Assembly (NCBI RefSeq): GCF_013201035.1
Contig: NZ_CP053707.1
Span: 1,612,001-1,676,000, forward strand
DNA length: 64,000 bases
From: Arthrobacter sp. NEB 688
Lineage (GTDB): Bacteria > Actinomycetota > Actinomycetes > Actinomycetales > Dermatophilaceae
Reading direction: 5' to 3'
The position numbers were made by a program, and so were the translations under genes. Of this stretch, positions 1 to 64,000 are shown piece by piece. Under the pieces are notes generated by a model that searched no databases, was not told the origin of the DNA, and saw only the letters and a program-made list of their open reading frames with translations. Positions within the stretch are counted from its first letter, which is position 1. Every line of letters begins with the position of its first letter.

Positions 1-809
1 CGACGCTCAACGCGCTCGCGACCGCCCTCGACGGCCGGGGGACGAAGCTCGGCGAGAACCTCGTCCTCGTCAACCGCTACTTCACCGAGCTCAACCCGAG
101 CCTGCCCCTGGTCCAGGAGGACATCAGCGGCCTGGCCGACCTCGCGAGCACGTACGCCGAGGCCGCTCCCGACCTGCTGCGCGCCGCGAACGCGCTGCGC
201 ACGACGAACACGACCATCGTCGAGAAGCAGGACCAGCTCACGGGCTTCCTCGCGGGGACGGCCGGTTTCGCCAACACGACCGCCGCCTTCCTCGAGCAGA
301 ACGAGGACCGGATCATCCAGGTCGGCCGGGTGCAGCGTCCGACGCTGGAGGTCCTCGCCAAGCACGCGCCCGTCTACCCCTGTCTCGCACGGGGGCTGGT
401 CAACTGGATCCCGCGAGCCGAGGGCATCTTCGCCGGCGGCCAGTTCCACATCACCCTCGAGACGCCGCCGCAGCGCAGCGCCTACCGCCCCGGCCAGGAG
501 CCGGCGTGGCAGGACGACCGCGGGCCCACCTGCCGCGGCCTCCCCTCGCCCGGCGGCAGCCAGAAGAACCCGCGCGGGTCGGTGACCTTCGCCGACGGCA
601 CGGGCGGCGCCGCCGGCTCGTCGGTGCCCTCGGCGCTGCTCGCGCCCGGGGCGGTCGCCGTCGGCAACGTCGACTCCGGCCTGGCCGGGACCCGGGCCGA
701 GCAGGAGGTCGTCGCCATCGCGCTGGCCTCCGAGGGGCACGGCGAGCCCTCGGCGCTGACCACCCTCCTCGCCGGCCCGATGCTGCGGGGGGCGGTGGTC
801 GACCAGTGA
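1..809 (+). CDS. MCE family protein, first of the operon (5' end outside window)
   Basis: C-terminal part of an MCE (MlaD-type) substrate-binding protein; the reading frame is open from base 3 and ends at TGA 807-809. The MCE domain itself lies upstream of the window. What is visible is the helical region (repeated Leu/Ala heptads such as LNALATAL and LADLASTYAEAAPDLL), then the PCL motif (APVYPCLARGL) typical of the tail of mycobacterial MceA-type proteins, and a Gly/Pro-rich end. The family forms hexameric rings or tubes that carry lipids across the cell envelope with a YrbE permease and an ATPase. The next gene overlaps its stop by 4 bases (GTGA), so translation is probably coupled. Its position ahead of five further MCE genes suggests the MceA place. 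Confidence 0.88.
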   Translation, partial: TLNALATALDGRGTKLGENLVLVNRYFTELNPSLPLVQEDISGLADLASTYAEAAPDLLRAANALRTTNTTIVEKQDQLTGFLAGTAGFANTTAAFLEQNEDRIIQVGRVQRPTLEVLAKHAPVYPCLARGLVNWIPRAEGIFAGGQFHITLETPPQRSAYRPGQEPAWQDDRGPTCRGLPSPGGSQKNPRGSVTFADGTGGAAGSSVPSALLAPGAVAVGNVDSGLAGTRAEQEVVAIALASEGHGEPSALTTLLAGPMLRGAVVDQ

Positions 810-1837
810 GGACCGGCCCCAGCCTCGTCAAGCTCGTCGCGTTCGTCGTCGTCACCGTGCTCGCCACGGGTGTCCTCGCGGCGACCATCGCCAACGTCCT
901 GCCCGGCGACAAGGCCACCTACCGCGCCGTCTTCACCGACGTCACCGGCCTGAACAGCGGCCAGGACGTCCGGATCGCCGGCGTGCGCGTCGGCACCGTC
1001 CAGGACATCCGGGTCGCGAAGGACCGGGTGAGCGCCGAGGTGACCTTCGAGGTGCTGCGCAGCTCGACCCTCACGCAGGGCACGGCGGCGACCATCAAGT
1101 ACCGCAACCTCGTCGGCGAGCGCTACGTCGCGCTGACCCAGGAGCCGGGCGACGCCACGCCGCTGCCCGAGGGCGGCACGATCCCGCTGGGGCGCACGCA
1201 CCCCGCGCTCGACCTCACGGTGCTCTTCAACGGCTTCAAGCCGCTGTTCGCCGCACTGTCGCCGCAGGACGTCAACGAGCTGTCCGCGCAGGTCATCTCC
1301 GTCCTCCAGGGCGAGGGTGGCGACGTCAACAGCCTCCTCGGGCAGACCGCGTCGCTCACGCAGGCGCTCGCCGACCGCGACGCCGTCATCGGCCGGACGA
1401 TCGACAACCTCAACACCGTGCTCGGGACGGTGGAGTCCAACGACACCGCCTTCGCCGACCTCCTGACGCAGCTCCAGCGGTTCGTCTCCGGGCTGGCGCA
1501 GGACCGCAAGGCCATCGGCGACTCGCTGACGAACATCAACGCGCTGACCGGTGACACCGCGAGCCTGCTGCAGGCCGCCCGTCCGGACCTCAAGAGCGAC
1601 ATCGCGAACCTCGGCGACCTCGCGGGGACGCTGAACGAGCCGCAGAACACCCAGGAGTTCGAGCGCTTCATCGCGCAGGCGCCGACGAAGATCTCGACCA
1701 TCACCCGGACGGCGACCTACGGCTCGTGGTTCAACTTCTACCTCTGCCGCTTCGACGTGCAGAACCTCCTGCTGCCCACCGGCAAGACGCCCGGCGGGCT
1801 GGGCTACGACGTCGCGGCGGCGAGGTGCCGGTCGTGA
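806..1837 (+). CDS. MCE family protein (MceB position)
   Basis: 343-residue MCE protein. The GTG start at 806 was chosen because it overlaps the upstream TGA as GTGA and gives a normal N-terminus: a short basic stretch, one membrane anchor at about residues 9-30 (LVAFVVVTVLATGVLAATI), then the MCE domain at about 38-118 (YRAVFTDVTGL, DVRIAGVRVGTV, GERYVAL). A long helical region with spaced Leu follows and the end carries FYLCRFDVQN. In mycobacterial Mce systems such subunits build a periplasmic lipid conduit. It is part of a run of six MCE genes, each overlapping the next by 4 bases. Confidence 0.92.
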   Translation: MRTGPSLVKLVAFVVVTVLATGVLAATIANVLPGDKATYRAVFTDVTGLNSGQDVRIAGVRVGTVQDIRVAKDRVSAEVTFEVLRSSTLTQGTAATIKYRNLVGERYVALTQEPGDATPLPEGGTIPLGRTHPALDLTVLFNGFKPLFAALSPQDVNELSAQVISVLQGEGGDVNSLLGQTASLTQALADRDAVIGRTIDNLNTVLGTVESNDTAFADLLTQLQRFVSGLAQDRKAIGDSLTNINALTGDTASLLQAARPDLKSDIANLGDLAGTLNEPQNTQEFERFIAQAPTKISTITRTATYGSWFNFYLCRFDVQNLLLPTGKTPGGLGYDVAAARCRS

Positions 1838-2862
1838 GGGCGCTCCGGCTGCCGAGCCTGCCCCGCCTGCCCTCCCGCCGGGCGCGGGCCGGTCGGCCTC
1901 CGCGCGACCGCAACACGCTGCGGCTCGGCATCGCGGGCATCGCGGCGATGGTCGTGCTCATGGTGCTCGCGTTCAACGCCTCGAGCCTGCCCTTCATCGG
2001 CGGCGGCGACGACTACAGCGCGGCCTTCACCGAGGCCGGCGGCCTGCGCGACGGCGACGACGTGCGGATCGCGGGCGTGACGGTCGGCCAGGTCACCGGC
2101 GTCGACCTCGAGGGCTCGCACGTGCGCGTCGACTTCCGCGTCACCGAGGACGTCGCCTTCGGGCCGACGACGGGGGCGTCCGTGCGCATCAAGACCCTCC
2201 TCGGCGAGAAGTACGTCGGCCTCGAGCCCCGCGGCACCGGCCGGATGAAGGTCGGCGCGCAGATCCCGCTGTCGCGCACCGTCTCCTCGTACGACGTCGT
2301 CACCGCGTTCTCCGACCTCACCCGCACGACCGAGCGGATCGACACCGACCAGCTGGCCCGCTCCCTCGACGTCCTCGCGACCGAGTTCGAGGACACCCCC
2401 GAGAACGTCCGTGGCGCGCTCGACGGGCTGAGCCGGCTCTCGTCGACCATCGCGAGCCGCGACGAGAAGCTGCGCGAGCTGCTCCGGGCCGCCGACTCGG
2501 TCACGGGCACCGTGGCGGAGCAGAACGCGGTCGTCGACCGGCTGATCGAGGATGCCGACCTCCTCGTCGCCGAGCTCGAGACCCGGCGCGAGGCCATCCA
2601 CACCCTCTTCACGAACACGAGCGCCCTCGCCGAGCAGGTGACCGGGCTGGTCCGCGACAACCGGGCCGAGCTGCGACCGGCCCTCGAGCAGCTCAAGGGG
2701 GTCCTCTCCACGCTGCAGGACCACGAGGAGGACCTGCGGGCGACCATCCGCGCGATGGCGCCCTTCACCCGGCTGTTCGCGAACACGCTCGGCACCGGGC
2801 CGTGGTTCGACACCTACATCCAGAACCTCACCAACCCCGTGGGAGGGGTGGGGCGCGGATGA
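1834..2862 (+). CDS. MCE family protein (MceC position)
   Basis: 342-residue MCE protein starting at GTG 1834, which overlaps the previous stop (GTGA). The N-terminus is rich in Arg and Pro, followed by a membrane anchor at about residues 30-52 (LGIAGIAAMVVLMVLAF) and an MCE domain at about 62-145 (YSAAFTEAGGL, DVRIAGVTVGQV, LLGEKYVGLEP). The remainder is predicted helical (for example ATEFEDTPENVRGALDGLSRL) and ends with a short glycine-rich tail (NPVGGVGRG). Role inferred from family and operon: one subunit of a hetero-hexameric lipid-transport assembly in the envelope. Confidence 0.92.
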   Translation: MRALRLPSLPRLPSRRARAGRPPRDRNTLRLGIAGIAAMVVLMVLAFNASSLPFIGGGDDYSAAFTEAGGLRDGDDVRIAGVTVGQVTGVDLEGSHVRVDFRVTEDVAFGPTTGASVRIKTLLGEKYVGLEPRGTGRMKVGAQIPLSRTVSSYDVVTAFSDLTRTTERIDTDQLARSLDVLATEFEDTPENVRGALDGLSRLSSTIASRDEKLRELLRAADSVTGTVAEQNAVVDRLIEDADLLVAELETRREAIHTLFTNTSALAEQVTGLVRDNRAELRPALEQLKGVLSTLQDHEEDLRATIRAMAPFTRLFANTLGTGPWFDTYIQNLTNPVGGVGRG

Positions 2863-4046
2863 CCCGACGCACGCTCCCCGGCGCCGCCCGCGTGGCCGCC
2901 GCCGCCCGCCGCACGCCCCGACGCCTCGCGCTCGCGGCCGGTGTCCTCGTCCTCGCCCTCGTGGCGGTCGTCGCGGTCGCCTGGCCCCGGCCGCAGCCGA
3001 TGCACCTCACCGCCGAGTTCGTCCGCGCGGTCGGCCTCTTCCCCGGGTCGGACGTCCGCATCCTCGGCGTCAAGGTCGGCGAGGTCACGGCCGTGGAGCC
3101 GCGCGGGAAGACCGTCCGGGTCGACCTCGACGTGACGACCGAGCACCCCGTGCCCGCGGACGCCCAGGCGGCCATCGTCGCGCCCTCGCTCGTCAGCGAC
3201 CGCTACGTCCAGCTGCTGCCGGTCTGGACCGACGGCCCCCGGATGCGTGACGGCGCCCGGATCCCGTTGGAGCGCACCGCCGTCCCCGTCGAGCTCGACC
3301 GCGTCAGCCAGAGCCTCGACGACCTCATGGTCGCGCTCGGGCCGCAGGGGGCCAACGCCGACGGTGCGCTCTCGCGGGTGCTCGAGACCGGCGCCGCGAA
3401 CCTCGACGGCAACGGGCAGACCCTCCACGACACGACCGTCAACCTCTCGCGGGCCGTGCAGACCTTCGCGGAGGGGCGCGGCGACCTCTTCTCCACCGTG
3501 AAGAACCTCAACACCTTCACCGAGACGGTGGCCGCCAACGACAAGCAGGTGCGCCGGCTCAACGAGAACCTCGCGTCGGTCACCACCGCCCTCGACGACG
3601 AGCGCGACGACCTCGCCTCGGCCCTGGCCAACCTCGCGGTCGCCCTGGACCAGGTCACCTCGTTCGTCCGCGACAACCGCGCCGTGCTCAAGGACGACGT
3701 GGCGCGCCTCACCGACGTCACCTCCGCGGTCGCGCAGGAGCGCAAGGCCCTGGCCGAGACCCTCGAGGACGCCCCCGTCGCCCTCTCCAACCTCCAGCTG
3801 GCCTACGACGAGAAGACGGGCACGCTCGACACCCGGGCGACCATCCAGGGCACCGACCGGCCCGGGCTGCTCCTCTGCTCGCTCGTCACCGGCCCCACCG
3901 GCACGGGCAACACCGACCTCTGCAAGAGCTCCGGCCTCCTCGACCTGAAGCTGCCGGACGTCCTCGGCGGGCTCACCGGCTCGCGGGGCGACACCGGCGG
4001 CCTGCTGCGCGGCGCCGACCCGACCCTCGGAGGGCTGCTCGGATGA
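2859..4046 (+). CDS. MCE family protein (MceD position)
   Basis: 395-residue MCE protein. ATG 2859 overlaps the preceding TGA (ATGA); an in-frame start further upstream would only add residues inside the previous gene. An Arg-rich start is followed by a membrane anchor at about residues 22-42 (LALAAGVLVLALVAVVAVAW) and an MCE domain at about 49-130 (LTAEFVRAVGLFPG, DVRILGVKVGEV, VSDRYVQL). A long helical segment and a Gly/Leu-rich tail (LLDLKLPDVLGGL, PTLGGLLG) follow. Two Cys (LLLCSLV, DLCKS) lie near the end, where related proteins also often carry a Cys pair. Confidence 0.92.
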   Translation: MTRRTLPGAARVAAAARRTPRRLALAAGVLVLALVAVVAVAWPRPQPMHLTAEFVRAVGLFPGSDVRILGVKVGEVTAVEPRGKTVRVDLDVTTEHPVPADAQAAIVAPSLVSDRYVQLLPVWTDGPRMRDGARIPLERTAVPVELDRVSQSLDDLMVALGPQGANADGALSRVLETGAANLDGNGQTLHDTTVNLSRAVQTFAEGRGDLFSTVKNLNTFTETVAANDKQVRRLNENLASVTTALDDERDDLASALANLAVALDQVTSFVRDNRAVLKDDVARLTDVTSAVAQERKALAETLEDAPVALSNLQLAYDEKTGTLDTRATIQGTDRPGLLLCSLVTGPTGTGNTDLCKSSGLLDLKLPDVLGGLTGSRGDTGGLLRGADPTLGGLLG

Positions 4047-5263
4047 CCACCACCCGCCGCCGCGCCACCGCCGTCGTCAGCGCCCTCGTCGTCCTCGTCC
4101 TCGCGGGCTGCACGAGCGTCTACGACCTGCCGCTCCCGGGAGGTCCCCGGGCCGAGGGCCGCCAGATCACCGTCAGGGCGGAGTTCACCGACGTCCTCGA
4201 CCTCGTCCCGCGCTCGTCGGTCAAGGTCGACGAGGTCACCGTCGGCGAGGTGACGGCCATCGACCTCGACGGCTGGACCGCCCGCGTGACGATGCGCGTG
4301 CCGGCCGCGAGCGACCTGCCCGACGACACCCGGGCCGAGCTCAAGCAGACCTCGCTCCTCGGCGAGAAGTACGTCGCCCTCGAGCGCCCCGACGGCGGCG
4401 GCTCCGGCCGGCTCGGCGACGGCGACCTCATCCCGCTGGAGCGCACCGGCCGCAACCCCGAGGTCGAGGAGGTGCTGGCCGCCCTCTCGATGCTGCTCAA
4501 CGGCGGGGGAGTGGGCCAGCTCAAGGTCATCGAGACCGAGCTGAACAACGCGCTGCGGGGGCGCACCGACGACGTGAGGAGCCTCATCACCCAGCTCGAC
4601 ACCTTCGTCGGGGGCCTGGACGAGCAGAAGGCCGAGATCATCCGCGCGATCGACGGCATCGACCGGCTGAGCGCGAGCCTGGCGCAGCGGCGCGACGAGC
4701 TCGAGGGGGTCCTGCGGGAGCTGCCGAAGGGCCTGAAGATCCTCGCCGACCAGCGCGAGCAGCTGACGACGATGCTCACCTCGCTCGACCGCCTCGGCAA
4801 GGTCGGCACGCGGGTCGTGCGGGCCTCGCGCGAGGACACGCTGGCGAACCTGGAGGCCCTGAAGCCCGTGCTCGCCCAGCTGGCGAAGGCCGGCGACGAC
4901 CTGCCCGCGAGCCTCCAGCTGCTGCTCACCTACCCCTTCCCCGACTCCTCGCTGCAGGCCATCAAGGGCGACTACACGAACCTGCGCGTGACGGCGGACC
5001 TCGACCTGCGGGGCCTCACCCTGCCCCTGCCGACCTCGTTGCCCACGATCCTGCCGACCTCGCTGCCCACCGTGCTGCCGACCAGGCTCCCGACCGCCCT
5101 CCCGACGGCGCTGCCGACCGTGACGGTGCCGGTGCCGACGGTCCTGCCGAGCCTGCCCCTGCCGACGCGCTCCGGCGGGCCGCTCTGCCCGCCCGTGTGC
5201 CTCGGCGGCGGCTCCACCGAGGACGCGTCCTGGACCACCCTCTACACCGGGGGGCAGCCGTGA
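4043..5263 (+). CDS. MCE family lipoprotein (MceE/LprK position)
   Basis: 406-residue MCE protein with a lipoprotein signal: RRRATAVVSALVVLVLAGC, lipobox LAGC with Cys23 as the expected lipidated residue. The MCE domain follows at about 43-125 (VRAEFTDVLDLVP, VKVDEVTVGEV, LLGEKYVALE), then helical repeats. The tail (bases 5021-5170) is a run of LPT/LPTx repeats, then a Cys-Pro-rich end (GPLCPPVCLGG). In mycobacterial mce operons the fifth gene is likewise a lipoprotein, so the position supports the assignment. It starts at ATG 4043 within the previous stop codon region. Confidence 0.93.
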   Translation: MTTTRRRATAVVSALVVLVLAGCTSVYDLPLPGGPRAEGRQITVRAEFTDVLDLVPRSSVKVDEVTVGEVTAIDLDGWTARVTMRVPAASDLPDDTRAELKQTSLLGEKYVALERPDGGGSGRLGDGDLIPLERTGRNPEVEEVLAALSMLLNGGGVGQLKVIETELNNALRGRTDDVRSLITQLDTFVGGLDEQKAEIIRAIDGIDRLSASLAQRRDELEGVLRELPKGLKILADQREQLTTMLTSLDRLGKVGTRVVRASREDTLANLEALKPVLAQLAKAGDDLPASLQLLLTYPFPDSSLQAIKGDYTNLRVTADLDLRGLTLPLPTSLPTILPTSLPTVLPTRLPTALPTALPTVTVPVPTVLPSLPLPTRSGGPLCPPVCLGGGSTEDASWTTLYTGGQP

Positions 5264-6516
5264 TCCGCCGCCTGACCCGGGTCCAGCTCGGGCTCTTCCT
5301 CGTCATCACCGTCGTCGCGACGTCGATCCTCTCGGCGAGCTACGTCGGGCTCACCGAGCGCGTCTTCGGCACCGGCCCGACCGTGGTCGTCGACCTCGCG
5401 AGCTCCGGTGGCATCTTCGAGGGCGCCGAGGTCACCTACCGCGGGGTCCGCGTCGGGCGGGTCGAGGAGCTGACCCTCAGCGCCGACGGCGTCCGCGCCC
5501 ACGCGAAGCTCGAGAGCGGCGTCGAGGTGCCCACCGACACCCGCGCCGTCGTCGAGAACCGCTCGGCCGTGGGGGAGCAGTACCTCGACCTCCAGCCGCG
5601 AGCCGCCGGCGCCCCGTACCTCGCCGACGGCGACGTCATCGCGCGCGACGACACCGCCACCCCGCTGCGCGTCGACCAGCTGCTCCTCGACGTCGACCGC
5701 ACGGTCCGCTCGGTCCCGAAGGACGACCTCGCGACGGTCGTCGACGAGCTGGGCACCGGCTTCGAGGGGACCGGCGACGACCTCGGCCGGCTCATCGACG
5801 ACGGGGACGCGTTGACCCGCAGCGCGATCGAGGCGCTGCCCGACACCGTCGCCCTGCTGCGCTCGGGCAAGGTCGTGCTCGACACCCAGCGCGAGGGCGC
5901 CTCGCAGATCCGGACCCTCTCGGGCAACCTCGCCCGCATCTCCGAGACGCTGCGCGACTCCGACCCCGACCTGCGCGTCGTCCTCGACCGCGGCGCCGTG
6001 GCCTCGCGCGAGCTCGAGGCGGTCGTCGCGGAGAACCGCACCTCGCTCGCGACGCTGCTCGCCAACCTCGTGACCGTCGGGCAGGTGACGAGCGCCCGCG
6101 TCGACGGTATCGACCAGCTGCTCATCACCTACCCCGAGGTCGTCGCGGGCGGCTACACCGTCGTCCCCGGCGACGGCAGCGCCCACTTCGGCCTCCAGCT
6201 CTCGCAGTCGCCGGGGCCCTGCACCCAGGGCTACGGGGGGACGACCAAGACCGACCCCAACCGCACGAGCGGACTGCCGCCGGTCAACACCGACGCCCGC
6301 TGCACGCTGCCCCGGGGGTCGGCCTCGACCGTGCGCGGCGCGCAGAACGCGCCCGGCGCGCGCCCGGCCGGCAGCACGAGCTACGCGATGGCGTACGGTT
6401 CCGAGCCGGTCCCGCTCGGGACCACCGCCTACGGGGCGCCCGCGACCGTCGGCGCCCCCGTCGCCCCGGCCGCCGGCGGCGGCCTGTCCTGGATCATGGA
6501 GGAGGCCACCCGATGA
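5260..6516 (+). CDS. MCE family protein (MceF position)
   Basis: 418-residue MCE protein. GTG 5260 overlaps the previous TGA (GTGA). One membrane anchor at about residues 8-27 (LGLFLVITVVATSILSASYV), MCE domain at about 40-115 (VVVDLASSGGIFEGAEVTYRGVRVGRVEEL, VGEQYLDLQ), helical middle, and a C-terminal Pro/Ala/Gly-rich tail of about 100 residues after PGPCTQGYGG. Sixth and last MCE gene of the operon; two small associated genes follow with overlaps. Expected to be part of the envelope lipid-transport complex. Confidence 0.92.
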   Translation: MIRRLTRVQLGLFLVITVVATSILSASYVGLTERVFGTGPTVVVDLASSGGIFEGAEVTYRGVRVGRVEELTLSADGVRAHAKLESGVEVPTDTRAVVENRSAVGEQYLDLQPRAAGAPYLADGDVIARDDTATPLRVDQLLLDVDRTVRSVPKDDLATVVDELGTGFEGTGDDLGRLIDDGDALTRSAIEALPDTVALLRSGKVVLDTQREGASQIRTLSGNLARISETLRDSDPDLRVVLDRGAVASRELEAVVAENRTSLATLLANLVTVGQVTSARVDGIDQLLITYPEVVAGGYTVVPGDGSAHFGLQLSQSPGPCTQGYGGTTKTDPNRTSGLPPVNTDARCTLPRGSASTVRGAQNAPGARPAGSTSYAMAYGSEPVPLGTTAYGAPATVGAPVAPAAGGGLSWIMEEATR

Positions 6517-6998
6517 CCCGCACCGTCCGCGTCCTGTGGGCCCTCGTCGCGCTCGTCGTCGTCGCGACGGTCGTGCTCGGCGCGACCCGCGGCCGCGCCT
6601 GGTACGAGGGTCGGCAGCTGGAGCAGGCCCAGCGCGACGCGCTCGCGGCCGGCCGGCAGCTGGCCGTCAACTTCGCGACCCTCGACTACCGGGAGGTGGA
6701 CGTCGACACCCAGCGGGTGCAGGACGGGGCCACGGGGGAGTTCCTCGACAGCTACGGCAAGAGCCTCGCCGACCTGCGGACCGTCGTCGTGCAGAACAGG
6801 TCGACCTCGCGCGTCGAGCGGGCCGAGGCGGCGCTGGTGTCGGGCGACCGCGACTCGGCCCAGGTCATCGTCGGCATCGTCGCGCCGACGAGCAACACCA
6901 ACGTCCCGGACGGCGAGACCAAGACCTACCGGGTCAAGCTCGGCCTGCGGGAGCTCGGTGGCACGTGGAAGGTGGAGCGCCTTGAGTTCGTCGGATGA
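6513..6998 (+). CDS. Mce-associated membrane protein
   Basis: 161-residue protein with an N-terminal membrane anchor (residues 7-24, VLWALVALVVVATVVLGA) and a soluble domain with a conserved-looking core (AVNFATLDYREVDVDTQRVQDGATGEFLDSY). This pattern, a signal anchor followed by a domain with YR.VD.D..R and GT.G.F...Y, is what I recall of Mce-associated (Mam/Mas) proteins, which sit at the 3' end of mycobacterial mce operons and are thought to stabilise the complex. ATG 6513 overlaps the MceF stop (ATGA). The next gene probably starts inside this one. Confidence 0.82.
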   Translation: MTRTVRVLWALVALVVVATVVLGATRGRAWYEGRQLEQAQRDALAAGRQLAVNFATLDYREVDVDTQRVQDGATGEFLDSYGKSLADLRTVVVQNRSTSRVERAEAALVSGDRDSAQVIVGIVAPTSNTNVPDGETKTYRVKLGLRELGGTWKVERLEFVG

Positions 6999-7767
6999 CC
7001 GTCGCCGGCCCCGCGTGGCCGGCCAGCGCCGCCGCCACGGCCGACCCGCCGAGCAGGCCCCCGAGCCCGGGGCGCCCATGTCCGCCCCGACCACCCCGGC
7101 CGAGCCCGTCGTGGGGGACCGGGCCGAGGACGTCGTGACCGCGCCCGTCGTCACCGAGCCCGTCACCCACGAACCCGTCGAGCACGTCCAGGCCCTCGAG
7201 GACGACACCGGGCACGACGGCACGGAGCACGACGACACGGAGCACGACGGTACCGGGCCCGACGACGCCGCCCAGGAGCGCCGTGGTCGGCTGTCCGCCG
7301 GCGTCGCGACCCCCCTGACCCTGCTCGTCCTCGCCCTCGTCGCCTTCGCGCTCGTCCTCACCGTCTCGCTGCGCGACCCCGGCGCGCGCGAGCGCGACGC
7401 CCGGGCGGCCACCGCGGCGGCCCGCACCTCCCTCGAGCAGCTGCTGTCGTACGGCTGGCAGACCCTCGACGCGCAGGCGCAGCGCAACGCGGGCCTGCTG
7501 ACCGGCTCCTTCAAGAAGGAGTACGCCGTGACGATGGCCTCCACCATCGCGCCGGTCGCGCAGAAGCAGAAGGTGACGGTCCAGGCGCGCAGCTACGAAG
7601 CCGGCGTCATGGGCCAGACCCCCGACACCGTCACCGTCCAGGTCTTCCTCGACCAGGCGAAGACCGCGCAGGGCCAGGAGCAGCCCTCGGTCGACCAGAA
7701 CCGGGTCATCGCGACGATGCGCAAGGTCGACGGCCGTTGGCTCGTCGAGCAGCTCTCGGCCTACTGA
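6982..7767 (+). CDS. second Mce-associated membrane protein
   Basis: About 261 residues from TTG 6982, chosen because GGTGGAG lies just upstream and the start overlaps the previous gene; ATG 6958 and ATG 7078 are alternatives. A long disordered N-terminus carries an acidic His/Asp repeat (bases about 7201-7260). One membrane segment follows (TPLTLLVLALVAFALVLTVSL), then a C-terminal domain resembling the previous gene's (LLSYGWQTLDAQAQRNAGLLTGSFKKEYAVTM). Last gene of the mce operon. Family assignment rests on domain pattern and position. About 370 bases follow before rpoB. Confidence 0.75.
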   Translation: MSSSDDRRRPRVAGQRRRHGRPAEQAPEPGAPMSAPTTPAEPVVGDRAEDVVTAPVVTEPVTHEPVEHVQALEDDTGHDGTEHDDTEHDGTGPDDAAQERRGRLSAGVATPLTLLVLALVAFALVLTVSLRDPGARERDARAATAAARTSLEQLLSYGWQTLDAQAQRNAGLLTGSFKKEYAVTMASTIAPVAQKQKVTVQARSYEAGVMGQTPDTVTVQVFLDQAKTAQGQEQPSVDQNRVIATMRKVDGRWLVEQLSAY

Positions 7768-7945
7768 CGACGGCCCCCGGGCCCGTCCGGGGCACCCGCA
7801 CGCAGGGCTCCGGGACGCCCGCGCACGGAGCGCGGCACGCCGGGAACGGCGGTTTCGCTTGACGCGGGCACCTGGCGGCGTCATCCTGTTGCGCGTCACC
7901 TGCTCACGCGGGGGGCCGCACCGGGAGCCTGGGGGCTTGACGCGG

Positions 7946-7975
7946 TTGGACGGTGCTGCCTTCGTCGGGTATGCT
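7946..7975 (+). promoter_or_regulatory. candidate rpoB promoter
   Basis: TTGGAC (7946-7951), an 18-base spacer and TATGCT (7970-7975), giving an rpoB leader of about 160 bases. An alternative TTGACG at 7937 is too far from the same -10. The rest of the 7768-8140 gap shows no convincing gene; another TTGACG at 7859 has only a weak -10 partner (TCATCC). Confidence 0.6.
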
Positions 7976-8140
7976 ATCTCTTTGCGCTGCCCCTAACCTT
8001 CCCTCGCTCGTCGTCGAGTCGTCCCATCGCCATGCCCCCGGCTGTCCCGGGTGGACCCGCGTGGGCACGGCACACGGTGGTCGATGGGGTCGGGAGCGGC
8101 CAGTTCGCACAACAGACCAGGCCCGTGGAAGGAACCCTCC

Positions 8141-11626
<3,486 letters not shown>

Positions 11627-11727
11627 CAGGTGACGGGCCGGGGCGCCCCGCGCGCCCCGGCCCACCACCCGCTCGACACACCACCTGACAGACCACGACT
11701 GACGTAAGAAACGAAAGAAGGAACCAC

Positions 11728-15615
<3,888 letters not shown>

Positions 15616-15632
15616 GTCGCCGCACCGCCGAC

Positions 15633-15674
15633 CGGGCGGGCACCACGGTGGGAGACCACCGGGGTGCCCGCCCG
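15633..15674 (+). terminator. terminator-like hairpin after rpoC
   Basis: A perfect 12-base inverted repeat (CGGGCGGGCACC and its complement) encloses a second 5-base stem (GGTGG-GAGA-CCACC). It begins 18 bases after the rpoC stop. No T-run follows, as is common in high-GC actinobacteria. Confidence 0.75.
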
Positions 15675-15706
15675 TCGGCGTGCCGGGGGTCGGGCAGGAT
15701 GGGGGG

Positions 15707-15931
15707 ATGACCCGGGCCCGCGTGATCCTCGTGCTCGCCGGGGCGGCGGTCGGGGCCTTCCTCGTCACCGTCGCGCCGGCCGCCGTGCGGTGGCTGCTCG
15801 CGGTGGCCACCCCGGGGGCCGACGCCCGCCGCGAGGCGCTGCCGGGCTGGGCGCCCGCCGCCGCGCTCCTGCTGTGCGCCGCCGTCGTCGCGGCGCTCGT
15901 GCTGCGCCGCCGCCGGGGCCGGTCGGGCTGA
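15707..15931 (+). CDS. small two-helix membrane protein
   Basis: 74-residue protein of unknown function. Two membrane helices are evident: residues 5-33 (RVILVLAGAAVGAFLVTVAPAAVRWLL) and 49-66 (APAAALLLCAAVVAALVL), then a basic tail (RRRRGRSG). ATG 15707 comes 6 bases after CAGGAT, which may be a -10 box of a leaderless transcript or a weak ribosome site. It lies alone between the rpoC terminator and the acetyltransferase gene, 34 bases before the latter. The codon pattern is like its neighbours. I do not recognise a family. Confidence 0.6.
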   Translation: MTRARVILVLAGAAVGAFLVTVAPAAVRWLLAVATPGADARREALPGWAPAAALLLCAAVVAALVLRRRRGRSG

Positions 15932-15965
15932 CCGGAGCCCGGCCGCGATACGGGAGGATGGGGCC

Positions 15966-16499
15966 ATGCGCCGCGACCTCGTCATCCGTCCCGAGCGTCC
16001 CGAGGACCTCGCCGCCGTCCGGGACCTCGTCCTCGCCGCCTTCGCGAGCACCGAGTACTCCGACGGCCGCGCCGAGGTGGCGGTCGTCGACGGCCTGCGC
16101 GCCGACGGCGACGTGCTGCCCGCGCTCACCTTCGTCGCCGAGCTGGACGCCGAGGTCGTGGGCTCGGTGACCTGCAGCCGGGCGAGCATGGGGGAGGGGC
16201 GCTCGGTCGGCCTCGGACCGCTCGCGGTGCGGCCCGACCACATGGCCCAGGGCATCGGGTCGGCCCTCGTCGCGTCGGTGGTCGCGACCGCGGAGCAGCT
16301 CGCCGAGCCCTCGGTCGTCCTCCTCGGCGACCCCGGGTTCTACGGCGCCTTCGGCTTCGAGACCGCGGCCGAGCACGGGGTGGGCTCGCCCGGTCCGTGG
16401 GAGGACCGCTTCTTCCAGCTGCTGCGCCTGCGCCCCTGGCGCCCCGAGCTCGCCGGGCCCTTCCGCTACGCCCCGGCCTTCGAGCGGGCGCAGGGCTGA
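15966..16499 (+). CDS. GNAT family N-acetyltransferase
   Basis: 177-residue acetyl-CoA-dependent acyltransferase. The N-terminus IRPERPEDLAAVRDLVLAAF is the first strand and helix of the GNAT fold. The acetyl-CoA loop is QGIGSAL after LGPLAVRPDHMA (about residues 80-104), and the fourth motif contains LGDPGFYGAFGF. This last motif recalls the YhbS-like group. The substrate cannot be told. ATG 15966 follows GGGAGGA with 8 bases between. Separate from the str operon, whose promoter begins just after its stop. Confidence 0.85.
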   Translation: MRRDLVIRPERPEDLAAVRDLVLAAFASTEYSDGRAEVAVVDGLRADGDVLPALTFVAELDAEVVGSVTCSRASMGEGRSVGLGPLAVRPDHMAQGIGSALVASVVATAEQLAEPSVVLLGDPGFYGAFGFETAAEHGVGSPGPWEDRFFQLLRLRPWRPELAGPFRYAPAFERAQG

Positions 16500-16517
16500 G
16501 CCGGGGCGCCGGCAACC

Positions 16518-16549
16518 GATTTGGGCGGCCACGCGCGGCCCGGTATCCT
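16518..16549 (+). promoter_or_regulatory. candidate str operon (rpsL) promoter
   Basis: GATTTG (16518-16523) overlaps the -35 TTGGGC (16521-16526); a 17-base spacer leads to TATCCT (16544-16549). This gives an rpsL leader of about 240 bases, which holds no credible gene. The GATTTG extension recurs at the rpsJ promoter and at two rRNA promoters. Confidence 0.72.
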
Positions 16550-16796
16550 TGGCTGTTGTGTCTGGCTAGGACCAGATCCAGGAGCCGGGACCGACACCGC
16601 GAGGTGACGGGAACGGCCTCGCCCACCTCCTGCCGGGCGCCCCACCACACCACATCCCCCCGGGGAATGGCGCATGGGGAGTGCAGGGAGGAGCAGCCGG
16701 TGCGACACACCCGAACGCGGGGGTCGAGCACCGGCCATGACAAGGAGTGACGGCGCCACCGCCGTCGCTTGACCAGACCAGACCGAAGGACTCAGG

Positions 16797-17171
16797 TTGC
16801 CTACCATCAACCAGCTGGTGCGCAAGGGCCGGCAGGACAAGGCCGTCAAGGCCAAGACCCCTGCCCTCAAGGGCTCCCCGCAGCGCCGCGGCGTGTGCAC
16901 GCGTGTGTACACGACCACCCCCAAGAAGCCGAACTCCGCCCTGCGCAAGGTCGCCCGCGTGCGCCTGACCAGCGGCATCGAGGTCACCGCCTACATCCCC
17001 GGTGTCGGCCACAACCTCCAGGAGCACTCCATGGTGCTCGTCCGCGGCGGTCGCGTGAAGGACCTCCCCGGCGTGCGCTACAAGATCATCCGCGGTGCGC
17101 TCGACACCCAGGGCGTCAAGAACCGCCAGCAGGCTCGCAGCCGCTACGGCGCGAAGAAGGTGAAGGGCTGA
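16797..17171 (+). CDS. rpsL: 30S ribosomal protein S12
   Basis: 124-residue S12 of the decoding centre. Starts at TTG 16797, immediately giving [10 protein letters not shown], the universal N-terminus. Lys43 (TTTPKKPNS) and Lys88 (GRVKDLPG) are both present, the residues whose change gives streptomycin resistance, so the gene looks sensitive. The C-terminus [11 protein letters not shown] is standard. First gene of the str operon; its TGA shares its last base with the rpsG start (TGATG). Confidence 0.98.
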
Positions 17172-17641
17172 TGCCTCGCAAGGGACCCGCTCCGAAGCGG
17201 CCGCTCGTCATCGACCCGGTCCACCAGTCCCCGCTGGTGACCTCGCTGGTCAACAAGGTCCTCCTGGACGGCAAGAAGTCCACCGCCGAGCGCATCGTCT
17301 ACGGCGCGCTCGAGGGCTGCCGCGAGAAGACCGGCACCGACCCGGTGCAGACGCTCAAGCGCGCGCTCGACAACATCAAGCCGACCCTCGAGGTCAAGTC
17401 CCGCCGCGTCGGCGGTGCGACCTACCAGGTCCCGATCGAGGTCAAGCCGAACCGTGCGACGACCCTGTCGCTGCGCTGGCTCGTCGGCTACTCCCGTCAG
17501 CGTCGTGAGAAGACGATGACCGAGCGCCTCATGAACGAGATCCTCGACGCCTCCAACGGCCTGGGTGCCGCGGTGAAGCGTCGCGAGGACACGCACAAGA
17601 TGGCCGAGTCGAACAAGGCCTTCGCGCACTACCGCTGGTGA
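17171..17641 (+). CDS. rpsG: 30S ribosomal protein S7
   Basis: 156-residue S7, primary binder of the 3' domain of 16S rRNA. ATG 17171 gives [10 protein letters not shown], usual for actinobacteria. The core ([56 protein letters not shown]) and the C-terminal helix ([14 protein letters not shown]) are complete. It overlaps rpsL by one base. fusA follows after a 104-base gap. In E. coli S7 represses the str operon; whether it does so here cannot be seen. Confidence 0.98.
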
Positions 17642-17745
17642 CCCCGTCCGGGGAGCCGCGCCGCCCCGCGGCCGGCTCCCCGGGCCACCGGTGCACGACC
17701 GCACCACCCCGCACCACCCGAAGCGACGAGACGAGAGCACTGAAC

Positions 17746-19860
17746 GTGGCACAGGACGTCCTGACGGACCTCAACAAGGTCCGCAACATCGGCATCATGG
17801 CGCACATCGACGCCGGCAAGACGACGGCGACCGAGCGCATCCTCTTCTACACCGGTGTCAACCGGAAGATGGGTGAGACGCACGACGGCGCCTCCACCAC
17901 CGACTGGATGGAGCAGGAGAAGGAGCGGGGGATCACCATCACCTCCGCCGCCGTCACCTCCTTCTGGGAGGGGTCGCAGATCAACATCATCGACACCCCC
18001 GGTCACGTCGACTTCACGGTCGAGGTCGAGCGCTCCCTGCGCGTCCTCGACGGCGCCGTCGCCGTCTTCGACGGCAAGGAGGGCGTGGAGCCCCAGTCCG
18101 AGACGGTCTGGCGCCAGGCCGACAAGTACAACGTCCCCCGCATCTGCTTCGTCAACAAGATGGACAAGCTCGGCGCGGACTTCTACTTCACCGTCGACAC
18201 CATCAAGGACCGCCTCGGCGCGGAGCCCCTCGTGCTCCAGCTGCCGATCGGCGCCGAGAACGACTTCGTCGGTGTCGTCGACCTCATCTTCAAGCGCGCT
18301 CTCGTGTGGGAGGGCGACGCCAAGGGCGACGTCACCATGGGCGCCAAGTACGAGATCCAGGACATCCCGGCCGACCTCGTCGAGCGCGTGGAGGAGTACC
18401 GCCACCACCTCATCGAGCGCGTCGCCGAGTCCGACGACGCCCTCATGGAGAAGTACCTCGAGGGTGGCGAGCTCACGCCCGAGGAGCTCAAGGCCGGCAT
18501 CCGCAAGATGACGATCTCCTCCGAGGTCTACCCCGTCCTGTGCGGCTCCGCGTTCAAGAACCGCGGCGTCCAGCCGATGCTCGACGCGGTCGTCGACTAC
18601 CTCCCCTCGCCGCTCGACGTGCCGGCGATGGAGGGTCACGCCCCGGGCAACGAGGAGGAGAAGGTCGAGCGCAAGCCCAGCAAGGACGAGCCGTTCTCCG
18701 CGCTCGCCTTCAAGGTCGCCTCGCACCCGTTCTTCGGCACGCTGACCTTCATCCGCGTCTACTCCGGCCACATCTCCGCCGGCACCCAGGTGCTCAACAG
18801 CACCAAGGTCAAGAAGGAGCGCATCGGGAAGCTCTTCCAGATGCACGCCAACAAGGAGAACCCGGTCGAGGACGCGATGGCCGGCCACATCTACGCCGCC
18901 ATCGGCCTGAAGACCACGACCACCGGTGACACGCTCTGCGACATCGACAAGCCGGTCGTGCTCGAGTCGATGACCTTCCCCGAGCCCGTCATCCAGGTTG
19001 CCATCGAGCCCAAGACCAAGGGTGACCAGGAGAAGCTCGGCACCGCGATCCAGAAGCTGGCCGAGGAGGACCCGACCTTCCAGGTGCACCTCGACGAGGA
19101 CACCGGCCAGACGATCATCGCCGGCATGGGCGAGCTCCACCTCGACATCCTCGTCGACCGCATGCGGCGCGAGTTCAAGGTCGAGGCGAACGTCGGCAAG
19201 CCGCAGGTCGCCTACCGCGAGACCATCAAGCGGACCCTCGAGCGCTACGACTACACCCACAAGAAGCAGACGGGTGGCTCGGGCCAGTTCGCGAAGGTCC
19301 AGATCGCGCTGGAGCCCCTGGACACCGCCGACGGCGAGCTCTACGAGTTCTCCAACAAGGTGACCGGTGGTCGCATCCCGCGCGAGTACATCCCGTCGGT
19401 CGACGCCGGCATCCAGGACGCCATGCAGTACGGCGTGCTCGCCGGCTACCCGCTGGTCGGCATCAAGGCGACGCTCCTCGACGGTGCGTACCACGACGTC
19501 GACTCCTCGGAGATGGCGTTCAAGATCGCCGGCTCGATGGCGCTCAAGGAGGCCGTCCGCAAGTGCGAGCCGGTCCTCCTCGAGCCGATGATGGCCGTCG
19601 AGGTCCGCACCCCCGAGGACTACATGGGTGAGGTCATCGGCGACATCAACTCGCGGCGTGGCCACATCCAGGCCATGGAGGACATCTCCGGCGCCAAGGT
19701 CGTCCGCGGCCTGGTCCCGCTGTCGGAGATGTTCGGGTACGTCGGCGACCTGCGGTCCAAGACCCAGGGTCGGGCGAACTACTCGATGGAGTTCGACTCC
19801 TACGCCGAGGTCCCCAAGTCGGTGGCCGAGGAGATCATCAAGAAGACCCGGGGCGAGTGA
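17746..19860 (+). CDS. fusA: elongation factor G
   Basis: 704-residue translational GTPase that drives translocation and, with RRF, ribosome recycling. GTG 17746 yields [26 protein letters not shown]; open frame upstream is only intergenic. G1 is AHIDAGKT, G3 DTPGHVDF, G4 NKMD, and the switch region shows [12 protein letters not shown]. Domains II to V follow, with [11 protein letters not shown] in domain IV and a normal C-terminus. Third gene of the str operon; the last bases seem to include a -10 box for tuf. Confidence 0.98.
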
Positions 19861-19864
19861 CCGC

Positions 19865-19870
19865 TACAGT
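19865..19870 (+). promoter_or_regulatory. candidate tuf promoter -10 box
   Basis: TACAGT in the context GCTACAGTG, five bases after the fusA stop; no good -35 is visible at 16-18 bases upstream. The same nine bases occur at a candidate rRNA promoter (49669-49677). It would give a tuf leader of about 105 bases. Confidence 0.45.
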
Positions 19871-19980
19871 GGTCGCTGATCTCGCCTGAGAGAAGCACTT
19901 CCAACCAACCCCCAGACGACGCCACGTCCTGCCCGGTCGTAACGGCGTTACCGAGAAATCAGTCCTGAGGAGGACATCAA

Positions 19981-21177
19981 GTGGCGAAGGCAAAGTTCGA
20001 GCGGACCAAGCCGCACGTCAACATCGGCACCATCGGTCACATCGACCACGGTAAGACGACGCTGACTGCTGCGATCTCCAAGGTCCTGCACGACAAGTAC
20101 CCGGACCTGAACCCCCAGTTCGCGTTCGACGACATCGACAAGGCGCCCGAGGAGAAGCAGCGCGGTATCACGATCTCCATCGCGCACATCGAGTACCAGA
20201 CCGAGGGCCGTCACTACGCCCACGTCGACTGCCCGGGCCACGCCGACTACGTGAAGAACATGATCACGGGTGCGGCGCAGATGGACGGCGCGATCCTCGT
20301 CGTCGCCGCCACCGACGGTCCGATGCCGCAGACGAAGGAGCACGTCCTCCTGGCCCGCCAGGTCGGCGTCCCCTACGTCGTCGTGGCGCTCAACAAGGCC
20401 GACATGGTCGACGACGAGGAGATCCTCGAGCTCGTCGAGATGGAGGTCCGCGAGCTGCTGAGCTCCTACGAGTTCCCCGGTGACGACCTCCCCGTCGTCA
20501 AGGTCTCGGCGCTCAAGGCGCTCGAGGGCGACGCCGAGTGGGGCCAGACGGTCCTCGAGCTCATGGACGCCGTGGACAACTACATCCCGGAGCCGGAGCG
20601 CGACACCGACAAGCCGTTCCTCATGCCCGTCGAGGACGTCTTCACGATCACCGGTCGTGGCACCGTCGTCACCGGCCGCATCGAGCGCGGTGTCCTCAAG
20701 GTCAACGAGGAGGTCGAGATCGTCGGCATCCACACCGGCCCGGCCACCAAGACCACGGCCACCGGCATCGAGATGTTCCGCAAGCTCCTCGACGAGGGTC
20801 GTGCGGGCGAGAACGTCGGGCTGCTCCTGCGCGGCATCAAGCGCGAGGACGTCGAGCGCGGCCAGGTCGTCGTCAAGCCGGGGTCGATCACCCCGCACAC
20901 CGGCTTCGACGCCAACGTCTACATCCTGTCCAAGGACGAGGGTGGCCGTCACACCCCGTTCTACGACAACTACCGCCCGCAGTTCTACTTCCGGACCACG
21001 GACGTCACCGGTGTCGTGACGCTGCCGGAGGGCACCGAGATGGTCATGCCCGGTGACAACACCGAGATGGCCGTCGAGCTCATCCAGCCCATCGCCATGG
21101 AGGAGGGCCTCAAGTTCGCCATCCGCGAGGGAGGCCGCACCGTCGGCGCCGGCCGGGTCACCAAGATCACCAAGTGA
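19981..21177 (+). CDS. tuf: elongation factor Tu
   Basis: 398-residue GTPase that brings aminoacyl-tRNA to the ribosome. GTG 19981 follows GAGGAGGA. G1 GHIDHGKT, G3 DCPGHADY, G4 NKAD and the effector region [10 protein letters not shown] are intact. Domain II ([15 protein letters not shown]) and domain III ([27 protein letters not shown]) are complete. The insertion around [15 protein letters not shown] is typical of actinobacterial EF-Tu. Last gene of the str operon; a long hairpin follows 27 bases later. Confidence 0.98.
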
Positions 21178-21204
21178 CCTGACGCCGGTCACCGACCGGC
21201 AGCT

Positions 21205-21248
21205 CGTCGAAGGGCCCGCATCCCCCCGGGGGTGCGGGCCCTTCGACG
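21205..21248. terminator. bidirectional terminator hairpin after tuf
   Basis: A perfect 16-base inverted repeat (CGTCGAAGGGCCCGCA and complement) with a C-rich/G-rich top, lying between the convergent tuf and LysR genes. Perfect symmetry means it can act on both strands. Confidence 0.85.
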
Positions 21249-21263
21249 TGCCCGGGCCGGCGC

Positions 21264-22184
21264 TCAGGGCACGGGGAAGAGCCGCCGGCCGGCGACGTCG
21301 GCGAGGGCCTCGCGGACCCGGGCGATGGCGGGGGAGGGGGCCATCGTGCGTCGCCAGGTCATCATGACGCGGCGGGTCGGCACGGGGTCGGTCAGCGGGA
21401 CCGCGACGACGGAGGGCGGCAGCTCCTCGCGCCCGAGCCGGGGGACGAGGCTGACGCAGACCCCCTCGGCGACGAGGCCCACGTGCGAGGCGAACTCCCA
21501 CGACCAGTGCCGGATGCGCGGGCGGGTCCCGTGCAGGTCGAACATGTGGGTCAGCCACCCGTGGCACACCGACCCCTCGGGGGCGCAGACCCAGTCGTCG
21601 TCGACGAGGTCGAGCGCGGTGGCGCTGCGCGCCCCGGCGAGCGGGTGGTCGCGGTGCACGAGCACGTCGGCGGTGTCGACCCCGAGGCCGACGACCTCGA
21701 CGTGCTCGGGGAAGGGCAGGGGCAGGTCGCCCCAGTTGTGGACCAGGGCCGCGTCGGCGCCGCCGGCGGCGACGAGGGCGATGGCCTCGTGCGGGTCGCG
21801 CTCGACGAGGGTGACGGTCAGGCCCGGCTCGTCGGTGGCGAGGGCGCGCAGGGCCGGGGCGAGCAGGCCGCGCACGGCGGTCGAGAACGCGACGAGCCGG
21901 ACGCTGCCGACGACGGGGCCGCCCGTGACCCGCCCGAGCCCGGACTCGAGGCGCTCGAGCCGGGCGAGGATGTCGCCGCCCTCGTCGACGAGGTGGCGCC
22001 CGAGCTCGGTGAGCATCACCCCGCGGCCGACCCGCTCGAGGACCGGCCCACCGACCCGGCGCTCCAGCCGCTTGACCTGCTGCGAGACCGCCGAGGGCGT
22101 GTACCCCAGCTCGGTGGCGGCGCCGCCGACCGAGCCGGTGCGCCGGACGGCGGCGAGGGTCGCGAGGTGCTCGAGCTCGATCAT
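21264..22184 (-). CDS. LysR family transcriptional regulator
   Basis: 306-residue LysR-type regulator on the minus strand. N-terminal winged helix-turn-helix at residues 1-60 (LEHLATLAAVRRTGSVGGAATELGYTPSAVSQQVKRLERRVG), linker helix, then the effector-binding fold (residues 90-295; GSVRLVAFSTAVRGLLAPAL, VTLVERDPHEAIALVAAGGADAALVH). ATG at 22184-22182 is directly next to a perfect palindrome. It is divergent from an EamA-type exporter gene, the usual LysR-target arrangement, so it probably controls that exporter. The ligand is unknown. Confidence 0.92.
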   Translation of the reverse strand: MIELEHLATLAAVRRTGSVGGAATELGYTPSAVSQQVKRLERRVGGPVLERVGRGVMLTELGRHLVDEGGDILARLERLESGLGRVTGGPVVGSVRLVAFSTAVRGLLAPALRALATDEPGLTVTLVERDPHEAIALVAAGGADAALVHNWGDLPLPFPEHVEVVGLGVDTADVLVHRDHPLAGARSATALDLVDDDWVCAPEGSVCHGWLTHMFDLHGTRPRIRHWSWEFASHVGLVAEGVCVSLVPRLGREELPPSVVAVPLTDPVPTRRVMMTWRRTMAPSPAIARVREALADVAGRRLFPVP

Positions 22185-22198
22185 GTAGCGACGCTACA
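22184..22198. promoter_or_regulatory. candidate LysR operator palindrome
   Basis: TGTAGCG-A-CGCTACA, a perfect 7-base inverted repeat around one central base, touching the LysR start codon in the 74-base space between LysR and the exporter gene. It suits LysR-type dyad sites and could control both genes. Confidence 0.55.
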
Positions 22199-22258
22199 CG
22201 GAATCATGGCCGATCCTGCGCTGGTGCTGAACGGTCTTCGACGGCGAGGATGGTCCCC

Positions 22259-23191
22259 ATGCCCCTGCGCGACACCCTCTCCGCCCTCCTCGTCATGGTC
22301 GTCTGGGGGATGAACTTCGTCGTCATCGAGCGTGGGCTCGACGGGGTGCCGCCGCTGCTCTTCGTCGCGCTGCGCTTCGCCGTCGTCCTGCTCGCCCTCC
22401 CGTTCGTCGCCCGGCCGGCCGCGCCCCTGCGCCGGGTCCTCGCCGTCGGGGCGTGCATGAGCCTCGGGCAGTTCGGGCTCCTCTACACGGCCCTGGCCCT
22501 CGGGATGCCGCCCGGCCTGGCCTCGCTCGTGCTCCAGGCCCAGGCCGTCCTCACCGTCGGGCTCGCCGCCCTCGTCCTCGGGGAGCGCCCGCTGCGGGTG
22601 CAGCTGGCCGGCGTGGGCCTCGGGGCCGTGGGGCTCGGTGTCGTCGCCCTCGGTCGCGGGGGCAGCGTCCCGGCGGTGGCCCTCGTCGTCTGCGTGCTCG
22701 CGGCGCTGTCGTGGGCCACCGGCAACGTGCTCGTCCGCCGGCTCGGGGTGCCCGGCGGCCTCGGCCTCACCGTGTGGTCGGCGCTCGTCGTGCCGGTGCC
22801 GGCCCTCGGGCTGAGCCTCCTGCTCGACGGCCCGGCGGTCGTCGGCGACGCCCTGGCCCACCTCTCGCTCGTCACCTGGCTCTCGACCGCGTACACCGCG
22901 GTGCTCGCGAGCCTCGTCGGCTACGGCATCTGGAACCGGCTGCTCGAGCGCCATCCGGCCTCGGACGTCGCGCCCTTCACGCTCCTCGTCCCGCCGATCG
23001 GCATCGTCACCGCCTGGCTCGCCGACGGCGAGGTCCCGACCCTGCTCGTCGTGCTGGGCGGCGTGCTGCTCGTCCTCGGCGTCGGCCTGGTCACCCTGGG
23101 GCCGCGGTGGCGGGGTCGGCCGCGGTCCGGGGTGACGGCGCTCGGGGCAGCCGGCGCACGGAGCGCGACAGCAGCACGAGCAGCGCGATGA
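22259..23191 (+). CDS. EamA/DMT family transporter
   Basis: 310-residue membrane protein of the drug/metabolite transporter superfamily with about ten helices in two repeated EamA halves: MPLRDTLSALLVMVVWGMNFVVIERG opens the first (WG.N.V motif) and ALSWATGNVLVRRLG the second. Such proteins export amino acids or other small metabolites. Start ATG 22259 was preferred: GAGGAT ends 7 bases before it, which fits a leaderless start; ATG 22250 is the alternative. Divergent from the LysR gene. Its last 101 bases overlap the 3' end of the MFS gene on the other strand. Confidence 0.88.
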   Translation: MPLRDTLSALLVMVVWGMNFVVIERGLDGVPPLLFVALRFAVVLLALPFVARPAAPLRRVLAVGACMSLGQFGLLYTALALGMPPGLASLVLQAQAVLTVGLAALVLGERPLRVQLAGVGLGAVGLGVVALGRGGSVPAVALVVCVLAALSWATGNVLVRRLGVPGGLGLTVWSALVVPVPALGLSLLLDGPAVVGDALAHLSLVTWLSTAYTAVLASLVGYGIWNRLLERHPASDVAPFTLLVPPIGIVTAWLADGEVPTLLVVLGGVLLVLGVGLVTLGPRWRGRPRSGVTALGAAGARSATAARAAR

Positions 23192-24362
23192 CGACATAGG
23201 CGACACCGCTCCACAGCACGACCGGCCCGACGCCGAAGCGGTCCCCCAGCGGGCCGTACACCAGCTGCCCGACCGGCATCGCCACGAGCGACCCGAGGGC
23301 GTCGTAGGAGTAGGCGCGCGAGAGCTGGGCCTCCGGGACGTTCTCCTGCACGGCGAGGTTCCACCCCATCCCGAAGACCTCGAGGCCGACGCCGGCCACG
23401 CAGGTCAGGACGAGCAGGGGTAGCACCCGGGCGTCGAGGCCGAGCGCGATCATGGGGAGCCCGAGCAGGGCGACGGCGGGCAGGCCGACGAGCAGCGGCC
23501 GGGGCATCCGGACCCGCAGGAGGGCCACGGTGCCGAGGAGCGCACCGGCGGCCTCCGCGGAGAGCGCCCAGCCCCAGGCCTGGCGACCGATGGTGTCCTC
23601 CGCGAGGGCGGGGCCGAGGGTCAGCCACGCACCGCCGCCGATGGCGTTGAGGACGCCGAAGGCCGCGACGACGACCCACAGCCAGGTGGTGCGCCGGAAC
23701 AGCCGCCACCCCTCGCGCAGCTCGACGAGCGTCGACGCCCGCGGCCCGGCGCGCTCGGCGGGCGCCCGTCGTGGAGCGGACCGGCGCACGGGCAGGAGCA
23801 GCACGGCGGCGACGAACCAGGCCGCGGCGTCGGCGAGCACCGCCCACCCGGAGCCGACGGTGACCACGAGGAGGGTGCCGAGGCTCGGGCCGGCGACCGC
23901 GGTGAGACCCCGGGTCATGCTCACGAGGGCGTTGGCCCGCTGGAGCTCGTCCGCGGGGACGAGGGTCGGCACCATCCCCGCCATCGCCGGCCACCCCACC
24001 CCCGTGGCGGCCCCCTGCAGCGCCTGGAGGACGACCACCGCCCAGAGCGGGGCGTGGCCGGTGAGGAGGAGGGCGGCGGTGGCCGCCTGGAGCAGGCCGC
24101 TGGAGAGGTTGGAGGCCTGCAGGACCAGGGAGCGGGGGAGCCGGTCGGCCAGCACCCCGCCGAACAGGAGGAGGGCGACCATCGGGAGCGTGCGCGCCGC
24201 GAGCACCTGCCCGAGGGCGGTGGTCGACCCCCCGAGGTCGAGGACCGCGAAGGCCAGCGCCACGGTGGCGGCCGTGGTGCCGAGCAGGTTGACGCCGCGG
24301 GAGGCGAGGTACCAGGCGAAGGCCGGGTGCCGCAGGGGGCCCGCCGAGGGGAGGAGGCTCAC
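23091..24362 (-). CDS. MFS transporter
   Basis: 423-residue major facilitator protein with about twelve membrane helices. The GTG start (24362-24360) overlaps the stop of the ArsR gene by 4 bases, so the pair is one operon. The first helices are preceded by HPAFAWYLASRGVNLLGT, and the loop between helices 2 and 3 reads GGVLADRLPRSLVL, the MFS loop motif (G..AD...R). The overall pattern is that of the MFS_3/enterobactin-exporter-like group. Substrate unknown; export of a toxic compound sensed by the ArsR protein is an inference. Confidence 0.88.
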   Translation of the reverse strand: MSLLPSAGPLRHPAFAWYLASRGVNLLGTTAATVALAFAVLDLGGSTTALGQVLAARTLPMVALLLFGGVLADRLPRSLVLQASNLSSGLLQAATAALLLTGHAPLWAVVVLQALQGAATGVGWPAMAGMVPTLVPADELQRANALVSMTRGLTAVAGPSLGTLLVVTVGSGWAVLADAAAWFVAAVLLLPVRRSAPRRAPAERAGPRASTLVELREGWRLFRRTTWLWVVVAAFGVLNAIGGGAWLTLGPALAEDTIGRQAWGWALSAEAAGALLGTVALLRVRMPRPLLVGLPAVALLGLPMIALGLDARVLPLLVLTCVAGVGLEVFGMGWNLAVQENVPEAQLSRAYSYDALGSLVAMPVGQLVYGPLGDRFGVGPVVLWSGVAYVVIALLVLLSRSVRRLPRAPSPRTAADPATAAPG

Positions 24363-24883
24363 CGTGGGTCCATCGCGAAGGCGAACAGCGAGAGGTTGAC
24401 GAGCGTCGTGCCCTCGCTGCGCGGCGCCCGCGCGCCGTCGTGCACGAGGGTGGCGGCCTCGAGCAGGAGCTCGCGGGCGCGCAGCCAGGTCTCCTCCTCG
24501 ACCCACAGCTCGGCATCCGTGACGAGCCCCGGCAGGTCGCGCCGCCGGTCGCGGTAGCGGCGCTGCACCTCCTGGGCGGCGGCCCGCACGACGAGCTCGG
24601 CCGCACCCGGGTCGACCTCACCACCGGTCGTTGAGCCGGGGCGGTCCTCCTCGCGCCACGGGTGGCGGTAGCGCACCGCGCGCCCGCCGCGGATGCTCTC
24701 CTCGCCCGCGACGACGAGCTCGCCGGCGTCGCGCAGGAGGCGCAGGTGGTAGGAGGCGTTGGCGTGCGTGAGCCCCAGCTCCCGGGCGACGTCCGCCGCC
24801 GTGAGGGCGCTGCCGGTGAGCAGCGACAGGATGCGCAGCCGGGTGGGGTGGGCGAGGGCCCGCAGGTGGCCGGGATCGGTCAT
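24359..24883 (-). CDS. ArsR-type helix-turn-helix regulator
   Basis: 174-residue regulator. Start ATG 24883 is preceded by GGAGG; an upstream TTG would lack a ribosome site. The N-terminal winged helix domain (HLRALAHPTRLRILSLLTGSALTAADVARELGLTHANASYHLRLLRDAGELV) is an ArsR/HTH_20 fold. The C-terminal half (about 90 residues) is helical with Arg/Glu-rich segments and no Cys motif, so it is not a classical metal sensor. The pair of repeated sites just upstream suggests autoregulation, with the MFS gene under the same control. Confidence 0.88.
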   Translation of the reverse strand: MTDPGHLRALAHPTRLRILSLLTGSALTAADVARELGLTHANASYHLRLLRDAGELVVAGEESIRGGRAVRYRHPWREEDRPGSTTGGEVDPGAAELVVRAAAQEVQRRYRDRRRDLPGLVTDAELWVEEETWLRARELLLEAATLVHDGARAPRSEGTTLVNLSLFAFAMDPR

Positions 24884-24892
24884 CACTACCTC

Positions 24893-24951
24893 CAAAGGGT
24901 TCTTGGGGAGTGTGACGCCGCTGGTCCGCCTGTGTCAAACAGTTCTTGGGG
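24893..24951. promoter_or_regulatory. two repeated operator-like sites upstream of the ArsR gene
   Basis: CAAANNNTTCTTGGGG occurs at 24893-24908 (spacer GGG) and 24936-24951 (spacer CAG), in the same orientation and 43 bases apart, close to four helical turns. Each contains a partial dyad (CAA...TTG). The first overlaps the ribosome site of the ArsR gene. Confidence 0.55.
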
Positions 24952-25013
24952 GGTGCTCGACGCGCCGCGCCCGTGGACGTTCCGGGGGAGGGGCGCCCGA
25001 CGGTGTAGCGCCC

Positions 25014-25046
25014 GATTTGGTCGGGGCCCGGGGGCTCTGGCAGACT
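25014..25046 (+). promoter_or_regulatory. candidate S10 operon promoter
   Basis: GATTTG (25014-25019) overlapping TTGGTC (25017-25022), 18-base spacer, CAGACT (25041-25046). The leader to rpsJ would be about 255 bases; I see no gene in it. Confidence 0.6.
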
Positions 25047-25309
25047 AGCGGGGTTGCTTGGCGTGCGTCCGCGTCCCAGACCGGGACAGGATGCCCACCG
25101 CGACGAGGTACTGAACCGCCGGACGGCGGGGCGGCTCGTCGGCGAAGAGCCAGGCCCGGTTCCACCGGACAGCCAGACCCACGGACGAGCTGCGAGAGAT
25201 CGCACACGCCCGGACTGCGGAAACAGGGCGACACGCCCGACCGCGGGGGTCGGAAGTCCACGGGCCGGCACTTTGACAGATGGACGGCGAGAGAGAGACG
25301 GAACAACAG

Positions 25310-25618
25310 ATGGCGGGACAGAAGATCCGCATCCGGTTGAAGTCGTATGACCACGAGGTCATCGACAGCTCGGCGCGCAAGATCGTCGACACCGTGACCC
25401 GCGCGGGTGCGACCGTGGTTGGCCCCGTGCCGCTGCCGACGGAGAAGAACGTCTTCTGCGTCATCCGGTCGCCGCACAAGTACAAGGACAGCCGCGAGCA
25501 CTTCGAGATGCGCACGCACAAGCGCCTCATCGACATCATCGACCCGACGCCCAAGGCCGTCGACTCGCTGATGCGTCTCGACCTCCCGGCTGACGTCAAC
25601 ATCGAGATCAAGCTCTGA
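25310..25618 (+). CDS. rpsJ: 30S ribosomal protein S10
   Basis: 102-residue S10, 30S head protein and NusB partner in antitermination. Start ATG 25310 ([21 protein letters not shown]) agrees with actinobacterial S10; an in-frame ATG at 25280 would add ten residues that are not part of the family. The signature [39 protein letters not shown] is complete. First gene of the S10 operon. Confidence 0.97.
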
Positions 25619-25626
25619 GGCTCGCG

Positions 25627-26280
25627 ATGACTACTGCCACGAAGACCCAGAAGGGTCTGCTGGGCACCAAGCTCGGCATGACCCAGGTGTGGGACGAGAA
25701 CAACCGACTCGTGCCCGTCACCGTGATCCAGGCCGGCCCCAACGTCGTCACCCAGGTCCGTGCGGCCGGGGTCGACGGCTACGCGGCCGTCCAGCTCGGC
25801 TACGGCGCCATCGACCCCCGCAAGGTCACCAAGCCGCTGGCCGGCCACTTCGAGAAGGCCGGCGTCACGCCGCGCCGCTTCCTCATCGAGATCCGCACGG
25901 CCGACGCGGGCGAGTACTCGCTCGGCCAGGAGCTCGGCGCCGACACCTTCGAGTCCGGCTCCTCGGTCGACGTCTCCGCGACGACCAAGGGCAAGGGCTT
26001 CGCCGGTGTCATGAAGCGCCACGGCTTCCACGGTGTGAGCTCCTCCCACGGTGCGCACAAGAACCACCGCAAGCCCGGCTCGATCGGTGGCTGCGCCACC
26101 CCGGGTCGCGTGTTCAAGGGCATGCGCATGGCCGGCCGCATGGGCGGCGTGCGCCACACCACGCAGAACCTCACGATCCACGCCGTGGACGCCGACAAGG
26201 GCCTGCTGCTCGTCAAGGGCGCCGTCCCCGGTCCCCGCGGTGCGGTCGTCCTCGTCCGCTCGGCCGCGAAGGGGGCCTGA
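25627..26280 (+). CDS. rplC: 50S ribosomal protein L3
   Basis: 217-residue L3, an early-assembly 23S binder near the peptidyl transferase centre. ATG 25627 lies 8 bases after rpsJ. Typical blocks are [40 protein letters not shown] and the Gln/Arg loop [23 protein letters not shown]. Ends one base before rplD. Confidence 0.97.
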
Positions 26281-26281
26281 C

Positions 26282-26950
26282 ATGGCTACCACGACGCTCG
26301 ACGTCACCCTCCCCACGGAGATCTTCGACGTCCAGACCAACGTCCCGCTCATCCACCAGGTCGTCGTCGCGCAGCTCGCGGCGGCCCGCCAGGGGACGCA
26401 CGCGACGAAGACCCGCGGCGAGGTCCGCGGCGGTGGGCGCAAGCCGTACCGCCAGAAGGGCACCGGCCGCGCCCGTCAGGGCTCGACCCGCGCGCCGCAG
26501 TTCGCCGGCGGTGGCACCGTCCACGGCCCGCAGCCGCGTGACTACGCGCAGCGCACCCCCAAGAAGATGAAGGCCGCCGCCCTGCGCGGTGCCCTCTCCG
26601 ACCGGGCGCGCCACGGCCGCATCCACGTGGTGGAGGCCATCGCCAACGGCGAGGCCCCCTCGACCAAGGCGGCGCGGACCCTGTTCGCCGGCCTGACCGA
26701 GCGCCCGAACCTGCTCGTCGTCCTCGACCGCAGCGACATCGTGTCGCTCAAGTCGGTGCGCAACCTCGCCGAGGTCCACGTGCTCGCGGTCGACCAGCTC
26801 AACACCTACGACGTGCTGTGCGCCGACGACGTCGTCTTCACCAAGGCCGCCTACGAGGCGTTCACCGGTGAGACCGTCGCCGCCGCCAAGCCCGCCAAGA
26901 AGGCCGCGGCCAAGAAGACCGCCGCGAAGGCCGAGGAGGAGCAGAAGTGA
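26282..26950 (+). CDS. rplD: 50S ribosomal protein L4
   Basis: 222-residue L4. The extended loop that lines the exit tunnel is present ([41 protein letters not shown]). The C-terminus has an added Lys/Ala-rich tail ([23 protein letters not shown]) of about 20 residues beyond the globular fold, a feature I associate with actinobacterial L4. ATG 26282 follows the rplC stop by one base; rplW overlaps its end by 4 bases. Confidence 0.97.
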
Positions 26951-27246
26951 GCCAGGGCAAGAACCCCCGCGACATCCTGATCGCGCCGGTCGTGTCCGAG
27001 AAGTCGTACGGCCTCCTCGACGAGGGCAAGTACACCTTCCTCGTCGACCCGCGGTCGAACAAGACCGAGATCAAGATCGCCGTCGAGGAGATCTTCAAGG
27101 TCAAGGTCGACTCCGTGCACACGATGAACCGCCAGGGCAAGTCCCGTCGCACGCGGTTCGGCACCGGCAAGCGCAAGGACACCAAGCGCGCGATCGTCAC
27201 CCTCCGCGAGGGCTCGATCGACATCTTCGGCAGCGCCGGCGCCTGA
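26947..27246 (+). CDS. rplW: 50S ribosomal protein L23
   Basis: 99-residue L23 at the tunnel exit, docking site for signal recognition particle and trigger factor. GTG 26947 overlaps the rplD stop (GTGA). Diagnostic stretches: [41 protein letters not shown] and the basic loop [25 protein letters not shown]. Confidence 0.97.
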
Positions 27247-27265
27247 GGAAGCTGAGGACTACACC

Positions 27266-28102
27266 ATGGGTATCCGCAAGTACAAGCCGACGACGCCTGG
27301 GCGTCGCGGGTCGAGCGTGGCCGACTTCGTCGAGGTCACCCGCTCCACCCCCGAGAAGTCCCTCGTCCGTCCGCTGACCAAGAGCGGTGGTCGCAACAGC
27401 AACGGCCGCATCACCACGCGTCACATCGGTGGGGGCCACAAGCGCGCCTACCGCGTGATCGACTTCCGTCGCCACGACAAGGACGGCGTGCCGGCCAAGG
27501 TCGCGCACATCGAGTACGACCCCAACCGCACGGCGCGCATCGCGCTCCTGCACTACGCGGACGGCGAGAAGCGCTACATCCTGGCGCCCAAGGGCCTCGA
27601 GCAGGGCGCGACGATCGAGAACGGTCCGGCCGCCGACATCAAGCCCGGCAACACGCTGCCGCTGCGCAACATCCCGACCGGTACGGTCATCCACGCCGTC
27701 GAGCTCAAGCCCGGTGGCGGTGCGAAGATCGCCCGCTCGGCCGGTGTCCGCGTGCAGCTCGTCGCCAAGGACGGCCCCTACGCGCAGCTGCGCATGCCGT
27801 CCGGTGAGATCCGCAACGTCGACGTGCGCTGCCGCGCCACCGTCGGCGAGGTCGGCAACGCCGAGCAGTCGAACATCAACTGGGGCAAGGCCGGCCGCAT
27901 GCGCTGGAAGGGCAAGCGCCCGACCGTCCGTGGTGTCGTCATGAACCCGGTCGACCACCCCCACGGTGGTGGTGAGGGTCGCACCTCCGGTGGTCGCCAC
28001 CCGGTGAGCCCCTGGGGTCAGCCCGAGGGCCGCACCCGCCGCCCCGGCAAGCCCAGCGACAAGCTCATCGTGCGTCGCCGTCGTACTGGCAAGAAGCGCT
28101 GA
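27266..28102 (+). CDS. rplB: 50S ribosomal protein L2
   Basis: 278-residue L2, needed for subunit association and peptidyl transfer. ATG 27266 ([18 protein letters not shown]). The essential His region near the C-terminus is present ([26 protein letters not shown]), as is the [10 protein letters not shown] block. 19 bases after rplW, with GAGGAAGCTGAGG upstream. Confidence 0.98.
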
Positions 28103-28117
28103 TAAGGAGCCTTTGGA

Positions 28118-28399
28118 ATGCCTCGTAGCCTGAAGAAGGGCCCCTTCATCGACGACCACCTGCAGAAGAAGGTGGATGTCCAGAACGAAGCGGGCACCAA
28201 GAACGTCATCAAGACCTGGTCGCGCCGTTCGGTCATCAGCCCGGACATGCTCGGCCACACCTTCGCCGTCCACGACGGCCGCAAGCACGCCCCGGTGTTC
28301 GTCACCGAGGCGATGGTCGGCCACAAGCTCGGCGAGTTCGCACCGACCCGCACCTTCAAGGGTCACGTGAAGGACGACAAGAAGGGGCGTCGTCGCTGA
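28118..28399 (+). CDS. rpsS: 30S ribosomal protein S19
   Basis: 93-residue S19 of the 30S head, next to S13. ATG 28118 after AAGGAG. Recognised by [67 protein letters not shown] and a basic tail. Its last base is the first base of rplV (TGATG). Confidence 0.97.
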
Positions 28400-28797
28400 T
28401 GGCCACCGACAACACCACGCTGGAGTCGCGGGCCGTCGCCCGCCACACCCGGATCACGCCGATGAAGGCGCGCCGCGTCGTCGACCTCATCCGCGGCAAG
28501 GCCGCCCCCGAGGCCGTGTCGGTCCTGCGCTTCGCCCCCCAGGCGGCGAGCGAGCAGGTCCTCAAGGTCCTCGAGTCCGCGATCGCCAACGCCCGTGTCC
28601 GCGCCGACAAGACGGCCGAGCGGTTCGACGAGCGCGAGCTCGTCGTCTCGGCGGCCTTCGTCGACGAGGGCCCGACCATGAAGCGTTTCCGCCCGCGCGC
28701 CCAGGGCCGCGCCGGCCGCATCAACAAGCGCACGAGCCACATCACGGTGGTCGTCGCTCCCAAGCCCGCCAAGACCACGAACGGAGGCACCCGCTGA
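28399..28797 (+). CDS. rplV: 50S ribosomal protein L22
   Basis: 132-residue L22. The beta-hairpin that reaches the tunnel is seen in [30 protein letters not shown], without insertions or changes of the macrolide type that I can recognise. N-terminus: [32 protein letters not shown]. One-base overlaps with rpsS and rpsC. Confidence 0.97.
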
Positions 28798-29594
28798 TGG
28801 GTCAGAAGGTCAACCCGCACGGCTTCCGTCTCGGGATCACCACGGAGCACAAGAGCCGTTGGTTCGCCGACTCCACCAAGGAGGGTCAGCGCTACCGCGA
28901 CTACGTCAAGGAGGACGTGGCGATCCGCAAGCTCATGTCCACGGGCATGGACCGCGCCGGTATCGCCCGTGTCGACATCGAGCGCACGCGTGACCGCGTC
29001 CGCGTCGACATCCACACCGCCCGCCCGGGCATCGTCATCGGCCGCCGCGGCGCCGAGGCCGACCGCATCCGCGGCGAGCTCGAGAAGCTCACGGGCAAGC
29101 AGGTGCAGCTGAACATCCTCGAGGTCAAGAACCCCGAGCAGGAGGCCCAGCTCGTCGCGCAGGGCATCGCCGAGCAGCTGTCCGCCCGTGTCTCGTTCCG
29201 TCGCGCCATGCGCAAGGGCATGCAGTCGGCCACCCGCGCCGGCGCGAAGGGCATCCGCGTGCAGGTCTCCGGTCGCCTCGGCGGCGCGGAGATGAGCCGC
29301 ACCGAGTTCTACCGCGAGGGTCGCGTGCCGCTGCACACCCTTCGTGCGCAGATCGACTACGGCCTGTACGAGGCCAAGACCACGTTCGGGCGCATCGGCG
29401 TCAAGGTGTGGATCTACAAGGGCGACATGACCGCTCGCGAGCTCGCGGCCCAGCAGGCCACGGCTCCGCGCCAGGGTCGCGGCCCGCGTCGTGACGGCGC
29501 CGACCGTCCGGCCCGCGCCCGTCGCACCGAGGCCCCCGCCGCCCAGGCCCAGCAGGAGCAGGCCCCGGCCGCTCCGAGCACCGAGGAGTCCTGA
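28797..29594 (+). CDS. rpsC: 30S ribosomal protein S3
   Basis: 265-residue S3 at the mRNA entry channel. KH domain [33 protein letters not shown] and C-terminal domain ([42 protein letters not shown]) are complete. After about residue 215 there is a 50-residue disordered tail rich in Arg, Ala, Gln and Pro ([14 protein letters not shown]..., [18 protein letters not shown]), common in actinobacteria. ATG 28797 overlaps rplV by one base. Confidence 0.97.
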
Positions 29595-29597
29595 CCC

Positions 29598-30017
29598 ATG
29601 TTGATTCCCCGTCGAGTCAAGCACCGCAAGCAGCACCACCCGGGTCGCTCGGGTATGGCCAAGGGCGGTACGACCATCGCGTTCGGTGACTACGGCATCC
29701 AGGCCCTCGAGCCCGCCTACGTCACCAACCGCCAGATCGAGTCCGCGCGTATCGCGATGACCCGGTACATCAAGCGTGGTGGAAAGGTCTGGATCAACAT
29801 CTACCCGGACCGCCCGCTGACCAAGAAGCCGGCCGAGACCCGCATGGGCTCCGGCAAGGGGTCCCCCGAGTGGTGGATCGCCAACGTCAAGCCGGGTCGG
29901 ATCATGTTCGAGCTCTCCGGTGTCCCGGAGGACGTCGCGCGCGAGGCCCTGCGTCTCGCGATGCACAAGCTGCCGATGAAGTGCCGCTTCGTCCGGCGTG
30001 AGGGTGGTGACTTCTGA
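29598..30017 (+). CDS. rplP: 50S ribosomal protein L16
   Basis: 139-residue L16, near the A site. ATG 29598 gives [82 protein letters not shown] is the conserved core, where some evernimicin-class resistance changes fall; it looks ordinary. Shares one base with rpmC. Confidence 0.97.
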
Positions 30018-30253
30018 TGGCAGTCGGTTCCAAGGACCTGAGCCCCAAGGAGATGCGGGGCTTCGACGACGAGCGTCTCGTCGACGAGCTGCGCAAGGCC
30101 AAGGAGGAGCTGTTCAACCTCCGCTTCCAGTCCGCCACCGGGCAGCTGGACAACCACGGCCGGCTGCGTGCCGTCCGCAAGGACATCGCCCGGATCTACA
30201 CCGAGATGCGTGAGCGCGAGCTCGGCATCGGCGTGAAGGGTGAGGCCAAGTGA
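30017..30253 (+). CDS. rpmC: 50S ribosomal protein L29
   Basis: 78-residue L29, a two-helix protein at the tunnel exit beside L23. [64 protein letters not shown] is the whole family signature. A one-base overlap with rplP and a 4-base overlap with rpsQ suggest tight coupling. Confidence 0.96.
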
Positions 30254-30537
30254 GCGAGAAGAAGGACGAGACCGTGACCACCGTCAGCCGCAACGACCGC
30301 AAGACCCGCCAGGGCTACGTGGTGAGCGACAAGATGGACAAGACCGTCGTCGTCGAGGTCGAGGACCGCGTCAAGCACGCGCTCTACGGCAAGGTCCTGC
30401 GCCGCTCGAGCAAGGTCAAGGCCCACGACGAGGCCAACGCCGCCGGCATCGGCGACCGCGTCCTCATCATGGAGACCCGGCCGCTGTCCGCGACGAAGCG
30501 CTGGCGCGTCGTCGAGATCCTCGAGAAGGCCAAGTAA
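30250..30537 (+). CDS. rpsQ: 30S ribosomal protein S17
   Basis: 95-residue S17. GTG 30250 overlaps the rpmC stop (GTGA); a downstream GTG inside [21 protein letters not shown] is less likely. The OB-fold block [34 protein letters not shown] and [23 protein letters not shown] are complete. A 79-base gap with a small CTCGCC/GGCGAG hairpin separates it from rplN, near the usual S10/spc operon boundary. Confidence 0.96.
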
Positions 30538-30616
30538 GCCTCTGCCGCAAGGCAATCCAGTCAGTTCGGCCAGGCTCGCCCCGGCGAGAACCAGCACGAC
30601 GAGTAGGAGTTAGACA

Positions 30617-30985
<369 letters not shown>

Positions 30986-30988
30986 ACC

Positions 30989-31333
30989 ATGGCCTCGAAG
31001 ATCAAGAAGGGCGACACCGTCCAGGTGCTCGCCGGCAAGGACAAGGGCCAGACCGGCAAGGTCATCGCGGTCAACCGCGAGACCGGCCGCGTCACCGTCG
31101 AGGGTGTCAACCGGGTGACCCGGCACACCAAGGCGGGGGAGTCCACCCGGGGCAGCCGCACCGGTGGCCTCGTCGTCCAGGAGGCGCCGATCCACGCGAG
31201 CAACGTGGCCATCGTCGACCCCTCGGACAAGAAGCCGACCCGTGTCAAGACCCGCGTCGAGACCGTCGAGCGCGACGGCCGTCAGAAGACGAGCCGTGTC
31301 CGCGTGGGCGTGCGCTCGGGCAAGGACCTGTGA
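30989..31333 (+). CDS. rplX: 50S ribosomal protein L24
   Basis: 114-residue L24, assembly initiator of the 50S subunit. KOW motif near the start: [38 protein letters not shown]. The C-terminus has the usual Arg/Lys tail ([16 protein letters not shown]-like). ATG 30989 lies 3 bases after rplN; the end is very close to rplE. Confidence 0.96.
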
Positions 31334-31338
31334 GAGAG

Positions 31339-31899
31339 ATGGCCGAGACCGCTACCAAGCCCCGCCTCAAGGCGCGCTACCAGGACGAGATCAAGGGCGC
31401 CCTGCGTGACCAGTTCGGCTACCCGAACGTCATGCAGGTCCCGGGTGTCGTCAAGGTCGTCGTCAACATGGGCGTCGGCGACGCCGCCAAGGACAGCAAG
31501 CTCATCGAGGGTGCCGTCCGCGACCTCACCGCCATCACCGGCCAGAAGCCGGTCGTGACGAAGGCCCGCAAGTCCATCGCCCAGTTCAAGCTGCGTGAGG
31601 GCATGCCGATCGGCACGCACACCACGTTGCGCGGCGACCGGATGTGGGAGTTCCTCGACCGGCTCGTCACCATCGCGCTGCCGCGCATCCGCGACTTCCG
31701 CGGCCTCTCGCCGAAGCAGTTCGACGGGCGTGGCAACTACACCTTCGGTCTCACGGAGCAGTCGATGTTCCACGAGATCGACCAGGACAAGATCGACCGG
31801 GTCCGCGGCATGGACATCACGGTCGTCACCACCGCGACGAACGACGACGAGGGACGCGCGCTGCTCAAGGCGCTCGGCTTCCCCTTCAAGGAGAACTGA
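31339..31899 (+). CDS. rplE: 50S ribosomal protein L5
   Basis: 186-residue L5, which contacts 5S rRNA and P-site tRNA. ATG 31339 ([22 protein letters not shown]) was preferred because it aligns with the N-terminus of M. tuberculosis L5 as I recall it; GTG 31330, overlapping the rplX stop, would add three residues. Blocks [43 protein letters not shown] and [22 protein letters not shown] are complete. Confidence 0.95.
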
Positions 31900-31900
31900 C

Positions 31901-32086
31901 ATGGCCAAGACCGCCCTGGTCAACAAGGCGAACAAGAAGCCGAAGTTCGCGGTCCGCGGCTACACGCGCTGCCAGCGCTGCGGGCGCCCGCACTCGGTCT
32001 ACCGCAAGTTCGGCCTGTGCCGGATCTGCCTGCGGGAGATGGCCCACGCGGGCGAGCTCCCCGGTGTGACCAAGTCCAGCTGGTAA
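31901..32086 (+). CDS. rpsZ: 30S ribosomal protein S14 type Z
   Basis: 61-residue zinc-binding S14. The four zinc ligands are present as CQRCG and CRIC ([34 protein letters not shown]). Length and ligands identify the Z form rather than the 101-residue zinc-free form that many actinobacteria also carry elsewhere. ATG 31901 is one base after the rplE stop. A gap of 109 bases with no visible gene follows. Confidence 0.96.
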
Positions 32087-32195
32087 GTCCTCACCCCCGC
32101 CGCCCCCGGGCGGCACCCCATCCACAGACCATCTACATCGCAGGTCCGCCGAGAACGTCGGCAGAAACCGCGGTGAGAGAGGGCGGAGAAGCCCA

Positions 32196-32594
32196 ATGAC
32201 CATGACCGACCCGATCGCGGACATGCTGACCCGCGTCCGGAACGCCAACTCGGCGCACAAGGACGCAGTCTCCATGCCGTTCTCGAAGCTCAAGAGCCAC
32301 GTCGCCGAGATCCTCGAGGCCGAGGGTTACATCGCCGGCTGGACCGTCGAGGACGCCGAGGTGGGCAAGACCCTCACGGTGAACCTCAAGTACGGCCCGA
32401 ACCGTGAGCGTTCCATCGCCGGCCTGCGCCGCGTGAGCAAGCCCGGGCTGCGCGTGTACGCCAAGTCCACCAACCTTCCCAAGGTTCTCGGTGGTCTCGG
32501 TGTCGCGATCATCTCGACGTCGTCCGGCCTGCTGACCGACCGTCAGGCCGCCAACAAGGGTGTGGGTGGGGAAGTCCTCGCCTACGTCTGGTAA
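32196..32594 (+). CDS. rpsH: 30S ribosomal protein S8
   Basis: 132-residue S8, the 16S binder that in E. coli also represses the spc operon. [40 protein letters not shown] and the C-terminal signature [26 protein letters not shown] are complete. ATG 32196 after GGCGGAGAAGCCC; an ATG two codons later is also possible. Confidence 0.96.
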
Positions 32595-32606
32595 GGGGTA
32601 GCAGAC

Positions 32607-33143
32607 ATGTCGCGTATCGGACGTCTCCCCGTCACCGTCCCCTCGGGTGTCGACGTGACCGTTGCCGGTCAGCACGTCACCGTGAAGGGTCCCAAGGGCG
32701 AGCTCACGCACACCGTGGCCGAGCCGATCACCATCGAGCAGGCCGACGGCGTGCTCGAGGTCAAGCGGCCCAACGACGAGCGCACCTCGCGCTCGCTCCA
32801 CGGCCTGACCCGCTCGCTCGTCAACAACATGGTCCTCGGTGTCACCGAGGGCTACGAGAAGAAGCTCGAGATCCACGGCACCGGTTACCGCGTGCTGGCC
32901 AAGGGCTCGAACCTCGAGTTCGCGCTCGGGTACTCGCACTCGATCACCGTCGAGCCGCCGGCCGGCATCACCTTCGTGGTGGAGAACCAGACCCGGTTCT
33001 CGGTCCAGGGCATCGACAAGCAGCTCGTCGGCGAGGTCGCCGCGAACATCCGCAAGCTCCGCAAGCCCGACCCGTACAAGGGCAAGGGCGTCCGCTACGC
33101 GGGCGAGCAGATCCGCCGCAAGGTCGGAAAGGCTGGTAAGTAA
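32607..33143 (+). CDS. rplF: 50S ribosomal protein L6
   Basis: 178-residue L6 near the factor-binding site. Two repeated domains; the C-terminal signature [26 protein letters not shown] is present. N-terminus [36 protein letters not shown] 32607, 12 bases after rpsH, follows AAGGGGTAG. Confidence 0.97.
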
Positions 33144-33146
33144 CCG

Positions 33147-33521
33147 ATGGCCATGATCGTCAAGCGCGCCAAGGGCAAGTCGGCTGCGCGCACGCGCCGT
33201 CACACTCGCGTCCGCAAGCTGGTCAGCGGCACCGCCGTCCGGCCCCGCCTCGTCGTCTCGCGCTCCTCGCGTCACGTCTTCGTCCAGGTCGTCGACGACA
33301 CCGTCGGCAAGACCGTCGCGTCGGCGTCGACCATGGAGGCCGACGTGCGCTCCCTCGAGGGCGACAAGCGCGAGAAGGCCAAGAAGGTCGGCGAGCTCGT
33401 CGCCTCGCGTGCCAAGGCCGCGGGTGTCGAGGCCGTCGTGTTCGACCGTGGCGGCAACAAGTACCACGGTCGCGTCGCCGCCATCGCGGACGGCGCTCGG
33501 GAAGGCGGGCTGGCCCTGTGA
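33147..33521 (+). CDS. rplR: 50S ribosomal protein L18
   Basis: 124-residue L18, which brings 5S rRNA into the 50S subunit. Basic N-terminus ([46 protein letters not shown]) and the C-terminal [26 protein letters not shown] are typical. ATG 33147 lies 3 bases after rplF. Confidence 0.97.
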
Positions 33522-33567
33522 CCCACGCTGCTCGTACCACCACGAACGTCGAGAAGAGGAACATCTG

Positions 33568-34215
33568 ATGCCAGGACCCCAGCGTCGAGGCACCGGCGGG
33601 ACCACCGGCGGCGCCGAGCGCGGTGACCGTCGGGGCGGCCGTGACGACCGTCGCGGCGGCCGTGACTCCCGCGAGGCCGAGAAGAACCAGTACCTCGAGC
33701 GCGTCGTGACCATCAACCGCGTCGCCAAGGTCGTCAAGGGTGGCCGTCGCTTCAGCTTCACGGCGCTCGTCGTCGTCGGCGACGGTGACGGCACCGTGGG
33801 CGTCGGCTACGGCAAGGCCAAGGAGGTGCCCGCGGCGATCGCCAAGGGTGTCGAGGAGGCGAAGAAGAACTTCTTCCGCGTCCCGCGCATCCAGGGCACC
33901 ATCCCCCACCCCGTCCAGGGTGAGGCTGCCGCCGGTGTCGTCATGCTCCGCCCCGCCAGCCCCGGTACCGGTGTCATCGCCGGTGGCCCGGTGCGTGCGG
34001 TGCTCGAGTGCGCCGGCATCCACGACGTGCTGTCCAAGAGCCTCGGCTCGGACAACGCGATCAACATCGTGCACGCGGCCGTCGCCGCCCTGCGCGGCCT
34101 CGAGCGCCCGGAGGCCGTCGCGGCCCGCCGTGGCCTCCCGGTCGACCGGGTCGCTCCCGCCGCGATGCTCCGCGCCCAGGCCGCCGGCCTGGCCGAGGCG
34201 AAGGCCGGTGCGTGA
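33568..34215 (+). CDS. rpsE: 30S ribosomal protein S5
   Basis: 215-residue S5, important for decoding fidelity. ATG 33568 follows GAAGAGGA; further upstream frame overlaps rplR and is not used. The first 36 residues are an extra Arg/Gly-rich segment with two copies of RRGGRD. The S5 core ([46 protein letters not shown]) and C-terminal domain ([24 protein letters not shown]) are standard. Ends sharing a base with rpmD. Confidence 0.97.
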
Positions 34216-34397
34216 TGGGGCGGATCAAGGTGACCCAGACCCGTTCCGGGATCGGGGGCAAGCAGAACCAGCGCGACACGCTGCGCACCCTCGGTCTGAA
34301 GCGCATCGGCGACGTCGTCGTCAAGGAGGACCGCCCGGAGATCCGCGGCATGGTCCGGACGGTGACGCACCTCGTCGCCGTCGAGGAGGTTGAGTGA
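34215..34397 (+). CDS. rpmD: 50S ribosomal protein L30
   Basis: 60-residue L30. The protein [59 protein letters not shown] covers the whole family in one domain. ATG 34215 overlaps the rpsE stop (TGATG). Placed between rpsE and rplO as in other bacteria. Confidence 0.96.
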
Positions 34398-34399
34398 TC

Positions 34400-34894
34400 A
34401 TGGCCGACACCACGAAGAAGGCCGCACAGTCCGCTGCGTCCACGGGCGCCTCGGCGCTCAAGGTCCACCACCTGCGCCCGGCGCCCGGCGCCAAGCAGGC
34501 CAAGATCCGCGTCGGTCGCGGTGAGGGTGGCAAGCGAGGCAAGACCGCCGGTCGCGGCACCAAGGGCACCAAGGCCCGCTACCAGGTGCCCGTCGGCTTC
34601 CAGGGTGGCACCACGCCGCTGCACATGCGGTTCCCGAAGCTTCGCGGCTTCAAGAACCCGTTCAAGACCGAGTACCAGGTCGTCAACCTCGACTGGCTGA
34701 ACACGCACTACCCGCAGGGTGGCGACGTGACGGTCGAGGACCTGGTCGCCAAGGGCGCCGTCCGCGACGGGCACCTCGTGAAGGTGCTCGGCAGCGGGGA
34801 GATCACGTCGGCCGTCAACGTCACGGCCCACGCGTTCTCCGGCAGCGCCAAGGAGAAGATCGAGGCGGCAGGCGGCTCGGCGACGACCGCCTGA
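34400..34894 (+). CDS. rplO: 50S ribosomal protein L15
   Basis: 164-residue L15. ATG 34400 ([10 protein letters not shown]) is taken as the start with GAGGAGGT 11 bases upstream; GTG 34394, overlapping the rpmD stop, is the alternative. The N-terminus [41 protein letters not shown] is typical, followed by [18 protein letters not shown]. Last gene before a strong terminator, so the S10-spc run ends here and secY appears to be transcribed on its own. Confidence 0.95.
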
Positions 34895-34916
34895 CGCCCC
34901 CGCATGACCGCGTGTC

Positions 34917-34956
34917 GCAGGGCCGGCTCCGGGACATCCCCCGGAGCCGGCCCTGC
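34917..34956 (+). terminator. terminator hairpin after rplO
   Basis: A perfect 16-base inverted repeat (GCAGGGCCGGCTCCGG and its complement) around an 8-base loop, 22 bases past the rplO stop. TATGTT at 35005-35010 downstream may be a -10 box for secY, but no -35 is visible. Confidence 0.82.
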
Positions 34957-35069
34957 CGCGCGTTCACCCCACCCGTGCCTCCCGGCCCCCGCCGGGTCAC
35001 CGGGTATGTTGTGACGGATCGCTGACCGACGCGGCCACCATCCACCGGCCGCCACCTACGGAGGACCCT

Positions 35070-36383
35070 GTGCTCACCGCCTTCGGCCGCGCGTTCAAGA
35101 CGCCCGACCTGCGCAGGAAGCTGCTCTTCACGCTGTTCATCATCGTGATCTTCCGGCTCGGCGCCCACGTGCCGACCCCCGGCGTCAGCTACCCGCTCGT
35201 GCAGAAGTGCATCGCCGGTGCCGACAACAGCAACCAGCTGCTCGGGCTCATCAACCTCTTCAGCGGTGGGGCACTCCTCCAGCTGTCGATCTTCGCGCTG
35301 GGGATCATGCCGTACATCACGGCGAGCATCATCGTCCAGCTGCTCACCGTGGTCATCCCGCGGTTCGAGGCCCTCAAGAAGGAGGGCCAGGCCGGGCAGA
35401 CGAAGATGACGCAGTACACGCGCTACCTGACGATCGGCCTCGCGGTCCTCCAGAGCTCCACGCTCATCACCTTCGCGCAGAACCCGCAGACGCTGTTCAA
35501 CAACCCGTCCTGCACGAACATCCTCACCGACAGCTCGGTCGTGACCATCCTCATCATGGTCCTCACGATGACCGCCGGCACCGGCGTCATCATGTGGATG
35601 GGTGAGCTCGTCACCGACAAGGGCGTCGGCAACGGCATGTCGCTCCTCATCTTCACCTCGATCGCCGCGCAGTTCCCGACCTCGCTCTGGGACATCCAGC
35701 AGCGCGCCGGCTGGGGCGTCTTCCTCACCGTCATCCTGCTCGGGCTCGTCGTCATCGCCCTCGTCGTCTTCGTCGAGCAGAGCCAGCGGCGCATCCCGGT
35801 GCAGTACGCCAAGCGGATGGTCGGCCGGCGCGTCTACGGCGGCACCTCGACCTACATCCCGCTCAAGGTCAACATGGCCGGTGTCATCCCGGTCATCTTC
35901 GCGAGCTCGCTGCTGACGCTGCCCACGCTCGTCGCGCAGTTCAACCAGGGCGCCAACGGGGTCAACCCCGGCTGGGTCGACTGGATCCAGAGCTACCTGA
36001 CCCGCGGTGACCACCCGATCTACATGGTGCTGTACACCGCACTGATCCTGTTCTTCACGTTCTTCTACGTGTCGATCACGTTCAACCCGACCGAGGTCGC
36101 CGACAACATGAAGAAGTACGGCGGCTTCATCCCGGGTATCCGCGCCGGGCGACCCACGGCCGAGTACCTCAACTACGTCCTGACCCGGATCACCGTGCCC
36201 GGCGCGATCTACCTCGCGCTCATCTCGCTCCTCCCGCTCGTCGCGCTGGTCCTCGTCAACGCCAACCAGAACTTCCCGTTCGGTGGCACGTCGATCCTCA
36301 TCATCGTCGGTGTCGGACTCGAGACCGTGAAGCAGATCGAGGCCCAGCTGCAGCAGCGTCACTACGAAGGGTTCCTCCGTTGA
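35070..36383 (+). CDS. secY: preprotein translocase subunit SecY
   Basis: 437-residue channel of the Sec translocon with ten predicted membrane helices. GTG 35070 ([38 protein letters not shown]) follows ACGGAGGA. The plug-region start is standard, and the signature [15 protein letters not shown] plus the cytoplasmic loop ([15 protein letters not shown]) are clear. The end shares one base with adk (TGATG). A terminator lies between it and rplO, so it probably has its own promoter. Confidence 0.97.
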
Positions 36384-36943
36384 TGCGCTTGATCATCCTG
36401 GGTCCGCCCGGTGCCGGGAAGGGCACGCAGGCCTCCCGCATCGCCGAGCACTTCGGCATCCCCGCCATCTCCACCGGCGACATCTTCCGCGCCAACATCA
36501 AGAACGAGACCGAGCTGGGGCAGCAGGTCAAGGCGATCCTCGCCGCCGGCGGCTACGTCTCGGACGAGATCACCAACGCCATCGTCGAGGACCGCCTCGG
36601 CCAGGACGACTGCGCACGGGGCTTCCTCCTCGACGGCTACCCGCGCACCCTCGCCCAGGTCGAAGCGCTCGACGGGATGCTCGCCGCGTCCGGCGGCTCG
36701 CTCGACCGCGTCCTCGAGCTGACCGTCGACGACGAGGTCGTCGTGGGTCGGCTGCTCAAGCGCGCCGAGATCGAGGGCCGCGCGGACGACACCGAGGACG
36801 TCATCCGCGAGCGGATGGCCATCTACCACCGCGAGACCCGGCCGCTGTCGCAGACCTACCGCGAGCGTGGCCTGCTCGTCACCGTCGACGGTGACGGCGA
36901 GGTCGACGCCGTGACCGAGCGGATCACCTCCGCCCTCGCCTGA
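36383..36943 (+). CDS. adk: adenylate kinase
   Basis: 186-residue kinase converting ATP and AMP to two ADP. P-loop GPPGAGKGT at residues 8-16, AMP site [20 protein letters not shown] and the short LID ([19 protein letters not shown]) without the zinc Cys, as in actinobacterial short-form enzymes. ATG 36383 overlaps the secY stop. In many actinobacteria map follows directly; here a hairpin-flanked gene lies between. Confidence 0.97.
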
Positions 36944-36966
36944 CGCACCACCTGGGCGCGTCCCCA

Positions 36967-37028
36967 GTCGAACGACGAGAACATGCCGTGCGAGCCGAGG
37001 CTTGCGCGGCATGTTCTCGTCGTTCGAC
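36967..37028 (+). repeat. 62-base hairpin repeat, copy 1
   Basis: Two perfect 22-base inverted arms (36967-36988 and 37007-37028; core GAACGACGAGAACATG) around an 18-base loop whose ends also pair (GCGAGC with GCTTGC, one G-U). Starts 23 bases after adk. No T-run follows, so it is not a classical terminator, though it may stall transcription. Copy 2 lies at 38019-38080. Confidence 0.9.
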
Positions 37029-37083
37029 CGATGCCTGTGGATGACGACCCAGCCACGGGTCGCTCGCGGAGCACCATCCCCGG

Positions 37084-38013
37084 ATGGATGCCACGCCTCT
37101 GCCGCCCGAGTTCCGGGGCGCCCCCTTCGCCGTGGGGGCAGCCCGGCGGGCGGGTGTGGGCGCACATCGTCTGCGCAGGTCGGACCTCGTGCGTCCCACC
37201 CGTGGCGCGCGGTGCCACGACGTGCCTGCCGATCTCGTGGCCCAGATGCGTGCCTGCGCCCCCGGGCTGGCCGACGGAGTCGCCTTCTCGCACGTGACGG
37301 CCGCGCGGTGGTGGCGCCTCCCGCTGCCCTCGGACCTCGAGCAGCTGGACGGACTCGACGTCATGACCCGGTCGGGCTCGGGGCAGCCGCTGCGCCGGGG
37401 GCTCCGCGGTCACCGCGGTGTGGAGTCGCGCGCGGTCGTGCGCGACGGGAGCGTCGTCCTGGTCGAGGTCGCGGACACCTGGTGCGACCTCGGGGACCTC
37501 GGCAGGCGGCGGCTCGGCGTCGAGGACCTCGTGGTGGCTGGGGACGCGGCCGTCACGCGCATCGACGAGGCGGCAGGCGTGACCCGGGCGGAGTCGGTGG
37601 GGCGGCAGGTGCTGGCCGAGACGCTCCGACGGCGGGTCCGCCCGCGTGGCGCGGTCGCCCTGCGGCAGGCGCTCCTCCTCGTGCGGCCGGGGGTCCGGTC
37701 CGCGCAGGAGAGCCGGACCCGGGTCGTCTTCCACGAGGCCGGCCTGCCCGAACCCGAGGTGAACGCGGTCATCGCCGACCGTGCGGGCTGCTGGCTCGCC
37801 GAGGGGGACCTCGTCTGGAGGCAGCAGCGCGTGGTCGCCGAGTACCAGGGAGAGGTCCACGCCGACCGTCGTCGGCGCAGCGCCGACGCGTCCCGTCGAG
37901 GGCTGCTCGTCGACGAGGGGTGGAGCGTCCACGAGGTCTGGGCCGAGGACCTCGCCTCATGGGGGCGCCGGGCGGCGCTGGTTCTTCGGGTCCGCCGCTC
38001 CCTCGGGCTGTGA
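37084..38013 (+). CDS. AbiEi-like N-domain and DUF559/Vsr-type nuclease-fold protein
   Basis: 309-residue protein between two copies of one hairpin. The N-terminus (FRGAPFAVGAARRAGVGAHRLRRSDLVRPTRGAR) matches the winged-helix start I know from actinobacterial AbiEi-like proteins. The C-terminal 110 residues look like a DUF559/Vsr-type restriction-endonuclease fold: Glu209 (ESRTRVVF), Asp242 (GDLVW), Glu253-x-Gln255 (AEYQGEVH) and His259, then Asp268 and LLVDEGWSVHEVWAEDL. These are likely catalytic, by family. ATG 37084 has GGAG about 15 bases upstream. Function unknown: a stand-alone nuclease, a repeat-associated enzyme or a toxin-antitoxin relic are all possible. Confidence 0.8.
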   Translation: MDATPLPPEFRGAPFAVGAARRAGVGAHRLRRSDLVRPTRGARCHDVPADLVAQMRACAPGLADGVAFSHVTAARWWRLPLPSDLEQLDGLDVMTRSGSGQPLRRGLRGHRGVESRAVVRDGSVVLVEVADTWCDLGDLGRRRLGVEDLVVAGDAAVTRIDEAAGVTRAESVGRQVLAETLRRRVRPRGAVALRQALLLVRPGVRSAQESRTRVVFHEAGLPEPEVNAVIADRAGCWLAEGDLVWRQQRVVAEYQGEVHADRRRRSADASRRGLLVDEGWSVHEVWAEDLASWGRRAALVLRVRRSLGL

Positions 38014-38018
38014 CACCA

Positions 38019-38080
38019 GTCGAACGACGAGGACGTGCCGCGTCGCGCAGGGGCAAGACGGCATGTTCTCGTCGTTCGAC
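38019..38080 (+). repeat. 62-base hairpin repeat, copy 2
   Basis: Same arm length (22), loop length (18) and orientation as copy 1. The right arm is identical to copy 1; the left arm differs at two bases, both A to G, which still pair as G-U in plus-strand RNA. Starts 5 bases after the nuclease-like gene stop; the map promoter follows. Confidence 0.88.
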
Positions 38081-38121
38081 CGGGGGGATGCGGGGATGTG
38101 GGGGTGCGTCGGCGGCGCGGG

Positions 38122-38127
38122 TAGGGT
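38122..38127 (+). promoter_or_regulatory. -10 box for leaderless map transcript
   Basis: TAGGGT ends 7 bases before the map ATG (38135), the spacing expected when transcription begins at the start codon. No ribosome site is visible before map. Confidence 0.55.
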
Positions 38128-38134
38128 TCGCCGC

Positions 38135-38989
38135 ATGGGTTTGTTCAGCCGTGACCGCGTCGAGGCCAAGACCCCGGAGCAGCTCGCGAAGATGCGGACC
38201 GCGGGCCTGCTCGTCGCCCGCACCCTCGAGCTCGTCAGCGCGCAGGTGCGCCCGGGGATGACGACGCTCGACCTCGACGCCCTCGCCGAGGCGCACATCC
38301 GCGACCACGGGGGCATCCCCAACTTCCAGCTCGTCCCGGGCTACCGGCACACGCTGTGCACGAGCGTCAACGACGAGATCGTCCACGGCATCCCGCGCGG
38401 GCGCGTGCTCGAGGCCGGCGACCTGCTCTCGGTCGACTGCGGCGCCGAGGTCGACGGCTGGAACGGCGACTCCGCCCTCACGCTCGTCGTCGGTGGCCGC
38501 GAGGCCGGGCGCCCCGAGGACCTCGAGCTGAGCGACGACACCGAGACCTCCCTGTGGGCCGGCATCGCCGCGCTGCGCGTCGGCCGCCCGCTCTACGACG
38601 TCGGCGCCGCCGTCGAGGACTCGCTGACCACCTCCGGCGACGGCCGCGGCCGTGAGTACGGCATCGTCGAGGACTACGTCGGTCACGGCATCGGCACCTC
38701 GATGCACATGGACCCGCAGGTCCCGAACTACCGCGTCGACGGCCGCAGCCCGACCGTCGTCGACGGGATGACCATCTGCATCGAGCCGATGGTGACCCTC
38801 GGCGACCAGGACAACACCGTGCTCGAGGACGAGTGGACCGTCGTCACCCGCGACGGCTCGCGCGCCGCGCACTGGGAGCACTCGATCGCCGTGACGGCCG
38901 CGGGCACCTGCGTCCTCACCGCGCTGGACGGGGGCCGCGAGCGGCTCGCCGCGCTCGGTGTGCCCTTCGCCGACATCGCGCCCGCCTGA
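38135..38989 (+). CDS. map: type I methionine aminopeptidase
   Basis: 284-residue metalloprotease that removes the initiator methionine. Metal ligands: Asp107 (EVDGW), Asp112 (NGDSA), His184 (VGHGIG), Glu217 (IEPM) and Glu248 (HWEHS); substrate His84 (DEIVHGIP). ATG 38135 is probably leaderless; open frame upstream runs into the hairpin and is not used. It is usually the partner of adk in this superoperon, and is separated here by the hairpin-nuclease unit. Confidence 0.96.
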   Translation: MGLFSRDRVEAKTPEQLAKMRTAGLLVARTLELVSAQVRPGMTTLDLDALAEAHIRDHGGIPNFQLVPGYRHTLCTSVNDEIVHGIPRGRVLEAGDLLSVDCGAEVDGWNGDSALTLVVGGREAGRPEDLELSDDTETSLWAGIAALRVGRPLYDVGAAVEDSLTTSGDGRGREYGIVEDYVGHGIGTSMHMDPQVPNYRVDGRSPTVVDGMTICIEPMVTLGDQDNTVLEDEWTVVTRDGSRAAHWEHSIAVTAAGTCVLTALDGGRERLAALGVPFADIAPA

Positions 38990-39064
38990 CGCCTGACGCC
39001 GGACCCCGACCCGCACGCCCGGCCGGGTGACCGATGTCTCGGTGATCGGCGGGTGCCCGCTGGC

Positions 39065-39070
39065 TAGGGT
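39065..39070 (+). promoter_or_regulatory. candidate -10 box for mutA operon
   Basis: TAGGGT, 36 bases ahead of the mutA ATG, the same hexamer as at map; no convincing -35 is seen. A ribosome site CAGGAG precedes mutA. Confidence 0.4.
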
Positions 39071-39106
39071 GGAGGCGGAGCAGACCACCGACCCCAGGAG
39101 TGCCCG

Positions 39107-40924
39107 ATGACGACGTCGTCGCCTCCGCAGGGCCACCTGCCGCTCGCCGAGGGGTTCGACCCCCGCACGCGCGAGGACTGGCAGCGGCTCGTCGCGGACG
39201 TGCTGGACAAGCGCCGGACCGACGACGCCAGGACCGACCCGGCCGACGCCGAGCGGGCGCTCGTCACCGCGCTCGACGGCGGCCTGACGACGGCCGGCCT
39301 CTACCTGCGCGAGGACCGACCGCTCGGTGTCCCCGGCGCGATGCCGTTCACCCGCGGTCGCGTCGTGCGTGAGGCCACCCTCCCGTGGGACGTCCGCCAG
39401 CTGCACGACGAGCCGGATGCCGCCCGCGCCCGGGTCGCCGTCCTCGACGACCTCGAGCACGGCGTGACGTCGGTGTGGGTGCACGTCGGTGACGACGGCG
39501 TCGCGCCCGGCGACCTCGCCGAGGTCCTCGCCGACCTGCGACTCGACCTCGCGCCGGTCGTCGTGTCCTCCGCCACCGACCAGCCCGGCGCCGCCCGCGC
39601 GCTGCTCGACGTCGTGGGGGAGCGGCCCTCGGTCGGCGGCAACCTCGGCCTCGACCCGGTCGGGGCCGCCCTGCGCACCGGCGGCACACCGGACCTCGAG
39701 CCGCTCGCCGACCTCGTCGCCGCCCTCGACGGCCGCGACGGGTGGCGGGCCATCACCGTCGACGCCCGCGTGCTGCACGACGCCGGCGCCAGCGAGGTCG
39801 ACGCGCTCGCCGTCGCGCTCGCGACCGGGGTCGACTACCTGCGCCACCTCGAGCAGGTCGGCGTCGACCCCGCAAAGGCGTTCCGGCACATCGAGTTCCG
39901 TGTCAGCGCCACCGCCGACCAGTTCCTCACCGCCGCCGTCCTGCGCGCCCTGCGCCGCGCCTGGGCGCGGGTCGGCGAGGCCGTCGGCGTGCCCGAGGCC
40001 GACCGCGGCGCCCGCACCCACGCGGTGACTAGCCTGCGGATGGCCACCCGCGAGGACCCCTTCGTCAACGTCCTGCGCAACACCCTCGCGACGTTCGGCG
40101 CCTCCATCGGCGGCGCCGACGCGATCACGGTGCTGCCCCACGACACGGTCGCCGGCCTCCCGGAACGGTTCTCGCGCAGGCTCGCCCGCAACACGCAGAT
40201 CCTCCTCGCCGACGAGTCCAACGTCGGTCGCGTCACCGACCCCGGCGGCGGTTCGTGGTACCTCGAGTCCCTGACCGACGAGGTGGCCGAGCGGGCCTGG
40301 GCGCGCTTCCAGGACCTCGAGCGCGCCGGGGGAGTGCGCGCCGCCCTGCGCGACGGCCTGCTGCGCGAGTGGGTCGACGCGGCCACGGCCGAGCGCGACC
40401 CCCTGCTCGCCACGCGGCGCCGGCCGATCACCGGCGTCTCGATGTTCCCCAACCTCGCCGACACCGCCCCGGAGCGCCGGCCCCGCGCCGCGCTCGCGGT
40501 GGCCGAGGGCGCCTTCGTCCCGCGCCGCGACGCCGCCGTCTTCGAGGGGCTGCGCGACCGCGCCCGGACCCTCGACGCCCCGCAGGTCACCGTGCGCACC
40601 CTCGGCGCCCAGCGCGACTTCGGTGCCCGCCAGGGGTTCGTCCTCAACCTGCTCGCGGTCGGCGGCCTCGCCGCGACCGACGAGGTCGGCCCGGTGGCCG
40701 TCCTCGCGAGCAGCCGCGAGCAGTACGCCGAGCACGGTGCCGCCGCGGTGGCAGAGCTGCGCGCCGCGGGCGCCGAGCACGTCCTGCTCGCCGGCCGCGC
40801 CCGCGAGCTCGGCGACGACGCCGGCGTGGTCGACGGCGAGGTCTTCGACGGCACGGACGTCGTCGCCCTGCTCACCGACCTGCTCGACCGGCTCGGCGCC
40901 CCGACCGAGGGAGAGACCCGATGA
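39107..40924 (+). CDS. mutA: methylmalonyl-CoA mutase small subunit
   Basis: 605-residue subunit of the adenosylcobalamin enzyme that interconverts methylmalonyl-CoA and succinyl-CoA. It has the barrel region ([68 protein letters not shown]), but the C-terminal domain lacks the DxHxxG cobalamin motif, as expected for the non-catalytic partner. ATG 39107 after CAGGAG. It overlaps mutB by 4 bases (ATGA). Confidence 0.95.
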
Positions 40925-43089
40925 CGACCGTCCCCGACTTCACCGGCCTCGACCTCGGCCCCGGCACCCCGGCCCCCGACGTCGTGCCCCCCACCGACGC
41001 ACCCGCCGCGACGGTGTGGACCACCCCCGAGGGCATCGACGTCGCGCCCCTGCACACCGAGCGCGACCTCGAGGGCCTCGACTTCCTCGACACCGTCCCC
41101 GGCGCGCCGCCGTTCCTGCGCGGCCCCTACCCGACGATGTACACGACCCAGCCGTGGACCATCCGCCAGTACGCGGGCTTCAGCACCGCCGAGGAGTCCA
41201 ACGCCTTCTACCGGCGCAACCTCGCCGCCGGCCAGAAGGGCCTGAGCGTCGCGTTCGACCTCGCGACCCACCGCGGCTACGACTCCGACCACCCGCGCGT
41301 CGCCGGCGACGTCGGGATGGCCGGCGTCGCCATCGACTCGATCTACGACATGCGCACCCTCTTCGATGGCATCCCGCTGGACCGGATGTCGGTGTCGATG
41401 ACGATGAACGGCGCCGTCGTGCCGGTGCTCGCGCTCTACGTCGTGGCGGCCGAGGAGCAGGGGGTGAGCGCGGACCGGCTGACCGGGACCATCCAGAACG
41501 ACATCCTCAAGGAGTTCATGGTCCGCAACACCTACATCTACCCGCCCGAGCCCTCGATGCGGATCATCAGCGACATCTTCGCCTTCACGAGCCAGGAGAT
41601 GCCGCGCTTCAACTCGATCTCGATCTCCGGGTACCACATGCAGGAGGCCGGGGCGACGCAGGACCTCGAGCTCGCGTACACCCTCGCCGACGGTGTGGAG
41701 TACCTCCGCGCCGGGCAGGCGGTCGGGCTCGAGGTCGACCGGTTCGCGCCGCGGCTGTCGTTCTTCTGGGCCATCGGGATGAACTTCTACATGGAGGTCG
41801 CGAAGATGCGGGCCGCGCGCCTGCTCTGGGCGCGGCTCGTGCGCGAGCAGGGGGCGAGCAACCCGAAGTCGCTCAGCCTGCGCACCCACAGCCAGACCTC
41901 CGGCTGGAGCCTCACCGCGCAGGACGTCTACAACAACGTCGTCCGCACGTGCATCGAGGCGATGGCCGCGACGCAGGGGCACACGCAGTCCCTCCACACC
42001 AACGCCCTCGACGAGGCCATCGCCCTCCCGACCGACTTCTCGGCGCGCATCGCCCGCAACACGCAGCTCGTGCTCCAGCAGGAGTCCGGCACGACGCGCA
42101 CCATCGACCCGTGGGGCGGCTCGGCGTACGTCGAGCGGCTGACCCGCGACCTCGCCGAGCGCGCGTGGCAGCACATCGAGGAGGTCGAGGCCGCCGGCGG
42201 GATGGCCAAGGCGATCGAGGCCGGCATCCCGAAGATGCGCATCGAGGAGGCCGCGGCCCGCACCCAGGCCCGCATCGACTCCGGCCACCAGCCGGTCATC
42301 GGCGTCAACACCTACCCCGTCGACGAGGACGAGCCGATCGAGGTGCTCAAGGTCGACAACGCGGCGGTGCGCGCGAGCCAGGTCGCCAAGCTCGAGCGGC
42401 TGCGGGCCGAGCGCGACGAGGACGCCTGCCGCGCCGCGCTGGCCCGGATGACCGAGGCCGCCCGCGCCGGGTCCGACGGCTCGATGGGCACCAACCTGCT
42501 CGCGCTCGCCATCGAGGCGGCCCGCGCCAAGGCCACGGTCGGCGAGATGTCGCTCGCGATGGAGGAGGCGTTCGGCCGCTACACCGCCCAGATCCGTACG
42601 ATCGGCGGCGTGTACAGCGCCGAGGCCGGGGAGGACGCGACCGTGCGCGAGGCCCAGGCCGCCGTCGAGGAGTTCGAGGAGGAGCAGGGCCGCCGCCCGC
42701 GCATCCTCGTCGCGAAGATGGGCCAGGACGGCCACGACCGCGGGCAGAAGGTCATCGCCACCGCGTTCGCCGACCTCGGCTTCGACGTCGACGTGGGCCC
42801 GCTGTTCCAGACGCCGGAGGAGGTCGCCCGGCAGGCCGTCGAGGCCGACGTGCACGTCGTCGGCGTCAGCTCGCTCGCGGCCGGCCACCTGACCCTCGTC
42901 CCGGCGCTGCGCGCGGCCCTGGACGACCTCGGCCGCGACGACCTGATGATCGTCGTCGGCGGCGTCATCCCCGACCAGGACCGCGAGGCCCTGCGCGCGG
43001 CCGGCGCCGACGCCATCTACCCCCCGGGCACCGTCATCAGCAAGGCGGCCGTCGCCCTCGTCCACGAGCTGCGCGAGCGGCTCGGGTGA
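40921..43089 (+). CDS. mutB: methylmalonyl-CoA mutase large subunit
   Basis: 722-residue catalytic subunit. CoA/substrate barrel: [63 protein letters not shown]. The C-terminal cobalamin-binding domain carries DGHDRG (Asp603, His605, Gly608, with His605 the cobalt ligand) and later [12 protein letters not shown] and VVGGVIP. Start ATG 40921 overlaps the mutA stop. Works in propionyl-CoA use, with MeaB encoded next. Confidence 0.97.
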
Positions 43090-44111
43090 AGCCCGTCCCC
43101 GTCGACGAGCTCGTCGCCGGCGTCCGGGAGGGCTCGCGCCAGCACGTGGCGCGGGCCATCACCCTGCTCGAGTCGCGCCGCCCGGACCACCGCGAGGCGG
43201 CCCGAGCGCTGCTGGCGGGGCTCGCGGACCGCACCGGGGGAGCGGTCCGCGTCGGCATCAGCGGGGTGCCGGGCGCGGGCAAGTCGACGTTCATCGACGC
43301 GCTCGGCGTCCGGCTCGTCGAGCAGGGGCACCGGGTCGCGGTCGTCGCCGTCGACCCCAGCTCGCGGCGCACCGGCGGGTCGATCCTCGGCGACCGCACC
43401 CGGATGGCCCGGCTCACCGCCTCCGACGCCGCGTTCGTGCGGCCGAGCCCTTCCGGCCGCCACCTCGGCGGGGTGGCCCGCGCGACGCGCGAGTCGATGC
43501 TCGTCCTCGAGGCGGCCGGTTTCGACGTCGTCGTCGTCGAGACCGTCGGGGTGGGCCAGAACGAGATCGCGGTGTCCGAGATGGTCGACACCTTCCTCCT
43601 GCTCACCCTCGCCCGGGCGGGGGACCAGCTCCAGGGCATCAAGCGCGGCATCCTCGAGCTCGCCGACGTCATCGCGGTCAACAAGGCCGACGGCGACGGC
43701 GAGCTCCCGGCCCGCACCGCCGCCCGCGAGCTCATGGGCGCGATGCGCCTGATGATGCCCGGGCGCGACGTGCGCCGGCCGCCGGTCCTCACCTGCTCGG
43801 CCCTCACCGGCGCCGGGCTCGACGAGGTGTGGCAGGCGGTGCTCGAGCACCGGGCCCACCTCGAGGAGCGGCACTCGCTCGCCGGGCGGCGCGCCCAGCA
43901 GCAGCAGGACTGGATGTGGGCGCTCGTCGACGCAGAGCTGACCGACGGCGTCCGTGCCGCGCCGGGGGTGCGCGCCGAGCGCGAGGCCATCGAGTCCGCC
44001 GTCCGCGCGGGCACGACGAGCGCGGTCGAGGGGGCCGCGCGGGTGCTCGCCCTGTACGCCGACGAGCTGCGCGGGGCCGCGCAGGAGGGTCCGACTCCTC
44101 CGAACGGCTGA
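43086..44111 (+). CDS. meaB: methylmalonyl-CoA mutase chaperone GTPase MeaB
   Basis: 341-residue G3E GTPase that loads and protects the mutase cofactor. P-loop GVPGAGKS (residues 60-67), [19 protein letters not shown], switch region ETVGVGQNE and NKADGDGE are the family marks (also named ArgK). GTG 43086 overlaps the mutB stop (GTGA), so the three genes form one transcription unit. The tail is Ala/Arg-rich. A 400-base gap follows. Confidence 0.95.
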
Positions 44112-44268
44112 TGTCGCACCGGCCGGACGTCCGTGACTCCGGGGGCCGAAACGGCACGAGGTGACCGTGGGGTTGGTGGGTCGTTGACAGAGAGGGAAGA
44201 GTCGTCCTCAGCACCCCGGTGATGCCGGACCCCACGGTCCAGGCCCCTGTCCACCGGGGCGCGGGGAC

Positions 44269-44295
44269 GGGCGTCCACCCCCTGCACGGACGCCC
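44269..44295 (+). terminator. weak terminator-like hairpin after meaB
   Basis: GGGCGTCC (44269-44276) pairs with GGACGCCC (44288-44295) across an 11-base loop, followed by TCTCG. The 44112-44517 gap otherwise holds a TTGACA at 44184 without a -10, and the infA promoter. Confidence 0.35.
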
Positions 44296-44374
44296 TCTCG
44301 AACTACCCACCGGGTCGGCCACCCCCCCTGCATCGGCCGGCCCGGTGGCGTGTTCCCCGGGGCTTTCCACGGAT

Positions 44375-44403
44375 TTCGTGATGTGCCCCGCCTCGCGTAG
44401 CAT
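44375..44403 (+). promoter_or_regulatory. candidate infA promoter
   Basis: TTCGTG (44375-44380), 17-base spacer, TAGCAT (44398-44403), giving an infA leader of about 110 bases. The -35 is a poor match. Confidence 0.45.
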
Positions 44404-44517
44404 TGAACGTCGGTCACGTGTGCGTTCCGCATGGTGCGTCCTGCGAAGCAGCACGGGGCCGATTTCCATGGGCGGTCCGACCTGACGAAGGGCTGCCCAA
44501 CGGCGGATTGAGAGGGT

Positions 44518-44739
44518 ATGGCCAAGAAGGACGGCGTCATCGAGATCGAGGGCACGATCGTCGAGGCTCTCCCGAACGCGATGTTCAGGGTTGAGCTCAC
44601 GAACGGTCACAAGGTGCTCGCGCACATCTCCGGCAAGATGCGGCAGCACTACATCCGGATCCTCCCCGAGGACCGTGTGGTGGTGGAGCTGAGCCCGTAC
44701 GACCTGACACGCGGCCGCATCGTCTTCCGCTACCGCTGA
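44518..44739 (+). CDS. infA: translation initiation factor IF-1
   Basis: 73-residue S1-type OB-fold factor that binds the A site of the 30S subunit during initiation. The sequence [72 protein letters not shown] is full length. ATG 44518 after TTGAGAGGGT. Starts the alpha-operon part of the cluster (infA-rpmJ-rpsM-rpsK-rpsD-rpoA-rplQ). Confidence 0.97.
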
Positions 44740-44767
44740 GACACATCGACGAGACAGCAAAGGCGAC

Positions 44768-44881
44768 ATGAAGGTTCAGCCGAGCGTCAAGAAGATCTGT
44801 GACAAGTGCAAGGTGATCCGCCGCAACGGCCGGGTCATGGTGATCTGCGAGAACCTGCGCCACAAGCAGCGCCAGGGCTGA
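44768..44881 (+). CDS. rpmJ: 50S ribosomal protein L36
   Basis: 37-residue L36, zinc-binding form: Cys11, Cys14, Cys27 and His32 ([25 protein letters not shown]) supply the ligands. ATG 44768, 28 bases after infA. Too short to be found by length alone; recognised by sequence. The 217-base gap before rpsM shows no gene. Confidence 0.95.
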
Positions 44882-45098
44882 CGCGAGTCAGACGCACCAC
44901 CGCCCGCAAGGGCCCCGCACGGGTCATCGATCCGAGCACGCAGACCAGAAGCACGCAGCACCCGACCCCCGACGGGTCACCTGGATCGCAGGTGGACGCG
45001 GGACGTCACCCCCGGCCCGGAGGCCGGGGACCGGACCAGGATGGCCGGACCGGTGTTGCTCCAGACCTCCGGACACCACGAGAAGGAAACATCCCCAC

Positions 45099-45476
45099 AT
45101 GGCACGTCTGATGGGCGTCGACCTCCCGCGCGACAAGCGCGCCGAGGTCGCACTGACCTACATCTTCGGAGTCGGGAAGACCAGCGCGCAGAAGGCCCTC
45201 GCGGCCACCGGCGTCAGCGCCGACACCCGGGTCAAGGACCTCGGTGACGACGACCTGGTCAAGCTCCGCGACTGGATCGAGGACAACCTCAAGGTCGAGG
45301 GTGACCTGCGGCGCGAGGTCGCCGCGGACATCCGCCGCAAGGTCGAGATCGGGTCCTACGAGGGCCTGCGTCACCGCCGGGGTCTCCCCGTCCGGGGCCA
45401 GCGGACCAAGACCAACGCGCGCACCCGCAAGGGCCCCAAGCGCACCGTGGCCGGCAAGAAGAAGGCCGGTAAGTGA
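45099..45476 (+). CDS. rpsM: 30S ribosomal protein S13
   Basis: 125-residue S13 of the 30S head, contacting P-site tRNA and L5. [38 protein letters not shown] opens the protein, and [40 protein letters not shown] closes it. ATG 45099 after GAAGGAAACATCCCCAC. Confidence 0.97.
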
Positions 45477-45534
45477 CCCGCGCCTGACGCGCGTCACGCC
45501 ACCACCGCTTCCGAAGACTTCGTAGGAGAAACAC

Positions 45535-45939
45535 ATGCCTCCCAAGGGACGCAACACCGGCGCCAAGAAGGTGCGCCGCAAGGAGAAGAAGAACGTCGCC
45601 GTGGGCCAGGCCCACATCAAGAGCACGTTCAACAACACGATCATCTCGATCACCGACCCCACCGGTGCCGTCATCTCCTGGGCCTCCGCCGGCCAGGTCG
45701 GCTTCAAGGGTTCGCGCAAGTCCACGCCGTTCGCCGCGCAGACCGCCGCCGAGGCCGCTGCGCGCCGTGCCATGGAGCACGGGATGCGCAAGGTGGACGT
45801 CTTCGTCAAGGGCCCGGGCTCCGGTCGTGAGACCGCCATCCGTTCCCTGACCGCGGCCGGCCTCGAGGTCGGCTCGATCCAGGACGTCACCCCCCAGCCG
45901 CACAACGGCGTCCGTCCGCCCAAGCGCCGCCGCGTCTGA
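45535..45939 (+). CDS. rpsK: 30S ribosomal protein S11
   Basis: 134-residue S11 at the platform, near the mRNA exit. [61 protein letters not shown] is typical, as is the end [19 protein letters not shown]-terminus [22 protein letters not shown] 45535 follows TAGGAG. Confidence 0.97.
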
Positions 45940-45974
45940 GCGACACAAGACTTCGCGAAAGGTAAGAGAGAGAC

Positions 45975-46583
45975 ATGGCCCGTTACACCGGACCCATCAC
46001 CAAGAAGTCGCGTCGCCTGAAGACCGACCTCGTCGGCGGTGACAAGAACTTCGACCTCCGCCCGTTCCCGCCCGGCCAGCACGGCCGTCGCCGGATCCAG
46101 GAGAAGGAGTACCTGACCCAGCTCCAGGAGAAGCAGAAGGCCCGCTTCACCTACGGGGTCATGGAGAAGCAGTTCCGTCGGTACTACAAGGAGGCGGCCA
46201 ACCGCCCCGGCAAGACCGGCGAGAACATCCTGACGATCCTCGAGTCCCGTCTCGACAACGTCGTCTACCGTGCCGGCCTCGCCCGCACCCGTCGTCAGGC
46301 GCGCCAGCTCGTGACGCACGGCCACTTCGAGGTCAACGGCCAGCGCGTCGACGTCCCGAGCTACCGGGTCGAGCAGTACGACATCATCACCGTGCGCAAG
46401 CAGTCGGTGGAGGCGTTCCCGATCCAGCTCGCGCGTGAGTCCTTCGGCGACCGCCCGACCCCGGCCTGGCTGCAGGTCGTCCCGGGCTCGCTGCAGATCC
46501 TCATCCACTCGCTGCCGATCCGTGCGCAGATCGACACGGTCCTCACCGAGCAGCTCATCGTCGAGTTCTACTCCAAGAACTGA
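45975..46583 (+). CDS. rpsD: 30S ribosomal protein S4
   Basis: 202-residue S4, primary binder of the 16S 5' domain. No N-terminal zinc Cys pair, so it is the C-minus form. S4 RNA-binding domain: [43 protein letters not shown] 45975 follows AAAGGTAAGAGAGAG. The C-terminus [15 protein letters not shown] is normal. Confidence 0.97.
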
Positions 46584-46734
46584 CCTGACGTCCGCGGTCG
46601 CCGGTCCTCCCTCGTGGTGGACCGGCGCCGCGGACGAAGCCCGTCCCGGGGACCGAGCCGGGGCAGGTGCCGGGATGGTGCCCGGCGTTCACGAGGCGTC
46701 ATATGGCGGTCGCCCGTGGGAAGGAAGAACCACC

Positions 46735-47769
46735 GTGCTCATCGCACAGCGTCCCGTCCTCTCCGAGGACGTCGTCTCCGAGTACCGGAGCCGTTTCAGC
46801 ATCGAGCCCCTCGAGCCTGGCTTCGGCTACACGCTCGGGAACAGCCTGCGTCGCACCCTGCTCTCGAGCATCCCGGGTGCCGCGGTCACGAGCATCCGCA
46901 TCGACGGCGTGCTCCACGAGTTCTCCACGATCCCCGGGGTCAAGGAGGACGTCACCGAGATCATCCTCAACGTCAAGAGCCTCGTCGTCTCCTCGGAGCA
47001 CGACGAGCCGGTCGTCATGTACCTGCGCAAGCAGGGTGCGGGTGCCGTCACCGCCGCGGACATCGCGCCGCCGGCCGGTGTCGAGGTGCACAACCCCGAC
47101 CTGCACATCGCGACGCTCAACGACAAGGGCACCGTCGAGATGGAGCTGACGGTCGAGCGTGGCCGCGGCTACGTCTCCGCCGTGCAGAACAAGGCCGGCG
47201 ACCAGGAGATCGGCCGCATCCCGGTCGACTCCATCTACAGCCCGGTCCTCACCGTGACCTACAAGGTCGAGGCCACCCGCGTCGAGCAGCGCACCGACTT
47301 CGACCGCCTCGTGGTCGACGTCGAGACCAAGAGCTCGATGGCCCCGCGCGACGCGCTCGCCTCGGCGGGCAAGACCCTCGTCGAGCTCTTCGGCCTGGCC
47401 CGTGAGCTCAACGTCGAGGCCGAGGGCATCGACATGGGCCCGTCGCCGACCGACGCCGCCCTGGCCGCCGACCTGGCGCTGCCGATCGAGGACCTCGACC
47501 TCACCGTCCGGTCCTACAACTGCCTCAAGCGCGAGGGCATCCACACCGTGGGCGAGCTCGTGGGCCGCAGCGAGGCCGACCTGCTCGACATCCGCAACTT
47601 CGGTGCGAAGTCGATCGACGAGGTCAAGGCCAAGCTCGCCGGCATGAGCCTCGCGCTCAAGGACAGCCCCCCCGGGTTCGACCCGAGCATGATCGCCGAC
47701 CGCTACGACGACTTCACCTTCGGTGAGGGCGAGGACGACTCGGCGTTCGCCGAGGACGAGCAGCTCTGA
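46735..47769 (+). CDS. rpoA: DNA-directed RNA polymerase subunit alpha
   Basis: 344-residue alpha subunit. GTG 46735 after GGAAGGAAG gives [47 protein letters not shown], the dimerisation domain. The C-terminal domain ([53 protein letters not shown]) binds UP elements and activators. The acidic end ([14 protein letters not shown]) is common in actinobacteria. Completes the core polymerase with the rpoB-rpoC pair at 8141-15615. Confidence 0.98.
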
Positions 47770-47807
47770 CCTAACGCCTCCCGGCACGTCACTCAAGGAG
47801 AACAGCA

Positions 47808-48506
47808 ATGCCTACCCCCACCAAGGGTCCCCGTCTCGGAGGCGGTCCCGCTCACGAGCGGCTCATCCTCGCCAACCTCGCGACGTCGCTCTTCGAGCAC
47901 GACCGCATCACGACGACGGAGGCCAAGGCCAAGCGCCTGCGCCCCCTCGCCGAGCGCATGGTCACCTTCGCCAAGCGCGGTGACCTCTCGGCCCGCCGTC
48001 GCGTGCTGACGGTCGTGCGCGACAAGGGCGTCGTCCACCGCCTCTTCGTCGAGATCGCTCCCGACATGGCGGAGCGCAACGGCGGCTACACCCGCATCAC
48101 GAAGATCGGCGCGCGCAAGGGCGACAACGCCCCGATGGCGATCATCGAGCTCGTCCGCGAGCCCGTCGCCAAGAAGGCCACCGTCAAGGAGGCCGAGGCC
48201 GCCACCAAGCGTGCGGCCAAGGACTCGGCGAAGGCCGAGGAGGCTCCCGTCGAGGAGACCACCACGGACGAGACCGCTGCGGCGGAGCTCCCCGAGGGTG
48301 CCGTCGCCGCGACCGAGGACGGCGCCGCCCCCGAGGGCTACACCGTCAAGGGCAACGCCGACTCGGGCAAGTACCACGTCGAGGGTTCGCAGTGGTACGA
48401 CCAGACGGTCGCAGAGTTCTGGTTCAAGGACGCCGCGGCCGCCGAGGCCGCCGGCTTCGAGCCGGCCGGTGGCGCCGCGAAGCAGCAGGTCGAGGACGAG
48501 GCCTGA
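47808..48506 (+). CDS. rplQ: 50S ribosomal protein L17 with extra C-terminal domain
   Basis: 232-residue L17. The L17 core is residues 1-120 ([47 protein letters not shown]). An Ala/Glu-rich linker follows, then residues about 176-226 form a distinct small domain ([40 protein letters not shown]). The pattern KGN..S.KYH..GS..Y..T.AE.WF matches what I recall of so-called sunset domains in actinobacterial proteins; the role on L17 is unknown. ATG 47808 after AAGGAGAAC. A terminator follows. Confidence 0.95.
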
Positions 48507-48523
48507 GCCTCCCGCGACCGCAC

Positions 48524-48563
48524 CGACGAGGGCCGTCTCCCGTGAGGGAGGCGGCCCTCGTCG
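48524..48563 (+). terminator. terminator after rplQ
   Basis: An inverted repeat of 11 perfect bases (CGACGAGGGCC) continues inward for about seven more pairs to a GTGA loop, followed by TGTGTTC. It ends the alpha operon 17 bases past rplQ. Confidence 0.85.
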
Positions 48564-48578
48564 TGTGTTCGGCGCCCG

Positions 48579-48584
48579 TACGCT
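48579..48584 (+). promoter_or_regulatory. -10 box for leaderless truA transcript
   Basis: TACGCT lies 7 bases before the truA GTG (48592), right after the rplQ terminator; no ribosome site is present. Confidence 0.5.
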
Positions 48585-48591
48585 GGAGCGC

Positions 48592-49443
48592 GTGACGGTG
48601 CGCCTGCGGATCGACCTCGCCTACGACGGGACCGACTTCTCGGGATGGGCGGCGCAGCCCGGGCTGCGGACCGTCGAGGGGGAGCTGTCGAGCGCGCTGG
48701 CCACGGTGCTGCGCGCGCCGGCGCCGGTCAGGGTGACCGTGGCGGGGCGGACCGACGCGGGGGTGCACGCCCGGGGGCAGGTGGTGCACGCCGACGTCGA
48801 CGACGAGGCGTTCGCGCAGCTGCCCGGGCGCTCGGACCGTGGGCCGGAGGAGGCCGCGCGGACACGGCTGACGGGGGTGCTGCCCGCCGACGTCGTCGTG
48901 CGGTCGGTGCGGCGGGCGCCGACGGGGTTCGACGCGCGCTTCTCCGCGCTCCAGCGGCGCTACCGCTACCGGGTGTGCGACGCCCCGGGGGGGATGGACC
49001 CGTTGCGCCGGCGCGACACCGTGCTCGTGCGCGACCGCCTGGACGTGGAGGCGATGGACACCGCGGCCCGGGGGCTCGTGGGGCTGCACGACTTCGCCGC
49101 GTTCTGCAAGCGACGGGAGGGGGCGAGCACGGTGCGCACGCTCCTGCACTACGCCTGGGCCCGGGGGGAGGACGGCGTTCTCGAGGCGAGCGTCGTCGCC
49201 GACGCCTTCTGCCACTCGATGGTCCGCGCTCTGGTCGGCGCCGTGGTCCCGGTGGGGGAGGGGCGCCACCCGGTGGGGTTCCCGCGCGAGGTGCTGCTCG
49301 GTGCGGTGAGGGACCCGCGGGTACGGGTGATGCCGGCGCACGGGCTCTCGCTCGAGGAGGTGCGCTACCCGCCCGACGAGGAGCTCGCCGCGCGCGCCGA
49401 GGAGGCGCGCGCCGTCCGGGTGCTGCCGCCCCCGACGCCCTGA
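48592..49443 (+). CDS. truA: tRNA pseudouridine synthase A
   Basis: 283-residue enzyme making pseudouridine at tRNA positions 38-40. Catalytic Asp55 lies in AGRTDAGVHARGQ. Other marks: LAYDGTDFSGWAAQPGLRTVEG, GFDARFSALQRRYRYRV and HDFAAFCK. Start GTG 48592 was chosen for the exact N-terminus VTVRLRIDLAYDG; the longer open frame runs back through rplQ. The terminator and -10 box ahead indicate its own transcript. Confidence 0.95.
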   Translation: MTVRLRIDLAYDGTDFSGWAAQPGLRTVEGELSSALATVLRAPAPVRVTVAGRTDAGVHARGQVVHADVDDEAFAQLPGRSDRGPEEAARTRLTGVLPADVVVRSVRRAPTGFDARFSALQRRYRYRVCDAPGGMDPLRRRDTVLVRDRLDVEAMDTAARGLVGLHDFAAFCKRREGASTVRTLLHYAWARGEDGVLEASVVADAFCHSMVRALVGAVVPVGEGRHPVGFPREVLLGAVRDPRVRVMPAHGLSLEEVRYPPDEELAARAEEARAVRVLPPPTP

Positions 49444-49493
49444 CCTGCGCGAACGCCGCGCGTCGCGCCGGCTCACCACGTCGGGAGGGGGCG

Positions 49494-49526
49494 GATTTGT
49501 GTTCGGCGCCGGGAGTCATCTACTGT
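49494..49526 (+). promoter_or_regulatory. candidate rRNA promoter P1
   Basis: GATTTG (49494-49499) overlapping TTGTGT (49497-49502), 18-base spacer, TACTGT (49521-49526). Confidence 0.6.
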
Positions 49527-49670
49527 TCTCGACGTCAGCCCGAGAGGGAGGAACGGACACCGCAGAGGGAGACCTCGCCGCGGAGGCCGGTCCCGGGGCC
49601 GACACCCACCAGCTCCACTCCACCAGCCCGCTCGGGCCGGAGTGAGTGGAGAAGGGCCCGGAACGGGTGC

Positions 49671-49676
49671 TACAGT
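49671..49676 (+). promoter_or_regulatory. candidate rRNA promoter P2 (-10 only)
   Basis: TACAGT in the context GCTACAGTG as at tuf; no -35 match at a normal distance. Confidence 0.4.
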
Positions 49677-49737
49677 GTGGGTCGCACCGCAGAGATCCAA
49701 GCGCGATCGAAGCCGGCCGCTCCAAGAGCGGGTCACG

Positions 49738-49770
49738 GATTTGACGCCCAAGCATGGACGCGGGTAAGTT
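49738..49770 (+). promoter_or_regulatory. candidate rRNA promoter P3
   Basis: GATTTG (49738-49743) overlapping TTGACG (49741-49746), 18-base spacer, TAAGTT (49765-49770). The best -35/-10 pair in the region and closest to the 16S gene, about 310 bases upstream. Confidence 0.75.
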
Positions 49771-49847
49771 TGAACAGTTGCTTCAGCGCGACTGGGACAA
49801 CACAGAACAGCCCCGGCGAGATGTTCGCAGAACAGACCGTGGGTGCG

Positions 49848-50082
49848 CGTTCGAACCTTGAGAACTCAACAGCGTGTCAAGAATCGATGCCAATTTTTAC
49901 CTCGTCGCATCGCTCTTAGCTCGTCCCGTCTGGGGTGGGTGTGGGTGGTGCTCGAGTTTTTCCTTTGGTTGATGACGAACAAACAGCTTTATTGCTGGTT
50001 GTTCGTGCTCAGCCGGGTTTCACACGTTTCGTGTGTATGAGTTGTTCACTGGTTGCTTAACGGCGCTGGTGGATGTGATTCA
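49848..50082 (+). other. 16S precursor leader with processing stem
   Basis: CTTGAGAACTCAACAGCGTG (about 49857-49876) recalls the leader motif near rRNA antitermination sites in actinobacteria. Bases 49865-49879 can pair with 51807-51821 in the spacer, and 49848-49854 with 51832-51838, forming the pre-16S stem. A separate 13-base hairpin (49975-49987 with 49994-50006, one mismatch) lies before the 16S start. Confidence 0.6.
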
Positions 50083-55146
<5,064 letters not shown>

Positions 55147-55230
55147 ACACACTTACAAGACTTTCTGTGTTCGCGTCCACTGTGCAGTTCCCGAGATACG
55201 GTCGGGAACCCGATTTGAGATCTCCATAGA

Positions 55231-55349
55231 GTTTCGGCTGTCATAGCGAAGGGGAAACGCCCGGCTCCATTCCGAACCCGGAAGCTAAGCCCTTCAGCGC
55301 CGATGGTACTGCACTGGTGACGGTGTGGGAGAGTAGGACGCAGCCGGAC
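55231..55349 (+). rRNA. rrf: 5S ribosomal RNA
   Basis: About 119 bases: GTTTCGGCTGTCATAGCG at the 5' end pairs with the 3' end CAGCCGGAC; the middle has the conserved CCCGGCTCCATTCCGAACCC loop. The right arm of the pre-23S stem lies at 55171-55190, before it. Confidence 0.95.
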
Positions 55350-55360
55350 AACCAATCCAG

Positions 55361-55393
55361 AAAGGGCCCACCAACACGTTTGGTGGGCCCTTT
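55361..55393 (+). terminator. rRNA operon terminator
   Basis: A 14-base perfect stem (AAAGGGCCCACCAA with TTGGTGGGCCCTTT), 5-base loop, followed by CTCGGTTTCC. Standard end of the rRNA operon. Confidence 0.9.
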
Positions 55394-55426
55394 CTCGGTT
55401 TCCCGAACACCTCGCGTCCACTGCTT

Positions 55427-55502
55427 TGGCGTTCAACGTTTCAGCAGTCAATGCCTGGACGTTCAGTGCCAGAGTGTTCGATGCCAGAGCGTTGAACGTC
55501 CT
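55427..55502 (+). repeat. 15-base imperfect tandem repeat (pentapeptide-like in one frame)
   Basis: Three adjacent 15-base units at 55452-55466, 55467-55481 and 55482-55496 (TGCCTGGACGTTCAG, TGCCAGAGTGTTCGA, TGCCAGAGCGTTGAA). In one plus frame, starting from 55426, they read FNVSA-VNAWT-FSARV-FDARA-LNVLS, like a pentapeptide-repeat fragment. The rest of the 5S-ABC-F gap shows nothing else. Confidence 0.5.
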
Positions 55503-55650
55503 GAGCGGTCGTCATCGCCCACACCGTGTCCTCCCCAGAGCCCACCGCACCCGCGGTGGGCTCTCGTGCGTCCGGCGGCCACGCCGGCCAGGCGTGTGCG
55601 GCTCTGAAAATGCGGGTGCCGAGCGCCTTCTGACTTGGCACCATGACGGG

Positions 55651-57345
55651 GTGGGACACGTGGACATCGCCGGCGTCGGCTACTCGCTCCCGGACGGCCG
55701 TCCTCTCCTGCGTGAGGTGAGCCTGCGGGTCGGGGAGGGAGCCAAGGTGGCGCTCGTCGGGCCGAACGGGACCGGCAAGACGACCCTGCTGCGCATCCTC
55801 GCCGGGGACCTCGACGCCCAGGACGGCGTCGTGACCCGCAGTGGTGGTCTCGGGGTGATGCGCCAGTTCATCGGCAAGGTCCGTGACGGCTCCACCGTGC
55901 GCGACCTCCTCGTCTCGGTGGCCCCGGCCGCCATCCGGGCCGCTGCGGCCGAGGTCGAGCGGACCGAGCTGGCGATGATGGAGCGCGAGAGCGAGCAGGA
56001 CCAGCTCGACTACGCCCAGGCCCTCGTCGACTGGGGCGACGTCGGCGGCTACGAGTGGGAGACCCTCTGGGACGTCTGCACCGTCGCCGCGCTCGGCGTC
56101 CCGTACGAGCGCGCCCAGTGGCGCCCGGTGACGACGCTCTCCGGGGGCGAGCAGAAGCGCCTCGTGCTCGAGGCCCTGCTGCGCGGCCCGGAGGAGGTGC
56201 TCGTGCTCGACGAGCCCGACAACTACCTCGACGTGCCGGCCAAGCGCTGGCTCGAGGAGCAGCTCGTCGCCTCCCCGAAGACCGTCCTGTTCGTCAGCCA
56301 CGACCGCGAGCTCCTCGACCGGGTCGCCAGCCGCATCGTCACCCTCGAGCCGGGGCACGGCGGCAACACCGCCTGGGTGCATCCGGGGCGCTTCTCCACC
56401 TACGACGCGGCGCGGGAGGACCGCAACGCCCGGCTCGAGGAGCTGCGGCGGCGCTGGGACGAGGAGCACGCCAAGCTCAAGGCCCTGGTCGTCATGTACC
56501 GGCAGAAGGCGGCCTACAACTCCGACATGGCCGCCCGGCTCCAGGCCGCGGAGACCCGGCTGCGGCGGTTCGTGGAGGCCGGTCCGCCGGAGGCCGTTCC
56601 CCTGCGGCAGAGGGTGTCGATGCGCCTGACCGGCGGCCGGACGGCGAAGCGGGCCGTCGTGGCGTCCGGGCTCGAGCTGCGGGTCGGCGGGGAGCGGCTC
56701 GTCGAGCCGTTCGACACCGAGCTGTGGTTCGGCGAGCGGGTCGGCGTGCTCGGCAGCAACGGGTCGGGCAAGTCGCACTTCCTGCGGCTGCTCGCGGCCG
56801 GCGGCACGGACCCCGAGCGCGAGCACGAGCCCGTCGGGGAGATCCGTCCCGGCCCGGTCGAGCACGGTGGACGGGTCGTCCTCGGCAGCCGGGTGCGCCC
56901 CGGCTGGTTCGCCCAGACCCACGACCACGCGGCCCTCCACGGCCGCACGCTGCTCGAGATCCTCCACCGCGGGGACGAGCACCGGGCCGGGATGCCCCGC
57001 GACCTCGCGGCACGGGCGCTGGACCGGTACGGGCTCGCCGGCGCAGCGGAGCAGTCCTTCGACGCGCTGTCCGGTGGCCAGCAGGCCCGGCTGCAGATCC
57101 TCCTGCTCGAGCTGTCCGGCGCGACCCTTCTCCTGCTCGACGAGCCGACCGACAACCTCGACCTGCACTCGGCGGAGGCCCTCGAGGACGCCCTCGCGGC
57201 GTTCGAGGGCACCGTTGTCGCGGTGACCCACGACCGGTGGTTCGCCCGCGACCTCGACCGCTTCCTCGTCTTCCGCCAGGACGGCCGGGTCGTGGAGGCC
57301 GACGAGCCGGTGTGGGACGAGGGACGGGTGCAGCGCACGCGGTAG
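55651..57345 (+). CDS. ABC-F family ATP-binding protein
   Basis: 564-residue soluble protein with two ABC domains and no membrane segment. Walker A: GPNGTGKT and GSNGSGKS; signature LSGGEQKRL and LSGGQQARL; Walker B followed by DEPDNYLD (first domain) and DEPTDNLD (second). The linker holds a long helix (ARLEELRRRWDEEHAKLKALVVMYRQKAAYN). ABC-F proteins act on ribosomes, either in ordinary translation or in antibiotic protection; which applies here is open. GTG 55651 or 55660 is the start; no ribosome site is clear. A codon-open extension upstream is not used. Confidence 0.88.
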   Translation: MGHVDIAGVGYSLPDGRPLLREVSLRVGEGAKVALVGPNGTGKTTLLRILAGDLDAQDGVVTRSGGLGVMRQFIGKVRDGSTVRDLLVSVAPAAIRAAAAEVERTELAMMERESEQDQLDYAQALVDWGDVGGYEWETLWDVCTVAALGVPYERAQWRPVTTLSGGEQKRLVLEALLRGPEEVLVLDEPDNYLDVPAKRWLEEQLVASPKTVLFVSHDRELLDRVASRIVTLEPGHGGNTAWVHPGRFSTYDAAREDRNARLEELRRRWDEEHAKLKALVVMYRQKAAYNSDMAARLQAAETRLRRFVEAGPPEAVPLRQRVSMRLTGGRTAKRAVVASGLELRVGGERLVEPFDTELWFGERVGVLGSNGSGKSHFLRLLAAGGTDPEREHEPVGEIRPGPVEHGGRVVLGSRVRPGWFAQTHDHAALHGRTLLEILHRGDEHRAGMPRDLAARALDRYGLAGAAEQSFDALSGGQQARLQILLLELSGATLLLLDEPTDNLDLHSAEALEDALAAFEGTVVAVTHDRWFARDLDRFLVFRQDGRVVEADEPVWDEGRVQRTR

Positions 57346-57378
57346 GTCCGCCCGGGGCCGACGCCGAAGGGTAAAGAC

Positions 57379-57419
57379 TTGGTCAGGACGGTCGCTGCCC
57401 CTTCATGTAAAGCGTTTAC
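57379..57419 (+). promoter_or_regulatory. amylase promoter and LacI-type operator
   Basis: GTAAAGCGTTTAC (57407-57419) is a dyad of the LacI/MalR kind (arms GTAAA/TTTAC). It overlaps a possible -10 TCATGT (57403-57408), 18 bases after TTGGTC (57379-57384). A ribosome site, GAGGAG, precedes the amylase start. Confidence 0.6.
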
Positions 57420-57488
57420 GCATCTAGGTTCACTGGTCGGAGAGCCCGCGCCGGACGGGACCGCCCGTCCGCCACCCGAGGAGCAACG

Positions 57489-60400
57489 ATGCCCCGAGCC
57501 CATCGCCGCCTGTCCACCGTCGTCGCGACGGCCCTGGTCCTGGGGACACCGGGCCTGCTGGCCGCCGTCCCCGCCTCGGCCACCGACCGCTCGGTCGCCC
57601 TCGTCGGCGACCTCCAGAGCGAGCTCGGCTGCGCCGCGGACTGGGCGCCCGACTGCGACGCGACCGAGCTGACCCGTGAGGGGAGCACCGACACCTGGAG
57701 CGCGACCTTCCGCCTGCCGGCCGGCAGCTACCAGTGGAAGGTCGCCCTCGACGACGGCTGGACCGAGAACTACGGCGCCGGCGGGGTGTTCGACGGCCCC
57801 AACGTGCCACTCGTGCTCGAGGGCGACGCCCGCGTGCGGTTCACCTACGACGACGCGACCCACGCCATCTCGATGACGCCCGTCGACCTCGCGGGCGGCA
57901 CGTCCCGGGCCGACCGCCGCCTGGCCCAGGACTCGCTGCGCTCCAGCCTGACGCGCGAGCGGTTCTACTTCGTCATGGCCGACCGGTTCGCCAACGGCTC
58001 CACCGCCAACGACCGCGGCGGCCTGACCGGGGGCCCGCTGACGACGGGCTTCGACCCGACCCACAAGGGCTTCTACCACGGTGGTGACCTCAAGGGCCTG
58101 ACCCAGAAGCTCGACTACATCAAGGGCATGGGCACGACGGCCATCTGGCTGACGCCGAGCTTCACGAACAAGCCGGTGCAGGGTGGCCCCGGCCAGGAGA
58201 GCGCCGGCTACCACGGCTACTGGATCACCGACTTCACGAAGATCGACCCCCACCTGGGCACGAACGCCGAGATGAAGAAGCTCATCGACGCGGCGCACAG
58301 GAAGGGGATGAAGGTCTTCTTCGACATCATCACCAACCACACCGCCGACGTCATCGACTACCGCGAGGACCAGTACACCTACCGGACGAAGAAGGCCTTC
58401 CCGTACAAGGACGCGAGCGGCACCGCCTTCGACGACCGCGACCACGTCAACCAGGCCTTCCCGACGCTGGACCCCGCGGTCTCCTTCCCGTACACGCCGT
58501 TCCTCCACCCGGGCGACGAGAAGGCCAAGACCCCGGCCTGGCTCAACGACGTGACGATGTACCACAACCGGGGTGACTCGACCTTCGCCGGCGAGTCCTC
58601 GACCTACGGCGACTTCGTCGGCCTCGACGACCTGTTCACCGAGCGGCCCGAGGTCGTCGACGGGATGGGCGAGATCTACAAGCAGTGGGTCGACTTCGGC
58701 ATCGACGGCTTCCGCATCGACACCGTCAAGCACGTGAACCTCGAGTTCTGGCAGAAGTTCATCCCGGACATCCTCGGCGAGGCCAAGCGGGTCAAGAACA
58801 AGGACTTCTTCGCGTTCGGTGAGGTGTACGACGGCAACCCGGCCGTCATGTCCGAGTACACGACCTCCGGCAAGCTGCAGGCGACGCTCGACTTCGGCTT
58901 CCAGCAGCAGGGCGTCGACTTCGCCAAGGGCAACCCGGCCAACGTCCTCGCCGACTTCTTCGCCAAGGACGACTACTACACCGACGCCGACAGCAACGCC
59001 TACCAGCTCCCGACCTTCCTCGGGAACCACGACATGGGCCGGGTCGCGATGTTCCTCAAGGGCGCCGCGAAGGACGACGCGGACCTGCTCAAGCGCGTCC
59101 TGTTCGCCGACTCGCTGATGTTCACGATGCGCGGCAACCCGGTCACGTACTACGGCGACGAGCAGGGCTTCATCGGCACCGGCGGCGACCAGCTGGCCCG
59201 CCAGGACATGTTCGCGAGCAGGACGCAGGTCTACAACGACGAGGCCGTCCTCGCCGGCAAGCCCGGTTCGCGCGACCGCTACTCGACCACGCACCCCATC
59301 TACCGTCACCTCGCCGAGCTCTCGCGGCTGCGGGCCAAGCACCCGGTGCTCGCCGACGGGGCGCAGGTGCAGCGCTACGCCGACGAGGGGGCCGGCCTGT
59401 TCGCGGTCTCGCGCGTCGGGTCCACCGACGAGCGCGAGCACCACCCCAAGGGGCACGAGAAGGACGCGCAGCGTGAGTACCTCGTCGTCGCGAACAACGG
59501 GACCACCCCGAAGACCGCGACGTTCGACACCTGGACCAGCCGCAGCGGGTTCCAGCCCCTGTACGGCACGAAGAGCACGCTGCGCACGGGCGCCGACGGC
59601 TCCGTCACGGTGACGGTCCCGCCGCTCACGGTCGCCGTCTGGCGGGCGTGGTCGCCGGTCGACACCCGCGTCGCCGCGCCGCGCGTCACCCTCGACCTCG
59701 ACGGGGACGCCGTGCACGGTCGCACCGAGGTCGGCGCGAGCGTCGAGTCCGGCACCTTCAGCCAGGCGACGTTCCTCTACCGGCCGGTCGGCACCCGCGA
59801 CTGGCGCCTGCTCGGCACCGACGACAACGCGCCGTTCCGGGTCTTCCATGACGTCAGCGGGATGCCCGTCGGCACCGCGCTGGAGTACCGCGCCGTGGTC
59901 GAGGACGCCGCCGGGCGCGTGGCGGCCGACAGCGGGTGGGCCGTGACGGCGCAGCCGCCGTCGGCGACGGTCCCGCAGAACGGTGACCGCCCCGCCACCC
60001 AGCCGGGCACCGTGGCCTTCGCGGGCACGCTCAACAGCGAGATGGGCTGCACGGCCGACTGGCTGCCCGACTGCGAGCAGGCGCAGGCGACGCTCGACAC
60101 CACGGACGGCATCTGGAAGAAGACGGTGGACCTGCCCGTCGGCCCGTACTCGTACAAGGCCGCGCTCGACCGGGCGTGGACCGAGAACTACGGCGCCGGC
60201 GGTGCGCGCGACGGCGCGAACATCGACGTCGAGACGACCGACGGCAAGGTCACCTTCTACTACGACCCCGCGACGCACTGGGCGACGTCGGACGAGCAGG
60301 GCCCGGTCGTCGTGGCCGGCGGCTCGTTCCAGTCCGAGCTCGGCTGCGCCGCGGACTGGGCGGCCGACTGCCTGCGGCCGTGGCTGCAGGACCCGGACGG

Positions 60401-60614
60401 CGACGGCGTCTACGCGCTGACGCTCACCGGTATCCCCGCCGGGACCTACGAGTTCAAGATCGCGCACGACCTCTCGTGGGACACCAACTACGGGGACGGC
60501 GGCGTGCCCGACGGGCCCAACATGTCGGTGACCGTGCCGGTCGACGGGGCGCGGACGACGTTCCTGTACGACGTGCGCACGCACGAGACGACGGTGACCT
60601 CCGAGGCGCCCTGA
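57489..60614 (+). CDS. secreted GH13 alpha-amylase/pullulanase-type enzyme with three X25-like modules
   Basis: 1041 residues, ATG 57489. Signal peptide at residues 1-31 (cleavage near PASA-TD). Module 1 (about 35-115), catalytic GH13 barrel (about 135-590) with nucleophile Asp411 (GFRIDTVKH), acid Glu445 (FGEVYDG) and Asp515 (LGNHDMG), beta domain, then a linker domain at about 720-830. Modules 2 (about 845-925) and 3 (about 944-1040) repeat module 1: SELGC or SEMGC, ADW, DC, WTENYGAGG-like. Such modules accompany pullulanases and probably bind starch. A LacI-type operator precedes it. Extracellular starch or pullulan degradation is inferred; exact specificity is unknown. Confidence 0.93.
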   Translation: MPRAHRRLSTVVATALVLGTPGLLAAVPASATDRSVALVGDLQSELGCAADWAPDCDATELTREGSTDTWSATFRLPAGSYQWKVALDDGWTENYGAGGVFDGPNVPLVLEGDARVRFTYDDATHAISMTPVDLAGGTSRADRRLAQDSLRSSLTRERFYFVMADRFANGSTANDRGGLTGGPLTTGFDPTHKGFYHGGDLKGLTQKLDYIKGMGTTAIWLTPSFTNKPVQGGPGQESAGYHGYWITDFTKIDPHLGTNAEMKKLIDAAHRKGMKVFFDIITNHTADVIDYREDQYTYRTKKAFPYKDASGTAFDDRDHVNQAFPTLDPAVSFPYTPFLHPGDEKAKTPAWLNDVTMYHNRGDSTFAGESSTYGDFVGLDDLFTERPEVVDGMGEIYKQWVDFGIDGFRIDTVKHVNLEFWQKFIPDILGEAKRVKNKDFFAFGEVYDGNPAVMSEYTTSGKLQATLDFGFQQQGVDFAKGNPANVLADFFAKDDYYTDADSNAYQLPTFLGNHDMGRVAMFLKGAAKDDADLLKRVLFADSLMFTMRGNPVTYYGDEQGFIGTGGDQLARQDMFASRTQVYNDEAVLAGKPGSRDRYSTTHPIYRHLAELSRLRAKHPVLADGAQVQRYADEGAGLFAVSRVGSTDEREHHPKGHEKDAQREYLVVANNGTTPKTATFDTWTSRSGFQPLYGTKSTLRTGADGSVTVTVPPLTVAVWRAWSPVDTRVAAPRVTLDLDGDAVHGRTEVGASVESGTFSQATFLYRPVGTRDWRLLGTDDNAPFRVFHDVSGMPVGTALEYRAVVEDAAGRVAADSGWAVTAQPPSATVPQNGDRPATQPGTVAFAGTLNSEMGCTADWLPDCEQAQATLDTTDGIWKKTVDLPVGPYSYKAALDRAWTENYGAGGARDGANIDVETTDGKVTFYYDPATHWATSDEQGPVVVAGGSFQSELGCAADWAADCLRPWLQDPDGDGVYALTLTGIPAGTYEFKIAHDLSWDTNYGDGGVPDGPNMSVTVPVDGARTTFLYDVRTHETTVTSEAP

Positions 60615-60636
60615 CCCGGGTCTCGCACCGGACCGA

Positions 60637-60675
60637 CGACGGGTCCGCCACCTCCACGAGGTGGCGGACCCGTCG
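60637..60675. terminator. terminator after amylase
   Basis: A 16- to 17-base perfect stem (GACGGGTCCGCCACCT and complement, 60638-60653 with 60659-60674) around a 5-base loop, between the convergent amylase and LmeA-like genes; may act on both strands. Confidence 0.85.
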
Positions 60676-60713
60676 CCGTCCCCGGGTGGTGCGTCCCGGT
60701 GACGGGCGCCAGG

Positions 60714-61373
60714 TCAGCGACCGAGGACGACGTCCTGTCCGTCGAGCCGGACGGCGAAGCCGGCGCCGTCGACCCCGACCTCGCGCAGGACCATCCCGTC
60801 GGGCAGGCCGGTCACGGGGGTCCGGATGGTCACCAGCTGCCGGGCCGCGGCGCCGAGGGCCGCGTCGACCGGCCCGGGGCCGCCGACGTCGACGGTCTCG
60901 GGCTCGAGGACCAGCAGGCCGCCCTCGGCCCGGACCCGCCCGGTGGCACGCACGAGCAGGTCGCGGCCGAGGACGTTCACCTGCCGCTCGACCCCGGCGC
61001 GTCCCTCGCCCGCCGCGTAGAGGCGGGTCCCGGCGCCCACCTGCTCGGCGACGGTGCCGAACGGCAGGGTCGCCCGCACGGCGAGGGTCGTGGCCCGCAG
61101 GCCGTCCGGCCCGAAGCGCACACCGGTGCCGGTCGCGTCGACGTCGACGAGGTCGCCCTCCGCGGCGAGCACCTCCCGGCTCTGGAGCCGGACGGCGCCG
61201 AGCCAGGTCTCGTCAGGCCCGAGGTCGCCCGGCGGCGATACGCGCACCCCCGACGGGGGCGGGGAGGGCAGCGCTGCCGGAGTGGCCCCCGAGCCGAGCG
61301 AGAGCCCGAGGACGATCACGCCGAGCACGAGGACGACCAGGGTCGTCAGGACACCGAGGAGGAACCGCTTCAC
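60714..61373 (-). CDS. DUF2993 (LmeA family) membrane-anchored protein
   Basis: 219 residues, minus strand, GTG start at 61373. One N-terminal membrane helix (LLGVLTTLVVLVLGVIVLGLSLG), Pro/Ala linker, then a DUF2993-like beta-rich domain (VRLQSREVLAAEGDLVDVDATGTGVRFGPDGLRATTLAVRATLPFGTVAEQV). In mycobacteria LmeA acts in lipomannan elongation; only family membership is supported here. It begins 4 bases after the mftD stop, so the two are likely co-transcribed. Confidence 0.75.
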   Translation of the reverse strand: MKRFLLGVLTTLVVLVLGVIVLGLSLGSGATPAALPSPPPSGVRVSPPGDLGPDETWLGAVRLQSREVLAAEGDLVDVDATGTGVRFGPDGLRATTLAVRATLPFGTVAEQVGAGTRLYAAGEGRAGVERQVNVLGRDLLVRATGRVRAEGGLLVLEPETVDVGGPGPVDAALGAAARQLVTIRTPVTGLPDGMVLREVGVDGAGFAVRLDGQDVVLGR

Positions 61374-61377
61374 CCGG

Positions 61378-62568
61378 TCAGCGTGGCACCTGCGCGGCGC
61401 CGAGCGTGCGGGTGAACCCCTCCGGCACGAGGATGTCGTCGCGGGTCAGCTCCTGGACCGAGCCGCGCCCGAGCCCCAGCAGGGCCGACGACACCCCGCC
61501 GGAGAGTATGTCGAGGACGTTCTCGACGCCGGCCTGCCCGTTGGCGGCGAGCCCCCAGAGGTAGGCGCGCCCGATCATCACGGCCTTCGCGCCGAGGGCG
61601 AGCGCCTTGACGACGTCGCCGCCGCGCCGGATGCCGGAGTCGAGGACGACCTCGACCTGGTCGCCGACCGCGTCCGCGATGCCCGGGAGCATCCGGATGG
61701 CACCGGGGATGCCGTCGAGGTTGTTGCCGCCGTGCGTCGAGACCGAGATGGCCGTGGCCCCGGCGTCGACCGCGCGGCGCGCGTCGTCGACCCGGCAGAT
61801 GCCCTTGACCATGAACGGGCCGCCCCACGTCTCGCGCAGCCAGGCGATGTCCTCCCAGGAGGGCGGCGGCGTCGTCATCCACTCGCCGTAGGCACCGAAG
61901 AAGGTCGGCCCCTTCTGCCCGCGCGGTGCCATGTTCGGGGTCGTGAGGTCGGGCAGGGCGCCGGAGCGCACGAAGTCCAGCAGCCAGCGCGGCTTGCGGA
62001 CGACCTCGGGGGCGAAGGAGAGCATCGCCCGGGGGGTGAGGGCCTCGGGGATGGTCGGGCTGCCCCAGTCGCGGCCGTGCGAGAAGGTCCAGTCGAGGGT
62101 GGCGATGACGCCCTGCGCGCCGGCCGAGCGGGCCCGCTCGAGCCGCTCGGTCATCGTGTCGCGGCCGCCGGACCAGTAGATCTGGAACAGCGTGCGGTCG
62201 TTGGCGGCCACGACGTCCTCGATCGGGCTGGACCCGAAGGAGCTGAGCCCGACCGCCGTCCCGCGCGCCGCGGCCGCCCGGGCGACGGCGACCTCTCCCT
62301 CGGGGTGCACGGCCTGGACCCCGGTGGGCGAGATGATGACCGGCAGGGCGAGGTCCATCCCCATGACGCGGGTGGCGAGCGAGCGCTCGGCGCTGCCGCC
62401 CGCGACGTGCGGCGCGAACCCGAGCTCGGCGAACGCGGCGATGTTGTCCTCGTAGGTCTGCCCGCGCTCGGACCCGGCGAGCAGGGCCTTGTAGACGGAG
62501 CGGGGGAGCCGCTTCTCGGCGCGGCGCTGGGCCTCCGCGACGGTCTCGAACCATCCGGTGCTGCTCAT
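61378..62568 (-). CDS. mftD: pre-mycofactocin synthase MftD
   Basis: 396-residue FMN enzyme of the lactate-oxidase/glycolate-oxidase fold, on the minus strand. ATG 62568 has GAGGTGA upstream and gives the same length as Rv0694 as I recall it. Marks: IISPTGVQAVHPEGEVAVARAAAARGT, LDWTFSHGRDWGSP, the His-loop STHGGNNLDG, and VVLDSGIRRGGDVVKALALGAKAVMIGRAYLWGLA (FMN phosphate). MftD converts the MftE-released dipeptide product into pre-mycofactocin by oxidative deamination. Follows mftF with a 5-base gap. A generic lactate 2-monooxygenase label would be the fallback. Confidence 0.93.
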   Translation of the reverse strand: MSSTGWFETVAEAQRRAEKRLPRSVYKALLAGSERGQTYEDNIAAFAELGFAPHVAGGSAERSLATRVMGMDLALPVIISPTGVQAVHPEGEVAVARAAAARGTAVGLSSFGSSPIEDVVAANDRTLFQIYWSGGRDTMTERLERARSAGAQGVIATLDWTFSHGRDWGSPTIPEALTPRAMLSFAPEVVRKPRWLLDFVRSGALPDLTTPNMAPRGQKGPTFFGAYGEWMTTPPPSWEDIAWLRETWGGPFMVKGICRVDDARRAVDAGATAISVSTHGGNNLDGIPGAIRMLPGIADAVGDQVEVVLDSGIRRGGDVVKALALGAKAVMIGRAYLWGLAANGQAGVENVLDILSGGVSSALLGLGRGSVQELTRDDILVPEGFTRTLGAAQVPR

Positions 62569-62573
62569 GAAGG

Positions 62574-64000
62574 TCACCTCTCGGGGTGGGTGGTGGGCGG
62601 GGCCGGCCGGGGCCGGAGGACGGGGAGGAGTGCGCGGGGGGAGCGGGCGCGCAGGCAGCCGCGCCACAGGCCTGCGCCGTAGGCGAGGTCCTCGGCGCGA
62701 CGCAGGGCCGTGTAGCGCAGGACGTCGAGGTCGGGGCGGACCCGGCGGTGGTCGAGCACGCCGTCGAGGACGGCCGCGGCGAGGGCCACCCGGCGCGCCC
62801 GGCGCGAGAACGGCACGAGCGCGGCCGTGACCGGCCAGTGGTGGCGCACGACGAGGGCGGTGGTCTGGGTGAGGGTGGCGTGCAGGGCGACGCCGAGGAC
62901 GGCCGCGGCGGCCCGGTGCGGGTGGTCGCTGCCGCGCAGCCGGCGCGCGAGGGTCACCTGCGCCACCGCGCTCGCGGCCACGGCGGCCGGGATGCTCCAG
63001 CGGCGCTGCGCGAGGAGGGCGCCGGCGAGCACCGCCGTCCAGGGCGCGAGCACGGCCGGGGCGACGGCCTCACCGTGCCGGGCGGCGAGCAGTGCTGCTC
63101 CGGTGCCGTAGAACGCCTTGCGGGACAGCCACGCCCGCGCGGTCGTGCGGTGCTCGTGCCGGACGACGACGGTCGGGTCGTAGCGCACGTCGTGGTGGCG
63201 GGCGACCCGCCACACGAGGTCGACGTCCTCGGCCACCTCGAGCGACTCGTCGAAGCCGTCACCCAGGGCCTCCCGCCGGGCGAGGAGGACCGCGCTCGGC
63301 ACGTAGGACACCCGCCCGTGCGGGTGCACGCGTGCCGGGGAGGCGCCGAGGTCGAGGGAGGAGCGGGCGGCCTCGTAGCGGGCGAGCACGCCGCGGCCCT
63401 CGTCCAGCCCGAGGACCCGGGGCGCCGCGAGAGCGACCCCCGGGTCCTCGAGGTGGCGTCGGAGGGCCGCGAGGGAGGCGGCGTCGAGGACGACGTCGGA
63501 GTCGACGAACGCGACGACGTCGGTGGTCGCGACCCGCAGCCCGGTGTTGCGGGCGGCCGCCGGGCCCCGGCGCTCGGGGTGGCGGACGTAGCGCGCCCCC
63601 CGGCGTCGGCAGACCTCGACGATCGCGGCCGGGTCGGTGGAGCCGTCGTCGACGACCACGACGGTCGTCCCCGGGAGCCCGCCGAGCAGCCGGTCCAGCG
63701 CGGCCGGGCGGTCGAGGACCGGCACGACGACCGTGACGTCCCCGGTGGTCGACGACGGACGGCTCCCGTTCCACCACGGGTGCGCGAGACCGCGGTCCAG
63801 CAGCATCCGGGCGACGCGTGCGGAGGTGGGGTCGTCGACGCGCAGCACGCCGGCGTCGTCGATGCGTCGCAGGGCGGCCGGGCGCAGGTGCACGAGGCGC
63901 CCCGAGGAGCCGCCGAACAGCGTGCGCCCGTCGTCGCAGCGGTGGGCGTCGTCGGCGAGACGCACCCGGAAGCCGTGGGGGAGGTCAGCCACGGCCGGAC
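62574..64000 (-). CDS. mftF: mycofactocin glycosyltransferase MftF
   Basis: About 473 residues from GTG 63992; two further open codons run to the window edge, so the true start may lie outside. GT2 fold: DVTVVVPVLDRPAALDRLL, VVVVDDGSTDPA, GPAAARNTGL, FVDSDVVLD (metal site) and SLEVAEDVDLVWRVARHHDVRYDP. The C-terminal half has three to four hydrophobic segments. Overall order matches Rv0696 as I recall it. It attaches beta-1,4-glucose to mycofactocin precursors. Upstream mft genes (A, B, C, E) should lie beyond the window. Confidence 0.88.
   Translation of the reverse strand, partial: PAVADLPHGFRVRLADDAHRCDDGRTLFGGSSGRLVHLRPAALRRIDDAGVLRVDDPTSARVARMLLDRGLAHPWWNGSRPSSTTGDVTVVVPVLDRPAALDRLLGGLPGTTVVVVDDGSTDPAAIVEVCRRRGARYVRHPERRGPAAARNTGLRVATTDVVAFVDSDVVLDAASLAALRRHLEDPGVALAAPRVLGLDEGRGVLARYEAARSSLDLGASPARVHPHGRVSYVPSAVLLARREALGDGFDESLEVAEDVDLVWRVARHHDVRYDPTVVVRHEHRTTARAWLSRKAFYGTGAALLAARHGEAVAPAVLAPWTAVLAGALLAQRRWSIPAAVAASAVAQVTLARRLRGSDHPHRAAAAVLGVALHATLTQTTALVVRHHWPVTAALVPFSRRARRVALAAAVLDGVLDHRRVRPDLDVLRYTALRRAEDLAYGAGLWRGCLRARSPRALLPVLRPRPAPPTTHPER

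Follow-up and report, generated by a model that had tools for sequence, protein, structure and literature searches.

A Vsr-fold nuclease gene family associated with dispersed 58-nt palindromes in Arthrobacter sp. NEB 688 and its relatives

The locus and its two palindromes

The window, i.e. the whole stretch of 64,000 nucleotides of Arthrobacter sp. NEB 688 that was analyzed (NZ_CP053707.1, positions 1,612,001 to 1,676,000, forward strand), contains a gene for a 309-residue protein that lies between two palindromes and is bordered by two genes that we take to be adk and map, as in the first-pass annotation (Table 1). This annotation had placed the gene and both hairpins correctly. Its description of the hairpins as near-identical held for the arms (20 of 22 positions in the 5' arm, 22 of 22 in the 3' arm) but not for the 18-nt centers, which share 4 of 18 positions; overall, 46 of 62 positions are identical. 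The common orientation that it ascribed to them is meaningless for a palindrome. Both copies read GTCGA...TCGAC at their ends. Folded as single-stranded DNA they gave z values of -11.2 and -6.0 relative to dinucleotide shuffles, and with up to three mismatches allowed the genome contained 22 matches to the 22-nt arm, half of them on either strand. They form 11 sites with a distance of 40 nt between the starts of their two arms; the reversed arm, used as a control, had 0 matches. The two hairpins are therefore not due to chance. A terminator and promoter scan of the locus returned nothing, with no intrinsic terminator (GC hairpin followed by a T tract) between 36300 and 38400. No Rfam family reached its cut-off; the three miRNA families that did appear, all below their cut-offs, were rejected as generic hairpin matches.

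Table 1. Features of the locus, in window positions; bit scores are those of the covariance model R1.
Feature	Position	Strand	Remarks
Presumed adk, left border gene of the slot	36383..36943	+	Name as in the first-pass annotation
Upstream palindrome, type A	36967..37028	.	58-nt core CGA...TCG at 36969-37026; R1 63.2 bits (copy in training set)
309-aa protein gene	37084..38013	+	ATG start; AbiEi/Rv2827c-like part and C-terminal Vsr-fold, EDxHD-type nuclease
N-terminal winged-helix-like region, about residues 1-50	37084..37233	+	From predicted secondary structure; boundary and assignment approximate
C-terminal nuclease domain, about residues 201-309	37684..38013	+	DUF559/MTES_1575, 3r3p match, invariant residues
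Downstream palindrome, type A	38019..38080	.	58-nt core at 38021-38078; R1 54.9 bits (copy in training set)
Presumed map, right border gene of the slot	38135..38989	+	Name as in the first-pass annotation

An AbiEi-like part joined to a Vsr-fold nuclease

The structure model of the protein (52 sequences) reached a pLDDT of 95.2. In a Foldseek comparison it matched the AbiEi antitoxin Rv2827c (1zel; probability 0.96-0.98, E 0.012, 240-247 columns) as well as the catalytic domain of the EDxHD homing endonuclease I-Bth0305I (3r3p; probability 1.00, TM-score 0.73 by target length, E 0.09), and the earlier guess of an AbiEi-like/Vsr-like nuclease withstands this comparison. The E-values of the matches of interest were weak (0.012-0.14, none reaching 0.001), the top row was a mitoribosome protein (E 1.7e-3), and no HUH enzyme was found among the 50 matches listed. 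A profile search retrieved an "endonuclease-like protein" (3hrl, E 2e-4) and PvuRts1I (E 2e-3), with 3r3p at only E 0.86, and the first rows from a viral library were mainly DUF559, Vsr-type and other endonucleases. Foldseek aligned ranges were not shown for 1zel; because the nuclease matches sit at profile positions 231-303, we place the AbiEi-like part of the model approximately in the N-terminal region, for which helices at residues 17-22 and 27-30 and strands at 36-39 and 42-44 are predicted.

All residues that are invariant in the 52 sequences fall within the C-terminal third of the protein. E209, D242, E253, H259 and D268 are among these 12 positions and, without a superposition on 3r3p, may be read as the order E-D-x-H-D. 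Pfam searches among the 52 family members detected DUF559 in 23 and MTES_1575 in 18 (E up to 0.01). AbiEi models of a defence library matched up to 16 of the 52, the window protein itself remaining unmatched; it had no match among the PADLOC defence models either, and an NCBIfam search gave nothing significant. With dN/dS values of 0.07-0.33 in 12 pairs, the coding sequences show the protein to be under purifying selection. Homologues were not found in a phage search, and a plasmid search yielded two partial matches, in Arthrobacter replicons.

Many homologues are flanked by palindromes with matching arms

The association of the gene with palindromes is real and general. Homologues were picked by protein similarity only, and at 80 loci from named genomes (the best 80 of 183) hairpins were present on both sides in 29 cases, one of which includes a poly-G artefact, on one side in 35 and on neither in 16, so that at least one hairpin accompanies the gene at 64 of the 80 loci. 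Within 250 bp of the gene we counted 96 hairpins in 39,268 bp (2.44 per kb), and more than 600 bp away from it 24 in 284,546 bp (0.084 per kb), a 29-fold difference in density at the same loci. A palindrome about 50-170 nt ahead of the match start was common.

After removal of L128 (a near copy of L108) and L133 (the poly-G artefact), the upstream and downstream arms of 27 two-sided loci agreed on average at 17.7 of 20 positions within a locus and at 11.0 between loci, and none of 20,000 permutations reached the observed sum. Three of the 27 loci scored 8 or less, perhaps through a failure of the trimming rule. Identity was 95% for the arms and 56% for the centers in 18 equal-length pairs, thus it is the arms, not the centers, that are held alike. 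The same was seen at the adk-gene-map loci of the genus and its near relatives, where paired hairpins share arms that differ between species; in G005 and G017 the upstream member of the pair was not recovered. In other genera, more distant homologues (L050, L051, L055 and L059) lay between paired hairpins of 59-74 nt with different arms.

We also considered whether the arms track the N-terminal domain in particular. A Mantel test of arm distance with protein distance showed no such preference (r 0.35 for the N-terminal and 0.37 for the C-terminal part), and the binding domain is therefore not pinned down. The flanks of 82 loci define 25 contexts, of which the two largest have 21 and 13 members. 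From these neighborhoods we infer that the gene is mostly inherited vertically, at a small number of loci in each lineage, and moves over longer times. The context of the window gene was common to 12 of the 80 named loci.

Gain, loss and replacement in the adk-map slot

Among 38 genomes with a match, 30 adk loci were read, 12 of them in the genus and 18 outside. Six congeners carry the gene in the adk-map slot: G000, which is the genome of the window (4,077,299 bases, one contig), G002, whose contig stops before map, G003, G005, G010 and G011. The slot is empty (24 bp) in G001, and the 270-bp gap of G008 holds what by eye we judged to be a decayed hairpin and a gene remnant. G004 and G009 have another gene in this position, presumably spermidine-synthase-like. 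A different, antisense gene with an AbiEi_4 domain occupies the slot of G007 (L083) and is boxed by yet another hairpin type; a similar antisense unit is present in G006 (L082), with one hairpin found and a 3' part that appeared disrupted by eye. The slot hairpins of these two units are of the ACGCAGGAC type, and a solo ACGCAGGAC-looking hairpin lies upstream of the gene of G003 (L033:1294-1349).

At all 18 loci read outside the genus the gene was absent, with gaps of 0-101 bp, one of them containing a short 35-nt hairpin. Together with G001 these are the empty adk-map sites whose existence the first-pass annotation had asked about. Outside the 30-locus set, the gene adjoins map in G032 and in G017, where the contig begins at the gene. 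Empty, decayed and refilled slots fit homing into an empty cognate site, for which there are no cleavage data.

Palindrome families in the genome and genus

The covariance model R1 was built from 34 aligned 58-nt hairpins of the genus and its near kin and misses others. In G000 it returned 93 both-strand rows corresponding to at least 47 distinct places, one of them partial; with 150 candidates scored, this is a lower bound. The 45 classed copies comprise 12 of type A, 14 of type B and 19 of type C, leaving out the matches at 1448838 (partial) and 1953164 (out of register). The twelfth type A copy, at 1404808, is weaker than the 11 detected by the arm search. The type A hairpin is hence not confined to the locus. 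R1 matches were obtained in 22 of 58 relatives and in none of the 12 genomes without a protein homologue.

Exact type A palindromes were found in G000 (8), G011 (6), G002 (4), G010 (4) and G005 (3) and in none of the other seven of the 12 genomes of the genus; every center measured 18 nt with gaps of 4-34 permitted. A gene boxed by type A occurs only in G000 and G011. No gene boxed by type B was found in G000, and this type boxes the orthologue in the sister species G003 and G002. Its arm matches per strand numbered 26/26 in G003, 12/8 in G000 (as an orphan), 6/7 in G002, 5/3 in G005 (a variant arm), 3/4 in G010, 2/1 in G008, 0/2 in G001 and 0/1 in G004, with 0 in four genomes. Type C boxes a paralogue in G000 (1952178-1953092, 50% identical to the window protein, hairpins at 1952088 and 1953164). 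The four genomes in which a gene is boxed on both sides by type C arms contained 10-18 type C matches per strand (up to three mismatches; G000 15/18, G006 13/15, G007 10/12, G010 12/14), versus 0-7 in the other eight: 4/7 in G001 (one variant arm), 4/4 in G002, 3/5 in G011, 1/2 in G005 and 0 in G003, G004, G008 and G009. G011 has a relic of the type C-boxed gene with an internal stop. The case of G005, where a gene in the context of the type C gene is accompanied by C-like but degenerate hairpins, fits a pairing of enzyme and palindrome less well, and a few type A or C copies occur in genomes without the matching boxed gene. The 11 matches of G001 in the type C arm search (L260 and others) have one identical variant arm, CGAGATCGGGCAACACGCAG, and four of them are found in the first 750 bases of a contig, as though they belonged to a longer repeat.

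Of 20 possible Watson-Crick pairs, type A forms 18.7, type B 17.5 and type C 17.2. Our expectation that the orphan type B would be the most decayed failed, as it is no more decayed than type C.

Some other homologues and DUF559 genes of G000 were associated with further hairpins. A DUF559 gene at 2183112, which only distantly resembles the window protein, stands between two hairpins of its own, 55 nt long and 93% alike; the pair around this gene (2183112-2183327; L368:722-777 and 1723-1777) has arms different from the other types. Two other DUF559 matches (ORFs of 1279 and 880 aa) had no such pair in the stretch read. Members of yet another hairpin family, at 4010268, 4011685 and 4011836, lie on either side of the homologue at 4010692 without boxing it tightly; these three (4010268-4011906; L248:1669-3307) have GCACGTGCGGGGTTATCGCTG-like arms. 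The homologue at 3761568 has one short hairpin.

Solo palindromes at orthologous sites and their gene context

Solo copies come and go at orthologous sites, as judged from seven sites of G000 that were picked for good flanks and compared across relatives; the gene names given here (ilvC, IF-2-like) are presumed. At 3104225, type B was present in G000, G003 and G010, the site was empty in G001, G002, G005, G006, G008 and G011, and other sequence was found in G004, G007 and G009. At 3785190, G000 has type A, G003 type B, G010 a B variant and G005 a partial copy; none was detected in G001, G002, G004 and G009, and G006, G007, G008 and G011 were unplaceable or had longer sequence. The 3' end of the presumed ilvC carries type A in G000, G002 and G010, type B in G003, none in G005 and G008 and other hairpins or sequence in the remaining five genomes. 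Downstream of the IF-2-like gene, type A occurs in G000, G005, G010 and G011, type B in G003 and another arm type in G002, with decayed or other sequence in the remaining genomes. A GC-rich unit of about 100 bp, which includes the last codons and the stop of this gene and is duplicated or repeated in some species, was noted at the same 3' end (L308 in G004, L313 in G009, L310 in G006 and L314 in G010). At 2975285, an A copy neighbors a B copy in G000; type A occurs in G002 and G010 and type B in G003, none is present in G001, G008 and G011, and the remaining genomes have other sequence or were unplaced. The two palindromes of G000 (2975285-2975419; L220) stand in tandem 19 nt apart, and the relatives read with a palindrome there (G002, G010 and G003) hold only one type each. 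The element at 1404808 was found in none of the seven relatives compared, and at 3894128, where the left flank was unplaceable in all 11 relatives, G003 has a type B hairpin. Three sites that were aligned gave no clear target-site duplication, with a possible TGA repeat at one of them only.

According to a rough gene caller, on which all gene contexts rest, 32 of the 47 places in G000 are no more than 60 nt away from the 3' end of a gene (A 12/12, B 10/14, C 10/20). The 23 non-overlapping type A and B cases were convergent (9) or tandem (14) and never divergent; the 16 of type C were convergent (5), tandem (6) or divergent (5).

These contexts bear on the possibility that the protein is an AbiEi-like autoregulator, the palindromes its operators, the solo copies its regulon and the nuclease part secondary. 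Rv2827c and AbiEi do autoregulate via inverted repeats of similar overall size (PMC7319586), the palindrome that commonly precedes the match start by about 50-170 nt would suit an operator, and so would the five divergently placed type C copies. Yet the second copy lies downstream of the gene, most of the 47 places, and all of type A, are close to gene 3' ends, none of the non-overlapping type A or B copies is placed divergently, the solo copies are present or absent at orthologous sites, and invariance is restricted to the C-terminal third of the protein. We therefore regard a purely regulatory role as unlikely, without dismissing it.

Fixed length, symmetry and the question of DNA or RNA

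When trimmed from CGA to TCG, 65 of 73 hairpins measured 57 or 58 nt, with varying arm sequences. Hairpins without these ends were excluded from the count, and three of 38 nt look like trimming errors. The gapless alignment of 34 58-nt hairpins had two-sided changes at 20 of 24 pairs, 90.2% of its cells were paired, and its covariation score was 0.526 as opposed to at most 0.182 when slid. The core ends are CGA...TCG in all 34, which were chosen by that rule, so that length and ends are not independent evidence in this set. Standard pairs (G-U counted) also occur farther inside, at positions 21/38 in 27 and at 23/36 in 24 of the 34 hairpins; a simple dyad would not need this inner pairing. Neither GTAG nor a GT[AG]G foot was present in these aligned palindromes.

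Mismatches in 62 gene-flanking hairpins were G-T in 21 and A-C in 19 cases, and in 20 tandem solo palindromes G-T in 6 and A-C in 15. Because G-T, which RNA tolerates, is about as frequent as A-C, which it does not, the palindromes give no sign of selection on an RNA hairpin, as expected of DNA. This weighs against RNA structures or terminators at gene 3' ends that spread passively with the nuclease gene as a bystander. Their position after stop codons and the presence of other hairpins in the same places in some relatives would agree with such elements, but the locus has no T-tract terminator and no Rfam family at its cut-off, and neither the near-fixed length of 57-58 nt nor the locus-specific matching of arms around one gene family would be expected, nor would a correspondence of arm type and enzyme lineage in additional genera, of which some cases have been seen already. 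We consider this explanation improbable.

Relation to known systems

In REPtrons, as described in PMC6006769 and PMC3733652, an enzyme gene is flanked by its own palindrome family, a genome may have several families, every one with an enzyme of its own, and the copies are dispersed, extragenic and mostly located after genes. The gene family of the window is likewise flanked by its own palindromes, on both sides or one, and these have dispersed extragenic copies in families specific to the enzyme, the exceptions being the orphan type B and the few unmatched A and C copies. The comparison with REP/RAYT pairs drawn in the first-pass annotation is thus valid as a likeness of arrangement. The enzyme of the window, however, combines a Vsr-fold EDxHD-type nuclease with an AbiEi-like part and is not of the HUH/Y1 type, and its palindromes lack the GTAG foot and are of near-fixed length at about 58 nt. 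The system resembles a REPtron in how it works, but neither of the defining criteria, the enzyme and the GTAG foot, is fulfilled.

TnpA-REP is the published proposed route of REP dispersal (PMC3733652 and PMC6006769), and another transposase such as RAYT/HUH, for which the genomes were not searched, or plain recombination might likewise spread the palindromes, the nuclease merely using or tolerating them; this seems quite doubtful, as boxing and arm matching belong to the nuclease family in several of its lineages and the aligned palindromes have no GTAG foot. Least credible is self-recognition or defence, with the palindromes marking the chromosome and the enzyme restricting DNA that lacks them or being checked by them: AbiEi models match some family members and PMC3710099 names a Vsr-type nuclease domain in conflict systems, but the gene's neighbors are the presumed adk and map, the window protein has no PADLOC match, and about 47 places in 4 Mb look too sparse for site-by-site protection.

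With I-Bth0305I the protein shares the catalytic fold and, as read from its invariant residues alone, the order E-D-x-H-D. I-Bth0305I appears to dimerize on a target of nearly 60 bp (PMC3943268), close to the size of the palindromes. It is listed as a mobile intron protein, whereas the window gene stands free between two copies of a dispersed palindrome. If the palindrome is the site, insertion moreover destroys no site, unlike with a homing endonuclease, and intact palindromes remain on both sides. The likeness to AbiEi and Rv2827c extends from the fold match to the geometry of the inverted repeats: the sites bound by Rv2827c are paired inverted repeats of 23 bp with a 13-bp spacer, 59 bp in total, and AbiEi binds two repeats of 23 bp with a spacer of 3 bp (PMC7319586). 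The window protein differs in its nuclease domain and dispersed sites, and no AbiEii toxin gene adjoins it, the neighbors being the presumed adk and map. A Vsr-type nuclease domain of the MTES_1575 kind has been named in fusion with HEPN and other domains (PMC3710099), and MTES_1575 is also matched by 18 of the 52 members of the window family. We found no association of DUF559/MTES_1575 nucleases with palindromes, nor any other published palindrome-nuclease association, among the papers listed in searches limited to open-licence PMC papers.

A proposed enzyme-repeat pair and its implications

We favor the reading, with a probability of roughly 0.6, that gene and palindromes form an enzyme-repeat pair in which the protein binds the duplex palindrome and its activity spreads and homogenizes the copies. 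The comparisons establish that enzyme lineages are paired with their own arm type, that the palindromes are dispersed and of near-fixed length, that sites may be empty, decayed or refilled, and that the fold has two parts. Binding to the palindrome is inferred, as are its cleavage and the spreading driven by it, the latter two because of the dispersal, the presence or absence at orthologous sites and the concerted change of the arms. Since the published sites of both relatives are about 60 bp, a fusion of an AbiEi-like part with an EDxHD nuclease leads one to expect a duplex site that is symmetric, about 58 bp long and free in its center, and the element matches this expectation. Mainly on these grounds we prefer binding of duplex DNA to binding of RNA or a single-stranded hairpin.

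In such a pair the AbiEi-like winged-helix part would bind the arms of about 20 bp in a two-fold symmetric duplex site of 57-58 bp, one protein subunit per arm, and the EDxHD/Vsr-fold nuclease parts would sit near the unconserved center and cut or nick there. If such breaks were repaired with another copy as the template, or if ends were wrongly joined at the 3' ends of genes, the palindrome would be brought into new intergenic sites and the arms of all copies would stay alike, with drifting centers. The gene and the two copies that box it would be retained together and now and then move or be lost together. Cuts at the enzyme's own sites might be survived through regulated expression, nicking or cutting of some conformations only. 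The residual pairing in the center, the orphan type B and the divergent placing of some type C copies are not explained.

The first-pass annotation had proposed a mobile or repeat-maintaining unit, of which "repeat-maintaining" fits better and "mobile" less well for a gene that seems mostly vertically kept, an inference made without activity data. A general lack of hairpins at homologues elsewhere, a hairpin unique to the locus, or an identical unit in all relatives without any empty site would have refuted the proposal, and none of these conditions holds.

The chances appear about even that the pair represents a new class of selfish system, i.e. a homing-type nuclease that owns dispersed palindromes of 57-58 bp in place of a single insertion site. 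Such an enzyme would bind the palindromes as a dimer by means of its AbiEi-like domain, spread and homogenize them and change its arm specificity in step with them; the layers A, B and C of a genome would then record its past and present enzymes, and the plan would recur in several DUF559/AbiEi-type lineages of Actinobacteria. The literature consulted ties dispersed bacterial palindromes to HUH transposases only and leaves some families without an enzyme, such as the CGTC REPs, which have no dedicated transposase (PMC3733652). If the reading as an enzyme-repeat pair is true, a second, unrelated type of palindrome-owning enzyme would explain part of this gap, a set of unnamed DUF559/AbiEi-like genes in Actinobacteria would gain a function, and natural nucleases would be at hand whose recognition sites, about 58 bp long, are spelled out next to each gene in the genome sequence.
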